Below, piece after piece: positions 1 to 64,000 of a stretch of DNA of 64,000 nucleotides; position 1 is the first letter of the stretch, and each line of letters starts with the position of its first letter. Source of the DNA: Deltaproteobacteria bacterium HGW-Deltaproteobacteria-13. Its GTDB lineage: Bacteria > Desulfobacterota > Syntrophia > Syntrophales > Smithellaceae. The notes under the pieces are model-generated. The model did not search any database. It was not told the DNA's origin and saw only the letters and a program-made list of their open reading frames with translations. The stretch covers positions 62,001-126,000 of the forward strand of contig PHBJ01000010.1 of assembly GCA_002840555.1 (NCBI GenBank), written 5' to 3'. A program made the position numbers and the translations under genes.

Positions 1-94
1 CAATCGACATTGTGATCCGTACAGCCAAATCGGATTTCTTCTCTTGAATGAAGTTCTTGATTACTTCCAATGCCTTTTCTGTAACTGTAAACAT
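1..94 (-). CDS. IscA/HesB-like Fe-S protein, N-terminal part only
   Basis: The reverse strand from 94 opens with ATG after a strong AGGAGG and stays open to the window edge, giving 31 residues that begin MFTVTEKALEVIKNF. This resembles the first strand and helix of IscA/HesB-type Fe-S carrier proteins, where a V-T-x-x-A-x-x-x-I/L-K pattern is usual. The cysteine region lies outside the window, so cofactor binding cannot be checked. Some deltaproteobacterial members of this family are selenoproteins, and this one cannot be tested for that here. The family call rests on a short N-terminus and is moderate. Confidence 0.55.
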   Translation of the reverse strand, partial: MFTVTEKALEVIKNFIQEKKSDLAVRITMSI

Positions 95-141
95 TAAATA
101 TCCTCCTTTTTCGATGAATCCTTCTTGTCCATCGTCAACTT

Positions 142-169
142 AAGATAGCCATACTTAACAATATGTCAA
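142..169 (-). promoter_or_regulatory. Candidate sigma-70 promoter for the IscA-like gene
   Basis: On the reverse strand TTGACA (169-164) is followed after 16 bases by TATCTT (147-142), about 50 bases ahead of the ATG at 94. A second TTGACA lies just upstream, so the exact -35 is uncertain. Confidence 0.45.
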
Positions 170-294
170 TATGTCAATCAAATTCTGGGTTTTTTCTGTG
201 TTATTATCTCTGGACATGTAAATTTATGAATTGACATTACAAATTCTCTGTGGCTTATTATTGGCAATCGAATTTTTCACAAAAAGAAGAAAAT

Positions 295-1353
295 ATGGAA
301 GAAAAACAGCAGACCAATTTTGAAAAAATTGCCTTTTTGATCTTACTCTTATTTATAACTGTTTTCTTAACCTATATTCTACAGCCTTTTTTCTTTGCCA
401 TTTTCTGGGCAGTTTTAGTCGCCAGTATATTTTCTCCTTTATATAAATTTATTAATAAAAAAGTTTTGAATCCGAATCTGTGCGCCGGTATAACGCTGAT
501 TACCGTTTTTCTCTGTTTGATACTACCTGTGGGTCTGCTCATTGACCTCCTGGTGGTTGAAGCCATTGATATATATCAATCTTTAAATTCCAGTAACAAC
601 AACTGGATAGGAACTCTTTCGGAAGTACTTAAGTCGTTGAACAATAATCCGCTATTAGCCAAACTGGATGTGGACCAGGCCTTTCTGATTAGTAAATCAC
701 AGGAAGCGTTGAAAGCCCTTACACAATACGTTTTAACGCACATATCGGAATTTACTCAAAATACCATTTTTGTCTTCGTCAGTTTTGCGGTTATGCTTTA
801 CAGCTTGTTTTACTTTTTGAGGGACGGAAAAAAGCTTACGGCAACTATAATAGATAACATCCCCGTGGATAACAAACATCTTCGTCATTTTATCGATCAG
901 TTTTTAACCACCGCCAAATCATCTTTGAAATTCACTTTTGTCATCGGCGGTATTCAGGGTTTTCTGGGAGGATTGGTTTTTTACCTGACCGGAGTTGAAA
1001 GGGCGCTCGTCTGGGGAGTGCTCATGTTCGGCCTATCCATTGTTCCCGCCGTCGGCTCTGCCATAATCTGGGCGCCCGCGGGCATTATCATGTTATTCCT
1101 CGGCCATATCTGGCAGGGAATAGTGATTCTTTTATTCGGCTCACTGGTTATCAGCAGCGTGGATAACCTGCTCAGACCGGTTCTGATGGGACGTGATACC
1201 CAGATGCATCCTCTTTTAATATTTCTTTCCACCTTGGGCGGAATAGCCGCCTTAGGATTCTCCGGTTTCATTCTGGGGCCGGTGATCGCATCTCTTTTCC
1301 TGGCCGGATGGAAGATATTCCCGGAAATCTTTCAAAAAGAGATTCAGCAATAA
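295..1353 (+). CDS. AI-2E family transporter (PerM-like permease)
   Basis: An inner-membrane protein of about 352 residues with the hydrophobic pattern of the AI-2E/PerM family: paired N-terminal membrane segments, a less hydrophobic central region, then a C-terminal block of closely spaced segments with Gly/Pro-rich turns. Members export small molecules or ions; the substrate cannot be told from sequence. The frame is open from a GTG at 250, but ATG 295 is preferred because it has a purine-rich AGAAGA upstream and places the N-terminus just before the first membrane helix, as in the family. The 3' end overlaps the convergent glycosylase gene by 10 bases. Confidence 0.8.
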   Translation: MEEKQQTNFEKIAFLILLLFITVFLTYILQPFFFAIFWAVLVASIFSPLYKFINKKVLNPNLCAGITLITVFLCLILPVGLLIDLLVVEAIDIYQSLNSSNNNWIGTLSEVLKSLNNNPLLAKLDVDQAFLISKSQEALKALTQYVLTHISEFTQNTIFVFVSFAVMLYSLFYFLRDGKKLTATIIDNIPVDNKHLRHFIDQFLTTAKSSLKFTFVIGGIQGFLGGLVFYLTGVERALVWGVLMFGLSIVPAVGSAIIWAPAGIIMLFLGHIWQGIVILLFGSLVISSVDNLLRPVLMGRDTQMHPLLIFLSTLGGIAALGFSGFILGPVIASLFLAGWKIFPEIFQKEIQQ

Positions 1354-1919
1354 TCTTTGACTAAAAATCGCCAGAGAGCATCCCTGTCTTTTTGATGCGC
1401 GTAATCGATGCCGATGCGGGGAGTGGCGATGATTTTCGAATCCGGGATTTTTTTATAATTTTCCACCCACAATTTACTGCCCAGCGTAACATCCCAACCG
1501 TATAAAGACTTGTCTATGGACAATGCCTGACAAAGCTTGGCCGGACCGTTGGTTAACTGCGCGCCTTTTTTCTTCCGGCGGGTTTCCATTTCTTCAATTC
1601 CGGTAAGAGGCAGAATTGCGCGGATCAGGACGGCGCAGGGATTTTCCTCTTTCTCGGTCACCAGATTAAGCATGTAGTGCATGCCGTAAGTAAAATAAAC
1701 GTAAGCGTGGCCGGGCTTGCCGAACATGATGGCATTGCGCGGCGTCTTGCCGCGATGCGCGTGGCAGGCGCTGTCCGATTGACCGCAATAAGCTTCCGTC
1801 TCCGTAATCATGCCGGAAAGTTCAAGACCATTTATTTGGCGCACCAGCTTTTTCCCCAAAAGCTCCCGCGCCACCCGCAGCGTATCCCGATGATAAAATT
1901 TTCTGTTTAAGATTTTCAT
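1344..1919 (-). CDS. DNA-3-methyladenine glycosylase (AAG/Mpg family)
   Basis: A 191-residue base-excision repair enzyme that removes alkylated purines such as 3-methyladenine and hypoxanthine. The N-terminus (FYHRDTLRVARELLGK) and the active-site ITETEAY segment, whose glutamate activates the water, are characteristic, as are the YVYFTYGMHYMLN strand and the later LTNGPAKLCQAL segment. The length matches bacterial AAG homologues of roughly 190-200 residues. It is convergent with the AI-2E-type permease gene and overlaps its end by 10 bases. It appears intact. Confidence 0.92.
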   Translation of the reverse strand: MKILNRKFYHRDTLRVARELLGKKLVRQINGLELSGMITETEAYCGQSDSACHAHRGKTPRNAIMFGKPGHAYVYFTYGMHYMLNLVTEKEENPCAVLIRAILPLTGIEEMETRRKKKGAQLTNGPAKLCQALSIDKSLYGWDVTLGSKLWVENYKKIPDSKIIATPRIGIDYAHQKDRDALWRFLVKDYC

Positions 1920-2046
1920 GATTGGTTTTTATTACCACAAAAGACAAGGCAGCAAAAGTTTATTGAAGTTTGATTTTTAAAGCTATTTTCTCTTTTCTTT
2001 TTTGCCAGAATATATATCTTTGAGTGGCCGTTGAAATCATTTTGAT

Positions 2047-2138
2047 TATTAAATCTTGCGAAGCGAAAGATCAGCAATGACAACGGTTTGAGCCGAAGGC
2101 GAGTTTTGTCATTGCATGAAGCGAGCCTTAGATTTATT
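2047..2138. repeat. Long imperfect palindrome, GTCATTGC-type dispersed repeat
   Basis: The perfect arms GCAATGACAA (2074-2083) and TTGTCATTGC (2106-2115) lie inside weaker outer arms (ATTAAATCT near 2048 and AGATTTATT near 2130). The same GTCATTGC/GCAATGAC core recurs at 25396, 35923 and 39737, so this is one copy of a dispersed hairpin family rather than a dedicated terminator. Confidence 0.6.
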
Positions 2139-2208
2139 CAAAACGCTTTCCGGCAAGCGGAAAAGATATTTGGGAAACAGGCCTTTACACATTTTCCTAC
2201 AAATTAAT

Positions 2209-2237
2209 TTGAAAAATAACCCCTCCGGTGCTAGATT
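2209..2237 (+). promoter_or_regulatory. Candidate promoter for the NifU-like/GGGtGRT operon
   Basis: TTGAAA (2209-2214) and TAGATT (2232-2237) are separated by 17 bases, about 90 bases before the ATG at 2329. The rest of the 409-base gap from 1920 holds only the palindromic repeat and an AAGGAG ribosome binding site before 2329. Confidence 0.4.
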
Positions 2238-2328
2238 GTGACCGGCAGTATTGTAACAATAAATTACTTTCAACGGCTAAAATTGGCTATTGAAAGCGAA
2301 CAGGCATTACCGGAAGGAGATATAAGTT

Positions 2329-3021
2329 ATGGAATACACTCATGAAGTTGAACAGATGTGCGTAGTCGCCAAAGGGGCGAAAAACGGTCCGGCCCCGATT
2401 CCGCAGGAAGGAAGATGGACCCAGGTGAAAGAGATCAAGGATATCTCAGGGCTTACTCACGGCGTCGGCTGGTGCGCGCCCCAGCAGGGAGCCTGCAAGC
2501 TGACCCTGAACGTCAAAGAGGGCATCATTGAAGAAGCGCTGGTTGAATGTATCGGCTGCACCGGCATGACTCACTCCGCCGCGATGGCCGCCGAGATTCT
2601 GCCGCATAAAACCATTCTGGAAGCGCTGAATTCCGACATGGTTTGCGACGCGATCAACACCGCGATGCGGGAAATTTTTCTGCAGATTGCTTACGGCCGT
2701 TCACAGACAGCCTTCTCCGAAGGCGGACTGCCGATCGGCGCGGGACTGGAAGATCTGGGCAAAGGCCAGCGCAGCGTGATTGCCACGATGTACGGCACCA
2801 AAAAGAAAGGTCCCCGTTATCTGGAAATGGCGGAAGGTTATGTGACCGAAATCGCTCTGGACAGCGACGACGAAATCATCGGCTACAAATTCGTTCAGTT
2901 GGGCGTCATGATGGAGAACATCACCAAAGGCATGGAACCCGCCGCCGCTCTGGCCAAAGCAACCGGAACCTACGGACGTTTTGCCGAAGCCGTCAAAGTA
3001 ATTAACCCCCGTAAAGAATAA
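2329..3021 (+). CDS. NifU-like Fe-S scaffold-type protein partnered with GGGtGRT protein
   Basis: A 230-residue protein with the fold features of NifU N-terminal/IscU-type scaffolds but a divergent sequence. It has cysteines at 49 and 56 (GWCAPQQGAC) and a CIGC pair at 74 and 77 (VECIGCTGMTHSAAMAAE); the CxGCxG.. helix start resembles the C-x-G-C motif of IscU/NifU. Such residues could hold a cluster, but the role is inferred. It starts with ATG after AAGGAG and is followed 11 bases later by the GGGtGRT gene; the two form a clear operon and recur together in anaerobes. No biochemical role is established for this pair to my knowledge. Confidence 0.75.
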   Translation: MEYTHEVEQMCVVAKGAKNGPAPIPQEGRWTQVKEIKDISGLTHGVGWCAPQQGACKLTLNVKEGIIEEALVECIGCTGMTHSAAMAAEILPHKTILEALNSDMVCDAINTAMREIFLQIAYGRSQTAFSEGGLPIGAGLEDLGKGQRSVIATMYGTKKKGPRYLEMAEGYVTEIALDSDDEIIGYKFVQLGVMMENITKGMEPAAALAKATGTYGRFAEAVKVINPRKE

Positions 3022-3032
3022 GGAGTAGAAAA

Positions 3033-4031
3033 ATGGCTTTATTTGAAGGATACGAAAGAAGAATCAAACAGATCACTCCTTTTCTCGCGAAATATGGAAT
3101 TTCCTCGCTGGAGGAAGCCGAAAAAGTATGCCTCGAGAAAGGCGTTGATGTCAGAAAAATAGTCAAGGATATTCAGCCGATTTCATTTGAAAATGCCGGC
3201 TGGGCCTATCTGGTCGGCGCTGCCGCCGCCATTAAAAAAGGACAAAAGAATGCCGCCGATATCGCCGAAACACTGGGCGAAGGCCTGCAATCATTCTGCA
3301 TTCCCGGATCGGTTGCCGACGACCGCCAGGTGGGCATCGGACATGGTAATCTCGCCTCCATGCTGCTCAGAGAAGAGACAAAATGCTTTGCTTTCTGCGC
3401 CGGTCATGAATCATTCGCCGCGGCGGAAGGCGCAATTGGACTCGCCAAATCGGCCAACAAGGCGCGCAAGGTTCCCCTCAGGGTCATCCTCAACGGACTG
3501 GGAAAAGACGCCGCTCATATCATTGCCCGCGTCAACGGATTTACCCATGTCGCGACGGCTTTCGATTATAAAACCGGTAAGGTTTCCGTGGCTAAGGAAA
3601 AGGCTTATTCCAAAGGCGATCGCGCGGCAGTCCGCTGTTACGGCGCCGATGATGTGCGCGAAGGCGTGGCCATCATGCATATGGAAGAGGTTGATGTCGC
3701 CATCACGGGAAATTCCACCAATCCGACGCGTTTTCAGCATCCGGTGATGGGTGTTTACAAAAAAGAACGTCTGCTGGCCGGGAAGAAATTCTTCTCCGTG
3801 GCTTCCGGCGGCGGAACGGGAAGAACACTGCATCCCGACAACATGGCGGCCGGTCCCGCCTCCTATGGCATGACCGACACCATGGGCAGAATGCATTCGG
3901 ACGCGCAGTTTGCCGGATCGTCCTCCGTTCCCGCGCACGTGGAAATGATGGGATTAATCGGAATGGGCAACAACCCCATGGTCGGCGCATCTGTCGCCGT
4001 TGCGGTGGCGGTGGAACAGGCCATGAAATAA
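3033..4031 (+). CDS. GGGtGRT family protein of unknown function
   Basis: A 332-residue soluble protein carrying the family-defining GGGTGRT motif at about residues 259-265 (ASGGGTGRTLHPDN). Other Gly-rich segments (GIGHGNLASM, ITGNSTNPTRFQHP) suggest a nucleotide- or phosphate-binding fold, but I know of no assigned reaction. Cysteines at 89, 118 and 122 include FAFCAGHE. A GGAG ribosome binding site precedes the ATG. It directly follows the NifU-like gene, which implies shared expression and possibly a complex. A strong hairpin follows its stop codon. Confidence 0.85.
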   Translation: MALFEGYERRIKQITPFLAKYGISSLEEAEKVCLEKGVDVRKIVKDIQPISFENAGWAYLVGAAAAIKKGQKNAADIAETLGEGLQSFCIPGSVADDRQVGIGHGNLASMLLREETKCFAFCAGHESFAAAEGAIGLAKSANKARKVPLRVILNGLGKDAAHIIARVNGFTHVATAFDYKTGKVSVAKEKAYSKGDRAAVRCYGADDVREGVAIMHMEEVDVAITGNSTNPTRFQHPVMGVYKKERLLAGKKFFSVASGGGTGRTLHPDNMAAGPASYGMTDTMGRMHSDAQFAGSSSVPAHVEMMGLIGMGNNPMVGASVAVAVAVEQAMK

Positions 4032-4046
4032 CAGTTATCTATCAAA

Positions 4047-4078
4047 ACCACACTGCCCGTTAAATAGGGCAGTGTGGT
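4047..4078 (+). terminator. Perfect 12-bp hairpin after the GGGtGRT gene
   Basis: ACCACACTGCCC (4047-4058), an 8-base loop and GGGCAGTGTGGT (4067-4078) form a perfect 12-bp stem starting 15 bases past the stop at 4031. No T-run follows on the plus strand, so it may act as a weak terminator or an mRNA-stabilising stem. It lies just before the macrodomain start. Confidence 0.5.
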
Positions 4079-4100
4079 AATACATCTGAGAGGTAACTCT

Positions 4101-4619
4101 ATGACCGTCTTAAGCGCGCACAGGGCTGATATCGTCACCCTTTCAGTTGATGCAATCGTCAATGCGGCGAATACCTCTCTTCTCGGCGGAGGAGGAGTCG
4201 ATGGCGCAATCCACAGCGCTGCAGGCCCGGATCTCGTTAAAGAATGCCAGCTTATCGGAGGGTGCAAAGTCGGCGACGCCGTTATCACACAAGGGTATAA
4301 CCTGCCCTCGCAATTTGTCATCCATACCGTTGGGCCGGTTTGGCGAGGCGGGAAAAATAACGAGCCTCAACTGCTTGCTTCCTGCTACCGCAACAGCATG
4401 GCCATCGCCGCCAAACACAAACTAAAATCAATCGCTTTCCCGAGTATCAGCACCGGCGTATATGGCTATCCTATTGAACTGGCGGCCCGAGTTGCTGTTA
4501 AAACTGTCCGTGACGCCATTGCGCAACCGTCAAGTATACAGGAAGTGATTTTCTGTTGTTTTTCGCAAACGGATCTCGACGTTTACGAATTTCTTTTGCA
4601 GAAGGGAACTAATGTCTAA
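4101..4619 (+). CDS. Macrodomain protein, O-acetyl-ADP-ribose deacetylase-like (YmdB type)
   Basis: A single-domain macro protein of 172 residues. It has the ADP-ribose-binding landmarks of the MacroD/YmdB class: an [21 protein letters not shown] segment, where the Asn and the Gly-rich loop hold the distal ribose and pyrophosphate, and the second loop ISTGVYGYP. These enzymes hydrolyse O-acetyl-ADP-ribose and can remove mono-ADP-ribose from proteins. ATG 4101 is chosen over the longer frame from 4074 because GAGAGGT lies just upstream and the family starts close to the first strand. Expression is probably separated from the upstream operon by the hairpin at 4047-4078. Confidence 0.9.
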
Positions 4620-4806
4620 TCAGCGATTGCTCATAACACCGCGATCCCAATGTCCATAAGCAAACATTCTTAGAATATTTTTTCAATCAACAATAATGCT
4701 TTTGTTCGCAATAGCCGTGTGCTAATATTTTGTTGCGAAAGTGACCCGGAAATAGAAAAATACAGCGTAGTAATGATGATAGCTCCTGCCAGCTCATGAG
4801 GTTATT

Positions 4807-6810
4807 ATGTTCGCAAAAATTAATCATTTTTTCTTCCAGAAATATGAAAACAGCGATTTGATCATCCAGCAGAGGGTAAAAGTACTTTTATCCATATGCG
4901 TGACCATTGTATTTGTAATCTTTACCCTGATTGTTACCTATATGATCCAGGGCAAACAAGATATGGGAGTCATCATCCCGGTCACAATTGGCGCATTAAT
5001 TCTCATTGTCTGCATAGGCCTGATCAAATACGGTTATTTTTATATTGCGGCACATACAATCCTCATATCTTCATCGGCTGTGATCTGGATTACCATGGTC
5101 ACGGAAAGCGGCGAGCTGCTTGCCCGCCTTGACACGGTGGTCATTGCTGTCGGATTCATGACGTTTATCGCCCTTCTTGTTTCCAAACGCAGTATGGTTA
5201 TAGTAGGGTATGCTATTGCAAATATCATTTTGTTCCTCGGATGTACCTACTATCTCCAGCAAAAATTGAATTTTTCCGATGAAGTCATGTTCGAATATAT
5301 TATTGATACCATTATCGGTATGGTAAGTGCCGGTGTGGGATCACTTCTGATATTCACAATCAACAAACACGCCCTGCAGAAGGCCGAAGAAGCAACGAAA
5401 ATCGCCGAGGGCGAGGCCGAAAAAAACCGTGAGTTAAACCGTACCCTTGAACAGAAAGTTCTCGAACGTACGCAGGAATTGCAGGCGGCCATGGAAGAGA
5501 CACATCATCTGGCCACACATGACAGCCTGACAGGACTGCCCAATCGTTTGATGTTCAGTCAATTGCTGAACCACGCCATTCAATCCGCAAAGCGTTATCA
5601 GCGGCAGTTTGCCGTCTTATTCATCGATTTGGATCGCTTTAAAATTATCAATGACACGATGGGTCACGATGCGGGAGATCAGTTGCTGCAGGAAATTGCG
5701 ATACGTTTGAAGCGAATGCTGCGGGCGGCTGATATTGTTGCCCGTCTGGGAGGAGATGAGTTCATTGTCTTAATCGAAGAAGTAACCGATTCCATCCATG
5801 TCGCCACGGTAACCCACAAGATCATCAACAGCATTATCCAACCCGTAAATATTATGGGGCAAGAATGCCGTATCACAGCGAGCATCGGAATCAGTATATA
5901 CCCGAAGGATGCCGAAGACGAGCAATCCCTGATGAAAAATGCCGATATGGCCATGTATCTGGCCAAAGAGGAAGGCAAGAATAATTTCCAATTTTATTCC
6001 AAAGATATTCAATCAAAATCGTTAGAACGTCTGTCGATCGAAACACATCTGCGACTTGCGCTGGAACGTAATGAGCTCTCTTTGCATTATCAGGCTCAGG
6101 TTGATTTCAAAACAAACGCGATTAAAGGCGTGGAAGCATTGTTGCGCTGGCAGAATCCATATCTCGGCGTGGTAACCCCCACACAATTCATTCCGGTGGC
6201 CGAAGAATCAGGGCTCATCATACCCATCGGCAGATGGGTATTGAAAACAGCGTGCGCCCAAAATATTGCCTGGCAACAGCAGGGTCTTCCCCCCGTCTGC
6301 ATGGCGGTTAATTTGTCACCCCGGCAGCTAACGGATGAAAATCTGATAGATGATATCAGGACGGCGCTGAACGATTCCTGTATGGCGCCGAACCTTCTGG
6401 AGCTGGAAATTACCGAAAGCATGGTGATGAATAACCCCACACGCATGGTCGCCGTGTTAGCCGGAATCAAGACACTGGGTGTACGGCTGGCCATTGACGA
6501 TTTCGGCACCGGCTACTCTTCTCTTGCCCAAATCAAGCACTTCCCCATTGACACGCTCAAGGTGGACCGATCCTTTATCCGCAATGTTCCTAATAACGTT
6601 GAGGACAAAGCAATTACCGAAGCGATTATAGCCATGGGCAGGACTTTAAGTCTTACGGTTATAGCCGAGGGCGTGGAAACGATAGAGCAAATGAATTTCT
6701 TAGACGATCACTTTTGTGATGCGATGCAGGGTTTTTACTTCAGCAAACCCATTCTACCCGAGCACTTTGCCGATCTGCTGCGGGAACATATTCCTTCTCC
6801 ACGAAAGTGA
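4807..6810 (+). CDS. Membrane-bound GGDEF-EAL cyclic-di-GMP enzyme
   Basis: A 667-residue bifunctional c-di-GMP protein. Residues ~25-190 form six or so membrane segments, followed by a coiled coil (~195-235), a GGDEF domain (GGDEF at 315-319) and an EAL domain (EAL at 443-445). The RxxD inhibitory site lies nine residues before GGDEF (RAAD), so product inhibition of the cyclase is expected. EAL catalytic landmarks ELEITES, AIDDFGTGYSSL, LKVDRSFI and AEGVET are all present, so both activities could be intact. The N-terminal region has no recognised ligand-binding motif. It is a single gene with GAGG before the ATG, convergent with the following TPR protein gene. Confidence 0.93.
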   Translation: MFAKINHFFFQKYENSDLIIQQRVKVLLSICVTIVFVIFTLIVTYMIQGKQDMGVIIPVTIGALILIVCIGLIKYGYFYIAAHTILISSSAVIWITMVTESGELLARLDTVVIAVGFMTFIALLVSKRSMVIVGYAIANIILFLGCTYYLQQKLNFSDEVMFEYIIDTIIGMVSAGVGSLLIFTINKHALQKAEEATKIAEGEAEKNRELNRTLEQKVLERTQELQAAMEETHHLATHDSLTGLPNRLMFSQLLNHAIQSAKRYQRQFAVLFIDLDRFKIINDTMGHDAGDQLLQEIAIRLKRMLRAADIVARLGGDEFIVLIEEVTDSIHVATVTHKIINSIIQPVNIMGQECRITASIGISIYPKDAEDEQSLMKNADMAMYLAKEEGKNNFQFYSKDIQSKSLERLSIETHLRLALERNELSLHYQAQVDFKTNAIKGVEALLRWQNPYLGVVTPTQFIPVAEESGLIIPIGRWVLKTACAQNIAWQQQGLPPVCMAVNLSPRQLTDENLIDDIRTALNDSCMAPNLLELEITESMVMNNPTRMVAVLAGIKTLGVRLAIDDFGTGYSSLAQIKHFPIDTLKVDRSFIRNVPNNVEDKAITEAIIAMGRTLSLTVIAEGVETIEQMNFLDDHFCDAMQGFYFSKPILPEHFADLLREHIPSPRK

Positions 6811-6863
6811 AGCTGAATATTTAGCTATCGAATAGCTCCAAAAAAATACTCCTGTCTGAGCAA

Positions 6864-8432
6864 TCAACGGCAGTCTCCTCTGCTTTCAGCAGCTTGCCAT
6901 ATTGCGCAGTTTCCCAATTCACACGCTTTTTGAGCATCCCGGCAGCCAAGTTCATGATTGCCCTGATTTAAATAAATAGCCCCTCTTTTGTTGTAGAAAT
7001 CGGCATAATCCGGTTTCAGTCGTATGGCTTCATTAAAGTCCTCAACGGCACGCCTGTACCAGCCCAGTTTAGCGTAAGCATCCCCCCGGTTGTTATAAAT
7101 AGCGATATGATCCGGCCTGATGCGGATGGCCTTGCTATAATGATCGATAGCCTCTTGGGTTTTTCCTTCGGTAAACAGGGCAAGACCTAAATTATTATGC
7201 GCCACATAATTATCCTTTGTTACCCGCAAAGCGTGATTAAAGAGTTCCCTGCTGTTTCTCCAATAACCGCATTGCTGCCAGGTTATAATGGACAATAAGA
7301 GAATGGAAGCCGCGCCCATCGGGAATAAAATCTTTTTGCGCATATCATCACGTTTAAACAAAAGCGGAATGCCCCACGCCAGCATGATGCCGATGCCGGT
7401 TAACGGCAGATAAGTATAGCGGTCAGCCATCGCATGGTTGCCGACCTGAATGATGCCGATAACCGGTAAAAGAGTGATTGCATACCATAGCCATCCGACA
7501 AATAAACAGGGCAAACGTTTTACCACCACAATGACAGCAGCGCTGATGATAATAATCAGAACAGCAGATCCCCAAACCTGCCCAAGCGAAAGTTGATCGG
7601 AGAAAGGATAAAAAACAGCCAGATCATGCGGCCAGAATGTTTTTTCCAGATAAGTTACAAAAGAAACCGGCGCGTTGGCAAGCCTCGAACTCCATGAAAA
7701 ATTTTTTGCGGTTGGATTTTGCTGAGCTAAAAATGTTCCGATGGAAAAAACAGCTGACAAAATAAAGAAGGGTGTTTTTTCCCGCAATTGTCTTTTTAAC
7801 GGCAGTTGGCGTTTAAGCGGCCAGTAATCCAGAAGAATCATTATCACAGGGAGAGTAACAACTATGGGCTTGCTCATCAAAGCACAGGCAAAGCCAAATA
7901 CAACAAGTAAATATCTTTTGATAACCGGTTTTTCCGTGTAATAGACATACAGACACAACGTCAGCATCCAGAAAAAAGCGCTCAGGACATCTTTGCGTTC
8001 GGCGATCCAGGCAACCGATTCCACATGAAGCGGATGAAGCGCAAAAAGCGCCGCGACAAAAGCGCTGCGCCAGATTGCTCCGGTCATGCGGTTAAAAAGC
8101 CAGAACAGCAGAAGAGCGCTCAGGATATGCAGGATAAGATTGGTGAGATGGAAACCTGCGGCGTTCAGGCCATAGAGCTGATAATCGAGCATCAATGACA
8201 GCCAGGTCAAAGGATGCCAGAATTCGCCATAAGTCGTAAGAAACGCCCAACGAAATCCGTCCAGGGTGATTCCTGAACGAACGAAATTATTTTCTGTGAT
8301 ATAAACGACATCATCGATATTGACGAAGTCATATTGATTCACCTGCCCAAAAACAGCAAGTGTGGCTGCAATCAAAAAGATGTAAATAATCAGTTTCTGT
8401 TTACCGGGGCTGATATTTATCTTGTGTGGCAT
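6864..8432 (-). CDS. Multi-pass membrane protein with C-terminal TPR repeats (TMTC/PMT-like)
   Basis: About 522 residues. The N-terminal 400 or so form many membrane helices with GT-C-type features: an acidic pair early after the first helix (NIDDVVYI), followed by FWHPLTWLSLMLDYQLYGLNAAGFHLTN and ALHPLHVESVAWIAERKDVLS, a pattern shared with TMTC/protein O-mannosyltransferase-like proteins. The last ~110 residues hold three TPR units (NNLGLALFTEGKTQEAIDHYSKAI and two following). It probably transfers a lipid-linked sugar on the periplasmic face, but substrate and activity are unproven. The frame continues upstream to 8561, but that extension overlaps the asd terminator, so ATG 8432 is preferred. 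Confidence 0.75.
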   Translation of the reverse strand: MPHKINISPGKQKLIIYIFLIAATLAVFGQVNQYDFVNIDDVVYITENNFVRSGITLDGFRWAFLTTYGEFWHPLTWLSLMLDYQLYGLNAAGFHLTNLILHILSALLLFWLFNRMTGAIWRSAFVAALFALHPLHVESVAWIAERKDVLSAFFWMLTLCLYVYYTEKPVIKRYLLVVFGFACALMSKPIVVTLPVIMILLDYWPLKRQLPLKRQLREKTPFFILSAVFSIGTFLAQQNPTAKNFSWSSRLANAPVSFVTYLEKTFWPHDLAVFYPFSDQLSLGQVWGSAVLIIIISAAVIVVVKRLPCLFVGWLWYAITLLPVIGIIQVGNHAMADRYTYLPLTGIGIMLAWGIPLLFKRDDMRKKILFPMGAASILLLSIITWQQCGYWRNSRELFNHALRVTKDNYVAHNNLGLALFTEGKTQEAIDHYSKAIRIRPDHIAIYNNRGDAYAKLGWYRRAVEDFNEAIRLKPDYADFYNKRGAIYLNQGNHELGCRDAQKACELGNCAIWQAAESRGDCR

Positions 8433-8439
8433 GGCTTCA

Positions 8440-8468
8440 TTTATGTAAATATCGTCCGGTTTTGTCAA
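8440..8468 (-). promoter_or_regulatory. Candidate promoter, possibly leaderless, for the TPR membrane protein
   Basis: A consensus TTGACA (8468-8463) with a 17-base spacer and a -10 of CATAAA (8445-8440). A start point 6-7 bases further would fall at or beside the ATG at 8432, which has no clear Shine-Dalgarno sequence. Confidence 0.35.
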
Positions 8469-8518
8469 GAAATATCGAAATTCTAAAAAGAAAAGGAAAT
8501 ATGAATAAGCCTGGCGCA

Positions 8519-8555
8519 TAAAAAAAACCCCGGCCTTTTTAATTAAAGGCCGGGG
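8519..8555 (-). terminator. Rho-independent terminator of asd
   Basis: On the reverse strand the stem CCCCGGCCTTT (8555-8545) pairs with AAAGGCCGGGG (8538-8528) and is followed by a run of T residues (8527-8519). It begins 13 bases past the asd stop. It also argues against the N-terminal extension of the next gene. Confidence 0.9.
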
Positions 8556-8567
8556 TCTCATCTCAAA

Positions 8568-9650
8568 TTATTTAACCAGTTTCAGATAATTCTTCACCAG
8601 ATATTCCGCGGTTTGCAAAGCGCCTTTAGCGGCGCCCAGCTTGGTGTTATGGGCCAGGCAAACATATTTGATTCCGTTTTCAATAATCGGATCTTTACGA
8701 ATACGCCCGACGGTTACCGTCATGCCGCCGCCTTTGTCACGGTCAACCCGCGGCTGTGGACGGAAAGGATCGTCAGTAACATCAATCAGGTGCGCAGGCG
8801 AACTGGGCAGATGAAGTTCCGCAAAATCTTTGCCGTAATCCATCATCGCCTTTTTAACATCTTCCGGAGAACATTTCTTTTTAGTCTGCACAAACGCACA
8901 CACCGTGTGACCATCCAGCACGGGAACACGGGTGCAGGTCGCGGTGATACCGAAAGCGGCGTTCTTAATGGTCTTGCCGGTCAATTTCCCCAGAATCTTC
9001 TGCGGCTCGGTTTCCACCTTGGGCTCTTCGCCGGAAATGTAGGGAACGATATTTTCCATCATATCCATAGCGGAGAGGCCCGGTGTTCTGCCGGCGCCGG
9101 ACATCGCCTGAAGCGAGGTCATGATGACCTGTTTGACGCCGAAATTATCCAGAATCGGTTTTAGCGAAACAACGAGTCCCGCGATGGTGCAGTTGGATTT
9201 CGGCGAAATGAATCCCTTCCAGCCGCGATTCTTCTGCTGAACGGCAAGCAGTGCCGCGTGATCCATATTAACGCCGCCCACCAGGATGGGCGTATCCGCT
9301 TCATAACGAAACGCCGAAGCCGTACTGATCACCGGCGTGGTTTTGGCGTATTTGGGTTCCAACTCCTTGGCCGGTCCCGCGTCCATTGTTGAGAAAATGA
9401 TGTCCACGGATTTCGGATCGAAGATTGACGCCTCTTCCACTACCATGTTTGCTATATGCTCCGGCAGTTCTTCGGGACACCACCAGCGGATTGAACCGTT
9501 AGCATCCCTCAGGGCATCTATATATTTCTTACCAGCCGAACGCTCCGAAGCAACAAGCTTAGTAATTTTAAACCATGGATGTCCAAGCAAGCTGACAATC
9601 GCCTGCTGACCGACTATCCCGGTTGCGCCGACAATAGCGATTTTTAACAT
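8568..9650 (-). CDS. asd: Aspartate-semialdehyde dehydrogenase, archaeal/fungal-type
   Basis: A 360-residue cytoplasmic enzyme that reduces aspartyl-4-phosphate to aspartate semialdehyde with NADPH, the branch point to lysine, threonine and methionine. The Rossmann start is IAIVGATGIVGQ (residues 4-15) and the catalytic cysteine is residue 154 in SPKSNCTIAGL. The context SNCTIAG and the overall length point to the archaeal/fungal-type Asd rather than the classic proteobacterial form. It starts with ATG after GAGGAGG and is 33 bases downstream of ribF, with a terminator after it. No other lysine or threonine genes are adjacent. Confidence 0.92.
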   Translation of the reverse strand: MLKIAIVGATGIVGQQAIVSLLGHPWFKITKLVASERSAGKKYIDALRDANGSIRWWCPEELPEHIANMVVEEASIFDPKSVDIIFSTMDAGPAKELEPKYAKTTPVISTASAFRYEADTPILVGGVNMDHAALLAVQQKNRGWKGFISPKSNCTIAGLVVSLKPILDNFGVKQVIMTSLQAMSGAGRTPGLSAMDMMENIVPYISGEEPKVETEPQKILGKLTGKTIKNAAFGITATCTRVPVLDGHTVCAFVQTKKKCSPEDVKKAMMDYGKDFAELHLPSSPAHLIDVTDDPFRPQPRVDRDKGGGMTVTVGRIRKDPIIENGIKYVCLAHNTKLGAAKGALQTAEYLVKNYLKLVK

Positions 9651-9683
9651 TGTTCAATAACCTCCTCTAAATTCCTCAATGAT

Positions 9684-10616
9684 TTATATATTCTTAAGCA
9701 AAATTGATCTTGCTTTCTCCACATCCGCCGCGATCTGCTTCTTCAACATTTCGGGATTATCATATTTGACAATGTCCCGCAATTTCTCCACAAACTCCGT
9801 ATTGAGCCTCTTACCTCTGAGATCACCTGAAAAGTCCAGCAGGAAGACCTCAAAAGTAAAGGTATAATCACCAAAAGTCGGCTTCTCGCCGATATTTAAA
9901 GCCGCCATAAACCGTTTTCCTTCAACTTCAACAAAGGCGGCATAAATGCCTGACGGCGGCAGCAATTCTTTTTCCGGCTCTATGTTTGCCGTGGGAAAGC
10001 CAAGCCCGACGCCGCGCCCTTTTCCGGAAACCACAATGCCGGCAATATTATAAAATCTTCCCAGCAAATCAGTGGCCGCTTTAAAATCGCCCCTGACAAT
10101 AAATTTTCTAATCAGCGTACTGCTGATGATATCTTCTCCCTTTTTAACTGCGTCAACCACCTCAACCGCAAAGCCCATTTCGCGTCCCGAGGAAATCAAA
10201 TAATCGCTGTTGCCTTTCTTATCATGACCGAAAGTGTAATCGTGACCGATAATAATTTTTTTAATCGCCAGCTTTTGCCCGAGAAACCCATGAACAAATT
10301 CTTCAGCGGTTATGCGGGAATAATCCATAGTAAAAGGGATGACCAGCGTGCCGTCAATCCCGCAATTTTCCAGCAATTTCAGCTTTTCTTCCAAAGTAGT
10401 GATCAGATAGAAGGGCCGGATGCCGGGATGGATGATCATTTTGGGATGCGGATCAAAGGTAATAACCAGTGATTTTGCCCCCGCATTTTTTGCTTCCTGC
10501 GCAAGTTTACGGCAAATGAACTGGTGGCTCAAATGCACGCCGTCAAAATTGCCGATGGTGACAAACGATCCGCGAAAATCTTCGGTTATATTTTCTATTC
10601 CTTTAAATACAATCAT
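9684..10616 (-). CDS. ribF: Bifunctional riboflavin kinase/FAD synthetase
   Basis: A 310-residue enzyme that phosphorylates riboflavin to FMN and adenylates FMN to FAD. The N-terminal nucleotidyltransferase part shows TIGNFDGVHLSHQ near residue 20 and a later ISSTLIRKFI segment, equivalent to the ISSTxIR motif. The C-terminal flavokinase domain begins near residue 185 with GKGRGVGLGFPTANI, the kinase nucleotide-binding signature. Length and domain order match typical RibF. It heads a minus-strand transcript with asd. Its product supplies cofactors to the many flavoproteins encoded in this window. Confidence 0.95.
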   Translation of the reverse strand: MIVFKGIENITEDFRGSFVTIGNFDGVHLSHQFICRKLAQEAKNAGAKSLVITFDPHPKMIIHPGIRPFYLITTLEEKLKLLENCGIDGTLVIPFTMDYSRITAEEFVHGFLGQKLAIKKIIIGHDYTFGHDKKGNSDYLISSGREMGFAVEVVDAVKKGEDIISSTLIRKFIVRGDFKAATDLLGRFYNIAGIVVSGKGRGVGLGFPTANIEPEKELLPPSGIYAAFVEVEGKRFMAALNIGEKPTFGDYTFTFEVFLLDFSGDLRGKRLNTEFVEKLRDIVKYDNPEMLKKQIAADVEKARSILLKNI

Positions 10617-10651
10617 TACTCTTTACTAACACTTAAGATACTTGGCCTGGT

Positions 10652-10679
10652 AACATAACATTTTTGCCATTAAATTCAA
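10652..10679 (-). promoter_or_regulatory. Candidate promoter for ribF-asd
   Basis: Reverse strand TTGAAT (10679-10674), a 16-base spacer and TATGTT (10657-10652), about 35 bases before the ribF ATG. It is divergent from the tRNA promoter just to the right. Confidence 0.35.
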
Positions 10680-10691
10680 GCTCATTTTATC

Positions 10692-10719
10692 TTGACAAGA
10701 AGATGTTGATAGGTATATT
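10692..10719 (+). promoter_or_regulatory. Sigma-70 promoter of the tRNA-Leu gene
   Basis: Consensus TTGACA (10692-10697) and TATATT (10714-10719) with a 16-base spacer. The -10 ends 11 bases before the mature tRNA 5' end. Confidence 0.75.
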
Positions 10720-10730
10720 GCACTTTGCGT

Positions 10731-10817
10731 GCCGAAGTGGCGGAATTGGTAGACGCGCTAGGTTCAGGGTCTAGTAGGCGAACGCCTGTGATGGTTCAAA
10801 TCCATTCTTCGGCACCA
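10731..10817 (+). tRNA. tRNA-Leu, anticodon CAG
   Basis: An 87-base cloverleaf with a long variable arm, as in class II tRNAs. The acceptor stem GCCGAAG pairs with CTTCGGC, the discriminator is A and the CCA end is encoded (10815-10817). The anticodon arm CTAGG-TTCAGGG-TCTAG puts CAG at positions 34-36, reading CUG codons. The T loop is GGTTCAAATCC. A T-run follows directly and probably ends transcription. It has its own consensus promoter. Confidence 0.95.
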
Positions 10818-10931
10818 TTTTTTTGTCCGCGTTAACTTCTAAACAAATACATCGATTTCCGCACAGCCGGAATTGCTTCCAGGGGAACTTACGGCCGGTA
10901 TACGCGGTCTTTGCCGGTGCTACGTTTTTAC

Positions 10932-10960
10932 TTGACGCCTAAGAGCAATTTCTCTATCTT
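10932..10960 (+). promoter_or_regulatory. Candidate promoter for the ccdA operon
   Basis: TTGACG (10932-10937), a 17-base spacer and TATCTT (10955-10960), about 30 bases before the ATG at 10990. Confidence 0.5.
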
Positions 10961-10989
10961 GTCAGCAAGTAAAATCAAGGCAGACAGTG

Positions 10990-11706
10990 ATGATTGAAAA
11001 TCTTGTTAATAATCTATCTTTATACCTCGAAGGTTCAGTAGGTTTAGCGTTTCTGGCCGCTTATCTTGGTGGGCTTGTTATCAGTTTTACTCCCTGTACT
11101 TATCCCTTAATCCCCGTAACCGTTGGAATTATCGGCGCACAGGGATCATCATCCAAACTCCGCGGATTTTTGCTTTCGTTGTTTTATGTCATGGGGCTTG
11201 CGCTAACCTATTCCATTCTGGGCGGGGCAGCCGCACTATCCGGTCGGATTTTCGGACAGATGCAAACGACACCCTGGACATATTTCATTATGGCCAATTT
11301 ATGTCTTGTCATGGGCTTATCAATGTTTGATGTTTTCGATATTACCCTGCCCGTTCCGCAAAAGCTTATGAAATTTACCGGCAACGGCAATAGAAAAGGA
11401 TTTTTGGATAGTTTCTTGATAGGCGCGGTATCAGGCGTTGTTATCGGCCCCTGTACCGCTCCGGCTCTGGCGGTCTTACTGGGCTATGTGGCGGTAAAAA
11501 CGAATCTTTTACTGGGCATGAGTCTGCTTTTCATTTTCGCCCTTGGCATGGGAACATTGCTGATTATCGTCGGCACGTTTGCCGGAGTTGTTACGGCTCT
11601 GCCTAAATCGGGAACATGGATGATAAAAATAAAGTTTATTTCCGGAATGATATTGATTGGCGCGGCGGAATATTTCCTGTATATTGCAGGGACTTTGTCA
11701 ATATAA
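10990..11706 (+). CDS. CcdA/DsbD-type transmembrane thiol-reductant transporter
   Basis: A 238-residue inner-membrane protein with about six membrane helices, of the CcdA family, which carries reducing equivalents from cytoplasmic thioredoxin to periplasmic thiol proteins. The two redox cysteines are in the classic sites: FTPCTYPLIPV in the first helix and GPCTAPALAV in the fourth. ATG 10990 is preferred to the overlapping GTG 10987; AAGG lies upstream. The next gene, 15 bases later, encodes a secreted TlpA-like thioredoxin, the likely electron acceptor. No DsbD periplasmic domains are attached, so the partner gene fills that role. Confidence 0.9.
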   Translation: MIENLVNNLSLYLEGSVGLAFLAAYLGGLVISFTPCTYPLIPVTVGIIGAQGSSSKLRGFLLSLFYVMGLALTYSILGGAAALSGRIFGQMQTTPWTYFIMANLCLVMGLSMFDVFDITLPVPQKLMKFTGNGNRKGFLDSFLIGAVSGVVIGPCTAPALAVLLGYVAVKTNLLLGMSLLFIFALGMGTLLIIVGTFAGVVTALPKSGTWMIKIKFISGMILIGAAEYFLYIAGTLSI

Positions 11707-11721
11707 AACAATGGAGTTTTA

Positions 11722-12228
11722 ATGAATAAAAAATTATTAGCCGTTTCCATTATCTTGCTTATCTGTATTCCCGCGGCCCTGTCATTTGGACAATTCAGGC
11801 CCTATGATACCTTTACACAGAATAAGATTGCTGCGCCGGATTTTTCCCTAAAGGATATTCAGGGAAAAACATTTAAATTAAGCGCTCAACGGGGAAATCC
11901 GGTGATCATGTTTTTCGGCACAACCTGGTGCCCCGCCTGCCGTGCTGAAATGCCTCTCTATAAAGCTCTTTATGAAAAATACGCCCGGCTCGGGTTGAAA
12001 TTTATTTATGTAGATATTAACGAATCAACGGATAGAGTGGCGCGCTTTGCGAAAACAAATTCATTCCCTTATCTGGTTTTGGTGGACGGCGACGGCAGTG
12101 TTGCCAACGACTATAATCTTGTTGGTGTGCCGACATTATTTCTCGTGGATAAGGCCGGAAATCTAATCGGCATAAGCCACCGGGTGGCTGATTTGCCGAT
12201 TAATGCGCTTTTCCCCGCTAAAAAATAA
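11722..12228 (+). CDS. Secreted TlpA/ResA-like thioredoxin
   Basis: A 168-residue protein with an N-terminal signal sequence (MNKKLLAVSIILLICIPAALS) and an AhpC/TSA-Redoxin-type thioredoxin domain. The active site is WCPAC with cysteines at 70 and 73, preceded by GTTW, and the cis-proline is in VGVPTLFLV. The signal sequence could remain as a membrane anchor. Operon order with ccdA fits a periplasmic thiol reductase, for example for cytochrome c haem-site cysteines; the actual client is not visible. A GGAG ribosome binding site precedes the ATG. Confidence 0.9.
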   Translation: MNKKLLAVSIILLICIPAALSFGQFRPYDTFTQNKIAAPDFSLKDIQGKTFKLSAQRGNPVIMFFGTTWCPACRAEMPLYKALYEKYARLGLKFIYVDINESTDRVARFAKTNSFPYLVLVDGDGSVANDYNLVGVPTLFLVDKAGNLIGISHRVADLPINALFPAKK

Positions 12229-12291
12229 TATAAATTGTAAATCATGATTCATTAAAAATCAAAACCGGAAAATTATAATGAGGAAAGAACC

Positions 12292-12504
12292 ATGACAGAA
12301 AAAAACTGGTTGCAGGAGTTAACAAAATCATCTTCTGATAAATGGATTGGCGGGGTATGCGGCGGATTGGGCGCGCACACACCCATTCCTTCCTGGGCAT
12401 GGCGACTGTTATTCGCGGTACTTTTCATTTTTTACTTCACGGGATTATTCATATACATTTTACTCTGGATTTTCGTTCCGGCTGAATCAAAAACAGGAGA
12501 TTAG
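12292..12504 (+). CDS. PspC domain small membrane protein
   Basis: A 70-residue protein with the compact PspC fold: KWIGGVCGGLGAH, an amphipathic stretch, then one long hydrophobic segment (LLFAVLFIFYFTGLFIYILLWIFVP) ending in P-A-E. PspC proteins sit in the inner membrane and in enterobacteria act in phage-shock signalling; stand-alone ones are widespread and often of unknown role. GAGGAAAG precedes the ATG. It is two bases from the next gene, so it is probably co-transcribed with the MBL hydrolase. Confidence 0.85.
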   Translation: MTEKNWLQELTKSSSDKWIGGVCGGLGAHTPIPSWAWRLLFAVLFIFYFTGLFIYILLWIFVPAESKTGD

Positions 12505-12506
12505 AG

Positions 12507-13172
12507 ATGAGATTAAAAAACGATATTTATGTTTACGAATGGACCAATGCCTTCGAGAATAACTGCAACAGCTACTATATCGGCGGCAGCGTGCAGGCCT
12601 TAATTGATCCGGGCCTGACCGGATATGTGCCCGATTTGCTCGACAGGATGTCCGCCGACGGCATCAAAAAAGACGACATCCGCTATGTCATCAACACCCA
12701 TTCACACCCCGATCACTTCCAGGGCTCCGAAGTTTTTGATCAGGAAAAAGTTAGAGTCGGCCTGCATACAAAGGAAATCGAATTCCTAAAAGGAGAAGGC
12801 GGCGAACTCTACAGCCTTTTCGGAATCAACGCCCCCCGGATGAATGTAAATTTCCCGCTGGAAGAAGGTGATGTGGTTTTAGGGGATCAGATATTTAAAA
12901 TCATTCTAGCCCCCGGCCATTCCCCCGGTTCTATCGGTCTTTACTGGCCGGGGCAAAAAGCATTATTTTGCGGCGATGTCATTTTCGATCTAAGCGTCGG
13001 ACGTACCGACTTTCCCGGCGGCAGCGGTGCTCTTTTGAAGGAAAGCATCCTTTCTTTTTCTAAACTTGATTTGGAATGGCTTCTTCCCGGACACATGGGG
13101 ATCCTATGCGGCAAGGATAAAATTAAGGACAATTTTAATATCGTCGTTCAAAGTATATTTCTTTATATCTAA
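12507..13172 (+). CDS. MBL-fold metallohydrolase (glyoxalase II-like)
   Basis: A 221-residue metallo-beta-lactamase-fold hydrolase. The metal site motif HSHPDH spans residues 65-70, with the further ligands in LAPGHSPGSIGLYW, FCGDVIF and LPGHMG. This set fits the hydroxyacylglutathione hydrolase/rhodanese-associated branch, which cleaves thioesters or persulfides, but the substrate is not evident. It starts two bases after pspC and shares its message. AGGAG is replaced here by TTAGAG inside the upstream stop region, so translational coupling is likely. Confidence 0.85.
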   Translation: MRLKNDIYVYEWTNAFENNCNSYYIGGSVQALIDPGLTGYVPDLLDRMSADGIKKDDIRYVINTHSHPDHFQGSEVFDQEKVRVGLHTKEIEFLKGEGGELYSLFGINAPRMNVNFPLEEGDVVLGDQIFKIILAPGHSPGSIGLYWPGQKALFCGDVIFDLSVGRTDFPGGSGALLKESILSFSKLDLEWLLPGHMGILCGKDKIKDNFNIVVQSIFLYI

Positions 13173-13199
13173 CATCTATCTTGCGGAGAACAAGCGTCT

Positions 13200-14885
13200 A
13201 TGGCCAATGAAGGAAACAAAGTCATTTACTCCATGATCGGAGTCAGTAAAATTTATGAAAAAAAGCCGGTGCTCAAAGACATTTACCTGTCTTATTTTTA
13301 CGGAGCGAAAATCGGCGTTATCGGATTAAACGGTTCCGGCAAAAGTTCTCTTTTGAAAATTCTTTCCGGTGTGGATACGGATTATCTGGGGAAAACGATT
13401 CTGTCGGCCGGCTATACCGTCGGCTATCTGGAACAGGAACCGCGTCTGGACGAAGCCAAAACCGTGCGGCAGATCGTGGAGCAGGGCGTGCAAAGCACCA
13501 TGGATTTGATTCATGAGTATAACGAAATAAATGAAAAATTTGCCGAGCCGATGTCGGATGACGAAATGGCCAAGCTCTGCGAAAGACAGGGCACGGTGCA
13601 GGAAAAACTCGACGCGCTGGATGCCTGGGATATAGATTCGCGTCTGGAAATGGCGATGGACGCTCTGCGCTGCCCTCCCGGCGAAACGCCGGTGAAAGTG
13701 CTCTCGGGCGGAGAGAAACGCCGGGTAGCCATGTGCCGCCTGCTTCTGCAAAAACCGGACATTCTCCTTCTGGATGAGCCGACTAACCATCTGGATGCAG
13801 AATCCGTCGCCTGGCTGGAACATCATCTGCAAAAATATGAAGGCACCATCATCGCCGTCACGCATGATCGTTATTTTCTGGATAATGTTGCCGGCTGGAT
13901 TCTGGAACTCGACCGCGGTCAGGGCATTCCCTGGCAGGGTAATTATTCCTCCTGGCTGGAACAAAAACAAAACCGCCTGAAAAATGAAGAAAAGGCGGAA
14001 GTCGGAAGAATAAAAACACTGGAACGGGAACTGGAATGGATTCGCATGTCGCCTAAAGGAAGACATGCCAAATCCAAGGCGCGTATCAGCGCTTATGAGG
14101 AACTGCTGGGAAAAAATCTGGAAAAAGAATCCGGCACGCGGGAAATATTCATCGCGCCGGGACCCCGTCTGGGTGATCTGGTCATCGAAGCCAATGATGT
14201 GAACAAGGGTTATGGCGATAAACTGCTGGTGGAAGGCATGACCTTTTCACTGCCTCCCGGCGGCATCGTCGGCGTGATCGGCCCCAACGGCGCGGGCAAA
14301 ACCACGCTGTTTCGGATGATTACCGCTCAGGAAACGCCGGATGCAGGCACGATCCGCATTGGCGATACCGTCAAACTTGCTTATGTCGATCAGAGCCGCG
14401 ACTCGCTCGATCCCGACAAAAATATCTGGGAAATGATTTCCGACGGACAGGATATTATTGCCATCGGCAACCGGCAGATCAATTCCCGCGCGTACGTTTC
14501 GCGGTTTAATTTCTCCGGCACCGATCAGCAGAAGAAAGTGGGAGCGCTCTCCGGCGGCGAACGCAACCGCGTTCATCTGGCGCGCATGCTCAAGGAGGGC
14601 GGCAATGTCCTGCTGCTTGACGAACCAACCAACGATCTGGATGTCAATACCCTGCGGGCGCTGGAAGATTCGCTGGAAAATTTCGCGGGCTGCGTTGTCG
14701 TCATCAGCCACGACCGCTGGTTTCTGGATAGAATCTGCACGCACATTCTGGCATTCGAAGGCGACAGCAAAGTGCTTTTCTTCGACGGCAACTATTCCGA
14801 ATATGAAGAAGACAGAAAGAGAAGATTAGGCGCAGCCGCCAGCCAGCCGCACCGCATCAAATACCGGCAGTTAACCAGAAGATAG
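13200..14885 (+). CDS. ettA: Energy-dependent translational throttle protein EttA (ABC-F)
   Basis: A 561-residue soluble ABC-F protein with two ATPase cassettes. The first Walker A is GLNGSGKSS at ~42-50 and the first signature LSGGEKRR; the second cassette has GPNGAGKTT and LSGGERNR, each followed by a LLLDEPTN Walker B. Length, the inserted arm in the first cassette and the linker containing RMSPKGRHAKSKAR fit EttA, which gates the ribosomal E site according to ATP/ADP ratio. The gene overlaps nothing. A short SulP-derived remnant follows its stop codon directly, indicating a past deletion at its 3' side. Confidence 0.93.
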   Translation: MANEGNKVIYSMIGVSKIYEKKPVLKDIYLSYFYGAKIGVIGLNGSGKSSLLKILSGVDTDYLGKTILSAGYTVGYLEQEPRLDEAKTVRQIVEQGVQSTMDLIHEYNEINEKFAEPMSDDEMAKLCERQGTVQEKLDALDAWDIDSRLEMAMDALRCPPGETPVKVLSGGEKRRVAMCRLLLQKPDILLLDEPTNHLDAESVAWLEHHLQKYEGTIIAVTHDRYFLDNVAGWILELDRGQGIPWQGNYSSWLEQKQNRLKNEEKAEVGRIKTLERELEWIRMSPKGRHAKSKARISAYEELLGKNLEKESGTREIFIAPGPRLGDLVIEANDVNKGYGDKLLVEGMTFSLPPGGIVGVIGPNGAGKTTLFRMITAQETPDAGTIRIGDTVKLAYVDQSRDSLDPDKNIWEMISDGQDIIAIGNRQINSRAYVSRFNFSGTDQQKKVGALSGGERNRVHLARMLKEGGNVLLLDEPTNDLDVNTLRALEDSLENFAGCVVVISHDRWFLDRICTHILAFEGDSKVLFFDGNYSEYEEDRKRRLGAAASQPHRIKYRQLTRR

Positions 14886-14895
14886 CACCGCTTCT

Positions 14896-15138
14896 GAAAA
14901 AATTCCCGCCGGACTGGTGCTGACAGCCGTTCTCGTACCCGTTGGTATGAGCTATGCGTCAGCTTCAGATTTTCCGGCGATCCATGGTCCGGTAAAAGAC
15001 ATGCTCAAGCGCTATGGCCTGTTTAGCAGACTCGGTGTAGAAAATTTCTTTCCGACAATAGAGCAGGCCGTTGAACGTTATCTGGCCGTGTATAAAATCG
15101 ACGGGCCGGATTCAGGAAATGTAAAGAAACCGCTATAA
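14896..15138 (+). pseudogene. Deletion remnant of a SulP anion permease (N-terminal helix joined to STAS tail)
   Basis: The frame reads EKIPAGLVLTAVLVPVGMSYAS, then DFPAIHG, which matches the first membrane helix and loop of SulP sulfate/bicarbonate permeases, where AGL..A...P.GM.YA...GLP.I.G is standard. Straight afterwards it reads VKDMLKRYGLFSRLGVENFFPTIEQAVERYL, which matches the end of the C-terminal STAS domain. About 450-500 residues between them are missing, so an in-frame internal deletion near 14990 is inferred. There is no start signal: the frame has only a GTG at 14917 and no Shine-Dalgarno sequence. The remnant is very unlikely to be functional. Confidence 0.6.
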
Positions 15139-15153
15139 AAAACCGGAACGTTC

Positions 15154-16302
15154 TCACTTTTGCCTGTGAGTCAGGCGATACAGCACGCCGGCCTGAAGAT
15201 CAATGGCCTCCTCGGAGCACATTTCATGGCAGCAATAACATCGAATGCATTTGCTGTTGTTGATGCAGGCAACTTCATCCATTGTAATGGCCTCGACCGG
15301 ACAGGCTTTAAAGCATTGGCCGCAGGCAATACATTTGGCAGGGTCTACATGCGGCCGGCGGGTGCTCACATTTTTAAACAACGGCAGCAGCAGGGCAAGG
15401 AGTCCTGAATGATCCTCGCGCGTCAGGGTGGAGGGCAGTTTGAAATCCGGCACGCGCATCCGGGCTATATCCGCACCGATAAGCTGTACGTCTTCGATGC
15501 GGTTTGGCTGCATGCCGCGCTGTTGAGCGGCCATGAGCAAGGGATTATACTCTCGCGACAGGCCCATCATCTCGGCGGCAACAACGTCGAGGGCAAGCGG
15601 ATTGGCGGCTGCCAGCAGCCAGCCGACTTTACGGGGCGATCCGCTGTTCGGGCCGTTGCCTTCCATGCCTACTACCGCATCCATAATAGACAGGCGGGGC
15701 GAAACATAAGCGGCCAGATCAAGCAGCATGTCGGCAAACTGCGCTTTTTGCTGCATGAGGGCGTGATAACCCGGTTTGGCATAGCCGGGAATAACGCCGA
15801 AAATGTTTTTTACAGCGCCTGTCATGCTCATCAAGGTATGCGTTTTGAATTTGCACAGGTTGAGCACACCGTTAGCCTGGATAACAGGTGTGATCATCTC
15901 AAAGTGTTTGAGTAATTTACCCTGCGGATATTTAATAGTCTGATAGCCCGCGTCAAAATTTACCGCCATGCCGGCCTCTTGGGCCGCCTGGTGCATCCCG
16001 CTTATTCGGTAAACACGATCGAGTGTTTTTTCGTTATAGGGAAGTCCCGCGCCGGGGCTATCGACGATGAGGGGTACCGCTGCCGCCTTTTTGACCAGAC
16101 GCCCTGCGGCCGCGACAACCTTCGGATGTGTGGTCACGGCCTTTTCGGGCGCTGCGCCTTGAAGCAAATTGACTTTGAGTACAATTTTTTCCTCGGACCT
16201 GACAAATTGACTCATTCCGCCAAGCATCCCGATCAGGGTGCTCAATTTTTCATCTGCGTCTTCATAGGCGGGACAGGGCACGGCGTAAACCTTGTTATTC
16301 AT
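15154..16302 (-). CDS. DUF362 protein with C-terminal dicluster ferredoxin domain
   Basis: A 382-residue cytoplasmic protein. Residues 1-300 are the DUF362 domain (KVNLLQGAAPEKAVTTHP, CKFKTHTLMSMTGAVKNIFGVIPG), and residues ~315-370 form two [4Fe-4S] motifs: CIACGQCFKACP and CIRCYCCHEMC. The family is widespread in anaerobes and its substrate is unknown; electron transfer is inferred from the clusters. A GGAGAG ribosome binding site precedes the ATG. It is transcribed alone toward the SulP remnant. In the second motif the usual proline after the last cysteine is replaced by serine. Confidence 0.88.
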   Translation of the reverse strand: MNNKVYAVPCPAYEDADEKLSTLIGMLGGMSQFVRSEEKIVLKVNLLQGAAPEKAVTTHPKVVAAAGRLVKKAAAVPLIVDSPGAGLPYNEKTLDRVYRISGMHQAAQEAGMAVNFDAGYQTIKYPQGKLLKHFEMITPVIQANGVLNLCKFKTHTLMSMTGAVKNIFGVIPGYAKPGYHALMQQKAQFADMLLDLAAYVSPRLSIMDAVVGMEGNGPNSGSPRKVGWLLAAANPLALDVVAAEMMGLSREYNPLLMAAQQRGMQPNRIEDVQLIGADIARMRVPDFKLPSTLTREDHSGLLALLLPLFKNVSTRRPHVDPAKCIACGQCFKACPVEAITMDEVACINNSKCIRCYCCHEMCSEEAIDLQAGVLYRLTHRQK

Positions 16303-16431
16303 GGGGTGCTCTCCTTCTGCAGGGAAAAACTAATTTAAAAATCGTATTGGATATTATAACATAGAATTACACCAACGCGATAAACGTTTCTCCTGAGAAA
16401 CTTTACAGAAAACAATTATGTCTTAGTGAAT

Positions 16432-16468
16432 AATTCCCCTCTTTTGTAAAGAGGGGTTAGGAGAGATT
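16432..16468. repeat. CCCCTCTTT/AAAGAGGGG dispersed hairpin
   Basis: A perfect 9-bp stem, CCCCTCTTT (16436-16444) and AAAGAGGGG (16448-16456), with a 3-base loop and the tail TTAGGAGAGATTTT. This sequence type is common between genes in deltaproteobacteria. With the next element it fills most of the gap 16303-16571. Confidence 0.55.
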
Positions 16469-16493
16469 TTGTGTAGTTGACTCAACTGAAAAA

Positions 16494-16530
16494 TCCCCCT
16501 TGATCCCCCATTGGGGGAAAGGGGGAAAAT
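16494..16530. repeat. Double C5/G5 hairpin repeat
   Basis: Two C5 runs (16495-16499 and 16505-16509) face two G5 runs (16513-16517 and 16521-16525), so the inner and outer pairs can nest. The AATCCCCCTTGATCCCCC form is a familiar dispersed intergenic repeat. It sits 3' of the flavoprotein gene ending at 16572 and could help end its transcript. Confidence 0.5.
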
Positions 16531-16571
16531 ACGTGTCTTAAAACAAGGGATTGTGTACGTCGAAATAATAT

Positions 16572-17144
16572 TTATTTTGTGAGATCGGCGCCGGCGGCAT
16601 AAGCCTTTTCCAGGATTGACCGGTTTTCCCTGGCGGCATCCGGCGTCGTCATCCCTCCGGCAACAATGCGCTTTTGAACCTTAAAACCGACAAAACCCAA
16701 CACCCCTTCATGGAGATCAAACTGAGGAGCAAACAGGCTTGTATCAGGCTGTCCCTGAGAATAGACGGCGACAGCTTTCTTGCCTTTTATTTTGTTTCCG
16801 AAGTTTCCCGGTTTACCGTCCTTGGGATACAGCAGGGCAAAAAGTCTGTCCGCAAAAATTTTCATTTGCCCCGTTACCTGAAACATAAAGACCGGCGATC
16901 CAACCACAATGGCATCAGCGCTGAAGAGTTCATCATAAAGTGTCGCCATGTCATCTTTTTGAACACATTGGCCCTCCGGTGTCTGGCACTTGTAACAAGC
17001 CTGACAGCCCCTGATGCTAAGTTCATTCAGATTAAAAATCTTTATCTCCGCGCCGGCATCTTTGGCTCCGCGAAGAACCTCGTTGACAATCGCCGTTGTA
17101 TTTCCTTTTTTCCTGGGACTCCCGACAAATCCTACAATCTTCAT
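16572..17144 (-). CDS. Flavodoxin-like Fe-S flavoprotein / NAD(P)H-dependent FMN reductase
   Basis: A 190-residue FMN-binding protein. GSPRKKGNTTAIV (residues 9-21) is the FMN phosphate loop, and GSPVFMFQVTGQMKIFADR forms the second flavin loop. The segment CQACYKCQTPEGQC provides compactly spaced cysteines, as in iron-sulfur flavoproteins and their relatives. It starts with ATG after AAGGAGG. Its promoter overlaps a near-copy of the operator of the adjacent MarR gene, so it is a probable target of that repressor. It is separated from marR by a terminator, giving it an independent transcript. Confidence 0.88.
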   Translation of the reverse strand: MKIVGFVGSPRKKGNTTAIVNEVLRGAKDAGAEIKIFNLNELSIRGCQACYKCQTPEGQCVQKDDMATLYDELFSADAIVVGSPVFMFQVTGQMKIFADRLFALLYPKDGKPGNFGNKIKGKKAVAVYSQGQPDTSLFAPQFDLHEGVLGFVGFKVQKRIVAGGMTTPDAARENRSILEKAYAAGADLTK

Positions 17145-17166
17145 ATTCGCCTCCTTGAATTATTTT

Positions 17167-17195
17167 ATTAAAATATTTAGTTCGCCACCGAACAA
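17167..17195 (-). promoter_or_regulatory. Promoter plus MarR operator of the flavoprotein gene
   Basis: On the reverse strand, TTGTTC (17195-17190), a 17-base spacer and TTTAAT (17172-17167). Plus-strand positions 17178-17195 read TAGTTCGCCACCGAACAA, matching 15 of 18 bases of the perfect palindrome at the marR promoter. The site overlaps the -35 and spacer, where bound repressor would block polymerase. Confidence 0.6.
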
Positions 17196-17202
17196 TATAA
17201 GC

Positions 17203-17229
17203 AAAAAAACCGGGAGGATAAACCTCCCT
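17203..17229 (-). terminator. Rho-independent terminator of the MarR gene
   Basis: On the reverse strand GGGAGG (17229-17224), a short loop, CCTCCC (17217-17212), GG, then seven T residues (17209-17203). It lies 41 bases past the marR stop and separates marR from the flavoprotein gene. Confidence 0.85.
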
Positions 17230-17269
17230 GCAAATAATATTATTCAACACGCAACCCGGAGTAAATGTT

Positions 17270-17698
17270 TCAGAAGTTCCTGCACATCTTCTCCAGCGCC
17301 GCCATCAATGCTTCTTTTTCTTCCTCCGCGAATCCTTTATACGCTCTTTCGATAAGTCTTTTGGAAATGGCGTCGAAATCCTTTCTTACGGCTTTGCCTT
17401 TATCCGTCAACCGCACATAAGTACAGCGGCCGTCAACGCAACAATTGGTCTTGGTCACATATCCCAGAGATTCCAGTTTGTTGACCAACCCGGTAACGGT
17501 GGATTTGGACCGGCCGATTTGCTTGGCGATCTCCAGCACTTTCATTTGTCCGTTGTTTTGATACAGACAGCCAAAGATGGCGCCATGCGAACCGACCATT
17601 CCCTGAATTCCACAGGCCTTCAGTTCCTTCTCCAGGAACTTGCTGTATCTTTCGCGTAAACTTCCAATAAGACCGATAACGGCATTCTTAGGTATCAT
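17270..17698 (-). CDS. MarR family transcriptional repressor
   Basis: A 142-residue winged-helix regulator. The DNA-recognition region reads KVLEIAKQIGRSKSTVTGLVNKLESLGYVTKTNCCVDGRCTYVRLTDKG, with the wing carrying D-x-R-C. The CC at the wing tip and another cysteine in GRCTYV raise the possibility of redox sensing, as in OhrR/MarR relatives; this is inference. The promoter carries a perfect 20-bp palindrome, so autorepression is expected, and a similar site precedes the downstream flavoprotein gene. The ATG at 17698 lies about ten bases after the -10, so the leader is very short, with no strong Shine-Dalgarno sequence. Confidence 0.9.
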   Translation of the reverse strand: MIPKNAVIGLIGSLRERYSKFLEKELKACGIQGMVGSHGAIFGCLYQNNGQMKVLEIAKQIGRSKSTVTGLVNKLESLGYVTKTNCCVDGRCTYVRLTDKGKAVRKDFDAISKRLIERAYKGFAEEEKEALMAALEKMCRNF

Positions 17699-17708
17699 CT
17701 TGTTTAGT

Positions 17709-17737
17709 CATATAGTTCGGCGCCGAACTATTGTCAA
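17709..17737 (-). promoter_or_regulatory. marR promoter with embedded 20-bp palindromic operator
   Basis: On the reverse strand, consensus TTGACA (17737-17732), exactly 17 bases, then TATATG (17714-17709). The spacer and adjoining bases are the perfect palindrome ATAGTTCGGCGCCGAACTAT (17712-17731). A dimeric repressor here would cover the whole spacer and part of the -10. Confidence 0.85.
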
Positions 17738-17809
17738 GGGTTTTTATCGTTCTACCCATTTGCCGGGAATCTGACTTTTGTTCGGCGGGATATTCCAGGC
17801 GGACTGGTG

Positions 17810-18433
17810 TTATCTAATGAAATTTGTCCACACTCTCTCTTCTTGCTCCGGCAGACCAATTCCCGCTTTTTTACCCGCCGCGATTGATTTTAAAAGCCAA
17901 GCCATGTTCCGGCCCAGCGTCCGCATGGTCTGCAACCCTTCCATATCCTGCATGACTTCCTGAGGCGTGTTGCCATGCACCATATTCCAGTACTGCGATG
18001 AAACAACTGGCATACTATTAATAGTAAAATATTTATTCAGTTGTTCAAATGCGGCGGTCGCGCCTCCCCTGCGGCAGCTGACGATTGCCGCACCAGGTTT
18101 ATAAGTAAAAACATCACTGCCGGCGTAAAAGCAGCGATCCAGAAATGATGTTATGAAACCGGAAGGTCCGGCATAGTGGACAGGAGAACCAAAAATAAAA
18201 CCGTCTGACTTATCAGCTATCCCCAGAGCGACGTTCACGACATCATCATCGAACACGCATTTCCCCAGGTCAAGACACTTTGCGCATGCCGTGCATCCCC
18301 TGATAGGTTTCTTTCCGATATAGAATATTTCTGTTTCAATATCTTTCTTATTTAATTCCTTTTCCACTTCACAAAGGGCCGTATAGGTACATCCTTTTTT
18401 GTTCGGACTTCCATTGACCAATAATACTTTCAT
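17810..18433 (-). CDS. Flavodoxin family NAD(P)H-dependent oxidoreductase
   Basis: A 207-residue FMN protein of the same broad family as the product at 16572. It has the flavin phosphate loop NGSPNKKGCTYTAL, the cysteine segment RGCTACAKCLDLGKC and the second loop GSPVHYAGPSGFITSFLDR. These proteins reduce quinones, nitro compounds or metal centres; the substrate is unknown. GGAG precedes the ATG. No copy of the TAGTTCGG operator is visible upstream, so it is probably regulated separately from the nearer flavoprotein. Confidence 0.87.
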   Translation of the reverse strand: MKVLLVNGSPNKKGCTYTALCEVEKELNKKDIETEIFYIGKKPIRGCTACAKCLDLGKCVFDDDVVNVALGIADKSDGFIFGSPVHYAGPSGFITSFLDRCFYAGSDVFTYKPGAAIVSCRRGGATAAFEQLNKYFTINSMPVVSSQYWNMVHGNTPQEVMQDMEGLQTMRTLGRNMAWLLKSIAAGKKAGIGLPEQEERVWTNFIR

Positions 18434-18562
18434 TTTATTAATCTCCTTTCAGAAATATTAATGATGATCGTTTGAAATGTTCAACGTATTGATCACTGAC
18501 CTCTGAAACGGTCTGCCGTATCAGCGCGTTTACCGTCATTTTTTAACAAGCCGCTTTCCGAT

Positions 18563-19030
18563 TCAGGAAACACGCTCCCAGATCAGGTCCATCACGTTTC
18601 CCGCATCATCGCGGGCTGTAAGCGTAAGCGTATTTCCGCTAAAGACAAACTTCCGCGTCAGATCCGTTCCAATCCAGTCGGGAACCATAGCGGCCTTGAC
18701 CTGATGCACGACAGTGTTTCCGCGGATTTCATAAGTGCCGCAATAGGACAGAAATGACGTCATTGCTTTTATGTATCTTATGCCCGCCTTAATATATTTC
18801 CAGGACATCAACAGTTTTTTCGTACGGGCGGCATCGCTGAGCTCTTCCGGAGGCACGCCGATGAGGCTCCGTCCGGATTTCATCAGGATGGCATGCATGA
18901 AGCCGTCCGGCATATAGGATATGTATCCGAGGGGCTGATCATCGAAGGGCCTGCTCACAAGGCCCGCAGATGATTTTCTGACCACGGATTTGAGCTTCCA
19001 TGTCCCGATAAATCGTTCATCACTCATCAT
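18563..19030 (-). CDS. Lipocalin-like domain protein
   Basis: A protein of about 155 residues with the lipocalin-like fold signature FIGTWKLKSV at the start, then PLGYISYMPDGFMHAIL and a mid-domain SYCGTYEIRGNTVVHQV. It lacks a signal sequence, so it should be cytoplasmic. Relatives are often fused to or placed near small-molecule enzymes, and the ligand is unknown. The frame reaches a GTG at 19042, but GAGGAG overlaps those codons, so the start is one of two adjacent ATGs at 19030 or 19027. It shares orientation with the MBL-fold gene 53 bases upstream. Confidence 0.75.
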   Translation of the reverse strand: MMSDERFIGTWKLKSVVRKSSAGLVSRPFDDQPLGYISYMPDGFMHAILMKSGRSLIGVPPEELSDAARTKKLLMSWKYIKAGIRYIKAMTSFLSYCGTYEIRGNTVVHQVKAAMVPDWIGTDLTRKFVFSGNTLTLTARDDAGNVMDLIWERVS

Positions 19031-19083
19031 CAATCTCCTCACGAATTGGAAAATGTTAAAGTTAATACTTCAGGCGGCGAATT

Positions 19084-19989
19084 TTAAAAGGCTGATATTT
19101 GCGCCACATGACGCACCTGCGCTTTTAAATTCTGGAGATAAGATTCTCTCGGCTGCATCATCGTGCCCTTTTCGTCATATTCTTTTTTGACCATCGATTG
19201 CACGGCGGCATCGATATCGCCGTTTGCGGCATCCAGATATGTTTCGATCAGCTTCCGATACCTGGGAGTGGCTTCAAGGGATCGCTTCAAAAACCCGGCG
19301 GCGTCATCGTCTGTAAAAACCCACATGTGAGCCATTCCGATAATTTTCGGTTGAAGTCCGATCAGCTTTTCCAGCGATGAAACGTAGTCGTCATAAGAGG
19401 ATAAAAACTCGACCTGCACATGGCCGTCTTTGTCGCCTTCAGGAATGCCGTATGCTTCTCCCGCGAAGAGCGCGCGAATTTCAGGAATAAAAAAGGCCAG
19501 CGAGTCTCCGGTATGCCCGGGCACTGCGTAAACTTCGCAAGTCACACCGCCGAGATCAAACCGGTCTCCCTCTTTAAGATGGAACTCAAAATCCACCGGT
19601 TCGATGCGAACATCTTCTTCGCCGACAATGTTTTGAAAAAACCCTCTTTGGAGATCACTTAAGAAAGTCATCAGATCGAGGACAGATTTCTTCTTCATCA
19701 AGGCTCCTACCCGTTCGAAGGCGCCTGCCTGAAGATGAGGCATTTTTCTCTTGAGATAGGGAATCGCGCCCAAATGGTCGAAGTGGGAATGAGTCGCAAA
19801 AACATAATCCAGCGCGTTTTTATCCCCGAATATCTTTTCCAGAGAAGTGATATAGGCCGGACCCATGAGGTTAATTCCCGCATCGATCATCAAACGCTTC
19901 TGCCTGCCCTTAATGATATAACCCGGATAGAACCGGTTCCCGCCAACGGTTATCCATTCACCAAAATCCCCATCTGCCGTTACTTTCAT
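19084..19989 (-). CDS. MBL-fold metallohydrolase
   Basis: A 301-residue metallo-beta-lactamase-fold hydrolase with HSHFDH at residues 67-72, a later VPGHTGDS metal ligand, AGEAYG in the position of the bridging acidic residue, and MAHMWVF near the C-terminus. The spacing and length differ from the short glyoxalase II-like protein at 12507, so the two are not close paralogues. The substrate is unknown. The start is ATG after GGAGAG. It probably shares a transcript with the downstream lipocalin-like gene. Confidence 0.82.
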   Translation of the reverse strand: MKVTADGDFGEWITVGGNRFYPGYIIKGRQKRLMIDAGINLMGPAYITSLEKIFGDKNALDYVFATHSHFDHLGAIPYLKRKMPHLQAGAFERVGALMKKKSVLDLMTFLSDLQRGFFQNIVGEEDVRIEPVDFEFHLKEGDRFDLGGVTCEVYAVPGHTGDSLAFFIPEIRALFAGEAYGIPEGDKDGHVQVEFLSSYDDYVSSLEKLIGLQPKIIGMAHMWVFTDDDAAGFLKRSLEATPRYRKLIETYLDAANGDIDAAVQSMVKKEYDEKGTMMQPRESYLQNLKAQVRHVAQISAF

Positions 19990-20020
19990 CTCTCCTCCGA
20001 ACTTTCGCGAAATATAGAAA

Positions 20021-20707
20021 CTATTTTACAGATTGCGGTGTTTGAGTTTGTGCTTTCGGCGCAATCCTGATTTCTACCCTTCTGTTTTTTTGCCGTCCGG
20101 CTTCCGTGTCATTGGTTGCTACAGGCATGGTTTTGCCGTACCCGACAACTTCAATGCGGCTTTCGGCGACACCGCGCAAAACCAGCAAAGTTTTTACCGC
20201 ATTGGCACGCCTCTTCGAAAGATCCATATTATATTCATCGGACCCTTTGCTGTCGGTATGTCCTTCCACTCTGATTAAAGTATCGGGATATTGATTCAAA
20301 ACGCCGGCAACCCGGTTTATTTCGTTATAAAGTCCCGGACGCAATTCTGTTGAGTTCGTATCGAAGGTAACATCGCCTTTAAAAGTCACGGATAAAAGAT
20401 TTCCTTCCCTGGTAACGGCGGCAGCTTCCGATTTTGCCAGAACGTCACGCATTTCTTTTTCCTGCCTGTCCATCATCGTGCCGACGCCATAACCACCGGC
20501 CCCGCCCACGGCAGCGCCAATAGCCGCTCCGATGAGCGTTCCTTTTGTGTCATGGCCGATGGCCTGTCCCAGTATTGCGCCGACCACGGCTCCACCTCCC
20601 GCTCCCAAAAGGCCGCCTTGCTGACCTTTCGTCATTGTTCCGGTTTCCGCGCAACCGGCCAAAAGTAAAAGACAACAGAGCAATAAAGCTATTCCCGTCT
20701 TATTCAT
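20021..20707 (-). CDS. OmpA-family outer-membrane lipoprotein with glycine zipper
   Basis: A 228-residue lipoprotein. The signal peptide ends at a clear lipobox LLLAGC (Cys ~19). Residues ~30-80 are Gly/Ala-rich with repeated GxxxG spacing (GGLLGAGGGAVVGAILG, GAAIGAAVGGAGGYGVG), the glycine-zipper domain. Residues ~100-220 are an OmpA C-terminal peptidoglycan-binding domain with VTFDTNSTEL, RVEGHTDSKGSDEYNMDLSKRRA and the R-V-E-I-R-I end. It resembles YiaD-type proteins that tether the outer membrane to the wall. GGAG precedes the ATG, and a TTGACG/TATACT promoter lies upstream. Confidence 0.92.
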   Translation of the reverse strand: MNKTGIALLLCCLLLLAGCAETGTMTKGQQGGLLGAGGGAVVGAILGQAIGHDTKGTLIGAAIGAAVGGAGGYGVGTMMDRQEKEMRDVLAKSEAAAVTREGNLLSVTFKGDVTFDTNSTELRPGLYNEINRVAGVLNQYPDTLIRVEGHTDSKGSDEYNMDLSKRRANAVKTLLVLRGVAESRIEVVGYGKTMPVATNDTEAGRQKNRRVEIRIAPKAQTQTPQSVK

Positions 20708-20768
20708 TTTTTATTCTCCTTTCAGAAATTTTTTATTGATATTTTTCAACACAGCATTTAGTTCGGGA

Positions 20769-20798
20769 AGTATAATCGGCAACGGATTTGTCCGTCAA
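20769..20798 (-). promoter_or_regulatory. Candidate promoter for the OmpA-type lipoprotein
   Basis: Reverse strand TTGACG (20798-20793), an 18-base spacer and TATACT (20774-20769), about 60 bases before the ATG at 20707. Confidence 0.5.
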
Positions 20799-20874
20799 GA
20801 AAATATTAACCGCACCAAATAATCAACCCGACCGGATTCTCCTGCCGGCGGGAAAAGGTCGAAGAAGTAGTAAA

Positions 20875-21177
20875 TTATTTTGGTATTGTAATTTTTCTTT
20901 TTTCCGGCGCGGGCTGCTGGCGGTAGAGGATGGCGATATTGCCGATGATGCCGATCATTTCGCTTTTTGTGGCTTTTGCTATATCTTCCGAGATTTCTTT
21001 TTTGGCTTCCTTGAATTCACCGAATTTTACCTTAATAAGTTCGTGATCTTTCAGGGCTAAATCAACCGAACCGATGAGCTGCTCCGTTACGCCTTTTGCG
21101 CCGATGATTACCAGCGGTTTTAAATGATGCGCCTGCGCGCGCAGATATTTTCTTTGAGAACCTTTAAGTTTGTCCAT
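20875..21177 (-). CDS. YhbY-type CRM-domain RNA-binding protein
   Basis: A 100-residue single CRM-domain protein, related to YhbY, which associates with pre-50S ribosomal particles. It has the KGSQRKYLRAQAHHLKPLVIIGAKGVTEQLI start and the later HELIKVKFGE strand; the GxxG loop is IGAKG. The ORF could begin at 21213, but ATG 21177 follows AAGGAAAG and matches the family's N-terminus. The C-terminal tail (LYRQQPAPEKRKITIPK) is basic and may extend RNA contact. It is a single gene divergent from hypA. Confidence 0.88.
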   Translation of the reverse strand: MDKLKGSQRKYLRAQAHHLKPLVIIGAKGVTEQLIGSVDLALKDHELIKVKFGEFKEAKKEISEDIAKATKSEMIGIIGNIAILYRQQPAPEKRKITIPK

Positions 21178-21259
21178 AAATTTTCTTTCCTTTTGCACGG
21201 AAGTTATTATCATAACTGAACCGAATAATAAACATTTATTGAATGGCCTTATTTTAGAC

Positions 21260-21289
21260 TTTACAAAACATCTTTATATTGATTAAATT
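21260..21289 (+). promoter_or_regulatory. Candidate promoter for hypA
   Basis: TTTACA (21260-21265), an 18-base spacer and TAAATT (21284-21289), 16 bases before ATG 21306. The trxB gene has the same arrangement, TTTACA-18-TAAAAT. Confidence 0.35.
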
Positions 21290-21305
21290 ACACAAGGAGT
21301 ATTTT

Positions 21306-21656
21306 ATGCACGAATTACCGGTAATCCAGAGCATCCTTGATATTGTGCTGAATCATGCCCGCATCAATCATGTCACCAAGGTGCACAGCATATCGCTGGC
21401 CATTGGTGAATTGAGCGATCTGCAAGACGAATGGCTCCAGCGCTATTTCGATTATATCAGCAAAGGCACCCTGGCCGAGGGCGCGCGCCTGGTGATCGAG
21501 CGCACGCCGGTTGTGCTCAAATGCGGGCAATGCGCAAAGGAAATATCTGTAAAACAAGGTGAAATAAAGGACATGGTTTGCCCTGAATGCCAAAACAAAG
21601 AATTCACCCTTATCGCCGGCAGAGATTATTTTATTAAAAGCATGGAGGCGCAGTAA
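21306..21656 (+). CDS. hypA: HypA-type hydrogenase nickel incorporation protein
   Basis: A 116-residue metallochaperone that delivers nickel to the large subunit of [NiFe] hydrogenase. It begins MHELPVIQSIL; His2 is the nickel ligand, which fixes the start at 21306 rather than 21279. The zinc site is formed by CGQC and CPEC around residues 76-100. AAGGAG precedes the ATG. Neither the partner HypB nor hydrogenase structural genes are nearby, so the gene is isolated from its usual cluster; the hydrogenase genes could be elsewhere in the genome. Confidence 0.9.
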   Translation: MHELPVIQSILDIVLNHARINHVTKVHSISLAIGELSDLQDEWLQRYFDYISKGTLAEGARLVIERTPVVLKCGQCAKEISVKQGEIKDMVCPECQNKEFTLIAGRDYFIKSMEAQ

Positions 21657-21696
21657 GGGGTGAAGTTCGGTTGGCCGCGATTAACTTATTTCACAC

Positions 21697-21726
21697 TTTA
21701 CAAAATGAACTTATCCTGATTAAAAT
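21697..21726 (+). promoter_or_regulatory. Candidate promoter for trxB
   Basis: TTTACA (21697-21702), an 18-base spacer and TAAAAT (21721-21726), 30 bases before the TTG start at 21757. Confidence 0.35.
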
Positions 21727-21756
21727 ACTGGAAAATTGACTACGGGGGAAATTTCT

Positions 21757-22719
21757 TTGAACAAAACAAAATTGCCGGAATATGATTACGATACAATTAT
21801 TATCGGCGGCGGGCCGGCAGGCTATACCGCCGGTATTTACGCCGCCAGAAGCGGGTTAAAAACATTGCTCGTGGAAGGCGCGGCGACGGTAAGTCAAATA
21901 ACCATTACCGATCTGATCGAAAATTATCCGGGAATTCCTGAAGGGATTAACGGATATGATCTGATGCAGCTCTTTAAAAAACAAGCGCTTAATTTCGGGC
22001 TGGAAACAATAACCCGGGACGTTTCGTCAATCAAAAAAGCCGGCGACGCCCCGGTGATCTGGGAGGTTACCGCAGAAAACAAAACCTACAGGACTTTAAG
22101 CGTGATTGCCGCGACCGGCGCACAATGGAGCAAGCTCGGCGTCCCCGGCGAAGAGGAATTCGCCGGAAAAGGCGTTTCCTATTGCGCTACCTGTGACGGA
22201 CCGTTCTATAGAAATAAAGATGTCATTGTCGTGGGCGGCGGCGATACGGCTATTCAGGAAGCCCTGTTTCTGACTCATTTTGCCAGCAAGGTTACGGTTA
22301 TCCATCGGCGCGACCGTTTGCGCGCGGCGGCAATCCTGCAGAAAAGAGCGTTCGCGGAAAAGAAAATCGAATTTGTCTGGAAGGCAAAACTGACGGAAGT
22401 TTCCGGTCAGGATTTTGTCACCGGCGTGAAGGTGGCTGATGTCCAAACAAAAGGCATTAAAGAAATTGCTGCTGAAGGCGTTTTTATTTTTGTCGGCCGA
22501 GTTCCTCACACCGACCTTTTCCGGCATATCTTAAAATTGGACGCGGGCGGCTACATTATTACGGACGATAATATGCAAACGTCCGCCGCAGGAATATTTG
22601 CCGCCGGTGATTGCCGCGTCAAACAGTTCCGTCAGGTGATTACGGCCGCGGGCGACGGAGCCAACGCGGTATACAGCGCCGAGCTGTACGTTGACGAACT
22701 CAAAGGCCAGGCCTACTAA
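21757..22719 (+). CDS. trxB: Thioredoxin reductase
   Basis: A 320-residue FAD/NADPH-dependent flavoprotein that reduces thioredoxin. The FAD-binding GGGPAGYTAG lies near the N-terminus, the redox pair CATC at ~143-146 in SYCATCDGPF, the NADPH Rossmann VVGGGDTAIQEA after it, and the C-terminal FAD motif AAGDCR. The start is taken as TTG 21757 because GGGGGAA lies seven bases upstream; a TTG at 21736 is the only longer option. It is 24 bases ahead of lgt and probably co-transcribed. It could supply electrons through thioredoxin to CcdA/TlpA. Confidence 0.93.
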   Translation: MNKTKLPEYDYDTIIIGGGPAGYTAGIYAARSGLKTLLVEGAATVSQITITDLIENYPGIPEGINGYDLMQLFKKQALNFGLETITRDVSSIKKAGDAPVIWEVTAENKTYRTLSVIAATGAQWSKLGVPGEEEFAGKGVSYCATCDGPFYRNKDVIVVGGGDTAIQEALFLTHFASKVTVIHRRDRLRAAAILQKRAFAEKKIEFVWKAKLTEVSGQDFVTGVKVADVQTKGIKEIAAEGVFIFVGRVPHTDLFRHILKLDAGGYIITDDNMQTSAAGIFAAGDCRVKQFRQVITAAGDGANAVYSAELYVDELKGQAY

Positions 22720-22743
22720 ACTTTTAACCGGGAAAATTAAATT

Positions 22744-23574
22744 ATGGAATCTTTCATTAATACATGGCAGCACTTGCCCTCGCACATAAGCCCTGCCCTT
22801 TTCAGTATGGGTTCGTTTCAACTGCGCTATTACAGCCTGATGTATCTTGTCGCTTTCGCCGTCGTCTATTTTTTGACCCTCTACCGGATCAAGAATGAAA
22901 AGTTTGAATACACGGAAGAAACGGTGCAGGATTATCTTGTCTGGGCGATGCTCGGTTTGATTTTAGGGGGCCGCTTTGGCTATGCCCTGTTTTATAATTT
23001 CAGTTATTACTTTCAGCATCCGCTGGAAATCATTTTGCCTTTCGATTTTTCCAATGGAATAAAATTTGTCGGACTCAGCGGCATGTCTTACCATGGCGGG
23101 CTGATCGGCATTGTTATCGTCACTCTGCTATTTTGCCGCAAACGTAAGATTAACGTCCTGCGTTTTGTTGATATGTTCTGCCCGGCCATCCCGCTGGGCT
23201 ACACATTTGGCCGAATCGGCAATTTTATCAACGGGGAGCTCTATGGCCGCGTAACGACAATGCCGTGGGGCATGTATTTCCCGCTTGATGCGACGCGGAG
23301 CCTGCGCCATCCTTCCCAGCTTTATGAAGCTCTTTTCGAAGGAATTGTTCTATTTTTACTGCTGTGGCTGATCAGAAAAAATAAGAATTTTGATGGATTC
23401 CTGCTGGGAACATACATTTGCGGCTACGGTTTTGTGCGTTTCTTTATTGAATTTTTCCGCGAGCCCGACTATCAGCTTGGTTTGGTTCTGGGCTTTATGA
23501 GTATGGGACAGGTTCTTTGCTCGTTAATGATGATCGCCGGTATAACGATTTTGATCTGGCGTAAAAATGCATGA
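22744..23574 (+). CDS. lgt: Prolipoprotein diacylglyceryl transferase
   Basis: A 276-residue inner-membrane enzyme that transfers diacylglyceryl from phosphatidylglycerol to the lipobox cysteine of prolipoproteins. Seven hydrophobic segments are visible, with the family motifs GGRFGYALFYN, MSYHGGLIGI (essential His), the signature GRIGNFINGELYGR and HPSQLYEA near residue 195. A lipoprotein substrate is encoded close by at 20021. The gene follows trxB by 24 bases; GGGAAAAT precedes the ATG. Length is normal. Confidence 0.95.
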   Translation: MESFINTWQHLPSHISPALFSMGSFQLRYYSLMYLVAFAVVYFLTLYRIKNEKFEYTEETVQDYLVWAMLGLILGGRFGYALFYNFSYYFQHPLEIILPFDFSNGIKFVGLSGMSYHGGLIGIVIVTLLFCRKRKINVLRFVDMFCPAIPLGYTFGRIGNFINGELYGRVTTMPWGMYFPLDATRSLRHPSQLYEALFEGIVLFLLLWLIRKNKNFDGFLLGTYICGYGFVRFFIEFFREPDYQLGLVLGFMSMGQVLCSLMMIAGITILIWRKNA

Positions 23575-23654
23575 ACCAAATGAATATTTCTCCCGGTGAT
23601 ATCGTTAACCAGCCATGACGCGGACAGCCAATCTAAAATAGAGGAATTTATAAT

Positions 23655-24599
23655 ATGATCCTTTGGTGGACATTCTTTGGTGTTTTTATTTTTGCGATGC
23701 TCGCTTTAGATCTCGGCGTTTTCAACCGCAAGGTTCACGTCATCAAAATGAAGGAATCATTGCTTTGGACCGCTTTCTGGGTAACGCTGGCGCTGGCGTT
23801 CTGCGCGGGTATTTATTTTTTTCACGGTGAAGGCCACTCCAAAGCGATGGAGTTTTTTACCGCCTATATCATTGAATATTCTTTGAGCATCGACAATCTT
23901 TTCGTTTTCATGCTGATATTCAGGTTTTTCAGCGTGCCGCAGTCCTATGAACACAAAGCGCTGTTCTGGGGAATATTGCTGGCGCTGATTACCCGCGCGG
24001 TCTTTATCTTTGCCGGCGTCGCTCTCCTCAATGCCTTCAGTTGGGTCATGTATATTTTCGGAGTTTTTCTGATTTTTACCGGCATCAAAATGGCGTTGAA
24101 CAAAGAGACGGAAGTTCATCCTGATAAAAATATCGCCATTAAACTGCTTCGTTTTTTCATTCCCGTGACAAAAGAATTTCAGGAAGCCAGGTTTTTTATC
24201 ATTAAAAACGGCAGGCGTCTGGCCACTCCCATGCTGGCCGTGCTTCTGGCGCTGGAAACCACCGACATCCTGTTCGCAGTTGATTCGATTCCCGCTGTTC
24301 TGGCTATTTCCAAAGATCCTTTTATTGTTTATACTTCTAATGTCTTCGCCATTCTGGGACTGCGTTCGTTATTTTTCGCGATTTCCGGCTTGATGAAGCT
24401 GTTTCATTTGCTGCACTACGGTCTGGCGGCAATCCTGAGTTTTGTCGGTGTAAAAATGCTTATTGAAGATTTCTTTCACGTACCGGTCGGAGTTTCCCTG
24501 ATTATAATCTCTTCTATTCTCGTTATATCGGTTGTAGCGTCCATCATCTGGCCGGATACAAAGTATGAAGATATTCCTCAGATAAATATTAAGGATTGA
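23655..24599 (+). CDS. TerC family integral membrane protein (Alx-like)
   Basis: A 314-residue membrane protein with about nine hydrophobic helices and the acidic intramembrane residues typical of TerC/Alx. Motifs include ALDLGVFNRKVH, EYSLSIDNLFVFMLIFRFF, ALETTDILFAVDSIPAVLAIS and FAILGLRSLFFAISG. The Asp/Glu residues in these helices fit metal (Mn2+) or cation transport, the role shown for some family members. AGAGG precedes the ATG. It is seven bases before the rRNA methyltransferase gene, so the two likely share a message. Confidence 0.92.
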   Translation: MILWWTFFGVFIFAMLALDLGVFNRKVHVIKMKESLLWTAFWVTLALAFCAGIYFFHGEGHSKAMEFFTAYIIEYSLSIDNLFVFMLIFRFFSVPQSYEHKALFWGILLALITRAVFIFAGVALLNAFSWVMYIFGVFLIFTGIKMALNKETEVHPDKNIAIKLLRFFIPVTKEFQEARFFIIKNGRRLATPMLAVLLALETTDILFAVDSIPAVLAISKDPFIVYTSNVFAILGLRSLFFAISGLMKLFHLLHYGLAAILSFVGVKMLIEDFFHVPVGVSLIIISSILVISVVASIIWPDTKYEDIPQINIKD

Positions 24600-24606
24600 T
24601 ATTTTT

Positions 24607-25386
24607 ATGCAAACCGGGTTTCTCAACGCTTCACAAATTCAGTTAAAAAGATGGGCAAGACTTAACGATGCCAAAGTCCGGCAGGAAGAAGGATTGTTTT
24701 TAGCCGAAGGCGTAAAGATCGTCGAAGAACTTCTGGCGAGTGGCTGGCCGATTAAAGAACTGCTTATCATGCCCGAAAAAATAAAATACTGGGAAGGGCT
24801 CGATCTTCCCAGCACCGGAAATATTCCCGCCTATCAGCTCACCCGCTCCCAGTGGCAAAAAATCGGACAGGACAGAGAGCCGGAGGGTATCATGGCGGTA
24901 ACCGCCATTAAAAAGTCGCCGGATATTTCTTCATGGCTGGCTGAAACTTCCGGTAACATTTTAATTTTACATGAAATCAACAATCCTCTCAATCTCGGAG
25001 CGCTCGCGCGCAGTGCGCGCTGGTTCGGTTTTGACGGAATAATTCTAAGCGCCTATTCGGCGGACTACACCAATCCAAAGGCTGTGCGCGCTTCGATGGG
25101 AAGTCTTTTTCATTTGACAATTATTCCCGATATTGATTTATCCACGGCATTGCCGGAAATTAAGAAAAGTTTTTTTCTCATCGGATCTGATGTGCGCGAA
25201 GGATTACCGCCTCATCCGGTTCAAAAAAAGGCTGCCCTGCTTTTGGGCAATGAAAGTCATGGATTGCCGGAAGCTATTTTACACATGGCCGATGAAAAAT
25301 GGAGCATCCCCGGAAGCGGCAAAGCCGAGTCCCTGAGTCTGCCGCAGGCGGCGGCGATTATGATGTACGAATGCACAAAGAAGTGA
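24607..25386 (+). CDS. SpoU/TrmH family RNA methyltransferase
   Basis: A 259-residue SAM-dependent 2'-O-methyltransferase with the trefoil-knot SPOUT fold. The N-terminal substrate-binding region (RLNDAKVRQEEGLFLAEGVKIVEELL) is of the SpoU-sub-bind type. The catalytic domain has motif 1 NNPLNLGALARSARWFG, motif 2 LLLGNESHGLPE and motif 3 SLSLPQAAAIMMYE. The target, rRNA or tRNA, cannot be assigned; RlmB/TsnR-like enzymes are closest. Motif 3 has SLPQAAA where SLNVSVA is commoner, but the Ser/Leu framework remains. Confidence 0.9.
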   Translation: MQTGFLNASQIQLKRWARLNDAKVRQEEGLFLAEGVKIVEELLASGWPIKELLIMPEKIKYWEGLDLPSTGNIPAYQLTRSQWQKIGQDREPEGIMAVTAIKKSPDISSWLAETSGNILILHEINNPLNLGALARSARWFGFDGIILSAYSADYTNPKAVRASMGSLFHLTIIPDIDLSTALPEIKKSFFLIGSDVREGLPPHPVQKKAALLLGNESHGLPEAILHMADEKWSIPGSGKAESLSLPQAAAIMMYECTKK

Positions 25387-25395
25387 ATTAATGAT

Positions 25396-25435
25396 TGTTA
25401 TTGCGAAGCGCCTCTCAGGCGCTGTGGCAATTTCT
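25396..25435. repeat. GTTATTGCGA-type dispersed hairpin
   Basis: The inner stem AGCGCC/GGCGCT (25407-25412 and 25418-25423) lies inside outer ATTGC/GCAAT arms. The reverse complement of the element at 35923 has the same outline, GTCATTGCGA..GCGC..GTGGCAAT. Confidence 0.55.
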
Positions 25436-25439
25436 AAGC

Positions 25440-25476
25440 CCCTCTCCCTTGAGGGGAGAGGTCGGGTGAGGGTGAA
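25440..25476. repeat. CCCCTCTCCCTTGAGGGG dispersed hairpin
   Basis: CCCCTC and GAGGGG face each other across TCCCTT, followed by AGAGGTCGGGTGAGGGTGA. This is a widespread proteobacterial intergenic element. It abuts the cutA start, so GTGAGGGTGA probably doubles as that gene's ribosome-binding region. Confidence 0.5.
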
Positions 25477-25478
25477 CA

Positions 25479-25820
25479 ATGAAATCCTACATTCAGATAT
25501 CCACGACAACAGAAACAAAAGAAGAGGCGCAAAAAATCGCCCAATATTTAGTTGAGCAGAAGTTGGCCGCCTGCGTGCAGATTTGCGGCCCTATCGAAAG
25601 CACGTATCGCTGGAAAGGAAAAATAGAAACAGCTAATGAATGGCTGTGCCTGATTAAAACGCGGGAAGATTTATTTAACAAAGTTGAAGCCGCAATTAAA
25701 AAATTACATTCCTACGAAACACCTGAAATCATCGCCGTACCCATTGTCAAAGGAAGCAACGAATATCTGAACTGGCTGGATGATGAAACAGAAAATAAAC
25801 TTAAGGATAAAGTGTCCTGA
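25479..25820 (+). CDS. cutA: CutA1 divalent cation tolerance protein
   Basis: A 113-residue trimeric cytoplasmic protein of the CutA1 family. Matching features are the TTTETKEEAQKIAQYLVEQKLAACVQI start, where the cysteine in AAC is conserved, STYRWKGKIETANEWLCLIKT, and the helix-strand SYETPEIIAVPIVKGSNEYLNWL. CutA was linked to copper tolerance in E. coli, but its general role is unsettled. The ribosome binding site is supplied by the tail of an intergenic repeat (GAGGGTGA). Confidence 0.93.
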   Translation: MKSYIQISTTTETKEEAQKIAQYLVEQKLAACVQICGPIESTYRWKGKIETANEWLCLIKTREDLFNKVEAAIKKLHSYETPEIIAVPIVKGSNEYLNWLDDETENKLKDKVS

Positions 25821-25905
25821 ACTATTCTTGACTTTACAGACATTATCTAATCAAAATGTGCATCGACAATTGTTACACCGAACCAACAATATTTGGCAGA
25901 CGTCT

Positions 25906-26032
25906 AATTCCGTTTCTAAATCAATGATGATATCGCGGCGGCTAGGAGGAGGCGACGAGGCGTATTGTACATACGTTGAGGAAGCCGACGACGCCAACAA
26001 AGATAGCGCTTGATTTAGAAATGGAATAAATT
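25906..26032. repeat. ~127-bp long imperfect palindromic element
   Basis: AATTCCGTTTCTAAATCAA (25906-25924) is mirrored by TTGATTTAGAAATGGAAT (26010-26027), with 17 of 18 bases matching. Between them the interior is also semi-symmetric around GTATTGTACATAC (25962-25974), with GGCGACGAGGCG on one side and GACGACGCC on the other. No coding frame fits. It is the main content of the 327-base gap between cutA and the glycosyltransferase cluster. Confidence 0.65.
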
Positions 26033-26147
26033 GAAGATTACAGATTGCACAAGAGTAACGCCAGATTGTTTCTCTGAGATATAACCAAGGTCTTTTCAGC
26101 CGGAGCTTTCATTGACAGAGAAACTGCCACAGCCCAAGCGCCTTTCA

Positions 26148-27191
26148 TCAAAAAGGAATTGAATTAATTCGATTAAGCCTTTTTTTTACTTTTTGCAAAG
26201 TAAAAAGCAAGCCGTGCATTTTCCAATATCTTAAGAATATCTTCATCAGCATGATGGCATTATTCATTCTGCATAAAATATTATCACAGAAAATCTTAAA
26301 TTTACCGTTTCTTCTTTTAAGCTGTTGCGATTTAAAAACCGATATGATGAAATATTTGTACCATGCCGCATCAAATTTCAGGCCGTAATAAAGCCACGGT
26401 TTTAAATGAGCGGCATAATGGATGATCACGGGATTTTTTTTTGCCTCATCGAATTCGCCTTTCGGATAAATCAGATAAGGTTTTCTATCAGGGAATAGAA
26501 ATAGATAGTTCATCAGATTATATTTGACCGGAAGATGTCTGATCTTATTCAGGCATGTGATATTCAGAACATCCTGGTCCTGAAACAGATATCCTTTTTT
26601 GATCTCCCGGAGAAAGGTTTCGGTCATTCCGTCCTGGCGAATCTTTTTCAGATTCATCAGCAATACGCCTGTATTGATATAATTGCTCTGGGCGGAGAGT
26701 CCTGTTTCCTTATACCGTTCGTCATGATTCTGAAACGGATCATTAAAGTCAATGTCTTTGATACCGCCGAGATAGTAACCTTCCAAATCTGTTGAAAAAA
26801 GCTCAGTAAGATCAGTGCAAACGATGATATCGCTGTCCAGATAAATGCATTTTTCGTATTGCAGGAGGATCTCGCCCAGCAGAAGACGGTAACAGGTAGG
26901 CTTTGTTATATGGCCAAGACGCATCAAAGTATCGGAGAAACTATCCTTCATATCAATAAAATGGATATGACAATGGGGATACGCGACTTTTACCAGAGCC
27001 ATCTTTTGGGCAGTCCGTGCAGGAAAATCGTTAGGCACCAGAATATAAAAATCATAAAAGGTATTTTTCGCGGCGTTTTCCAGCATGGAAGTCATTGCCA
27101 CAGCGGTGGGCATGGCGTAATTTTCATCTGTGGCCAGGGCAATCGGAATGCGGGTCTGAATCAAAGATATCTCACCTGGTGCTGCACCCAT
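26148..27191 (-). CDS. Family 8 glycosyltransferase
   Basis: A 347-residue glycosyltransferase of the GT8 (LPS galactosyl/glucosyltransferase) type. The nucleotide-sugar region is PIALATDENYAMPTAVAMTSML, and the metal-binding DxD is in YLDSDIIVCTDL near residue 118. NYINTGVLLMNL and a later HYAAHLKPW segment fit the C-terminal metal and substrate residues. The last ~70 residues are basic and amphipathic, suggesting membrane association. The ATG overlaps the stop of the upstream GT2 gene by one base (TGATG), so translation is coupled. Probably acts in LPS core or O-glycan assembly. Confidence 0.9.
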   Translation of the reverse strand: MGAAPGEISLIQTRIPIALATDENYAMPTAVAMTSMLENAAKNTFYDFYILVPNDFPARTAQKMALVKVAYPHCHIHFIDMKDSFSDTLMRLGHITKPTCYRLLLGEILLQYEKCIYLDSDIIVCTDLTELFSTDLEGYYLGGIKDIDFNDPFQNHDERYKETGLSAQSNYINTGVLLMNLKKIRQDGMTETFLREIKKGYLFQDQDVLNITCLNKIRHLPVKYNLMNYLFLFPDRKPYLIYPKGEFDEAKKNPVIIHYAAHLKPWLYYGLKFDAAWYKYFIISVFKSQQLKRRNGKFKIFCDNILCRMNNAIMLMKIFLRYWKMHGLLFTLQKVKKRLNRINSIPF

Positions 27192-28324
27192 CAGGCGCCT
27201 CCCGGTTTTTTAATAACAGATTTTGCCGCAATAAATAACGCAACCAGTTTAGCCGGTAAAAGTTGTTTTATAAAACTTTTCATTCGGATGTATACATCTT
27301 TTGAGGCATACCTTACCATAAAGAAAGTAGGCGAAGTTAAAAAACGCTTTATTTTTTTTGCTTCTGAGGCACTCTCATATGGTAGTGTATCCAGTTTATC
27401 TTTGTATGGAGCTGTCCACGTTTTTATGGCGCGAAGGTACTCCTTTTCCCGGTGTGTTTTAAAATGAAAAACGGCCAGTGGAACCTCATTCATCGCGGAA
27501 TGCAGCGCCATGATTATTTCTTTTAGCGCGAGATCTCCGCGGTTTACGTTTTTAAAAAACGGAACCCGCTCAGCATGCGCAAGAAAGCGGTGATATTGAT
27601 TGCAAATTGTCATAGAACTCGAAAGAGCATCTTCTCGCAATGTGTAATTGTATTTTATTTCATTTGTTATGACTATTGTTTTTGCGCGGTAAAATATTTT
27701 ATGCATTATGGCCATATCTTCAAACGTTCTATCTTTCGGAAATTCGATGCCGCTAAAAAGATCTTTTTTGAACAATTTATCCCACAAGTAATTGCGAAGC
27801 CACTTGTCGTTTACAAGTTCCGTGAGAGCTTCATTGCCCGAGAAAAGGGTAACACCTTCGGGAATATCATTCGGGAACGGACACACGACTGTAAAATCGA
27901 TAAGCCGCTTATTGCATATTGAAATGTCCGCATTGTTTGAAGACAAAATGCGATAAAGCGTTTCGTAATAATCAGGCTCGATAAAATCATCCGAATCGAT
28001 GAAACTCAAATAACTGCCGTGCGAAAGACGCGTCCCTGCATTCCGTGATTCTGATACGCCTGTATTCTCCTGATGAACTAAACAAATTCGACGATCTTTT
28101 TTGGCATATTCTTCGGCAATGACAGGACAGCGGTCGGACGAACCATCATTTATAATGATGATTTCAAGATTGCAGTAGGATTGCGCTATAATGGAATCAA
28201 GACAGCGGATAAGGTACGCTTCTGTATTGTACACCGGAACAATTACACTTATCAGGGGCAAGTCAGCCGGATCCAGCCCATCAGGAGAGGGAAGGATTGG
28301 AGATATGAGAAGTCGGGGTTTCAT
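27191..28324 (-). CDS. Family 2 glycosyltransferase
   Basis: A glycosyltransferase of about 377 residues. The GT-A domain starts with ISVIVPVYNTEAYLIRCLDSIIAQSY, followed by IIINDGSSDRC and the DxD-type SFIDSDDFIEPDYYE. The remaining ~200 residues are family-variable. ATG 28324 overlaps the upstream stop as ATGA (28321-28324), so it is preferred over an ATG at 28339. It is the middle gene of a coupled three-gene glycosyltransferase run and probably adds a sugar to a surface glycan. Substrate unknown. Confidence 0.9.
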   Translation of the reverse strand: MKPRLLISPILPSPDGLDPADLPLISVIVPVYNTEAYLIRCLDSIIAQSYCNLEIIIINDGSSDRCPVIAEEYAKKDRRICLVHQENTGVSESRNAGTRLSHGSYLSFIDSDDFIEPDYYETLYRILSSNNADISICNKRLIDFTVVCPFPNDIPEGVTLFSGNEALTELVNDKWLRNYLWDKLFKKDLFSGIEFPKDRTFEDMAIMHKIFYRAKTIVITNEIKYNYTLREDALSSSMTICNQYHRFLAHAERVPFFKNVNRGDLALKEIIMALHSAMNEVPLAVFHFKTHREKEYLRAIKTWTAPYKDKLDTLPYESASEAKKIKRFLTSPTFFMVRYASKDVYIRMKSFIKQLLPAKLVALFIAAKSVIKKPGGA

Positions 28325-29283
28325 TGACTTTGAAGCCATGCAAAATTATGAATATTTTTTTTAAATATTTTGCCCGCCAGCATAATTCTATATCTGTAAA
28401 GTCTTCTTTTAATCAGCATTGTTGTTATCCTGATACCATAGAGCGGCTTACTCATGAATAAGCGTAGCATGGACAGTGAATACCAGGAGTTATGCTCTGA
28501 TTGTTTGACCACTATTTTCAGTGTGAACTCAGTCCAATAATTTTGTTCTTCCATTGAATCAAACATAATATTGATATATGTATCTTTCGGGAGCACCGGA
28601 GAACCGTCGGGATTTGATGAATTATTCATCCATGAAATTCTATCAGGATGCTGCCGTACCCCGACAAAAGCATTATCAGCGACGGTTAATACTTTAATTT
28701 TTTGCATGAGTGAAAACCAGAAGATTGTATCTTCGCCATACCAGATATCTTCTTTGAATCGAAGAGAACCAATAATCTTTTTTTTGACAATACACGAATC
28801 GACAGCAATATTATTAATAAGCAACGTGGTTATCGGATCTTTTATATATGTTTTAAGATTGATTGCCCCTATTGCATCTCTGAGATAAGAGATTGGACAC
28901 TCTCTTTTAAAACTTACTGCCCGTCCAATAACCATCTCTGCATTTTCTTCAATCGCCAGGTTTTCAAAGCAGGCCCCCATAAAATTAGGGGAAAGAATAT
29001 CGTCGTCATCCAGAAACATTATCCAGTCTCCCCTCGATTTGGAAATTCCTATATTACGCGCATATCCCGGCCCTTTGTTTGACGGCAGACGGACAAAAAT
29101 AATTGAATCGTGACTGTTTACGATCCTGGAAATCTCATCCCTGTGTTCATCGTCTGAGCCGTTGTCGATTATTATTATTTCCGTCACGCGAAACTTTTGG
29201 CGCAGAATAGATTTTACTGCTTCCGCAAGAAACACCGGCCGGTTAAAAGTTGGAATGATAACGGAAACATTAAAATGTTGCAT
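28321..29283 (-). CDS. Family 2 glycosyltransferase
   Basis: A glycosyltransferase of about 320 residues. The GT-A core shows VSVIIPTFNRPVFLAEAVKSILRQ, IIIDNGSDDEHRDE and the DDD motif in WIMFLDDDDILSPNF. The C-terminal ~50 residues are basic (KRRLYRYRIMLAG). ATG 29283 is taken as the start because the family begins close to V-S-V-I-I-P and GGAGAGGG lies upstream; the frame extends without similarity to 29397. First gene of the minus-strand glycosyltransferase run, visibly more AT-rich than the flanking housekeeping genes. Confidence 0.88.
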   Translation of the reverse strand: MQHFNVSVIIPTFNRPVFLAEAVKSILRQKFRVTEIIIIDNGSDDEHRDEISRIVNSHDSIIFVRLPSNKGPGYARNIGISKSRGDWIMFLDDDDILSPNFMGACFENLAIEENAEMVIGRAVSFKRECPISYLRDAIGAINLKTYIKDPITTLLINNIAVDSCIVKKKIIGSLRFKEDIWYGEDTIFWFSLMQKIKVLTVADNAFVGVRQHPDRISWMNNSSNPDGSPVLPKDTYINIMFDSMEEQNYWTEFTLKIVVKQSEHNSWYSLSMLRLFMSKPLYGIRITTMLIKRRLYRYRIMLAGKIFKKNIHNFAWLQSQ

Positions 29284-29516
29284 AATGAATTGCCCTCTCC
29301 AGGTATTTGTACTACATATTAAATAAGGATTCAGCATTCTTTTCTTTTGGATTTGTCGTGTGACGTCAATAATACTTTCAGGCAGCACATTTTTCAATCT
29401 TTTTTGATAATTTTATTGCTAAGCTACAGGAAAATCCACCATTGAACATATTGATTAACATATGCTACAAATAGTTCAGTTTGGGTTGCGGCATTTACTC
29501 TTTTCAGGACATTAAT

Positions 29517-30440
29517 ATGAAATTCAGCGTTGTTGTTTGTTCATTCAATCGATCCGCAAGCCTGCGAAGAATGCTGAAAAGTCTTCAGGAGATGGTGATC
29601 CCCGATCATTTATCATGTGAGATTATTGTAGTAGATAACCATTCGGATGATGATACGCGACTTGTTTTCGAAGAAATCGAAAAGCATTTTAAATCAGAAA
29701 TCAGATATGTATTTGAAGATAGGAAGGGGCTTTCTCATGCCCGCAATCGAGGGGTAAAAGAAGCTAGTGGTGAAATTATCGCGTTTACAGATGATGACGT
29801 GATAGTAGACAAACATTGGATCCAAAATATTGACAAGGCATTTAAAGAATATGATGATGTTGCCTGTGTAGGCGGGAAAATATTGCCGATTTGGGAGAGT
29901 CCAAAGCCGAAATGGCTGAAACCTGATTTGTATGGGTATTTGGCATTGCTGGATAAGGGTGATTCAGCCGCCTATATGGATGCGTTAGATATTTGGGGAG
30001 CGAATTTTGCAGTAAAATCTGAAATGTTCAAAAGATATGGCCTGTTTGATACAAATCTCGGAAGAATGCCGGCAAAACTTTATAGCGGTGAAGAAGCTGA
30101 ATTTTTACTAAAATTGCAGAATGCCGATGAAAAAATATTATATTATCCTTTGTCAATTATTCATCATAATATTCCTGCTTATAGAATGTCGAAAAAATAC
30201 TTACGCAAGTGGAGATTTGATCGGGGGGAGCAGGAAGGAATTCTTATGGAAGATACAAAATATTCAGACATTATGAATTACCACTCCCGCACTACAGGAA
30301 TAATGTTGTTAAGACATGTCATTGTAAGCCTGTTGAAAATCGGCTGTTTCACAAAAGACAGGTTCAATCATGAATTAAGAATCTGCCATATCTTAGGGTT
30401 CCTGTCAGGGAGAATGAAACGGAAACTCATAAAATCATGA
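29517..30440 (+). CDS. Family 2 glycosyltransferase
   Basis: A 307-residue GT2 enzyme, divergent from the other cluster members. Motifs: FSVVVCSFNRSASLRRML, IIVVDNHSDDDT, and the DxD-type IIAFTDDDVIVDKHWI. A later GGKILPIWESPKPKWL and YSGEEAEFLLKL fit the acceptor and catalytic acidic regions. ATG 29517 follows AGGA; the open frame from 29481 has no similarity. It is markedly AT-rich, suggesting acquisition with the cluster. Likely role in surface polysaccharide synthesis; substrate unknown. Confidence 0.88.
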   Translation: MKFSVVVCSFNRSASLRRMLKSLQEMVIPDHLSCEIIVVDNHSDDDTRLVFEEIEKHFKSEIRYVFEDRKGLSHARNRGVKEASGEIIAFTDDDVIVDKHWIQNIDKAFKEYDDVACVGGKILPIWESPKPKWLKPDLYGYLALLDKGDSAAYMDALDIWGANFAVKSEMFKRYGLFDTNLGRMPAKLYSGEEAEFLLKLQNADEKILYYPLSIIHHNIPAYRMSKKYLRKWRFDRGEQEGILMEDTKYSDIMNYHSRTTGIMLLRHVIVSLLKIGCFTKDRFNHELRICHILGFLSGRMKRKLIKS

Positions 30441-30555
30441 CCCAGGACGTTATTCTCATTTACATAGATATTCCCCAATAATTCATTTTACGCGATACAA
30501 TTATTTCTCAAAAGGACTGATTTCTGCCGATATGAATCGGGCGTAAATTGTGTTT

Positions 30556-30577
30556 ATGTCAGGTTGCAACCTGGCAT
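30556..30577. other. Near-perfect 22-bp loopless palindrome in an intergenic gap
   Basis: ATGTCAGGTTG and CAACCTGGCAT form a dyad with one mismatched pair. Also in the gap are CTTGAC/GTCAAG (30625-30648) and TCTGT/ACAGA (30650-30664). No promoter could be tied to them with confidence. The gap 30441-30693 otherwise shows nothing. Confidence 0.4.
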
Positions 30578-30693
30578 AAAATTGTAAGTTTGAAAATTGA
30601 GGATTACAGGAAATCATCAATAACCTTGACATCCATTGTCAGGTCAAGTTCTGTTCAGGACAGATAAAGTCTAACTCGGCTGCGGCAGGTTCT

Positions 30694-31905
30694 TTAACTT
30701 TTTGTTTTCGGCAATCTTCCGTAATGACACTGCAACGGCTGCACCTCTAACATTACTGCGCAATGATTGCACATGATGCATTTTGATTTGGCCTGAGTTC
30801 CTTTTTTGAATTTGCTGACGATATCCGGTTCAATAATAAACGGGCGACACATTGAAACAAAATCTATTTTGCTCTTCCCGATAATATCATTGATGTCATC
30901 TATATTGTTTATTCCGCCGACAACAATGACCGGAATGCTCACGGCTTTCTTTATTTGAATTGCCGCGTCAAGATTATATTTCAGCAATGGCTTCGGCTGT
31001 ATGATAAATGTTTTGGCGATCGGTATGGCAATGGCCTTAATAAATCCCGGAAGTTTTTTAAACTTGAAAGTATATTTCATGGCCGCTTCCGCGGGAAGTT
31101 TTTCGCTGCGTATCGTATATAGGTTATCTTCAAAGCACCCGCAGGAAACTTCAATTGCCGCGCAGCCGGACTTTTCGAGCATTTGAGCTATGCAAGCGGC
31201 TTCTTCAATCCTCATTCCGTTTCTACGCCCGTCATGCGCATTCATTTTTACTAAAATCGGATAATCGCCAACCAGCTCTTTTGCCCTCTTGAAAATTTCG
31301 CCGATAATCCGGTATTTGTTTTCGGTTGAACCGCCCCAGCGATCTTTCCTGCGATTGGTGTGAGAAGACAAAAATTCCGCCAATAAATAACCGTGTGCTA
31401 AATGAACCTGAACGCCATCAAAACCGGCTTGTTTTGTTCTGACAATTGCCGCAACGAAATTGTCGATAACTTCATTTATTTCATTATCGGATAATTCTTT
31501 CGGTTTGTCCTCACTGTAAAATCCATCACGTATGGCCGAAGGAGCAACGGTTGGCAAGCCGGTTATTTTTGAACGGGTTTGCCTGCCGCAATGAACGATC
31601 TGCATGATTATCGGAGTGTCGTATTCATGAACAGCATCCGTTATCTCTCTGTACGCAGAAATCTTGTCATCGTTATCAATCATTGTCATGGTAAACAAAG
31701 AGGCTTTCCCATTTGCCTGAACACCGGCATTACCGGTAATGATGGCTCCGGCATTTCCTTTGGCCAGATTGATATAGAGCTTCTTCAACTTTTCAGTAGG
31801 AAAGCCTTTTTCATCGGCCATTGCTTCATACGTTGCTGAACGAATAATCCGGTTTTTCAATTTAATGCCCGCTAATGAGACAGGTTCAAATGCAGTATGT
31901 GTCAT
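30694..31905 (-). CDS. NADH:flavin oxidoreductase (Old Yellow Enzyme family) with C-terminal cysteine motif
   Basis: A 403-residue FMN TIM-barrel enzyme that reduces activated C=C bonds. It has the OYE start LAGIKLKNRIIRSATYEAMA, the active-site QVHLAHGYLLAEFLSSHTNRRKDRWGGS and the phosphate-binding VVGGINN and SMCRPFI. The C-terminus has CIMCNHC then a further cysteine 12 residues later, resembling the [4Fe-4S] site of dienoyl-CoA reductase-type members, but without the FAD/NAD domains that follow there. Last gene of a five-gene minus-strand operon, 18 bases after the FMN reductase, which might supply electrons. Confidence 0.88.
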   Translation of the reverse strand: MTHTAFEPVSLAGIKLKNRIIRSATYEAMADEKGFPTEKLKKLYINLAKGNAGAIITGNAGVQANGKASLFTMTMIDNDDKISAYREITDAVHEYDTPIIMQIVHCGRQTRSKITGLPTVAPSAIRDGFYSEDKPKELSDNEINEVIDNFVAAIVRTKQAGFDGVQVHLAHGYLLAEFLSSHTNRRKDRWGGSTENKYRIIGEIFKRAKELVGDYPILVKMNAHDGRRNGMRIEEAACIAQMLEKSGCAAIEVSCGCFEDNLYTIRSEKLPAEAAMKYTFKFKKLPGFIKAIAIPIAKTFIIQPKPLLKYNLDAAIQIKKAVSIPVIVVGGINNIDDINDIIGKSKIDFVSMCRPFIIEPDIVSKFKKGTQAKSKCIMCNHCAVMLEVQPLQCHYGRLPKTKS

Positions 31906-31923
31906 TATTTATAATCTCCATTT

Positions 31924-32475
31924 TTAGTCTGCGTGTTTTTTCACCAATGCGCAATACTTATCCATCCAGTTCTGCAAAAATTGTTTGCTGCCTTCGCCGA
32001 TATTGCCGGCGTCATCAAACAATCCTTCCTTCATCTGAATAAAGGCTTCCGGCTGGCAAAGTACCGGTACGTTCAGTGTGGAGAGGACATTGCGCAAGTG
32101 CTGTTGCGCCACCGCCGTTCCGATAGGGTCTGTAGAACCGCCCAAAATACCAGCCGGCTTGCCTGTCCAGGCGCTCTGACCGGGAGGGCGCGAAGCATGG
32201 TCGATGGCGTTCTTGAGTACGCCAGGTATCGAACGGTTATGCTCGGGGGTAACGAACAAAAGGCCCTGAGCGTTCCTGATTTCGTTCTTCAGCCTTTTCA
32301 CGGACTCGGCCTGGTTCGCGTCGTCGTCCTGACTGTAGAGCGGCAGGTCATTGATTTGCACCTGCTGAAAGGAGAATTCCGGCGGCGCCAGTTTAACAAT
32401 GGCCTTTGCCAGTTTGCGATTGAAAGAATCCTTGCGCAGGCTTCCGACGACAACGGCGATTTGATATGGACTCAT
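31924..32475 (-). CDS. NADPH-dependent FMN reductase (ChrR/AzoR-like quinone reductase)
   Basis: A 183-residue flavodoxin-fold enzyme. VVGSLRKDSFNRKLAKAI is the FMN phosphate loop, and FVTPEHNRSIPGVLKNAIDHASRP the central signature of the ChrR-type quinone/chromate reductases. It likely makes two-electron reductions of quinones or nitro compounds. It lies 29 bases after the thioredoxin-like gene and 18 before the OYE gene, with AAGGAGG before the ATG. The operon context suggests defence against electrophilic quinones. Confidence 0.92.
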   Translation of the reverse strand: MSPYQIAVVVGSLRKDSFNRKLAKAIVKLAPPEFSFQQVQINDLPLYSQDDDANQAESVKRLKNEIRNAQGLLFVTPEHNRSIPGVLKNAIDHASRPPGQSAWTGKPAGILGGSTDPIGTAVAQQHLRNVLSTLNVPVLCQPEAFIQMKEGLFDDAGNIGEGSKQFLQNWMDKYCALVKKHAD

Positions 32476-32504
32476 AATTACCTCCTTTCAAGGTTATCAA
32501 GATA

Positions 32505-32846
32505 TCATGCATTACCGCCGGTAATATCGCATGAATTTACGAAACTGTCTAATTGTCCTTCCGTGAGTCCACTGCCCGGAATCCCATCCAGACGCTTGAC
32601 TACTTTTCCATTCTCAAAAAAAATTACAGTCGGTACTACTTCAATGTCATATGTATCCTCGCACTCGCTCATTTGATCAGTCATCACCCGGCAAAATTGC
32701 TGATCGTTGTCGAGAGCATAGTTTTCAAAGATCGGCAGAAATCTGCGTGAGTAAGGGCACCACGAAGCATAGAATAGAACCAGCACCCGCGGGCACTTTT
32801 TTAACATAGCATCAAGGCCGGCTTCCGTTTCAATAACCCTGCTCAT
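32505..32846 (-). CDS. Thioredoxin-like protein with monothiol CPYS site
   Basis: A 113-residue thioredoxin-fold protein. The active site is ASWCPYSRRF with Cys30 but Ser33 in place of the resolving cysteine, so it is CxxS rather than CxxC. The fold is otherwise complete, with the cis-proline in EVVPTVIFFENGK. Such monothiol forms can handle glutathionylation, trap substrates or act as redox-inactive chaperones; which applies here is unknown. It is in the middle of the flavin/quinone operon, 38 bases after pirin. GGAG precedes the ATG. Confidence 0.85.
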   Translation of the reverse strand: MSRVIETEAGLDAMLKKCPRVLVLFYASWCPYSRRFLPIFENYALDNDQQFCRVMTDQMSECEDTYDIEVVPTVIFFENGKVVKRLDGIPGSGLTEGQLDSFVNSCDITGGNA

Positions 32847-32884
32847 AACTCCTCCAATGAATGAACTTACCTCTTTCTCATCTT

Positions 32885-33709
32885 CTATCTTTTCTTGATA
32901 AACGTTCCTTCGTCAAGTTCTCTGAAAGCAGTTTCCAGCTCTTCCCGCGTATTCATGACGATCGGGCCGCCCCAGGCAATCGGTTCGCCCAGTTGTTTGC
33001 CGGTAACAAATATATAATGAATATCTTCAACCGCCTTTACGTCAATACTGCCGGATTCCGTAAAGAGAATCACATGTGCCTGTTCCAGTTTCGTTTCATC
33101 AAATTCTCCTGCTCCGGAAATCAGGTAACAAAAGCTGGTGTATCCTTTTTTCGCCTCATGAGATAGAGACGTTCCTTTCTTTAACCGGATATCCAGATAC
33201 TTGACATCTACTATCAGTTCCTTTACGGGGCCCTCAACATCTTTGTAAGCGCCGGCAATGACGCGCACTTCTCCGCCCGGTATCTTGACGACCGGCACTT
33301 CGTTTTCGAGTATACCCCTGTAGCGCGGCTCCATCATTTTATTTTTCGCCGGCAGATTTACCCACAGTTGCAACCCGTGCATCATTTCGTTGGAAGGCTG
33401 CGGCATCTCCTGATGAATGACGCCGCCGCCCGCGGTCATCCATTGAATATCCCCCGGCCCGATCGTGCCCGCGTTGCCGATGTTGTCGCCATGCTCAACC
33501 GTTCCTCCGAGCATATAGGTCACTGTTTCAATCCCGCGATGCGGATGCCAGGGAAAGCCTTTCACATAATCAGCGGGATTGTCCGAGCCGAAATGATCGA
33601 GGAGCAGGAACGGATCGGTAAGTTTTGTGTGATCATGCGCGAAAATACGCTTCAATTTGACTCCGGCCCCGTCATACGTTGACTGTCCCTGCAAAATCAT
33701 TTTTTTCAT
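32885..33709 (-). CDS. Pirin family protein (quercetinase-like bicupin)
   Basis: A 274-residue bicupin. The N-terminal cupin metal site is HPHRGIETVTYMLGG plus EHGD and HQEM, as in pirins, and the second cupin is degenerate (SHEAKKGYTSFCYLISG). Some bacterial pirins oxidise quercetin, and others bind partner enzymes. It follows the DODA-type gene by 31 bases. Together with that gene it points to catechol or quinone chemistry. AGGAGG precedes the ATG. Confidence 0.92.
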   Translation of the reverse strand: MKKMILQGQSTYDGAGVKLKRIFAHDHTKLTDPFLLLDHFGSDNPADYVKGFPWHPHRGIETVTYMLGGTVEHGDNIGNAGTIGPGDIQWMTAGGGVIHQEMPQPSNEMMHGLQLWVNLPAKNKMMEPRYRGILENEVPVVKIPGGEVRVIAGAYKDVEGPVKELIVDVKYLDIRLKKGTSLSHEAKKGYTSFCYLISGAGEFDETKLEQAHVILFTESGSIDVKAVEDIHYIFVTGKQLGEPIAWGGPIVMNTREELETAFRELDEGTFIKKR

Positions 33710-33740
33710 ATGATCCTCCTCTGATCCTGATTCAATGCCA

Positions 33741-34520
33741 TTAACCTATCTGGACGGTAAGCATCGAGATTGAACCGCCATCCACCCCTTGTACCGGAAA
33801 GCTGACTTTCTCCTTTTGACGGCGAAGTCCAAGCACATAGAGCAGCGGCAGATAATGATCCGGTGTCGGAGCGGAAAGCATCGCATCACGGCCTGAACTC
33901 TCGTAGTTGACCAGCGGCGCATCGTCGCCCTTGAGCATCAACTCCCGCGCGTGTTTCTCAAATCGCACAGCCCAGTCAAAAGGTTGAACATCACCTTCAC
34001 CCCATGCGTAGGCCGACAGATTATGAACGATATTGCCGCTGCCGATGATTAATACCCCTTCTTCCCGCAGTGCCGCCAACTTTTTCCCCAACGCATAATG
34101 AAATGACGGCGGCTTGGTTTCATCAATGCTGAGCTGGACAATGGGAACATCCGCTTTCGGAAAAACATGTTTCAGCACCGACCATGTTCCATGATCAAGC
34201 CCCCAGCTTTCATCAAGGCTTACCGCGACGGGCGCAAGCAGTTCTTTGACCCGCGTCGCCAGCTCAAGACTGCCGGGCGCCGGATATTCAATCCGATAAA
34301 GCTTTTCAGGGAATCCTCCAAAATCGTGGATGGTGCGCGGGTTAAGATTTGAAGTCACCGCACAGTTCGGTATGTACCAGTGAGCAGACACGGAAAGCAC
34401 GGCTTTGGGGCGGGGGATTGATTTGCCGATAGAAGCCCAACTCTCCGTGTAACTATTCTTTGACAACGCGTTCATCGGATTGCCGTGTCCGAAGAAGATT
34501 GTTGGCATCAAACTGATCAA
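33741..34520 (-). CDS. 4,5-DOPA dioxygenase extradiol-like (YgiD, LigB superfamily)
   Basis: A 259-residue class III extradiol dioxygenase relative. The metal ligands are visible: His in IFFGHGNPMNAL, His in SVSAHWYI, and His in PTPDHYLPLLYVLG; GSGNIVHNLSAYAW is the family signature. E. coli YgiD opens the DOPA ring with O2 and a divalent metal. The start is TTG 34520, supported by GGAGG seven bases upstream; ATG 34508 is the alternative. It heads the five-gene operon. An O2-using enzyme is odd in an apparent anaerobe. Confidence 0.9.
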   Translation of the reverse strand: MISLMPTIFFGHGNPMNALSKNSYTESWASIGKSIPRPKAVLSVSAHWYIPNCAVTSNLNPRTIHDFGGFPEKLYRIEYPAPGSLELATRVKELLAPVAVSLDESWGLDHGTWSVLKHVFPKADVPIVQLSIDETKPPSFHYALGKKLAALREEGVLIIGSGNIVHNLSAYAWGEGDVQPFDWAVRFEKHARELMLKGDDAPLVNYESSGRDAMLSAPTPDHYLPLLYVLGLRRQKEKVSFPVQGVDGGSISMLTVQIG

Positions 34521-34625
34521 TGTAATGCCTCCTTTTTACTCGTCCATGCGGCCTGAGAGAGGAGCGTTGAATTCTAAAGACAGATTAAATGACACGGTCT
34601 TGCTTATATCCGCTTCAGTAAAGTG

Positions 34626-35027
34626 TTATACAATACCTTTTAGCTTCATGACTGCATATGGAATCATTATCAATAAGATCAGGCCAACAATTAAATAATT
34701 TCCTTTCGCCGGATTAAAATCATTGACAATTAATTCCCACTTTAATTTTACCACAAATCTGGCCAGCATTATATCGAATAATGCCATAAATAAAGCAAGA
34801 GCCAGACCAATCAAGACCAACTGATATCCGACATTAACATCCAGCCAAGGAACCATCACATAGCACACCGCAAATGCCAATAGTGTGCCGCTTATTACAC
34901 TGTACTGTTTTGCTTTTTTATTTCCAAGCTTAGGAACAACAAATATAGTCCGGCCTATTCCATGCAAAGTCTCAACACTCGCCAGCATCAAGCATAGACA
35001 TAATATTTTAATCCATAATATTATCAT
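34626..35027 (-). CDS. Small four-helix membrane protein, unknown
   Basis: A 133-residue protein with four clear hydrophobic segments (about 3-18, 43-60, 67-90, 108-126). The first loop holds SVETLHGIGRTIFVVPKLGNKK, and His/Glu residues within or beside the first helix could be functional. I do not recognise the family; similar short proteins occur scattered in proteobacteria. It is a single gene 105 bases ahead of the DODA gene on the same strand, so joint transcription is possible but uncertain. Confidence 0.65.
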   Translation of the reverse strand: MIILWIKILCLCLMLASVETLHGIGRTIFVVPKLGNKKAKQYSVISGTLLAFAVCYVMVPWLDVNVGYQLVLIGLALALFMALFDIMLARFVVKLKWELIVNDFNPAKGNYLIVGLILLIMIPYAVMKLKGIV

Positions 35028-35195
35028 ATGGTGTCACTCACCATCAGTTGCATAATAAATTATTTTCAGTTTCCGGATAACTCCACATTCAGGGCAATTT
35101 TTTTGGATCCAAGGATAAATATTAAACTAAGCTATTGTTTCTAATGTATAATCTTTTGATGTTTATTTTACAACATTTTTTCAATTGATAGATTA

Positions 35196-35233
35196 TTGAC
35201 TTATTAATAATAATAACTTATCATATCTGATAA
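35196..35233 (+). promoter_or_regulatory. Toxin-antitoxin promoter with operator overlapping -10 and start codon
   Basis: TTGACT (35196-35201), 17 bases, TATCAT (35219-35224). The palindrome TTATCA-TATC-TGATAA (35218-35233) covers the -10, the expected start point and the A of the toxin ATG. This is where the Xre-type antitoxin would be expected to bind. The gap 35028-35195 before it is AT-rich and otherwise shows nothing clear. Confidence 0.65.
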
Positions 35234-35505
35234 TGTGGCATATACGAGAGCACAAAAAACTGGAAAAGATTATAACTAAACTTCCGGCTCGGGTTGTTAA
35301 AAAATATGAGCTCTGGAAGGACATTATCTTTAGGCATGGGCCTGAAAAGCTCAAAGAATTTCCCGGATTCCACGATGAAAAATTGACGGGAGATCACAGT
35401 GGTCAACGTTCATCGCGGTTAAATTTACAGTATAGAGTGATTTATGAAGTGGATAAGGATATTGTTACAATTTATGTTATAGAAATAACAGCTCATGATT
35501 ATTGA
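35233..35505 (+). CDS. RelE/HigB-type toxin
   Basis: A 90-residue toxin of the RelE/ParE superfamily. The pattern KKLEKIITKLPARVVKKYELWKDII, then LTGDHSGQRSSRLNLQYRVIYEV and YVIEITAHDY, matches mRNA-interferase-type toxins with the S-x-R and Y-R-V-I-Y core and a C-terminal H-x-Y. The ATG at 35233 has no Shine-Dalgarno sequence and lies about nine bases past the -10, so the message may be leaderless. The toxin precedes the antitoxin, as in higBA. Its stop is 8 bases before the antitoxin ATG. Confidence 0.85.
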   Translation: MWHIREHKKLEKIITKLPARVVKKYELWKDIIFRHGPEKLKEFPGFHDEKLTGDHSGQRSSRLNLQYRVIYEVDKDIVTIYVIEITAHDY

Positions 35506-35513
35506 GGTGGAAG

Positions 35514-35792
35514 ATGAAAAAAGCAGCAAAAAATGATTTTATACCGGCGAAGCAGCATGCGGTTTTAACAACCAGCGAAGTTGTAAAAATGCTTCGCGAA
35601 TTAAAAGGTTGGACACAGGAAGAACTGGCAAGAAGTTGTGGCATAAATGCCACAAATATCAGTTTGCTGGAAAACAATCGCTTAGACATCGGTAAAAAAA
35701 GGGCGCTGCAACTGGCCGTTGCCTTCGGCGTCCATCCTGCTATCATTATGTTTCCGGAATACGAATCTGAAGCAATAGGAAAAGCAGCATAA
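35514..35792 (+). CDS. Xre-family HTH antitoxin (HigA-like)
   Basis: A 92-residue protein with a helix-turn-helix at ~20-75: VVKMLRELKGWTQEELARSCGINATNISLLENNRLDIGKKRALQLAVAFGV. The short N- and C-terminal tails probably neutralise the toxin. ATG 35514 follows GAGGTGG that overlaps the toxin stop; the longer frame from TTG 35502 includes that ribosome binding site and is rejected. It should repress at the TTATCA..TGATAA palindrome. Confidence 0.88.
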   Translation: MKKAAKNDFIPAKQHAVLTTSEVVKMLRELKGWTQEELARSCGINATNISLLENNRLDIGKKRALQLAVAFGVHPAIIMFPEYESEAIGKAA

Positions 35793-35922
35793 TCATTAAT
35801 CATTTTGATATTTATTTTACAATATTGATTCGTCTAAAATATATTTCAAGAAAAGTTTAAAAATATTTTTAAATATGTTAGTACATTCAACATACTGAAC
35901 CATTCAGTTCTTGAAAGAAATT

Positions 35923-35960
35923 AGATTGCCACGGCGCGCAAGGCGCGTCTCGCAATGACA
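35923..35960. repeat. GTCATTGCGA-type dispersed hairpin in the tkt leader
   Basis: AGATTGCC and CGCAATGACA form outer arms around a GC-rich interior GGCGCGCAAGGCGCG. It lies immediately before the GAAGGAG ribosome binding site of the transketolase gene. The rest of the gap 35793-35922 is AT-rich with no clear promoter. Confidence 0.55.
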
Positions 35961-35975
35961 AACGAAGGAGACGTT

Positions 35976-38033
35976 ATGTCTGACAAAAATATCTTAGAAA
36001 AGAAATGTATTGATACTATTCGTTTTCTGGCTGCCGATGCCATTGAAAAAGCCAAATCCGGCCATCCTGGCATGCCGCTGGGCGCCGCAGCCGCCGCTTT
36101 TACTTTGTGGACCAGGCACCTGAAACATAACCCGAAAAATCCTCAATGGCCCGACCGCGACCGCTTTGTTCTTTCTTCCGGTCACGCCTCCATGCTTTTA
36201 TATTCTTTGCTTCATCTAACCGGCTATGATCTGTCACTCGACGATATTAAAAATTTCAGGCAATGGAGCAGCCGCACGCCGGGTCATCCCGAATACAAAC
36301 ACACTCCCGGCGTGGAAGTAACCACCGGCCCCCTGGGTCAGGGTTTGGCCAACGCCGTGGGCATGGCCATTGCCGAAGCGCATCTGGCGGCACGCTTCAA
36401 CCGTGAAGGCGCTAATTTAGTTGATCATTTCACCTATGTGATGGCCGGGGACGGCGACATGATGGAAGGCGTTACTGCTGAGGCCTGCTCTTTGGCCGGG
36501 CATTTGCGCCTGGGAAAACTGATTGTCCTTTATGATGACAATAGAGTCACGCTGGCCGGTTCCGCGGCGCTTTCCTGTACGGAAAATATTGAACTTCGTT
36601 TCAAAGCTTACGGCTGGCAGGTGCAAAAAGTTGCCGACGGCAACGATGTTGCCGCCATCGACCGGGCAATCAAGAAAGCCAGGCGCGAAACCGAAAAGCC
36701 ATCGTTTATCTGCGTGCAATCGACAATCGGCTATGGCGCACCCGGCAAACAGGGGAAATGCGATGCGCACGGCTCGCCTCTGGGAGAAAAAGAACTGCAA
36801 GGTGCGAAAGACAATTGCGGCTGGCCGGCCGAAGAACCCTTCCGCGTTCCCGAAGATGTTCAAAAATATTTCCGCAAAGCGCTTTCACGCGGGAAAAAAT
36901 CGGAAAAACAATGGCGGGATATTTTAGATATCTGCAAACAAAAAGATCCGGCAATTGCCGGTGAATTTGAACGTATCGTTCGCGGCGTATTGCCCGAAAA
37001 TTGGGAATCTGCGCTCAGTGAATTCCCCAAAGATTCAAAAGATGTGGCCACGCGCAAAGCGGGAGAAATAGTCATGCAGGCCATCGCCGCCAAAGTTCCC
37101 GAACTTGCCGGCGGATCGGCTGACCTGAATCCCTCGACTTTTACCTGGCTCAAAGGTCTGGGCGATTTTCAAAATCCGGCATTTCCTGCCACAGGTTTGC
37201 ACGGCATGGTAGGCGGCCCCTGGGGTTACGAGGGACGTAATATTCATTTCGGCGTGCGCGAACACGCGATGGGCTCGATTGCCGTAGGCATGGCCCTGCA
37301 CGGCGGCATCATTCCTTATACGGCAACATTCCTGCCCTTTGCCGATTACATGCGTCCGCCGATGCGCCTGGCCGCGCTGATGGGTGTGCGCGCCATCTTT
37401 GTTTTCACGCATGACAGTATCGGCGTGGGAGAAGACGGCCCCACGCATCAACCCATTGAACAGATCATGAATCTGCGTCAGGTGCCCAATATGACGGTCA
37501 TCCGTCCCGCTGACGCCAACGAAACACTGGAGGCCTGGCGTCTGGCCCTCACGAACGCCAGCGGCCCCACCACTCTTGTTTTCAGCCGCCAGAATCTGCC
37601 GGTGCTGGACAGAAGCGTATGCAGTGCCGCATCCGGCACGCAAAAAGGCGGTTATATCCTTTGGGAATCGGCACCCAATCCGGAATTGATTTTAATCGCC
37701 ACAGGGTCGGAAGTTTCTCTTGCGCTTTCGGCGGCCCGCAAGCTTGCGGAAAACGGCATGAAGGTAAGAGTTGTCTCGCTGCCCAGTTGGGAAATATTCG
37801 ACCGTCAGCCGCAGGAATATCGCGAAAACGTTTTGCCTCCAGCTATAAGTGCCCGGATTGCCGTCGAAGCGGGAATCAAACTGGGATGGGAGCATTACGT
37901 AGGGCTTTCAGGCAAAATAATCGGCATGGAAACATTCGGCGCCAGCGCTCCGGCATCGATACTTTTTGAAAAATTCGGTTTCACAGCCGACAGGATTATC
38001 GCGGCGGCTCAAGAATTACTCCATCGCGCCTAG
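35976..38033 (+). CDS. tkt: Transketolase
   Basis: A 685-residue thiamine-diphosphate enzyme that moves two-carbon units between sugar phosphates in the pentose phosphate pathway. The N-terminal [12 protein letters not shown] and the TPP motif [28 protein letters not shown] are present, as are the pyrimidine-domain [20 protein letters not shown] and [19 protein letters not shown]. It is full length. ATG 35976 follows GAAGGAG; the frame extends to 35955 through a repeat. It is 16 bases before the phosphoglucose isomerase gene, giving a sugar-phosphate operon. Confidence 0.96.
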
Positions 38034-38049
38034 TGGGGGAAAATAAAAA

Positions 38050-39711
38050 ATGACTGAAACACGCATTGATTATTCTCTGGGAGAATACCAAAGCGCCGTA
38101 AACGGCGCTCTGGAAAAAATGCGTAAAGATAATATTATTGCCCGCATCCGGGCAAAAGATTACACCGTCTGGAAACCGGCGCCGGATGAAATTACCAACC
38201 GGCTGGGCTGGCTTGACGCTCCCGCGGAAACATTAAAAAAGATGGACGATATTCACGCCGCTATTGATCCATTGACCCAGGGCAGCATCAGCGATGTAGT
38301 TTTGCTGGGCATGGGCGGATCTTCCCTGGCCGCGGAAGTCTTCAATAATATATTCGGAAGCAAAACCGGTTATCCTCAATTGCATATTGTGGATACCACA
38401 GATCCCGTTTTTATTTCAACGGTCACTAAGCGCCTGAACCTGGAAAAAACTATTTTTCTTGTTTCTTCCAAATCGGGAACAACACTGGAAATCATTTCAC
38501 TCTTCAAATATTTTTATAATCTGGTTTTAAGAAATTCAGGCAATGGTGCCGGACGCCGTTTTGTTTTTATAACCGATGAAGGAAGCCCGCTGATTAAAAT
38601 CGCGAAAAATATTTCCGCTCATCATACTTTTCTCAACAATCCCGATATCGGCGGGCGTTACTCGGCGCTATCGTTGCCGGGCATCGTACCCGCGGCGATG
38701 ATCGGCGTTGATGTGGTGAAATTACTGCAAAGGGCGATAGATGCAAAACTAAGCGACTCCGGCGCGTCTCTGGGCGCCGCCCTGGGAACACTGGCACAGA
38801 TGGGACGGGACAAGCTGACTTTTATCATGCCGTCGGGCTGGCAATCATTCGGTGACTGGCTTGAGCAACTGATCGCGGAAAGCACCGGCAAAGAAGGCAA
38901 AGGCATTTTGCCCATCTTGAATGAACCGCTTACGGATAGTGCCGCTTACGGGAGAGATCGTGTTTTTGTTGTTTTTCAAAATAAAGAAGCCGTCATATCT
39001 TCTCCAATAGAATCTCTGGTCAAGGCGGGGCACCCCGTTATCAAGGTCGAAATCAACGATGATTACGATCTGGGCGCTCAAATGTTTATCTGGGAGATCG
39101 CTACCGCCGTAGCTGCGCATTTTCTGAATATTAATCCCTTTGATCAGCCGGACGTTGAGACAACAAAAAAATATACCCGCGTCATGATTACCGAGCATAA
39201 AGAAAAGAAAAACATGATCGATGCGAAACCCGCGCTGACTTTTGCGCAAGGGGATATCTTCGGCAAGATCAGCGGCGCAACACTTGGCGAAGTTTTTAAG
39301 AATTTTTTAAAACGGGCGGTGGTGGATAATTATATCTCGCTGCAGATTTATTTAAGTCCGTCCGGGGAGATTGACACGGCGGTCGGACATTTGCGTGAAG
39401 CTATTTCGAAAAAGCTTGCCCTGCCGGTAACTTTCGGTTATGGCCCGCGTTATCTGCATTCCACCGGGCAATTACACAAAGGCGATTCGGGAAAAGGCTT
39501 ATTTATTCAGTTCACACAGGATAACGCCATGGATGTCGATATTCCTGATGATCCCGGCAAGGCAGAATCTTCTCTCACCTTCGGCGCGCTCAAAGCCGCG
39601 CAGGCAACGGGAGACTGGCGGGCGCTGCAGGACAAAGGACGTCGAATTATCCGCATTCATTTTCGAGAGAATCCCATCGCCGGCTTTAAAAATCTCGCTG
39701 AAATTCTTTAA
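38050..39711 (+). CDS. pgi: Glucose-6-phosphate isomerase (tal-PGI fusion-type isomerase half)
   Basis: A 553-residue isomerase with two SIS folds. GMGGSSLAAEVF and VSSKSGTTLEIISLFKYF bind the sugar phosphate; NPDIGGRYSALSLPG and a C-terminal histidine region complete the family pattern. The sequence resembles the isomerase half of bifunctional transaldolase/PGI proteins, but no transaldolase domain is attached: the N-terminus is only ~70 residues before the first SIS domain. It sits in an operon with transketolase. No transaldolase gene is seen in the window. The start ATG follows GGGGGAAAA. Confidence 0.9.
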   Translation: MTETRIDYSLGEYQSAVNGALEKMRKDNIIARIRAKDYTVWKPAPDEITNRLGWLDAPAETLKKMDDIHAAIDPLTQGSISDVVLLGMGGSSLAAEVFNNIFGSKTGYPQLHIVDTTDPVFISTVTKRLNLEKTIFLVSSKSGTTLEIISLFKYFYNLVLRNSGNGAGRRFVFITDEGSPLIKIAKNISAHHTFLNNPDIGGRYSALSLPGIVPAAMIGVDVVKLLQRAIDAKLSDSGASLGAALGTLAQMGRDKLTFIMPSGWQSFGDWLEQLIAESTGKEGKGILPILNEPLTDSAAYGRDRVFVVFQNKEAVISSPIESLVKAGHPVIKVEINDDYDLGAQMFIWEIATAVAAHFLNINPFDQPDVETTKKYTRVMITEHKEKKNMIDAKPALTFAQGDIFGKISGATLGEVFKNFLKRAVVDNYISLQIYLSPSGEIDTAVGHLREAISKKLALPVTFGYGPRYLHSTGQLHKGDSGKGLFIQFTQDNAMDVDIPDDPGKAESSLTFGALKAAQATGDWRALQDKGRRIIRIHFRENPIAGFKNLAEIL

Positions 39712-39736
39712 TGAACTCTGAAAAATTTTCAATTGT

Positions 39737-39821
39737 GTCATTGCCCGGCTTGACCGGGCAATCCATTTTTGATTTTTTTTCTGGATTCCGTGTCGCGCTT
39801 CACTTGCACGGAATGACAGAG
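39737..39821. repeat. GTCATTGCCCGG..GGAATGACA dispersed repeat
   Basis: TTGCCCGG (39741-39748) pairs with CCGGGCAA (39754-39761), and GTCATT on the left faces GGAATGACA on the right. TGTCATTCCG-type arms are a familiar dispersed element. It lies between pgi and the convergent nitroreductase gene and may help end both transcripts. Confidence 0.55.
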
Positions 39822-39839
39822 GCGAGAGATTTCTTTATT

Positions 39840-40409
39840 TTAGCTGATGACCCTGAGAATCTGCGGAGCATGCCTCTCCGAAGCCGCGGGAATTTCTTTC
39901 GGATAGCCGATAATAATCGGCGCGACAATCCGGCAGCCATCGGGAATTCCCAGCAGGGCTTTCAACTGCGGATCACGGATATAGGAACCCAGATGGACCC
40001 AGCAGGTGCCCAGTCCCCGATTGACGGCGGAAAGCATGATGTAGCTTGCCGCGAGCGCGCAATCGACATCAAGCGACCCGACACTTTTCGAGCCGATAAT
40101 GTAAATCACGCAGGGCGCATTATAATAAACATTGAAGTTTTTATCTTTAAGCACCTCGGCATAACTTGGATTAAGCGACGTTTTATTTTTGGCGAAATCA
40201 TCAAGGAGGTTTGCTTTGCTTTCATCGGAGAGAGCCTTAAGGGTATTTTTACAATTAACGATAGAAAACCGGCAGGGTTGATTATTGCTGGCCGAAGGCG
40301 CAAGAGTGGATTCCTGCAGAATTTCCTCCACTACATTCGCCGGCACTTCCTTATCCTGGAAATCACGGATAGCTCTTCTGTTTTTTAATAACTCCGGAAA
40401 TGTCATCAT
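39840..40409 (-). CDS. Nitroreductase family flavoprotein
   Basis: A protein of about 189 residues with the FMN-dependent nitroreductase fold. It has the N-terminal RRAIRDFQDKEVPANVVEEIL, the flavin-binding APSASNNQPCRFSIV, and the Gly-rich GLGTCWVHLG followed by IIGYPKE. It reduces nitroaromatics, quinones or flavins with NAD(P)H; the physiological substrate is unknown. The start is one of two adjacent ATGs at 40409/40406 after AAGGAGG. Single gene. Confidence 0.92.
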   Translation of the reverse strand: MMTFPELLKNRRAIRDFQDKEVPANVVEEILQESTLAPSASNNQPCRFSIVNCKNTLKALSDESKANLLDDFAKNKTSLNPSYAEVLKDKNFNVYYNAPCVIYIIGSKSVGSLDVDCALAASYIMLSAVNRGLGTCWVHLGSYIRDPQLKALLGIPDGCRIVAPIIIGYPKEIPAASERHAPQILRVIS

Positions 40410-40464
40410 AACAACAGGTCCTCCTTTTATTAATGATTTCATCCTGAATATTATTTATCATTTA

Positions 40465-41094
40465 TCAGGGCAAAAAAACAGCAATAAGAGCCAGAATGAT
40501 ATTTTGAAACATGTTGATCACCGGATCAAGGAATCCCAGATACAGCAGCCCGATAACTATAAAAAATCCAAAAGGTTCAAGTTGATCAAGAACTCTTGCG
40601 AAAGATTGCGGCGCAAAACCCATCAGTATCTTGGAACCGTCAAGCGGAGGAATCGGGATCAGATTAAAAGCGGCCAATATAATGTTAATATGCGCCAGCA
40701 GATAAAGAATTTGTTCAACTCTTCCCGAAGATTCGGGGGAAATCAACCGTAATAATAAAAGCGCGATAAACGCCAGGATGATGTTTGCCGTAATACCGGC
40801 CGCCGAAACCAGAATGATCCCCTTGCGTCTTTTTTCGGCAGGAATATTTTCCAGATTTACGGGAACCGGTTTTGCCCAGCCGAAACCGATAATCAACAGC
40901 ATTAATGTTCCGATAGGATCCAAATGTTTTATCGGATTAAGCGTCAGCCGTCCCAGCCATTTAGCCGTGGGATCGCCCATTTTATCGGCCACCCAGCCGT
41001 GAGCCAGTTCATGAAAGATTACGGAATATAACAGCAGCGCCGACAAAATTAAAAAAGCCGGCGGATCTTTAATTAATAAATTTATAAGTCCCAT
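40465..41094 (-). CDS. Site-2 protease family zinc metalloprotease (M50)
   Basis: A membrane protease of about 209 residues. The zinc-binding HELAH (in VIFHELAHGWVADKMGDPTA) lies in the first or second membrane helix, and NLIPIPPLDGSKIL, with the third ligand Asp, lies further on. There is no PDZ domain, which places it with the short rhomboid-like S2P group (YwhC/Rip3 type). Such proteases cut membrane-spanning substrates; the target is unknown. ATG 41094 after AAGGA is preferred over 41109. Confidence 0.92.
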   Translation of the reverse strand: MGLINLLIKDPPAFLILSALLLYSVIFHELAHGWVADKMGDPTAKWLGRLTLNPIKHLDPIGTLMLLIIGFGWAKPVPVNLENIPAEKRRKGIILVSAAGITANIILAFIALLLLRLISPESSGRVEQILYLLAHINIILAAFNLIPIPPLDGSKILMGFAPQSFARVLDQLEPFGFFIVIGLLYLGFLDPVINMFQNIILALIAVFLP

Positions 41095-41121
41095 GGTCAA
41101 TCCTTTCACGCAAACCTAATG

Positions 41122-42132
41122 TCAATTGTTACTTTCGATGATTTCCTTTTGCAGGCTTTTTGCCGGTTTGGGGAAATAGCCGTATTTCATACCTATCATT
41201 ATTCCGACAATACCCATAATAAATTCAACAATGAGCATGAGCAAACGTGCGGCGATAGGCAGAAGCAGCGCGGTCTCTATACTCAAAAATTGCTTTAACA
41301 TAAAAAACATCGCCCCTTCCCGCACACCCAGCCCGCCCATCGTGAAGAAAGCCATCAAACCCAATATGGCCGCTACAGATATCGTCGCCATAACGGCAAA
41401 AATATCAGCCAAAGGTATTTCCATGCTCATCCCTTTGGCCAGAAAGTACAATCCTGTTCCCAAGAGCATGTAGGCAATAAAATATAATATTTGCGTATAA
41501 ACTAAAATAATTTTCCCCATTTTTATGGGTTGTATTTCTATTTTGAATACGCGATTTACGGGAATGATCAGGTAATTTATTATGGAAGTGTTCCAGATAA
41601 TAAAAACAACATCAAGAGCAATTAACAAAATAAAAATTAAAATGGAAATTCCCCATGCCGCCGCTTTCATACAGAAAAGATAATAATACAAGGCATAGGC
41701 TGCCGAAACGAACGTCAGACAAACAAAGCATACAATATTGATGTAAATCAATACCGCGCTGGAAATCCCTTTCGATGACATCAGCGCTATTTGCGCCGCG
41801 TAAGTCCATATTTTACCGGGAATATATTTAAACATTGCGGAAGTACAATAAAGGGCAAAACCTTCAAAAAAGTTTAATTTTTCATGGATGTAGCTGTTTA
41901 CGTAAATTCGCCAGACGATGGGCCCAATCAGCAAGGCGAAACTTCCTAAAATGATTGATAGAAAGATATAATAAAGGTTAACGCTAAAGTGATATGCGCT
42001 AATGATGTCCGCATTTATTTTAAATTGCAGATAGAAAAAATATACGGCAGCCATGACGACTGCCGAAGCGACGATATATCGCAGCGCTTTTTTAAAATTC
42101 AATTTATGGTCTCCGCATTGCTTAGTACCCAT
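41122..42132 (-). CDS. AglD/MprF-like flippase family membrane protein (UPF0104)
   Basis: A protein of about 336 residues with seven to eight membrane segments, of the lysylphosphatidylglycerol synthase transmembrane-region family. Characteristic stretches are IWRIYVNSYIHEKLNFFEGFALYCTSAMFKYIPGKIW and ALLGLMAFFTMGGLGVREGAMFFML. The cytosolic synthase domain of MprF is absent, so it is probably a lipid or lipid-linked sugar flippase. ATG 42132 is chosen; a TTG at 42150 also reads in frame. A TTGACA-17-TATATT promoter precedes it. Confidence 0.78.
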   Translation of the reverse strand: MGTKQCGDHKLNFKKALRYIVASAVVMAAVYFFYLQFKINADIISAYHFSVNLYYIFLSIILGSFALLIGPIVWRIYVNSYIHEKLNFFEGFALYCTSAMFKYIPGKIWTYAAQIALMSSKGISSAVLIYINIVCFVCLTFVSAAYALYYYLFCMKAAAWGISILIFILLIALDVVFIIWNTSIINYLIIPVNRVFKIEIQPIKMGKIILVYTQILYFIAYMLLGTGLYFLAKGMSMEIPLADIFAVMATISVAAILGLMAFFTMGGLGVREGAMFFMLKQFLSIETALLLPIAARLLMLIVEFIMGIVGIMIGMKYGYFPKPAKSLQKEIIESNN

Positions 42133-42194
42133 GCTTATTTTGCGGCGCAATTACCCTGAAATAACAGGAGATTTCTTTTATGCCAGGGGATGAA

Positions 42195-42223
42195 AATATA
42201 TGACAATTCATTTTGTGTGTCAA
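42195..42223 (-). promoter_or_regulatory. Sigma-70 promoter for the flippase-like gene
   Basis: Reverse strand TTGACA (42223-42218), exactly 17 bases, then TATATT (42200-42195), about 60 bases before the ATG at 42132. Confidence 0.7.
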
Positions 42224-42274
42224 AGTAATTATGAATGCAAAACAGGGGGCCGCTGCCGCCGCTTAAAAAAGTCC

Positions 42275-42325
42275 TTGACAACGAAGACACTTTTTCATAC
42301 AGTTGTTTAAAACAAGCGTTTTAAA
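42275..42325 (+). promoter_or_regulatory. Promoter and palindromic operator of the TetR-TolC-MacAB operon
   Basis: TTGACA (42275-42280), 17 bases, TACAGT (42298-42303). The perfect inverted repeat TTTAAAAC-AAGC-GTTTTAAA follows at 42306-42325, over the expected start point. Its place just before tetR makes it the likely operator for that repressor. Confidence 0.65.
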
Positions 42326-42331
42326 ATATTT

Positions 42332-43000
42332 ATGGACGACAAAAAGACAAATTCAAAAACACGCAATGCTATCATGGAAGCGGCAGGCAAAATCTTCGCC
42401 GAAGAGGGCTTCTCCAAGGCTACGGTGCGGGATATCTGCCGGCAGGCCGGGGCCAATATAGCCGCCGTCAATTATCATTTCGGGGATAAAAAAGGGTTAT
42501 ATCTGGCCGTCCTGAAATATTATCAGGAAATTTCCTTTGAAACGTATCCGCCGAACCTCGGCATCAGGGAAACGCAAACACCCGAAGAAAAACTCCGGGT
42601 GTTTATCCGGTCTTTTCTTATGAGAATTATGGATGAAGGCCGCCCCGCCTGGTTCGGAAAACTCCTGGCTCATGAATTCTCGGAACCGACATGGGCCTTC
42701 GATATTCTTGTGGAAGACATGATTCGCCCTTCTTACCAGCTCCTCATGGAAATTGTAGCCGCAATTCTGGGCAGAGGAGTCAAAGAAAGAAAAGTCCTGC
42801 TGTATTCCATGAGTATTGTCGGGCAATGCCTGTACTTTCGTCATTCCCATCCGGTTATCAGCAGACTTTTCCCAAGAGAAGCTTTTGGCGCCAAACAGAT
42901 CAGCGAATTGGCGGATCATATAACCCGTTTCTCCTTACAAGGAATGAGAGAAGAAAAAAATAAAAATAATCCAGAGGTAAAAAAATGCAAAAAAAAATAA
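42332..43000 (+). CDS. TetR/AcrR repressor (CecR/YbiH-like)
   Basis: A 222-residue regulator. The HTH is AIMEAAGKIFAEEGFSKATVRDICRQAGANIAAVNYHFGDKKGLYLAVL. The ligand domain (RPAWFGKLLAHEFSEPTWAFDILVEDMIRP and SIVGQCLYFRHSHPVISRLFP) matches the CecR-type C-terminal domain. It likely represses its own efflux operon through the TTTAAAAC palindrome; the inducer is unknown. No Shine-Dalgarno sequence precedes the ATG. The 3' end overlaps tolC by 16 bases. Confidence 0.93.
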   Translation: MDDKKTNSKTRNAIMEAAGKIFAEEGFSKATVRDICRQAGANIAAVNYHFGDKKGLYLAVLKYYQEISFETYPPNLGIRETQTPEEKLRVFIRSFLMRIMDEGRPAWFGKLLAHEFSEPTWAFDILVEDMIRPSYQLLMEIVAAILGRGVKERKVLLYSMSIVGQCLYFRHSHPVISRLFPREAFGAKQISELADHITRFSLQGMREEKNKNNPEVKKCKKK

Positions 43001-44271
43001 TGCTGATTATAATTTTAGCGTTGTGGTTCCCCTTAACGGCAAGAGCGGCAAATACCGCGGAGAAGATTGCCACATATAATCTGGAACAATGTATCACCAT
43101 GGCTCTGGAAAAACACCCGAGCATCATAGCCTCCGCGGGCGCTATTCGTGCGAATGAAAGCAAAGTCGGACAGGCCAAAGCCAACTACTATCCACAGTTG
43201 AATTTGTCCACCGGCTACCAGCGGATTGGCCCGGCATCCCCATCCTCCTTTAGCGGAAGCACGGATCCTTATAACCAGTATTCGGCAAGTGTGGATCTCG
43301 CAATGACTCTTTTTGATTTCGGCAAAACCTCCACCCAGGTAAAGATTCAGGACCTGAACGTCAACGCCTCCCGCGCTGATTATGATGATGTCGTGACCCA
43401 GGCCGTTTTGAATGTAAAAAACGCTTATTACAATCTCCTTCAGCTTCAACGTAACCGTGATGTTGCCGTGGATACGATGAAGCAGTTTCAGCAGCACCTG
43501 GAACAGGCCAACGCGTTTTTCCGCATCGGCACCAAACCGAAATTCGATGTAACCAAGGCGGAAGTTGATTTAGGCAATGCGCGGCTCAATGTATTAAAAG
43601 CGGAAAACGCCCTGCACATCGCCATGATCACGTTAAAGGATGTCATGGGCATTCCGGAAAATCCTGATTTTAACATCGTTGATAATCTGTCATTTCAAAA
43701 AAGCGACCTGCAATTAAACGATGTGTTGAATACGGCATATTCAAACCGCCCCAATCTCCGTTCCGTGGTCGCCAAGCGGGAAGCCGCCGAACGCTCGATT
43801 GACCTGGCCCAAAAGGGATACTATCCTGTTTTGTCGGGCAGCGCGGGCTACGGATATTCCGGAACAGAGTTCCCCATTGATAGCGGTTGGAATGCGGGCG
43901 CCTCGTTGAGTTTTCCCCTTTTCAACGGTCTATCGACAAAATACCAGGTTGATGAAGCGAGGGCCAATCTCGAAGTACTCAAGGCAAACGAGGCTTCCAT
44001 CCGGCAGGGAATTCGCCTGGATGTCCAGCAGGCCTACATGAATGTTCAGGACGCGGCCGAACAGATATCCGTGTCCGAGTTGACCGTTCTTCAGGCCAAG
44101 GAAAATTATGATCTCGCTTCGGGACGCTACCGGACAGGCGTCGGAAATCCCATCGAAGTCGCGGATGCCACCATCACGCTTAATAACGCCAGAGCCAACT
44201 TGAACACGGCTTTGTATAATTATAAAACGGCACAGGCGGCGCTCGATAAGGCCATAGGAGCAAAACCATGA
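42985..44271 (+). CDS. TolC-family outer-membrane efflux protein
   Basis: A 428-residue protein with a signal peptide ending near RARAAN, then two OEP repeats. The helical hairpins show the TolC-type pattern LEKHPSIIASAGAIRANESKVGQAKANYYPQL, and the second repeat NRPNLRSVVAKREAAERSIDLAQKGYYPVL. It should form the outer-membrane channel for the MacA-MacB pump encoded next. The start overlaps the tetR end, and AGAGG precedes it. Its stop overlaps the macA ATG (ATGA). Confidence 0.93.
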   Translation: MQKKIMLIIILALWFPLTARAANTAEKIATYNLEQCITMALEKHPSIIASAGAIRANESKVGQAKANYYPQLNLSTGYQRIGPASPSSFSGSTDPYNQYSASVDLAMTLFDFGKTSTQVKIQDLNVNASRADYDDVVTQAVLNVKNAYYNLLQLQRNRDVAVDTMKQFQQHLEQANAFFRIGTKPKFDVTKAEVDLGNARLNVLKAENALHIAMITLKDVMGIPENPDFNIVDNLSFQKSDLQLNDVLNTAYSNRPNLRSVVAKREAAERSIDLAQKGYYPVLSGSAGYGYSGTEFPIDSGWNAGASLSFPLFNGLSTKYQVDEARANLEVLKANEASIRQGIRLDVQQAYMNVQDAAEQISVSELTVLQAKENYDLASGRYRTGVGNPIEVADATITLNNARANLNTALYNYKTAQAALDKAIGAKP

Positions 44272-45449
44272 AAAAAATAATCATTGTATCAATAATCGTT
44301 GTGGCGGTCATTGCGGCGGGTTTATTCTTTTACCTCAGGGGAAACTCAAACAATGCCTCTTATAAAACGGAAAAGATTTCCCGCGGCGAGATCAAAGCTG
44401 TGGTCACGGCGACAGGAACCGTCAACGCCGTTACAACGGTTTCCGTGGGAACGCAGGTATCCGGAACCATCAAGCGGCTCCTTGTTGATTACAATTCGCC
44501 GGTGAAGAAAGGTCAACTATTGGCTCAAATCGATCCGGCCAGCTTCCAGGCGCAGGTCGATCAGGCCAAGGCGAATCTGTGGTCGGCCAAAGCCAATCTG
44601 GAAAAGGCCGCCGTTGCCACCCTGGACGCCCGTCGGACTCTCCAGAGAAATAAAGACCTTTTTGCCCAGAACTTCATCGCCAGAAGCGATCTGGACACCG
44701 CCGAAACCAATGCGCAATCCGCGGAAGCCCAGCAGAAGGTAACTGAGGCGCAGATCGGTCAGGCGCAGGCCGCGTTGCGGCTCGTCGAAACCAATCTCCA
44801 GTATACCAATATTCTCTCTCCCGTCGACGGAACCGTCATTTCGCGCAGCATCGATATTGGCCAGACCGTCGCCGCAAGTTTCCAGACACCGACTCTTTTC
44901 AGCATTGCCCAGGATCTGACCAAGATGCAGATCGACACCAACGTGGACGAGGCGGATATCGGAAAAGTCCAGGTGGGACAGGAAGTCTCTTTCAATGTGG
45001 ACGCCTATCCGGATACGACTTTCAAGGGGAAAGTCGCCGTGGTACGCAATGCGCCCATAACGGTATCGAATGTCGTCACCTACGATGTTGTTATCCAGGT
45101 GGACAATCCTCAGTTAAAGCTGAAACCGGGAATGACAGCTAATGTCTCCATCACCATAGAAACTCGTCCCAATGCCCTGCGAATTCCCAATGCCGCTCTG
45201 CGCTTCAAACCGGCGGAAGCGGCGGCAACCGGCAGGAAAACCGCCGACAAGCAGGGGATGAAGGGACCGAAAATCTGGATACTGGAAAAGAGCAAGCCCG
45301 TACCGGTAAGCATAAAAGCGGGACTCAGTGACGGCAGCTATACGGAGATCACTGATGGTAAAATTAATGAAGGACAGGATGTCATCACGGATAACATGAC
45401 CGGCAAAAAAGATAACAACAGCTCCGGCGCTCCGAGGTTCATGCACTAA
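44268..45449 (+). CDS. macA: MacA-like periplasmic adaptor (membrane fusion protein)
   Basis: A 393-residue membrane fusion protein. An N-terminal anchor (IIIVSIIVVAVIAAGLFFYL) is followed by a lipoyl half-motif (GTVNAVTTVSVGTQVSGTIKRLLVDYNSPVKKGQLLAQIDP), a long coiled-coil hairpin with alanine-rich heptads, the second lipoyl half (SPVDGTVISRSIDIGQTVAAS) and beta-barrel domains. It bridges MacB-type transporter and TolC. The start overlaps the tolC stop by four bases (ATGA), and its stop overlaps the ATPase start (TAATG). Confidence 0.92.
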   Translation: MKKIIIVSIIVVAVIAAGLFFYLRGNSNNASYKTEKISRGEIKAVVTATGTVNAVTTVSVGTQVSGTIKRLLVDYNSPVKKGQLLAQIDPASFQAQVDQAKANLWSAKANLEKAAVATLDARRTLQRNKDLFAQNFIARSDLDTAETNAQSAEAQQKVTEAQIGQAQAALRLVETNLQYTNILSPVDGTVISRSIDIGQTVAASFQTPTLFSIAQDLTKMQIDTNVDEADIGKVQVGQEVSFNVDAYPDTTFKGKVAVVRNAPITVSNVVTYDVVIQVDNPQLKLKPGMTANVSITIETRPNALRIPNAALRFKPAEAAATGRKTADKQGMKGPKIWILEKSKPVPVSIKAGLSDGSYTEITDGKINEGQDVITDNMTGKKDNNSSGAPRFMH

Positions 45450-46141
45450 TGGCTTTGATCGAAACACAAAAACTGGCAAAATTTTATGACGTCGGCGAAG
45501 AAGGCGTTCAGGCTTTGGCGGACGTATCCGTCAAGATTGACCATGGAGAATTTGTCGCCATCATGGGCCATTCGGGGTCCGGAAAGTCCACATTCATGAA
45601 CATCATCGGCTGCCTGGACCAACCGACATCCGGTCAATACCTGTTAGACGGGACAAATATCGGCGGACTTTCAAGAGATGAATTAGCCAAGATTCGGAAC
45701 CAGAAGATCGGTTTTGTCTTTCAGGGTTTTAATCTTTTGTCACGAACATCCGCCGTGGAAAATGTGGAGATTCCTCTTCTTTATAATCACATCCCGGCAA
45801 AAGAGCGGAAACGAAGATCCCTTCTGGCCCTGAAAACGCTGGGACTGGAAGGCAGGGAATACCATCACCCTAATCAACTCTCCGGCGGTCAGCAGCAGCG
45901 GGTCGCCATCGCCCGGGCTCTCGTTAATGAGGCCCCGATCCTGATGGCCGACGAGCCGACGGGAAATCTGGATACGAAAACAAGCATCGAGATCATGGAA
46001 CTCCTTGTTCAGTTGAATCGGGATACACATACGACGATAATCCTGGTCACCCATGAGCCCGATATTGCGGCCTTCAGCAAACGCATCATCCAGTTTACCG
46101 ACGGCCGTGTAATCAGTGACAAAGAGGTAATAAAATCATGA
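45449..46141 (+). CDS. MacB-type ABC transporter ATPase subunit
   Basis: A 230-residue ATPase of the LolD/MacB class. Walker A is GHSGSGKST, the signature LSGGQQQRVAIARAL, Walker B LMADEPTGNLD, and the H-loop VTHEPDIA. In E. coli MacB this domain is fused to the permease; here the two are separate, overlapping genes. It powers substrate expulsion through the periplasmic adaptor and TolC by a mechanotransmission cycle. It overlaps both neighbours by one and four bases. Confidence 0.94.
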   Translation: MALIETQKLAKFYDVGEEGVQALADVSVKIDHGEFVAIMGHSGSGKSTFMNIIGCLDQPTSGQYLLDGTNIGGLSRDELAKIRNQKIGFVFQGFNLLSRTSAVENVEIPLLYNHIPAKERKRRSLLALKTLGLEGREYHHPNQLSGGQQQRVAIARALVNEAPILMADEPTGNLDTKTSIEIMELLVQLNRDTHTTIILVTHEPDIAAFSKRIIQFTDGRVISDKEVIKS

Positions 46142-47367
46142 TCAGTATCCTTTCCACACTCCGAATCGCTTTAAGGGCTTTGTGGGTCAACAAGATGCGT
46201 TCATCTCTCACCATGCTGGGAATTATTATCGGCGTCAGCGCGGTAATCATCATGCTGGCCGTGGGCACCGGAGCCAGCCAGAAGATCTCCGAGCAGATTT
46301 CCAGCATCGGCAGTAACCTCCTCATCGTCGTACCCGGCAGTTCCACACAGGGCGGCATCAGGATGGGCGGCGGGAGCCAATCCACTTTGACAAAAGATGA
46401 TGCGGATGCCATTCAGAAAGAATGCTCTTCCGTTTCGGTGGTAGCACCGATGCACAACGGCTCCGCTCAGGTGGTGTATGGAAATCAGAACTGGTCCACA
46501 AGTATTCAGGGAACAACACCGGGGATTCTGGAAGTCAAGGATTGCGGCCTTACCGCGGGACGGAACATGACAGATCAGGATGTCCGCAACGCCAATAAGG
46601 TCTGTCTTCTGGGACAAACCGTCGTGGACAATCTCTTCGGCAGTATGGACCCCATCGGCCAGATCATCCGGATCAAGAAGATCCCCTTTATGGTCATCGG
46701 CGTTCTGGAATCCAAGGGGCAGTCCCTCGTCGGTCAGGATCAGGACGATACGATCATCATCCCTCTGACCACGGCGCAGAAGAAGATCTTCGGAACAACT
46801 TTCCCGGGAATGGTACGTTCGATCATGGTCAAAGCCAAAAGCGCCGAAGATCTTACCATAGCCGAAAGGCAGGTAAATGATCTTCTACGCCAGAGACATC
46901 GCATGGGCCCGACCAAGGAAGATGATTTTACGGTCAGGAATCTTACGCAGATGCTGCAAATGGCGGAAACGGCAACCAACATCATGACACTGCTTCTGGG
47001 TGCAATCGCCTCGGTCTCACTTCTGGTCGGCGGCATCGGCATCATGAACATCATGCTTGTTTCCGTAACAGAAAGAACCCGGGAAATCGGCATCCGCATG
47101 GCCGTCGGCGCAAAGACCTGGGATATTCGGGTCCAGTTTATTATCGAGGCGCTGACCCTGTCTTTGATCGGAGGTATCGTCGGAATCATCATCGGAGCCG
47201 GCGGCTCTGCCATTCTATCCGCCGTGGTGGGATGGCCGACTGTTGTCTCGCCTCTGTCCATTTTACTTTCATTCGGATTTTCCGGTCTGGTGGGAATTTT
47301 CTTCGGATTCTATCCGGCCTACAAGGCTTCCCTGCTGAATCCCATAGATGCCCTGAGATTTGAATAA
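46138..47367 (+). CDS. MacB-type ABC transporter permease
   Basis: A 409-residue permease with the FtsX/MacB topology: one N-terminal membrane helix, a large periplasmic domain (~50-270), and three C-terminal helices. Matching sequences are NKMRSSLTMLGIIIGVSAVIIMLAVG and GIGIMNIMLVSVTERTREIGIRMAVGAKTWDI, the coupling-helix region. It ends with the usual YPAYKASLLNPIDALRFE. The operon arrangement indicates a tripartite efflux pump; the substrate might be a macrolide, peptide, lipoprotein or toxin. Confidence 0.94.
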   Translation: MISILSTLRIALRALWVNKMRSSLTMLGIIIGVSAVIIMLAVGTGASQKISEQISSIGSNLLIVVPGSSTQGGIRMGGGSQSTLTKDDADAIQKECSSVSVVAPMHNGSAQVVYGNQNWSTSIQGTTPGILEVKDCGLTAGRNMTDQDVRNANKVCLLGQTVVDNLFGSMDPIGQIIRIKKIPFMVIGVLESKGQSLVGQDQDDTIIIPLTTAQKKIFGTTFPGMVRSIMVKAKSAEDLTIAERQVNDLLRQRHRMGPTKEDDFTVRNLTQMLQMAETATNIMTLLLGAIASVSLLVGGIGIMNIMLVSVTERTREIGIRMAVGAKTWDIRVQFIIEALTLSLIGGIVGIIIGAGGSAILSAVVGWPTVVSPLSILLSFGFSGLVGIFFGFYPAYKASLLNPIDALRFE

Positions 47368-47528
47368 TCAAAGTCTTTTCGATCTTTTTTAGACCAAAAG
47401 GGAAAGCGTCAATGATTCATAGAGCGCCAGGCTGCCAATCCTGACGCCAGGGCCCGAATGTTCCTGAGTGCGCCGATAATCAACAAATCCTTTATTACAG
47501 CCCATTGTTTTTTACTTTAAAAATTATC

Positions 47529-47566
47529 TTGACTTAATTTTCCGGCTTATTTATCTTGTATACTAA
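47529..47566 (+). promoter_or_regulatory. MarR-gene promoter with overlapping operator
   Basis: TTGACT (47529-47534), 17 bases, TATCTT (47552-47557). The sequence TTTATCTTGTATACTAA (47550-47566) covers the -10 and recurs inverted at 48016-48032, before the acyl-CoA synthetase gene. It is centred on GTATAC. The rest of the gap from 47368 shows nothing clear. Confidence 0.65.
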
Positions 47567-47586
47567 CTAATTTAGAGGGTATTCTT

Positions 47587-48000
47587 TTGATCAATTATCA
47601 AGACGTTATTTTATTCATTCTCAGCAAAGCCAATCAGAAAGTTTACTCGACATTCAAGGCCCGGCTTCAGCCTTACGGTCTGACTCCAATGCAGGCTCTG
47701 GTGCTGCACGCGCTCTATGAGGAAGAAGGTCTCTCCGCGGGAGAACTGGGAAAACGCCTGGTCCTGGATAGTGCTACCTTATCCGGAGTGCTGGAGCGCA
47801 TGGAGGAAAACGATTGGGTTGTCAGGAACACCCTTAAAGAAGATAAACGCGTCATGACGATTCAACTGACAGACAAGGCGCGTCAATATCGAAATAAATT
47901 TCTGAAAGAAACAGAGGAACTGAACAACGAAGTTCTTTCAATATTTAACAAAGAAGAGCGGCTTCTTTTTGTCAGGATGCTGAAGGATTTTCGGAAATAA
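47587..48000 (+). CDS. MarR family transcriptional regulator
   Basis: A 137-residue winged-helix protein. The DNA-binding region is LSAGELGKRLVLDSATLSGVLERMEENDWVVRNTLKEDKRVMTIQLTDKA, with the wing D-K-R. It starts at TTG 47587, with GAGGG eight bases upstream. Copies of a 17-base operator-like sequence flank the gene, so it probably represses itself and the following acyl-CoA synthetase. The ligand may be an acyl or aromatic CoA/acid, by analogy with MarR proteins beside catabolic CoA ligases; this is inference. Confidence 0.92.
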   Translation: MINYQDVILFILSKANQKVYSTFKARLQPYGLTPMQALVLHALYEEEGLSAGELGKRLVLDSATLSGVLERMEENDWVVRNTLKEDKRVMTIQLTDKARQYRNKFLKETEELNNEVLSIFNKEERLLFVRMLKDFRK

Positions 48001-48015
48001 ATTCCGCTTTAATAT

Positions 48016-48032
48016 TTAGTATACAAGATAAA
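48016..48032. promoter_or_regulatory. Second copy of the MarR operator, before the acyl-CoA synthetase gene
   Basis: TTAGTATACAAGATAAA is the exact reverse complement of 47550-47566 over all 17 bases. It lies 24 bases ahead of the ATG at 48056. No clear -35/-10 pair could be matched to it. Confidence 0.6.
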
Positions 48033-48055
48033 ATCGACAGGAATGGAGATCATAG

Positions 48056-49564
48056 ATGTTAAAAAATATGAAGAAAACCGGTAGCGGCAAGACTAACTTT
48101 CCGCCGACGGATTATGAAAGAATTTTTCATCCCCGGAGGCTGGCAATTATCGGTGTTTCCGCAGATGCAAGCGGTGCCGGTTTCGGCACCGGAATATTCA
48201 AATCGATTACGGCCATGGGGTTTGCAGGAAAAATATTCCCGGTCAATCCGAAAGGTGGTTCCCTAGACGGACAGAATATTTTCAAAAGCCTTGAGGATAT
48301 ACCGGAAGAGATCGATTTTGCCGTTATCGCCGTCGCCGCGCGGTTTGTTCCGGATGTCCTGGAGGCCTGCCTGAAAAAAGGCGCGGCCGGAGCGGAGATT
48401 ATTTCTTCCGGTTTCAGCGAACTGGGAACGGAAGAAGGCAGGGAACTGGAGCGCCGGATAAAAGAAATCGCCGCAAAAGGAATACGCGTGGTCGGCCCCA
48501 ACTGTTTCGGCATTTACTGCCCGGCAAGCGGACTGACTCTTTTGCCGGGGCCCGATCTTTCCCGCGAAAGCGGGCCCGTTGGTTTCCTCGCGCAGAGCGG
48601 CGGCATGGCAATAGATTTCGCGCACGCGGGAAAATGGATGGGCGTCCGTTTCAGCAAAATGGTCAGTTTCGGCAACGGCGCGGATCTGCGCGAAGCCGAA
48701 CTTTTGCGTTATTTCAAGGATGATCCGGAAACAAAAGTTATCTCGATGTATATTGAAGGCATTCAGGACGGCGACTCCTTTTTCAAAGAAATCAAAGCGG
48801 CTGCAGGCAAAAAACCGGTCATTGTTTACAAAGGCGGCCTATCCCGCGCCGGCGCCAGATCGGTTGCCAGCCATACCGCATCCATGGGCGGAAGCGGCAC
48901 GATCTGGAAATCAGTTCTGAAACAGGCCAATGCCATTCAGGTTCATGATACCGAAGAGCTGGCGCAGGCCAGCCTCGCCTTTGCGCTGTTACCTCCGAAA
49001 AAATTTTCAGGAATATCCGTTATCGGCGGAGGCGGCGCTATCGGTGTTACCGCCTGTGACACCGCTGAAATTTACGGCATGGAGATTCCGCCGCTGGCGG
49101 AAGATATTCAGCAGCGTATTTATGATTATTTGCCCAAACCAGGTTCCAGCGCGATCAATCCCGTTGATGTCGCCAATCCGTTTGTTCCGCCGCAATCCCT
49201 GAAATCAGTCCTGCTCGCCGCGGCTGAAGATCAGCGCATCGAGTTGCAAATCATTGTTTCTCTTCTTTATCACTACAAATCGATTGCCAAAATGTTTAAC
49301 AAACCGGTTGCGGAAATAACGCCCTATAAGGAACTGGCCCAGGCGGTCCGTGATGTTGTCGATCAGACCGCTAAGCCGGTTATCGCCGTGCTTCCCAACG
49401 CAAAAAGAGGCGTTGATGATCTGGATATTGTCGAAATGATTGCCCTGACCAAAAAAGAATATGTTGATCGCGGCATACCTGTTTTCGATGAACTGCATGA
49501 TGCCATCCGGGCGATCGGGCACATCAACACCTATTACGGAGGCAAAAATCATGACGAAAGATAA
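48056..49564 (+). CDS. NDP-forming acyl-CoA synthetase, alpha subunit
   Basis: A 502-residue subunit of an ADP-forming acetyl/acyl-CoA synthetase, which converts acyl-CoA plus ADP and phosphate to acid, CoA and ATP (reversible). Domains: CoA-binding Rossmann (HPRRLAIIGVSADASG from ~25), succinyl-CoA ligase-like domain (~165-300) with the phospho-histidine in SHTASMGGSG (His273), then a third flavodoxin-like domain. The beta subunit follows with a 14-base overlap. The substrate may be acetate, propionate or another acid; it cannot be told. GGAG lies before the ATG. Confidence 0.93.
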   Translation: MLKNMKKTGSGKTNFPPTDYERIFHPRRLAIIGVSADASGAGFGTGIFKSITAMGFAGKIFPVNPKGGSLDGQNIFKSLEDIPEEIDFAVIAVAARFVPDVLEACLKKGAAGAEIISSGFSELGTEEGRELERRIKEIAAKGIRVVGPNCFGIYCPASGLTLLPGPDLSRESGPVGFLAQSGGMAIDFAHAGKWMGVRFSKMVSFGNGADLREAELLRYFKDDPETKVISMYIEGIQDGDSFFKEIKAAAGKKPVIVYKGGLSRAGARSVASHTASMGGSGTIWKSVLKQANAIQVHDTEELAQASLAFALLPPKKFSGISVIGGGGAIGVTACDTAEIYGMEIPPLAEDIQQRIYDYLPKPGSSAINPVDVANPFVPPQSLKSVLLAAAEDQRIELQIIVSLLYHYKSIAKMFNKPVAEITPYKELAQAVRDVVDQTAKPVIAVLPNAKRGVDDLDIVEMIALTKKEYVDRGIPVFDELHDAIRAIGHINTYYGGKNHDER

Positions 49565-50243
49565 AGCGGTTAAAATCATCTGCGACGCCCGGCGCAAAGG
49601 CAGCAAAACGCTTTCTGAATACGAATCGAAACAAGTCCTGGCCGCATACGATATTCCTGTAACAAAAGAAATCCTGCTTAAGGATAAAAGTAACCTGGAA
49701 AAAACCATTCGGAAAATCGGCTACCCGCTGGTAATGAAAGGCTGCTCTCCCGAAATCGCCCACAAGACGGAGAAGGGATTGATCCACGTGGACATCCGCA
49801 CCATCAAAGAAGCGAAAAAAGTGTTCAATGAAATCATGGCGGGAATGAAAGGTTTTGATGGTGGAGTGCTTGTGCAGCAGATGATTAAAGGAGGGCGGGA
49901 ACTGGTTATGGGAATGAACCGCGACGCGCAGTTCGGCCCCTGCGTCATGTTCGGCCTGGGCGGAATTTTCACGGAAATATTAAAAGACATTTCTTTTCGC
50001 CGCGCGCCGTTGAAAAAAAGAGACGCCTTAGACATGATGCGGGAAATCAGAGGACATAAAATTCTGGATGCTGTCCGCGGCATGGAAGCAGTGGACAAGA
50101 AACTCCTGATCGATATGCTGATGAATATCGGCCGCATCGGTATGGAGATTCCGGAAATTTCGGAAATCGATCTTAATCCCGTGATTATTGACGGATCAAA
50201 GCCGGTGGTGGTGGACGCGCTTATTGTTTTGGAAAAAGTTTAA
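49551..50243 (+). CDS. NDP-forming acyl-CoA synthetase, beta (ATP-grasp) subunit
   Basis: A 230-residue ATP-grasp subunit. Landmarks: SEYESKQVLAAYDIPVTKEIL, the Lys strand GYPLVMKGCSPEIAHKTEKGLIHVDI, VQQMIKGGRELVMGMNRDAQFGPCVMFGLGGIFTEILKD, and EISEIDLNPVIID at the metal site. ATG 49551 follows GGAGG; the frame is open to 49461 inside the alpha gene, and that start is rejected. The two subunits overlap by 14 bases, as separate genes rather than the fused form. Its end overlaps the convergent CoA-transferase gene by four bases. Confidence 0.93.
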   Translation: MTKDKAVKIICDARRKGSKTLSEYESKQVLAAYDIPVTKEILLKDKSNLEKTIRKIGYPLVMKGCSPEIAHKTEKGLIHVDIRTIKEAKKVFNEIMAGMKGFDGGVLVQQMIKGGRELVMGMNRDAQFGPCVMFGLGGIFTEILKDISFRRAPLKKRDALDMMREIRGHKILDAVRGMEAVDKKLLIDMLMNIGRIGMEIPEISEIDLNPVIIDGSKPVVVDALIVLEKV

Positions 50244-51973
50244 GCCTGCTCAAATTTAAGCTCGAAACCTTGTCCGCTCAATATCTCGGGGGCAACTTCC
50301 GGTACGGCGCTCTTCGGAATAATGAAACGCGCGCCGCCGGAGTTTACGATATCCTTCTCAATATCGATGCCGGGCATCAGTTGTACTAATTGAAGGCCTT
50401 CCGGCATCAGCTGGAAAACGCCGACCGTGGTGACATAAAGCACCAGTTTGCCGGCTTTGAGCGCTTCTTTGGCGTTGAAAGTTATTTTATCCACTTTATC
50501 GACAAACTTTAATGTGCCCGGTTTTCTGATGCTCACCCGGCCGCCTTTAAAATGATATTTGGCCTTATCCATCCAGTTGCCCACAAAGATGATGGTCCTG
50601 GCATGTTCGACAATATCCGTAAAGCCCCCCGGTCCGACGAAGTCAATCATCTTCGGGCCGCAATGGGAAACATTGACATTGCCTTCGGAATCCACCTGAA
50701 GAAATCCAAGAACAGCGGTTTGGAGCTTTTCTTCGTAGAGATGGAACATCTCGGCTGTGCTCAAGAGACGCCGCGGGCTGATGGCCGCGCCGAAATAAAC
50801 GCCGGGTGCCGGAAGACCGCCATAGGCGCCGCCTTCGGTCGTAAAAACAATTTCCTTGTAGAGGCCGGATTCATACAGCATGCGGGCGACTTCCTCGCCG
50901 ATCCCGATGCCGATATTCACAACTGCGCCGGGTCCGGTATTTTTGACAAACGTATCGGCACACAGGCGCGCGATGATATCGGCCACCTTGCCGCGATAAG
51001 GGGTAATCTCAATAAATGTATTGATAACCTTCATGAGCTTGACGGCCTCGTCGTCCACCTCGGTTGAGCCGGTCGTAAAATACGGTTTGCATTCGGTTTG
51101 CAGCACACCGCCGACCTGTTCGTTGCGCGGATTAACAACAATCGCGTCAACAATATCCGCCGGAATGGCGATCCGGGCTTTGTCTTTGGGGATGATCCTG
51201 GATACGGAAATGATCACCTTGCCGCCGTTGCGGTAAGCGGCCGTCGCGGCGTTTTTATAATCCAATACCAATGCGGCATCCGTAAAGTAGATGTTGCCCT
51301 CTTTATCGGCATAGGGCGCAATGAAGAGCGCCCGCTCAATGAGGGGAATATGGTATTCCAGCTTTCCATTTTTATTCTTGATAAAACTGTCCCTTGCCGC
51401 GGGAGACACAGCCGAGCCGCTGCCTGCGGCCGGATCAAGAAAACTGCCCGATCCGATATGTGTTTCGATGGTATTCATGCCCTGCGCCTGAGCCTCGATC
51501 AGAAACGCCAGCGTGCCCTGCGACATGGTATGGAGTTCGAGCTTGCCTTCGTCGGCCAGTTCCAGAATCGCTTTGGCGGTTTCGCCATGCCCCACAATAT
51601 AACGGGTAATGATTCCCGGCGCGCCAAGCTCCTCGATCGTGCCGGGCGTTTTGCCGCGGCCGCCCTGCGGGCAGGCGCCGATCACGGTCAGATTGCAGGG
51701 ATGCCCCGTGCGCTCAAACGCGTCACGCATTGCCCAGTAAAAGATAGAGGATCGGCCGGTTGCCGCAAACCCGCCGATAGTCAGCGTTGCTCCATCGGGG
51801 ATCATTTTGGCCGCCTGACGGGCGCTGATGAACTTCGGTCCCAGGCCGGACGGCAGATAATCCAGATCGCGTCTGGTCCAGGTCAGGCGAAAATACAAAA
51901 GCTTCGCCAGCGTCGTAAACATTTTGGGGATATTGACTTCTTTCAGTGCCTTGAGATTCCGGGCGATGTCCAT
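50240..51973 (-). CDS. Family I CoA-transferase (acetate/propionate CoA-transferase-like)
   Basis: A CoA-transferase of about 577 residues with alpha and beta halves in one chain. The alpha half starts ISARQAAKMIPDGATLTIGGFAATGRSS with the Gly-rich CoA loop, and the catalytic glutamate lies in VFTTEGGAYGG in the beta half. It exchanges CoA between acyl-CoA and a free acid. ATG 51973 is favoured because GGAGG lies upstream at a short spacing; ATG 52000 has no such signal. Convergent with the acyl-CoA synthetase genes; the two could work on the same acid pool. Confidence 0.9.
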   Translation of the reverse strand: MDIARNLKALKEVNIPKMFTTLAKLLYFRLTWTRRDLDYLPSGLGPKFISARQAAKMIPDGATLTIGGFAATGRSSIFYWAMRDAFERTGHPCNLTVIGACPQGGRGKTPGTIEELGAPGIITRYIVGHGETAKAILELADEGKLELHTMSQGTLAFLIEAQAQGMNTIETHIGSGSFLDPAAGSGSAVSPAARDSFIKNKNGKLEYHIPLIERALFIAPYADKEGNIYFTDAALVLDYKNAATAAYRNGGKVIISVSRIIPKDKARIAIPADIVDAIVVNPRNEQVGGVLQTECKPYFTTGSTEVDDEAVKLMKVINTFIEITPYRGKVADIIARLCADTFVKNTGPGAVVNIGIGIGEEVARMLYESGLYKEIVFTTEGGAYGGLPAPGVYFGAAISPRRLLSTAEMFHLYEEKLQTAVLGFLQVDSEGNVNVSHCGPKMIDFVGPGGFTDIVEHARTIIFVGNWMDKAKYHFKGGRVSIRKPGTLKFVDKVDKITFNAKEALKAGKLVLYVTTVGVFQLMPEGLQLVQLMPGIDIEKDIVNSGGARFIIPKSAVPEVAPEILSGQGFELKFEQA

Positions 51974-52142
51974 CCATCCTCCGTTTTTTTGCTCACCCAT
52001 GCGCCGGGTTGTGCCGTCAACAAAGACAGTTCTGTCATTGAAAGCGCATTCTCTTCATAAGAACGTATTATAAATAGAACCTTAAATTGCCTGAAATTTC
52101 GACGATATAGCGAAAACGTCTTTTAGAACTGAAACAAGGTTA

Positions 52143-52427
52143 TCAGATAATCTCGTAACAGGTTTTTACATCCATGCCCGGTTCCAGCAGAGGGAAAAGG
52201 TTCTCCATATTTTTCATCAAATTGGCGGAATGCAGTTTCAGAGCATCCTTATCGCTGTATTTCTCATAAAAAATAATGGTCTTTTCATCGCCTCGGACGG
52301 TATGGGGGATGTATTCGAGACAGCCCGGTTCACTCGCTTTAATTTTGGGAACGATCTCTTTAAGCACATCTAGAGCCTCTTGTGTTTTTCCCTCTTTAAC
52401 TTTTAACGTTGCAATTAATGTAATCAT
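52143..52427 (-). CDS. ABM-domain protein (putative quinol monooxygenase YgiN-like)
   Basis: A 94-residue dimeric alpha+beta barrel protein. The pattern MITLIATLKVKEGKTQEALDVL, EPGCLEYIPH and FYEKYSDKDALKLHSAN fits the antibiotic biosynthesis monooxygenase family, with the central E-x-Y/W-x-S/D strand. Members act on quinols or haem, or are stand-alone proteins of unknown role. AAGGAG precedes the ATG, and a TTGACA-17-TATACT promoter lies upstream. Single gene. Confidence 0.88.
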   Translation of the reverse strand: MITLIATLKVKEGKTQEALDVLKEIVPKIKASEPGCLEYIPHTVRGDEKTIIFYEKYSDKDALKLHSANLMKNMENLFPLLEPGMDVKTCYEII

Positions 52428-52466
52428 GATCTTATCTCCTTCTTTAAAAAGACTTCTTGCGGATAG

Positions 52467-52495
52467 AGTATATGGACAAGGCCTTGGTGTGTCAA
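52467..52495 (-). promoter_or_regulatory. Sigma-70 promoter for the ABM gene
   Basis: Reverse strand TTGACA (52495-52490), exactly 17 bases, TATACT (52472-52467). The -10 ends 40 bases before the ATG at 52427. It sits at the 3' end of the secreted-protein gene. Confidence 0.75.
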
Positions 52496-52502
52496 AGATA
52501 TT

Positions 52503-52937
52503 TTATTTGGTATTCCACTTACCGTCGCCGCCATAACCTTCCCATGTGCCGCTGCCGGATAAATGTCCATCTTTAACGCTTATTTGACCGTTCCATTCGG
52601 CAATACCGGCGGAACCTTTGGCGTTGATTTCTCCTTTGGAACTTATTGTTCCGGTTATCGTACCTGATTGTATTCCGGAGAAGGTTCCTGATACAGTGCC
52701 ATCGGCAAAGATGGTTATCGAGAACGTTCCGCTGACAGGAGTGCTCATGACTTCACCGCCCCACTCACCGGATAGAGTTCCCTGATATTTTGCCGTATTC
52801 TTATTCTCGGATCCGGTTTTACTTTGCGCGTCCGCCGCAACCAGACTGCTGAAAATAAAAATAACGATGATGAAAAACTTAGCCGGATACGTTATGCCGG
52901 CCCAACTTACTTTCTTTTTTGTGTTTTCTTTGTTCAT
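52503..52937 (-). CDS. Secreted beta-rich protein, unknown
   Basis: A 144-residue protein with a signal peptide (AKFFIIVIFIFSSLVAADAQS, cut near residue 38). The mature ~100 residues are rich in Gly, Ser, Thr and Ile in alternating patterns, suggesting beta strands: SGEWGGEV, SGTFSITIFADGTVSGTFSG, GTITGTISSKGEINAKGSAG and SGSGTWEGYGGDGKW. No cysteines, no catalytic motif. It looks like a small beta-barrel or beta-solenoid exported to the periplasm or surface. The family is not recognised. Confidence 0.7.
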   Translation of the reverse strand: MNKENTKKKVSWAGITYPAKFFIIVIFIFSSLVAADAQSKTGSENKNTAKYQGTLSGEWGGEVMSTPVSGTFSITIFADGTVSGTFSGIQSGTITGTISSKGEINAKGSAGIAEWNGQISVKDGHLSGSGTWEGYGGDGKWNTK

Positions 52938-52978
52938 GAACTTCTCCCTTTTGTTTTATATAAAAGATGCTCTGCAAA

Positions 52979-54088
52979 TCAGATCATTTCCCGCAATTTC
53001 TCAACCTGCTTCAAGGCGCTGGAGATGACCTGATACATATCATAATATTTGTACTCAGCAAGTCTTCCGCCGAAGACAACATTTTTTTCCTGACTCTGCG
53101 CCTTTTGATATTCAGACAGTATGGCCTGATCCGCTTTCAGGTTCACCGGGTAATACGGCTCGTCCGGATCATCACACGGATATTCTCTGATCACAACCGT
53201 GCCCCGCGATAAATTAATGCTTTCGCGATAAAAGTGTTTGGGTTCAAGAATACGCGTATAGGGCACTTGCTGATCGGCATAGTTCATGATGCTGACGCCC
53301 TGGTAATCCTCCAAAGACATTTTCTCGATTTCAAATCTGACGGATCTCCAGCGCAGTTTTCCGTAACGATAGTCGAAATAACGGTCTATCGGGCCGGTAT
53401 AAACAATCGTCCTGGCCAGGGACCTCCAATAATCTCTCTTTTCAAAAAAATCCGTTTTCAATTCCAGAGAAACGCCTTCTAACAATTTTGTAAAAATAGG
53501 CATATAGCCTCCTATGGGCATCCCCTGGTAATGATCATTGTAATATATATTATCATAAGAGGTCCTTACCGGAAGCCTGGTAATCACTTCGGCGGGAAGG
53601 TCTCCGGGATCGCAATCCCATTGTTTGATGGTGTACCCCTTGATAAATGTTTCATAAAGTTCTGGGCCGATCAGACTGATCGCCTTCTCTTCAAGATTCG
53701 CAGGTGTTGGAATCGCGGGTATTTTTGATTTTAAAAATTCTCCGGCCTCGCCGGGCGTTAAAGTCAGATTATAAAATTGATTAATGGTTGCCAAATTGAT
53801 TGGCATCGAGTAAATTCTGCCGCCCGCGTTTGTCAGCACGCGATGCTGATAATGATTAAAATCGGCAAAGGAATTCATGTAATCCCAAATTTTTTTGTCC
53901 GGTGTGTGAAAAATATGAGGGCCGTATTTGTGGATGTTGATATTGGTTTCAGGATCGTCATAGGAATAGCAGTTGCCGCCGATATGGTCGCGTTTTTCAA
54001 TCACTAAAACTCTTTTTCCGGCTTTTTGTACTTCGTGAGCAAAGACCGCTCCGAAAAAACCGGCGCCAACTACGACAAAATCGTACAT
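52979..54088 (-). CDS. glf: UDP-galactopyranose mutase
   Basis: A 369-residue FAD enzyme that interconverts UDP-galactopyranose and UDP-galactofuranose, supplying Galf for LPS O-antigen or capsule. The FAD-binding VVVGAGFFGAVFAHEVQ starts at residue 5. HIGGNCYSYDDPETNINIHKYGPHIFHT, with the conserved His/Gly flavin site, and the later PVRTSYDNIYYNDHYQGMPIGGY active-site region are intact. No start Shine-Dalgarno is strong (GGAAAG), but the ATG fits. A consensus promoter is upstream. The glycosyltransferases at 26-30 kb could use its product. Confidence 0.95.
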   Translation of the reverse strand: MYDFVVVGAGFFGAVFAHEVQKAGKRVLVIEKRDHIGGNCYSYDDPETNINIHKYGPHIFHTPDKKIWDYMNSFADFNHYQHRVLTNAGGRIYSMPINLATINQFYNLTLTPGEAGEFLKSKIPAIPTPANLEEKAISLIGPELYETFIKGYTIKQWDCDPGDLPAEVITRLPVRTSYDNIYYNDHYQGMPIGGYMPIFTKLLEGVSLELKTDFFEKRDYWRSLARTIVYTGPIDRYFDYRYGKLRWRSVRFEIEKMSLEDYQGVSIMNYADQQVPYTRILEPKHFYRESINLSRGTVVIREYPCDDPDEPYYPVNLKADQAILSEYQKAQSQEKNVVFGGRLAEYKYYDMYQVISSALKQVEKLREMI

Positions 54089-54193
54089 TCTGAAGATACT
54101 TTCCTTTCTACGGGCGCATGAAAAAAAACATGGGCTGCAAAATCAGTTGCCCTGCTTATAAACGAAATACGATCATTTTATTTTTCTGCTGTG

Positions 54194-54222
54194 AGTATAT
54201 GAAGAATGATTTCCCGTGTCAA
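54194..54222 (-). promoter_or_regulatory. Sigma-70 promoter for glf
   Basis: Reverse strand TTGACA (54222-54217), exactly 17 bases, TATACT (54199-54194), about 105 bases before the ATG. The spacer's TTCA end and its -10 resemble the pabB promoter. Confidence 0.75.
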
Positions 54223-54288
54223 TGAAATACAGGAGGTGAAATATGCGGCCGATTGCGTTTCATCGCCGTTATAAAGTGCCGATGCGGC

Positions 54289-55392
54289 TTATAGTCCATC
54301 CGTAAAGAATCTCGCCTTTAAAATTCCTTCCGCCCACTCTCCCTCAGCCGTTGAGTCCCAAACAATGCCGCCGCCTATCCCCATCTCTCCCTTGCCGGTG
54401 GAGCGGTTGATCAGGGCCGTACGTATCGGAATATTAATAAATAAATCCTTATTGGGTTTAATATAGCCTATGGCGCCCGTGTAGATATTGCGGGGTTCCC
54501 GCTCAAGCTCGTGAATAATTTCCATCGCCCGGATCTTAGGCGCGCCGGTTACCGACCCCGAAGGAAAGAGGCTTTTAAATAAATTGTATAACGGCACATC
54601 AGGTTCAATATCCGCCGCAACCGTTGAGGTCATTTGAAACAGTGTTTTATAGGGGGTCACTTCACACAGGCGCGGCACATGAATATTCTTCCCGATACGC
54701 CCTAAATCATTGCGCAATAAATCGGTAATCATGATGTTTTCAGCCCGATTTTTTTCATCGTGCCGGAATTTATATCTTTCCCGTATATCATCAAATAAAG
54801 TGCCGCCCCGGGGCCATGTTCCTTTCATGGGTTTGGATAGAATAGCGTTTCCTTTTTTGTACAAAAACAATTCCGGCGAAAGGGACGCGATGCCGTATTG
54901 ATCGGTTTCAATAAATGCGGCATAGGGAACGGGCTGGATGTTAAACAGTCTTTGATACAAACCAAAAGCGCTGCCGTCAAAATCAAAGAGGATTTTCAGG
55001 CAATACGTAATCTGGTATACGTCGCCGGACTGTAAGTAGGAACGGATAATGTCAATATGTTCAAAATATTTTTCCGGGGAAATATTAAACCGCACATTCT
55101 TGACCTCCTCCGGATGACTTGCGGCAGCCTGTTTATTTTTACAGGATCGCGGTGTTTTAAAACAGCCCGCGTATATCAGGGGGAAGCCGTTAAGAGAATA
55201 AGAAGAAAAGGTTTCTTCAAACGCGTAGCCCAATTCGTATGAAAAAAATCCGGCGACATACAATCCCCGCGCCAGGGCCTCTTCCATTTTTTCAAAAGCC
55301 CAAATGACTTCATGAGGGCCAAAACAGGCTATGACGGAGACGGGATTATCAAAACACAGATTTGATTCTTTAAAATTAAAATTGATCTTCAT
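54289..55392 (-). CDS. pabB: Aminodeoxychorismate synthase component I
   Basis: A 367-residue chorismate-utilising enzyme of the PabB type for folate synthesis, converting chorismate with ammonia to 4-amino-4-deoxychorismate. The catalytic domain shows YQITYCLKILFDFDGSAF, the SPELFLYKKGNAILSKPMKGTWPRGG segment, IMITDLLRNDLGRIG, PSGSVTGAPKIRAMEII and MGIGGGIVWDSTAEGEW. PMKGT, rather than a PI(A)GT anthranilate-synthase form, supports PabB. There is no fused PabA or PabC domain and none adjacent, so amidotransferase and lyase must be elsewhere. Confidence 0.92.
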   Translation of the reverse strand: MKINFNFKESNLCFDNPVSVIACFGPHEVIWAFEKMEEALARGLYVAGFFSYELGYAFEETFSSYSLNGFPLIYAGCFKTPRSCKNKQAAASHPEEVKNVRFNISPEKYFEHIDIIRSYLQSGDVYQITYCLKILFDFDGSAFGLYQRLFNIQPVPYAAFIETDQYGIASLSPELFLYKKGNAILSKPMKGTWPRGGTLFDDIRERYKFRHDEKNRAENIMITDLLRNDLGRIGKNIHVPRLCEVTPYKTLFQMTSTVAADIEPDVPLYNLFKSLFPSGSVTGAPKIRAMEIIHELEREPRNIYTGAIGYIKPNKDLFINIPIRTALINRSTGKGEMGIGGGIVWDSTAEGEWAEGILKARFFTDGL

Positions 55393-55700
55393 ACGTCATC
55401 CTTTTAGATCTGGATGCCGCATTTGAGGGCTAGAACATGATCCGACAGAGAACTATTGTCTTTTCTTTTATGAGATTTCAATACTTCTTTTGAGCATTAA
55501 AACCGGGGAAAAGAAATTTCTTTCACGCGCGGAATATATGAAAAATAGTCTCCTGTGTCAATACCGGAAGAGATCATAAATCATCACCGGTATTATTCCG
55601 GCGGATGAAGACCGGGAAAAACAAAAAGATATCTATATTTTTCTCCGAAATATGGTAAAATTTAAGCGAATCAAAAAACAATTTGATATGCGGATATGCC
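55393..55700. other. 308-base gap holding the pabB promoter only
   Basis: Apart from the pabB promoter at 55533-55561 this stretch has no gene, RNA or strong hairpin that I can see. The right half is AT-rich and should contain the promoter of the plus-strand gene at 55701, but no good -35/-10 pair stands out. Confidence 0.5.
55533..55561 (-). promoter_or_regulatory. Sigma-70 promoter for pabB
   Basis: Reverse strand TTGACA (55561-55556), exactly 17 bases, TATATT (55538-55533), about 140 bases before the ATG at 55392. Confidence 0.75.
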
Positions 55701-56036
55701 ATGATCGACTACATGAAGAAGCATGAACGTTACGTAAAAGAGATGCTTGAAAAAAATCCGGCCCAAGAAGAATTAAGAGAGCTTCTCGTGTATCATGATA
55801 AACAGATTCAATGGATGCAGCACGAAAGACTGGTGCATCTTATTGTCATGCTCTTTGTCTGTTTTTTTACATTGCTTATTTTCGGATTCGCTATTATAAG
55901 AACATCCGTGCCGTCTATTATTCTTTCTGTGATTCTCCTGATCTTATCGCTTGCCTACATTCTCCATTACTACCGGCTCGAAAACTGTGTGCAGCAATGG
56001 TATTTGATTTCCAATCAAATCAGACAGCGGCTTTAA
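55701..56036 (+). CDS. Small membrane protein with two helices, unknown
   Basis: A 111-residue protein. Residues 1-40 are charged and helical (MKKHERYVKEMLEKNPAQEELRELLVYHDKQIQWMQHERLVH), then two membrane segments (about 41-62 and 68-88) and a short C-terminal amphipathic tail ending NQIRQRL. The fold resembles short proteins in Firmicutes and anaerobes that are annotated only as hypothetical membrane proteins. ATG 55701 is preferred; the frame opens at TTG 55683. No clear partner. Confidence 0.7.
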   Translation: MIDYMKKHERYVKEMLEKNPAQEELRELLVYHDKQIQWMQHERLVHLIVMLFVCFFTLLIFGFAIIRTSVPSIILSVILLILSLAYILHYYRLENCVQQWYLISNQIRQRL

Positions 56037-56167
56037 TAACAGTAACTGAGTCATAAAAAAAGCCTGTTAATTTTTTAAGACCTGTATTTTATGCCGTCAT
56101 CATTGATAGGTATTTTTGCGTCTATCATCTTGCGCCATAATATAAATTAACAGAAAGGAGAAAAACA

Positions 56168-56572
56168 TTGAGTCAGAATAAAATAGTAGCTCACTATCTG
56201 AACGGACAACTGTTTAAAGGAGTAGCCAACGATTTCTTCCCCAATAAAGAACTTTTTCATTTAGCTCCGATGGATGCCCCGCCGGGAAGCAAACTTGTGG
56301 AATTACAAATTACCGGCTTAAAAGCGCTGTTTTTTGTAAAGGAATATAACGGCAACCCGGATTATCATGAGACCAATGAATTCGATCCCTCGGTGCCTTT
56401 GGTGGGACGCAAGATAAAAGTTATTTTCAAAGACGGGGAATTAATGGTCGGTACAACGAATGGATATCAACCGATCCGTCCGGGATTTTTTCTCATTCCC
56501 GCCGACAGCAAGTCCAATAACGAGCGCTGTTATGTTATTACACCCGCGACAACTGAAATTATGCTGATCTGA
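56168..56572 (+). CDS. DUF6982-like uncharacterised protein
   Basis: A 134-residue soluble protein. It begins KIVAHYLNGQLFKGVANDFFPNKELFHLAPMD, continues VELQITGLKALFFVKEYNGNPDYHETNEF and repeats a related K-V-x-F-K-D-G-E-L-x-V-G-T strand pattern near residue 80. The layout fits the small family DUF6982 seen beside PilZ or GGDEF proteins in deltaproteobacteria; no function is known. It starts at TTG 56168, with AAGGAG at correct spacing. Two similar half-domains (~5-50 and ~75-120) suggest an internal duplication. Confidence 0.72.
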   Translation: MSQNKIVAHYLNGQLFKGVANDFFPNKELFHLAPMDAPPGSKLVELQITGLKALFFVKEYNGNPDYHETNEFDPSVPLVGRKIKVIFKDGELMVGTTNGYQPIRPGFFLIPADSKSNNERCYVITPATTEIMLI

Positions 56573-56633
56573 GGCCGGCGATTATTCCCCGATTCATTTA
56601 AACGGTAAAATTTAATATTTTATTATATTACTT

Positions 56634-57617
56634 TTAAAATATATTTCTCACGCGTTCAATATCCGCCTTGGCGTCGGCGACGATTCTCTCAATAAGGTCT
56701 TTGCACGTGGGAATATCTTTCACCAATCCGACGGATTGTCCCATCATCATAGGGGCGCTGTCAACATAACCGCATTCCCACGCTTCTTTAACTCTTTGTC
56801 CGGCAATGAGCGGAATAAGCTGTTCCAAACCACCGCCTTTTGCTTCCACAGCCAAAACCTCTTCAACGATCTTATTTTTTATTGCCCGGCCCTGCAAACC
56901 GATACTTTTACAGATAAGAGCCGTTTCATATTCCTGCCGTTTGATGAGTTCCTGTTTAATATTGTCGTGAACTTCGCACTCCTGCGTGGCGACAAAGCGG
57001 GTCGCCATCATCACGGCCTGGGCGCCTAAAGCAAGCGCCGCCGCAAAAGTGCGGCCATCGGCGATACCGCCTACCGTCACGACCGGAATTTTTACGGTTT
57101 CGGCAATGCGCGGTGTCAGGACCATCGAGGTTACGTCGTCATTGAGCGGATGGCCGCCTTCTTCAATACCCGCAGCGTAAATTCCGTCGTAGCCGGCCTT
57201 CTCGGCATGCACGGCATGACGCACCGATCCTACCTTGTGAAAAAGTTTAACACCCGCCTTTTTCAGGAGGCCTATGTATTCTTTCCCCACCACCTTGTCC
57301 AACGGAGTTCCGGATATTTCCAATCCTGCGACCTTTTCCTCCAGACAAACCCGCACAAACATTTTATGATGCTCGGCTGTAATATGTACGGAAGGCAGAA
57401 TGGTTACATTCACCATAAAAGGTTTGTCTGTCAGTTTTTTGGTCTCTCTGATGGCGTCGCGGAATTCATCCTCGGTGGAATAATTCCCCGCTGTCAGGTT
57501 TCCCATGCCGCCGGCGTTGGAGATAGCCGCGCAAAGCTTCGGCTTGCAAAGCCACATCATCGCGCCGCATATAATAGGATATTTAATTCCGAACATTTCG
57601 GTGATGGCCGTTTTCAT
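56634..57617 (-). CDS. Nitronate monooxygenase/enoyl reductase-like FMN protein
   Basis: A 327-residue FMN TIM-barrel of the NPD (2-nitropropane dioxygenase) family. It begins FGIKYPIICGAMMWLCKPKLCAAISNAGGMGNLTAG. The VTVGGIADGRTFAAALALGAQAVMMATRF phosphate-binding site and EEGGHPLNDDVTSMV loop are intact. Members oxidise nitronates or, as FabK relatives, reduce enoyl-ACP. The choice cannot be made from sequence. It lies 49 bases downstream of the enoyl-CoA hydratase-like gene, on the same strand. Confidence 0.9.
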   Translation of the reverse strand: MKTAITEMFGIKYPIICGAMMWLCKPKLCAAISNAGGMGNLTAGNYSTEDEFRDAIRETKKLTDKPFMVNVTILPSVHITAEHHKMFVRVCLEEKVAGLEISGTPLDKVVGKEYIGLLKKAGVKLFHKVGSVRHAVHAEKAGYDGIYAAGIEEGGHPLNDDVTSMVLTPRIAETVKIPVVTVGGIADGRTFAAALALGAQAVMMATRFVATQECEVHDNIKQELIKRQEYETALICKSIGLQGRAIKNKIVEEVLAVEAKGGGLEQLIPLIAGQRVKEAWECGYVDSAPMMMGQSVGLVKDIPTCKDLIERIVADAKADIERVRNIF

Positions 57618-57666
57618 TTTTTCTTACCTCTTTAATTTTGATCGCTATAATAAATTTTACTGAATG

Positions 57667-58392
57667 CTAATCCATCATGACCAGAGTATCAATCTTGCCT
57701 GTCGGCGGCATAAAATCTGAATCCAATACTTTAATAATATCGGCATACAGTCTCTTTTTCATTTCACCTAAAATCCCCCGCTTCTTCTGAAAAGTTTTGG
57801 CAAAGGCAATGGCTTGTATCATCAGGTCTTCCTGATTGGCGCAGGCTTTCACAATAATGTTATGCTTTTCCAGCTCCGGAGCGGTGAAACGATTTCCGGT
57901 AAACTGCATTTGTGATAATATATGCAACGGTATGGCTTTTTTAACAAAAGCGTTCATGCCCCACCTGAAAGGGATGCCGATGTTTACTTCGGGAAAGCAG
58001 AAGAAACCTTTGTCCGACCGCATAAATCGAAAATCGCAGGCACAACTTAATATTGAACCATTGCCGAAGGCGTGGCCGTTGATCGCGGCAATCACCGGTA
58101 CCGGATAAAGAAGCAGTTTTTTAAAAACCACATCCATCTCGTTGATAAAATCAACGACCGGCGTATGTTCATTTTTCTGCATTTGTCCCATAATCCACTC
58201 AACGTCTATGCCTTGAGAAAAATTCTTCTCGTCACTAGAGGTAATAATCAACGAGCTTATTGATTTATCGGCAATTATCTCATCGAGCATGGCGTTTAAT
58301 GTTTTGGCAAAAACAAGATTTTGCCTGTTTTCACCATTGGTCATGGTTATAATCGCTACGGTTTCATCTTTGACCCAATTCATGATAGACAT
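57667..58392 (-). CDS. Enoyl-CoA hydratase/isomerase family protein
   Basis: A 241-residue crotonase-fold protein. The CoA and oxyanion-hole regions are FSQGIDVEWI and VIAAINGHAFGNGSILSCACDFRFM. The second catalytic glutamate is in FCFPEVNIGIPF. The spacing is nearer to delta3-delta2-enoyl-CoA isomerases than to hydratases, as the usual first hydratase Glu (in A-G-x-D-I-K-E) is not found. It is co-directional with the FMN enzyme downstream. AAGGGAAAA precedes the ATG. Confidence 0.88.
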   Translation of the reverse strand: MSIMNWVKDETVAIITMTNGENRQNLVFAKTLNAMLDEIIADKSISSLIITSSDEKNFSQGIDVEWIMGQMQKNEHTPVVDFINEMDVVFKKLLLYPVPVIAAINGHAFGNGSILSCACDFRFMRSDKGFFCFPEVNIGIPFRWGMNAFVKKAIPLHILSQMQFTGNRFTAPELEKHNIIVKACANQEDLMIQAIAFAKTFQKKRGILGEMKKRLYADIIKVLDSDFMPPTGKIDTLVMMD

Positions 58393-58753
58393 ATTTTTTT
58401 CCCTTTCTTACTTCCCAAAATATATTATTAACAACCAGCCGGCGATCGTCTCTTGGCGACTCTTCCCGACCGGCGGTCATTTATAGTTACAATAAAAGCC
58501 TTAAATAGGCAAATATTAAGTTTAAAGAAATAACGGTGATTTTAAGGGTAACGGGCTTACGAAATGTTGTATGTCTGATCCGGTTTTACGATGGACTAAA
58601 AAAGAAAACTTCCCGAACCGGCCTGCAAGCAAGCCATTGAAAATTCGATATTTTCCCCCTGAAAAAACAGGTCCTCACTGGGAGAAAATGCTTAAATATT
58701 TAAGAATTTGAGAAATGATATTCGTGTTATTTTTAACTTAACGGCATCACATT
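58393..58753. other. 361-base gap without a gene
   Basis: Nothing codable here. GCCGGCGATCG (58439) and CGACCGGCGG (58468) form a weak inverted repeat. No promoter or terminator stands out. Confidence 0.4.
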
Positions 58754-58849
58754 TTAGAATAATTTAATGTATGCCACGATGACGGCAAAAACCACCAATA
58801 CCACCATCACAACATAATTAAACTTACGTTTTTCTTTAATCCTGGCCAT
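58754..58849 (-). CDS. 31-residue single-helix membrane miniprotein (copy 2)
   Basis: It starts with ATG 58849 six bases after AGGAG and ends in TAA at 58754. The product begins MARIKEKRKFNYV, followed by a 15-residue Val/Ile/Ala-rich helix and the tail YIKLF. The first 13 residues match the other miniprotein at 58900 at 12 positions, and both are exactly 31 residues. A basic juxtamembrane segment then a helix suggests an N-in inner-membrane peptide. The shared reading frame, ribosome binding site and length argue it is real. The role is unknown. Confidence 0.75.
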   Translation of the reverse strand: MARIKEKRKFNYVVMVVLVVFAVIVAYIKLF

Positions 58850-58899
58850 GGCTAACTCCTGTTTAGCTGTCTTTTATCCGCTTGTCGGTTCAACGCTTC

Positions 58900-58995
58900 T
58901 TAGTATAATTTGATAAAAAGAAATTCGGCAATCATGATAATCAATATAATCAACATAACATAATTAAATTTACGTTTTTCCTTGATCATGGCCAT
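58900..58995 (-). CDS. 31-residue single-helix membrane miniprotein (copy 1)
   Basis: ATG 58995 follows GGAGG by eight bases and the frame ends in TAA at 58900. The product is MAMIKEKRKFNYV, then a Leu/Ile/Met-rich helix, and ends FIKLY. Copy 2 lies 50 bases downstream, with its own ribosome binding site; the helices differ (LIILIIMIAEFLF against VMVVLVVFAVIVA) while the basic head is conserved. Selection on the charged head and length, not on the helix sequence, is implied. A longer frame to 59094 has no start signal and is rejected. Confidence 0.75.
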   Translation of the reverse strand: MAMIKEKRKFNYVMLIILIIMIAEFLFIKLY

Positions 58996-59335
58996 AGATT
59001 TACCTCCTGAGTTTTTTATTGTTAATATAACAATTTTCCCATTGCAATGATGGCATGGATAAATAAGATTATTTCCCGATCTGTTTTGTACCAAAGGGAA
59101 TTGCCACTCATTTTACTGCACATTCAGAATGCTAACTGCCGGTAAAACTCCACGGAAAATTATTAGAAGGATGGTGGAGTATAAAAAGTCAAATCGAATC
59201 TGTCAAGAAAATAATGACGACAAGAGACGGGATGATATCCAGGGATAAAAGTTTCCAAATAGTCTTGAATTATCCTTAGCAAAGTATTAGCTTACATTAA
59301 AAGTCTTTCCGGAAAAGTTAACTTGTCATTAAATG

Positions 59336-59344
59336 TGATATAAT
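59336..59344 (+). promoter_or_regulatory. Extended -10 promoter for the 4-HB-CoA dehydratase gene
   Basis: TGATATAAT (TGn then a perfect TATAAT at 59339-59344), 60 bases before ATG 59405. A loose -35 GTTAAC lies 16 bases upstream of the -10. The remaining sequence from 58996 to 59335 shows nothing clear. Confidence 0.6.
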
Positions 59345-59404
59345 AATTCCAGTTGATGAAGATGAAAGATTCCGTAATTTTAAAATTGAAGGAGGCATCA
59401 AGTC

Positions 59405-60856
59405 ATGGCGCTGAAAACCGCTGAACAATATGAAGAAAGTTTGCGTAAGATGAATTTTAAAGTCTACCTGCTGGGCGAATTGGTGAAAAATCCGGTAGAT
59501 AATCCGATCATCAGACCATCCATGAATTCCGTAAAAATGACTTACGCCCTGGCCCAGGATCCCCAACACGAAGATCTGATGACGGCAAAATCACACTTAA
59601 CCGGCGAGAAGATAAACCGTTTCTGCCACCTGCATCAAAGCACTGAAGATTTGGTTAAAAAAGTAAAAATGCAGCGTTTGCTGGGACAAAAAACCGGTTC
59701 CTGTTTTCAACGTTGCGTCGGTATGGATGCTATGAATGCCGTGGACAGCGTCACTTTCGAAATGGATAAAAAACTCGGCACTAAATATCATGAACGATTT
59801 ATCAAGTTTCTTAAAATGGTCCAGAAAGAAGATCTTGTCGTTGACGGCGCCATGACCGACCCCAAAGGCGACCGCGGACTTTCCCCCAGCAAACAGGCCG
59901 ATCCTGATTTATACACTCGCGTTGTGGAAAAAACAAAAGACGGCATTATCGTGCGTGGCGCCAAAGCGCATCAGACAGGCGCCGTTAATTCGCACTGGAT
60001 TTTAGTTATGCCGACTATCGCCATGACCAAAGAAGACGCCGATTACGCCGTCTCCTTTGTCGCGCCGGCCGACGCGGAAGGCATTTCCTATATTTACGGA
60101 AGACAATCCTGCGACACGCGAAAACTGGAAGGTTGCGAAATCGATGTCGGCAACCGTCAGTTCGGCGGTCATGAAGCCTTGATGGTTTTTGACAATTTAT
60201 TCGTCCCCTGGGAAAACGTGTTCATGTGCGGAGAATATGAATTCAGCGGACTTCTGGTCGAACGCTTTGCCGGTTATCATCGTCAGAGTTACGGCGGCTG
60301 TAAGGTCGGCGTCGGCGACGTCCTCATCGGCGCCGCGGCGCTGGCATCAGACTACAACGGAGCGTCCAAAGCCTCTCATGTCAAAGATAAGCTCATTGAA
60401 ATGATCCATCTGAATGAAACTCTTTTTTCCTGCGGAATCGCCTGTTCGGCCCAAGGTCACAAAACAGCATCCGGTACTTATCTGATTGATTTACTGCTGG
60501 CCAACGTCTGCAAGCAAAACGTAACCAGATTTCCGTATGAAATCGCCCGGCTCGCGGAAGACATTGCCGGAGGGGCAATGGTGACCATGGCCTCGGAAAA
60601 AGATTTGCGCCACCCCGAAATCGGCAAGATAGTCGAAAAATATTTTAAAGGAATCGCTTCAGTACCCACTGAAGACCGCTGCCGCATTTTAAGACTGGTG
60701 GAAAATATTACTCTGGGCACGGCCGCGGTCGGCTATCGCACGGAATCCATGCACGGCGCGGGTTCCCCGCAGGCTCAGCGCATCATGATCTCCCGCCAGG
60801 GAAATCTGGAACAAAAGAAGAAACTGGCCAAAGACATTGCCGGGATTAAAGACTGA
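59405..60856 (+). CDS. abfD: 4-Hydroxybutyryl-CoA dehydratase/vinylacetyl-CoA isomerase
   Basis: A 483-residue [4Fe-4S]/FAD enzyme that dehydrates 4-hydroxybutyryl-CoA to crotonyl-CoA and isomerises vinylacetyl-CoA. All four cluster ligands known from the Clostridium enzyme are present at matching spacing: Cys100 and Cys104 (GSCFQRCVGMD), His292 and Cys299 (YHRQSYGGC). The AMTDPKGDRGLSPSKQADPDLY region and the C-terminal HGAGSPQAQR are typical of the 4-hydroxyphenylacetate-hydroxylase superfamily AbfD branch. AGGAGG precedes the ATG. No 4-hydroxybutyrate dehydrogenase is adjacent; the CoA-transferase at 50-52 kb could activate the substrate. Confidence 0.92.
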   Translation: MALKTAEQYEESLRKMNFKVYLLGELVKNPVDNPIIRPSMNSVKMTYALAQDPQHEDLMTAKSHLTGEKINRFCHLHQSTEDLVKKVKMQRLLGQKTGSCFQRCVGMDAMNAVDSVTFEMDKKLGTKYHERFIKFLKMVQKEDLVVDGAMTDPKGDRGLSPSKQADPDLYTRVVEKTKDGIIVRGAKAHQTGAVNSHWILVMPTIAMTKEDADYAVSFVAPADAEGISYIYGRQSCDTRKLEGCEIDVGNRQFGGHEALMVFDNLFVPWENVFMCGEYEFSGLLVERFAGYHRQSYGGCKVGVGDVLIGAAALASDYNGASKASHVKDKLIEMIHLNETLFSCGIACSAQGHKTASGTYLIDLLLANVCKQNVTRFPYEIARLAEDIAGGAMVTMASEKDLRHPEIGKIVEKYFKGIASVPTEDRCRILRLVENITLGTAAVGYRTESMHGAGSPQAQRIMISRQGNLEQKKKLAKDIAGIKD

Positions 60857-60889
60857 ATGAAGGGTAATGTTTCCGAATGATCACGAAAG

Positions 60890-60917
60890 GTGTGACGCTC
60901 CTTCCGGAGCGCCACAC
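60890..60917. terminator. Hairpin between abfD and the CocE-type gene (copy A)
   Basis: GTGTGACGCTCC (60890-60901) pairs with GGAGCGCCACAC (60906-60917) with one mismatch. It lies between two convergent genes, so it can serve both. A near-copy is at 63275. No long T-run follows in either direction. Confidence 0.55.
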
Positions 60918-60926
60918 TTGAGAAGG

Positions 60927-63221
60927 TTAGTTTTTCTGGGTCATAAGATAATCGCCGACATTGCCGTCGATCCATTTCCACTGAGTTCCCTGTCCAGTCT
61001 TGTTCGCCACTTTGAAATCAAGTTTGGCCTGGTGCGTCTCGTCGATCACAATCGTATTCTTCGAGGGACGCAATATGGGGAACAGATGCGGAAAATCTGA
61101 TCCCGAAATGGTCAGACGAACACGATGCCCCTTCTTGAAGACATTGGTTGCCGGCCAGATTTCGATTACATACTGATATACTGTATCCTGTACGATCGGG
61201 CTCGGATTCTTTTCCGCCTTAAAATAGAAGGGATCGAAAGCCGTGTAGGCCGGATCAATCTGGGTGGGACTGGCCGGATTGTACGGCCTGAATTCCGCGC
61301 CGAGCCAGCCGGACGTAATATTTCTGGCCCGTCCATTGGGGAATACATCATTGACTTCAATCACCCACTGCACGTCCTTTCTGTCGGCCATGCGCAAGAT
61401 CATGTCTTTATCGTCCCCGATATTGAATTTTTCCTTGATCTGGGCAATGAAAAGATCAATGCCGGCCTGTGTTAACGGACTGGTGAATTTGGTTTTTGCC
61501 CAGAAGGTGAGCTTCAGCGGGCCGGAAATTTCCATATCGCCGGCCAAAGGTTCCGTCGTGAATGTCAACACCCCTGTATCATCGTTGCGTTCATCTTCCC
61601 AGAAAAGCTGCGCATCCATATCGATACCCAGCGTGTACTTGGATATCTGACTGATCATGGTCAGAGGAGAGAAGCCGAGCCAGCGCTGAGCAGATCGGGA
61701 CGGAAGACCGTGAAGCGCTTCCGGACTGTGATAAAGAACAGGATTAGGCTTGGGTGTTTTGATGCCGAGAAATACATTGTTGTAATCGGTCGCGGCTACA
61801 CTGGAAACCAGTTTGTAGTTGTTGACCGCATTGACAACGCCAAACCAGTCACCCAAAATAAGCGAAGGGGCGGCCTTCGAGAGGTAATAGGTTTTTGACG
61901 CAAGCCGGGAAGAATCAAGCGGCCAGGTTTTTTCCGCCCGCCATTTTTCCTCTCCCAGAACATAGAGCAATACGGGGAACTGCTGCAGGAAGGGATCGTT
62001 TTTCCCCTTCATCCTCCAGTCCATCCAGCGCACGAGAATATCCCAGGAGAAGAGGCCATTCCCATTTTTGCCGACAAGACCCATTCCGTTAACGCCCGTC
62101 ATCATGAAGGCGGCATCAATGTGATACCACGGTCCGACGATCATGGACTTGTTGGAAGCCGCGGTATTTTTCAGACCGTACTCATATTGCAGCAGATCGC
62201 CTCTTTCGAAAATATCAAACCAGCCCGTAGCGTTAAAGACGGGAAGGTTTTTCGGAATGACGTTCCCTCCGACCGCCGCGGGAAATTCGGAACCGAGATT
62301 CCATCCGCCTGCCGGTTTATCAGGCCAGTAAAGCATGGGAGATCTCTTATCAAACCAGGGATTTCTCGTTTCCATGGCCGGATCTGAAATCCATCCCAAT
62401 GGCACGCCCAATTGATCAAAATGCTGGCCCCAGATCGCGAGACCGTTCATCAAATCCGTCTTATTGAAACCCGGCTCCGCCACTCCGCCGAGTATCAAGT
62501 CGGGAGGGAAGACACTGATCATGTCCGTTAAGACGATCCAGATGGCCATAAATTCCAGATCGAAATTACCGCCATGCATGACGATATCTTTAAACACATC
62601 GTTGTAGGAGGAAATGGGTGCGATCGCTTTGAGATGCGTGGGGGTGCCGTCCACCTGTTCGACCAGACCTGCGGCAAGATACTGAATGATACCCATGTAG
62701 GAACCGCCGACCATGCCGACCGTGCCGTCGGACCAGGGTTGCGCAGGTATCCATTGATCGATCATATAGGCAACATCATATTGCTCTATCGGATCGAGCG
62801 GACTCCAGACTCCTTCACCGGAACCGGTACCCCTCATATCCATCACCACGACATTGTAATCTTTGGGGACAAATGACAATACGGCGAACAGGAGGCCGAT
62901 AATATCCCGGTGATAGCCGGTTGCCACTAAAATCGTCGGGCGCCTGGAGCTGCTCATGCCATTGTATGGAGACGTGTGATAAAAAGCCGAGGCGTAGATG
63001 TTGCAGTCATATCCGACGGGATTTTCGGCTTTTGTCATAGGAACGGCAATGTTGAAATCTATTTTTACATCGTCGACTCCCAGTTTCACCAGGGCGTCCG
63101 GCACCTGAGTTTTCAGAGAATCGTCCCAAACAGCTGCTTTCGCCGATCCGGCAGAGAAGATTAGCGCGAAAAACAACAGAAATAATAGAAGTGTTGTTCT
63201 TAAAACATTCCGATGCTTCAT
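60927..63221 (-). CDS. Secreted CocE/X-Pro dipeptidyl-peptidase-like (S15) hydrolase
   Basis: A 764-residue serine hydrolase with a signal peptide (LLLFLLFFALIFSAGSAKA, cut near 29). The alpha/beta-hydrolase core has TGYHRDIIGL and the nucleophile Ser174 in VGGSYMGIIQYL. The C-terminal ~220 residues form the X-Pro peptidase jelly roll (PLAGDMEISGPLKLTFWAKT, KKGHRVRLTISGSDFPHLFP). The family includes cocaine esterase and acylaminohydrolases; the natural substrate is unknown. Another secreted-lipase-like gene lies upstream on the same strand. AGGAGG precedes the ATG. Confidence 0.9.
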   Translation of the reverse strand: MKHRNVLRTTLLLFLLFFALIFSAGSAKAAVWDDSLKTQVPDALVKLGVDDVKIDFNIAVPMTKAENPVGYDCNIYASAFYHTSPYNGMSSSRRPTILVATGYHRDIIGLLFAVLSFVPKDYNVVVMDMRGTGSGEGVWSPLDPIEQYDVAYMIDQWIPAQPWSDGTVGMVGGSYMGIIQYLAAGLVEQVDGTPTHLKAIAPISSYNDVFKDIVMHGGNFDLEFMAIWIVLTDMISVFPPDLILGGVAEPGFNKTDLMNGLAIWGQHFDQLGVPLGWISDPAMETRNPWFDKRSPMLYWPDKPAGGWNLGSEFPAAVGGNVIPKNLPVFNATGWFDIFERGDLLQYEYGLKNTAASNKSMIVGPWYHIDAAFMMTGVNGMGLVGKNGNGLFSWDILVRWMDWRMKGKNDPFLQQFPVLLYVLGEEKWRAEKTWPLDSSRLASKTYYLSKAAPSLILGDWFGVVNAVNNYKLVSSVAATDYNNVFLGIKTPKPNPVLYHSPEALHGLPSRSAQRWLGFSPLTMISQISKYTLGIDMDAQLFWEDERNDDTGVLTFTTEPLAGDMEISGPLKLTFWAKTKFTSPLTQAGIDLFIAQIKEKFNIGDDKDMILRMADRKDVQWVIEVNDVFPNGRARNITSGWLGAEFRPYNPASPTQIDPAYTAFDPFYFKAEKNPSPIVQDTVYQYVIEIWPATNVFKKGHRVRLTISGSDFPHLFPILRPSKNTIVIDETHQAKLDFKVANKTGQGTQWKWIDGNVGDYLMTQKN

Positions 63222-63274
63222 GATTCCTCCTTGATTTTTCGATTAATAAAAAAATTACTTTACAGATTTATACA

Positions 63275-63302
63275 GGTGTGGCGCTCCTGGAGACGCCACA
63301 CC
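63275..63302. terminator. Hairpin after the lipase-like gene (copy B)
   Basis: GGTGTGGCG (63275-63283) pairs with CGCCACACC (63294-63302), and CTCC/GGAG extend it inward. The arms match the hairpin at 60890. It lies 3' of the minus-strand lipase-like gene, so a terminator role is likely but no T-run follows. Confidence 0.5.
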
Positions 63303-63348
63303 GTGAATGCTTTGTTTTTATGAATCAGTAGACAATCAGAAGCTTACG

Positions 63349-64000
63349 CTATTCATCAACTCGTGAAGCCGGCGTTGAAGTATTTACCGGATTGCCCGGT
63401 AGAGCATCAACCGCTTTGAGCCAATCGCCTAACTGCGGAAATACCGTGGTCGGCATTCTTTTGCCCATCGCCAAATCGAAATGGCCGGTGCCGCCGAGAA
63501 CATACCATTCGTCATAAGCCGTGGGAGACTTTTTCGATATGATGAATTCGTAAGTTGCCTCCGGGCTGACCAGAGATCCCGTGCTTGATGAGAAAACAAT
63601 CAGCGGGACGGTCATGCGCGACATGTTTTCGCTGAAGTAGTAGTATCCGTCTCTCCCGGGATTGGGCGTGGAACCTCCCGTGAACAATTTCGATAGATAG
63701 TTTTCCGACCCGTTTAGATAATGTTCACGAAGGGTGTTGTGCAGACCCATGTCCATATAGTGGCCGAAACCCCGTAAAGAAGCGCCGCCGATGCTGTAGC
63801 GAACAGTCCAATCCTCCAGACAGGGATCCATATCCTCCACCACCCAGAAGTTCAGATAGTCGAAGAAGTTGTTCAAGGCGGAATTTCCTGCCGCCACGCT
63901 GTTAAGCATTCCGAATACGCCTTCCAGCAGGCCGACTAACTCTTTCTCCGGAAACAACGAGATTAAATTATCTGAAATGTTATCCAGCGGCAGAAATAAC
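63349..64000 (-). CDS. Lipase-like alpha/beta hydrolase, 3' part only
   Basis: The last ~216 residues of a hydrolase that runs off the window edge; the frame is open to 64000 without a start or Shine-Dalgarno sequence. Visible parts: a helical region (EGVFGMLNSVAAGNSALNNFFDYLNF), then MTVPLIVFSSSTGSLVSPEATYEF and YVLGGTGHFDLAMGKRM, where the Asp/Glu region and the His in GTGHFD fit the last two members of a Ser-Asp-His triad. The nucleophile elbow lies outside. It precedes the CocE-type gene on the same strand and may share its expression. Confidence 0.75.
   Translation of the reverse strand, partial: LFLPLDNISDNLISLFPEKELVGLLEGVFGMLNSVAAGNSALNNFFDYLNFWVVEDMDPCLEDWTVRYSIGGASLRGFGHYMDMGLHNTLREHYLNGSENYLSKLFTGGSTPNPGRDGYYYFSENMSRMTVPLIVFSSSTGSLVSPEATYEFIISKKSPTAYDEWYVLGGTGHFDLAMGKRMPTTVFPQLGDWLKAVDALPGNPVNTSTPASRVDE

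Follow-up and report, generated by a model that had tools for sequence, protein, structure and literature searches.

The mini-protein Prli42 is 31 residues long. In Listeria monocytogenes it spans the membrane and carries a highly basic cytosolic N-terminal tail (PMC6614362, PMC9840623); it is described as a membrane anchor of the stressosome that is conserved among Firmicutes (PMC9840623), and its residues K4, K5 and R8 affect binding to RsbR, where an acidic patch is found (PMC6614362). A later study reports that a role in membrane localization was confirmed and that the deletion had no phenotype (PMC9840623). Two other described systems are also relevant: YohP of Escherichia coli (27 residues), a small membrane protein with a single helix (PMC7549839, PMC12719787), is reported to change lipid make-up, fluidity and potential (PMC12719787), and type I toxins (e.g., ZorO/ZorP and Ldr) are described as short, hydrophobic, single-helix peptides that are sometimes duplicated, as in the zorO/zorP locus (PMC3919570).

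The window analyzed here, that is, the stretch of 64,000 nucleotides from a contig of Deltaproteobacteria bacterium HGW-Deltaproteobacteria-13, contains two adjacent genes for 31-residue proteins. Their homologues make it near certain that both belong to a real, lineage-restricted and apparently unnamed protein family (16 copies in all), so that a well-supported small-protein family is added to Smithella and its kin. These organisms live by syntrophic fatty-acid breakdown and are hard to study by genetics.

The family resembles Prli42 in having a basic N-terminus before one hydrophobic helix (a head charge of +3 or +4 in all 16 copies), although the cytosolic side of the head is a prediction here; Prli42 was compared by description, and no such family is among the library matches of the members. 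The N-terminal domain of RsbR, the partner of Prli42 (PF08678), was found in none of the 51 genomes of the window's taxonomic family; among 14 control genomes, Bacillus subtilis was positive. By analogy, the family may work like Prli42 in outline, without evidence that it belongs with Prli42. YohP, also compared by description, shares the single helix, and we know of no basic head motif of this kind in it. The likeness to type I toxins lies in length, hydrophobicity, the single helix and the occasional duplication; however, the family has no conserved antisense promoter-like site, and its head, not its helix, is conserved.

Two tandem genes in the window

A first-pass annotation of the window had pointed to two frames of 31 codons on the minus strand, 50 bases apart and each with a good ribosome binding site, and both are found as it described. 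The features of the locus are as follows.

58900..58995, minus strand: first small membrane-protein gene (MAMIKEKRKFNYVMLIILIIMIAEFLFIKLY), 31 codons plus stop; homologues and coding signature
58754..58849, minus strand: second gene, the tandem paralogue (MARIKEKRKFNYVVMVVLVVFAVIVAYIKLF), 31 codons plus stop; homologues and coding signature
59003..59008, minus strand: Shine-Dalgarno AGGAGG of the first gene, read from the sequence
58856..58860, minus strand: Shine-Dalgarno AGGAG of the second gene, read from the sequence
58957..58995, minus strand: conserved head of the first copy, codons 1-13; alignment and column entropies
58811..58849, minus strand: conserved head of the second copy, codons 1-13; alignment and column entropies
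59178..59206, minus strand: sigma-70-type promoter-like site TTGACA-17-TATACT upstream of the pair; consensus scan, 11 of 12 matches
58996..59177, minus strand: presumed 5' leader of about 176 bases, inferred from the promoter position
58850..58899, minus strand: 50-base spacer between the two genes, presumed bicistronic; the second gene has no promoter-like site

The Shine-Dalgarno sequences lie 7 and 6 bases from the ATG of the first and second genes, respectively. A longer frame of 64 codons with a TTG start surrounds the first copy, but it is unlikely to be the gene because the alignment with the relatives begins at the ATG. The two proteins are 52% identical, and pairwise comparison bears out the shared head (12 of 13 positions) and the common tail (IKLY and IKLF) that had been noticed at the outset. 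When the window's own genome (3.51 Mb) was searched with the first copy, only two places matched, the query itself (E 2.5e-13) and the second copy (E 1.9e-5); with this E-value, and with relatives that keep the head despite many synonymous differences, the resemblance of the two frames is beyond chance.

The proposal that the pair arose by tandem duplication, probable at first reading, is supported: a second genome (G011) has a tandem pair in the same arrangement. A tree built from all 16 coding sequences separates those of G000, G010, G011 and G002 from the rest (support 80/91), with the inner order largely unresolved; this tree would fit one ancestral duplication with later losses and two separate duplications alike.

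Comparison with known families

No significant match to any member was found in Pfam, NCBIfam, PHROGs, PADLOC, Rfam or the sequences of the PDB, and the earlier impression that no such family had been described holds for the libraries searched (Pfam, NCBIfam, PHROGs, PADLOC and PDB sequences). At E 0.05, 15 of the 16 members have no match in NCBIfam, and the remaining one (L014) finds only the YniD equivalog (NF041491, a small membrane protein with a model of 34 positions); this match was rejected, with 17 bits against a cut-off of 40 (E 0.0029, residues 8-25). TRIQK (Pfam PF15168) was rejected likewise, since its best match, seen in a few members from genus g2, reaches 18.2 bits (E 0.0024), where curation asks for 27 bits, and extends over residues 9-31, which are mostly helix. 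No toxin family matches above its cut-off, and in the PDB at E up to 10 the only chain is a beta-lactamase (E 1.1). The literature that we searched contains no paper joining Smithella with a small membrane protein and none on the subject with small proteins, although the small-protein catalog of PMC11364881 may hold family sequences without a name.

As read from their genes, the members have the general properties of bitopic small membrane proteins (fewer than 50 codons, one predicted membrane helix and coding selection). Judged by these properties, the family is a new one of a known kind; bitopic small-protein families are numerous, so the surprise is moderate.

Distribution of the family

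The homologues in relatives that the first-pass annotation had proposed to look for were found: with profile searches, the family comprises 16 copies in 14 of the 51 genomes of the taxonomic family, including the window's own. The first copy alone, used as a query at E 0.1, matches 14 of 149 genomes (again including the window's own), and the profiles recover the same 14 among the 51, each at E 1.7e-9 or better. The carriers belong to three genera: g1, the genus of the window (6 of 17 genomes), g2 (7/7) and g6 (1/1). The profile search found no carrier in the four other genera (g3, 0/4; g4, 0/1; g5, 0/20; g7, 0/1); in this search 31 genomes had matches with E up to 1, and 17 of them, with best E-values of 0.0057 or worse, were set aside as chance. 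A frame in g3 (L031, 18 bits) was rejected; it has a TTG start, and no ribosome site is visible in the 100 bases before it. The usual state is a single copy of 30-34 residues (12 of the 14 carrier genomes), and tandem pairs are found in the other two.

Wider searches add no members within the lineage. None was found among 155 genomes of the order, where seven of the 21 matching genomes, at E 0.004 or worse, were dismissed as chance, or among 155 genomes of the class, which are probably the same set. In a sample of 395 genomes of the phylum, four of the eight matching genomes contain known members; the other four, with E-values of only 0.001-0.004, were judged to be chance. When named genomes were scanned, 72 stretches matched the pattern and seven loci were confirmed. 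Six of the seven are on carrier contigs already counted, under the names Smithella sp. (2), Syntrophaceae bacterium (3) and Deltaproteobacteria bacterium (1), and the seventh is in a 'Candidatus Omnitrophota' bin (vide infra). One 33-residue member, used as a query, matched none of 72,556 plasmid and 50,697 phage records, and none of 181 pattern stretches in viral contigs was confirmed; we therefore rejected an origin from phages or plasmids.

Selection on the head and the helix

The head has the consensus MA-x-[IV]-K-E-[KR]-R-K-F-N-[FYW] and is followed by one hydrophobic helix. Residues K5, E6, R8, K9, F10, N11 and L18 are invariant in all 16 copies, although they are encoded by varying codons (five for R8); position 7 holds either K or R throughout. 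Differences summed over the 120 pairs of sequences fall mostly on third codon positions in the head (229, 199 and 645 at codon positions 1, 2 and 3 of codons 2-13); for codons 14-24 the corresponding numbers are 627, 283 and 733. With the Nei-Gojobori method on the first 24 codons, 24 of the 25 closest pairs have a dN lower than dS, and one has no dS estimate; examples are 0.018/0.067 (L010/L012), 0.056/0.39 (L007/L011), 0.055/0.70 (L007/L009) and 0.036/1.17 (L009/L010), and the weakest contrast is 0.13/0.25 (L005/L011). On these substitution patterns, the members are genes under purifying selection. The coding pattern and the dN/dS values thus bear out the initial argument that a kept head and length beside a drifting helix imply selection for a product.

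The same argument had taken the helices simply to differ. Their letters do drift, but the helix is not left free, being held to hydrophobicity: T is at the middle position in 184 of the 224 codons for positions 13-26, and the best stretch of 17 residues has a mean Kyte-Doolittle value of 2.85-3.79 in the 16 copies. By column entropies, the first turns (V13, L15 and L18) are more conserved than the remaining helix; no conserved face was found in the helix (entropy moment 0.121 vs a shuffle mean of 0.181, p 0.73). The helix may, it appears, change its letters provided that its hydrophobicity stays. An AlphaFold2 model of the first copy (from an alignment of eight rows) predicts one helix at residues 2-30 with a mean pLDDT of 87 and a pTM of 0.42; the first ten residues have a pLDDT of 73, lower than the whole.

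Promoter, leader and message

Sites that match the sigma-70 consensus at 10 or more of 12 positions are found within 250 bases upstream of 12 of the 16 copies (vs 7% of shuffles), each time with a spacer of 17. The four copies without such a site in this range are L002 and L016, the second copies of the two tandem pairs, and L004 (the first copy of G011) and L006, which are not second copies. Because the second copies of both tandem pairs lack a promoter-like site, the pair in the window is probably transcribed as one bicistronic message. Among the other leaders that could be measured, eight of 11 are 46-60 bases long.

The form TTGACA-N17-TATACTCC, with up to two mismatches, has four matches in the window, including the site of the pair, where 0.27 is expected; this is a hint of a favored promoter form in the window's genome. 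As sites of the same class are over-represented in the window, the pair's site appears to be one of this genome's ordinary strong promoters. The three additional sites are on the minus strand with one mismatch each (52465-52495, 54192-54222 and 55531-55561); by their positions, they may serve genes for a CoA-transferase-like protein, UDP-galactopyranose mutase and a chorismate-binding enzyme.

Folding of 12 leaders gave mean unpaired values of 0.17-0.67 at the ribosome site, a spread in which no general hiding of the site is apparent. A scan of 58300-59500 on the minus strand gave no terminator-like site, so transcription might read through into the downstream gene for an enoyl-CoA hydratase (ECH). 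Within about 200 bases downstream of the small gene's stop codon, there are stretches that are alike across genera g1, g2 and g6 (L005/L007, L007/L013 and L011/L013) and within g1 (L008/L013); several pairs from g2 that share the end of a PHP gene were left out as evidence. A structured RNA behind the gene was considered and rejected, as RNAalifold gave -3.9 kcal/mol over five rows, that is, no common fold.

Genome neighborhood, gain and loss

In g1 the neighbors of the small gene were assigned with Pfam for the window and recognized from the start of their translations elsewhere. In all six carriers of this genus the gene lies between a divergent HpaB-type gene and the ECH gene; the second copy and ECH are 361 bases apart in the window, where ECH is followed by a gene for a nitronate monooxygenase (NMO) that is also visible at the edge of the loci of G010 and G011. 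In g2 a convergent PHP-type gene faces the small gene in all seven loci (by eye; Pfam PHP for G017), with hemB beyond it in five of the seven (by eye; Pfam ALAD for G017); the other side varies, and the best match to ECH is on another contig in each of the seven genomes. In the one genome from g6, no ECH match reaches E 1e-30, and the neighbors are a frame of 347 residues that has no match in Pfam and, at a greater distance, a gene with a PIN domain. Because the neighbors differ between the three genera, this context identifies the small gene as an autonomous unit and not the leader of one pathway.

The gene is absent from 11 of the 17 genomes in g1, which marks it as dispensable; two of these genomes (G006 and G012) are less than 80% complete, and two others (G003 and G009) are listed as 100% complete. 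G001 lacks the promoter as well as the frame, but it aligns with G007 on either side of them. A TTGACA-17-TATACT site is located 113-141 bases before ECH in eight of the ten g1 non-carriers that were scanned (L061, L063-L067, L069 and L082; the eleventh, G006, has no ECH match and was outside the scan). In the six carriers no such site is found before ECH, G011 having only a weaker one (10/12, with an 18-base spacer). From these positions, the promoter seems to serve either the small gene or ECH: ECH would have taken it over after loss of the small gene, or the small gene would have slipped in behind it. When the region upstream of the window's pair was compared with the region upstream of ECH in the eight non-carriers, six beat the best of 100 shuffles and two (G013 and G005) did not; the part that is alike may hardly extend beyond the promoter. 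The pattern of presence and absence needs six changes on an ECH protein tree of 24 rows, in which six of the 21 inner forks are open. In one non-carrier (L072, from G003), the start of a transposase-like frame (MATEKKQYTAEFKKEAV..., by eye) lies upstream of ECH at the place of the carriers' small gene; one loss may be due to an insertion element.

Possible functions

We tentatively favor a bitopic protein with its head inside, whose basic juxtamembrane head docks a partner at the membrane while the helix serves as the anchor; we give this reading nearly, but not quite, an even chance. The head would be in the cytoplasm because of the positive-inside rule, with the tail in the periplasm. The helix would be an anchor because it is held to hydrophobicity and has no conserved face. 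The head would do the work as a short, basic motif for docking at the surface of the membrane, where it might hold or tune an acidic patch of a partner protein or, alternatively, acidic lipid headgroups; the tandem pair, from one message, might double the dose or present the same head on two anchors. Docking is favored because selection keeps the entire head, including the non-basic residues E6, F10 and N11. A basic juxtamembrane cluster also fixes the head-inside topology and in this respect speaks against docking, although topology by itself would leave the invariance of E6, F10 and N11 unexplained; the dispensability of the gene within the window's genus (absent from 11/17) and the four of 16 copies without a promoter-like site, two of which (L004 and L006) are not second copies, also count against it. 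The invariant head and the replaceable helix raise the direct question of what protein is held at the membrane by KE[KR]RKFN[FY]. In a bolder form of this proposal, which we regard as speculative and rather unlikely to be correct in full, this head is a dedicated docking tag of a membrane-tether system that evolved independently in anaerobic syntrophs (and came to a few 'Omnitrophota' by common descent or transfer); each message, with one or two genes, would present the same head on interchangeable helices and thereby localize a soluble signaling or metabolic complex.

Several alternatives place the function in the helix or in the bilayer. CydX and KdpF are small accessory subunits of membrane complexes, and the size, the single helix and the more conserved first helix turns (V13, L15 and L18) would suit a subunit whose helix stabilizes an integral membrane enzyme or transporter; however, no neighbor is common to the three genera, the 3-kb loci contain no operon with a membrane complex, the conservation is in the head and the helix has no conserved face, and the beta-lactamase chain (E 1.1) is the only PDB match at E up to 10, so that we consider such a role unlikely. 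The length, the hydrophobic helix and tandem paralogues with diverged helices are also what a type I toxin would show, that is, a small hydrophobic peptide that damages the membrane unless it is repressed by an antisense RNA; duplicated loci of such toxins are on record (zorO/zorP, PMC3919570), and one promoter-like site is found on the opposite strand at the end of the first copy (58882-58909, plus strand). In the consensus scan, however, this is the only such site among the 16 copies, no more than in shuffles (10%), and a toxin with a cis antisense RNA was rejected for lack of a conserved one; with the conservation in the head and not the helix, no plasmid or phage match (one 33-residue query), none confirmed in viral contigs and no toxin family above its cut-off, the toxin reading is improbable. 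We give the same low weight to a modulator of the bilayer in the stress response, for which YohP, with its reported effects on lipid make-up, fluidity and potential, is the precedent (PMC12719787): the basic head would bind acidic lipid and accumulation of the protein would alter fluidity and potential. A helix constrained to hydrophobicity alone is consistent with such a modulator; the invariant E6, F10 and N11 appear more specific than lipid binding should need, and the promoter-like sites resemble ordinary sigma-70 sites.

Control of the neighboring ECH and NMO genes by translation of the small frame, as an upstream open reading frame encoding a leader peptide, is suggested within g1 by the place of the frame upstream of ECH in 6/6 carriers, by the TTGACA-17-TATACT site that precedes ECH itself in 8/10 non-carriers and in none of the carriers, and by the missing terminator-like site in the interval 58300-59500. 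Nonetheless, this place is not kept in g2 (7/7) or g6 (1/1), the protein sequence is conserved across genera with differing neighbors, and the 361 bases before ECH in the window also argue against it; for the family as a whole, the changing neighbors largely refute a leader peptide, which we regard as very improbable. Among these readings, docking at the membrane by the conserved head is the one that we prefer.

Similar frames in 'Omnitrophota'

Three places in 'Omnitrophota' contain short frames that have one helix and a similar head.

L049:105-221: short frame of 39 codons with a good ribosome site
L092:1501-1626: short frame of 42 codons, in G647
L093:1486-1599: short frame of 38 codons, in G614

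The first of these scores 34.4 bits to the profile of the 16 copies (E 3.4e-7 when its own genome is searched). Among 147 genomes around it, eight had matches, its own included; two contained the other short frames, and the other five of the eight had only long or broken frames. The G647 frame scores 29.1 bits to the same profile; the G614 frame scores 20.6 bits, which is within the range of noise (18 and 21 bits in other searches). A profile that included all three found G534 and G614 among 384 genomes of the phylum; G647 is missing from the matches, perhaps because the sample did not include it. Of the 16 matches in this search, the remaining 14, at E 1.3e-4 or worse, were dropped as chance; seven of these loci were inspected, and one of them (L100) is a 129-residue frame with several hydrophobic stretches. 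The same profile found the same three in 292 relatives of G647. As sampled by these searches, frames that resemble the family are rare in 'Omnitrophota'. Kinship with the family is probable for L049 and L092 and may or may not extend to L093; common descent, transfer and convergence would all be possible. A gene for a GspE/PilB-like ATPase, recognized by eye in its translation, follows two genes downstream of the L049 frame.
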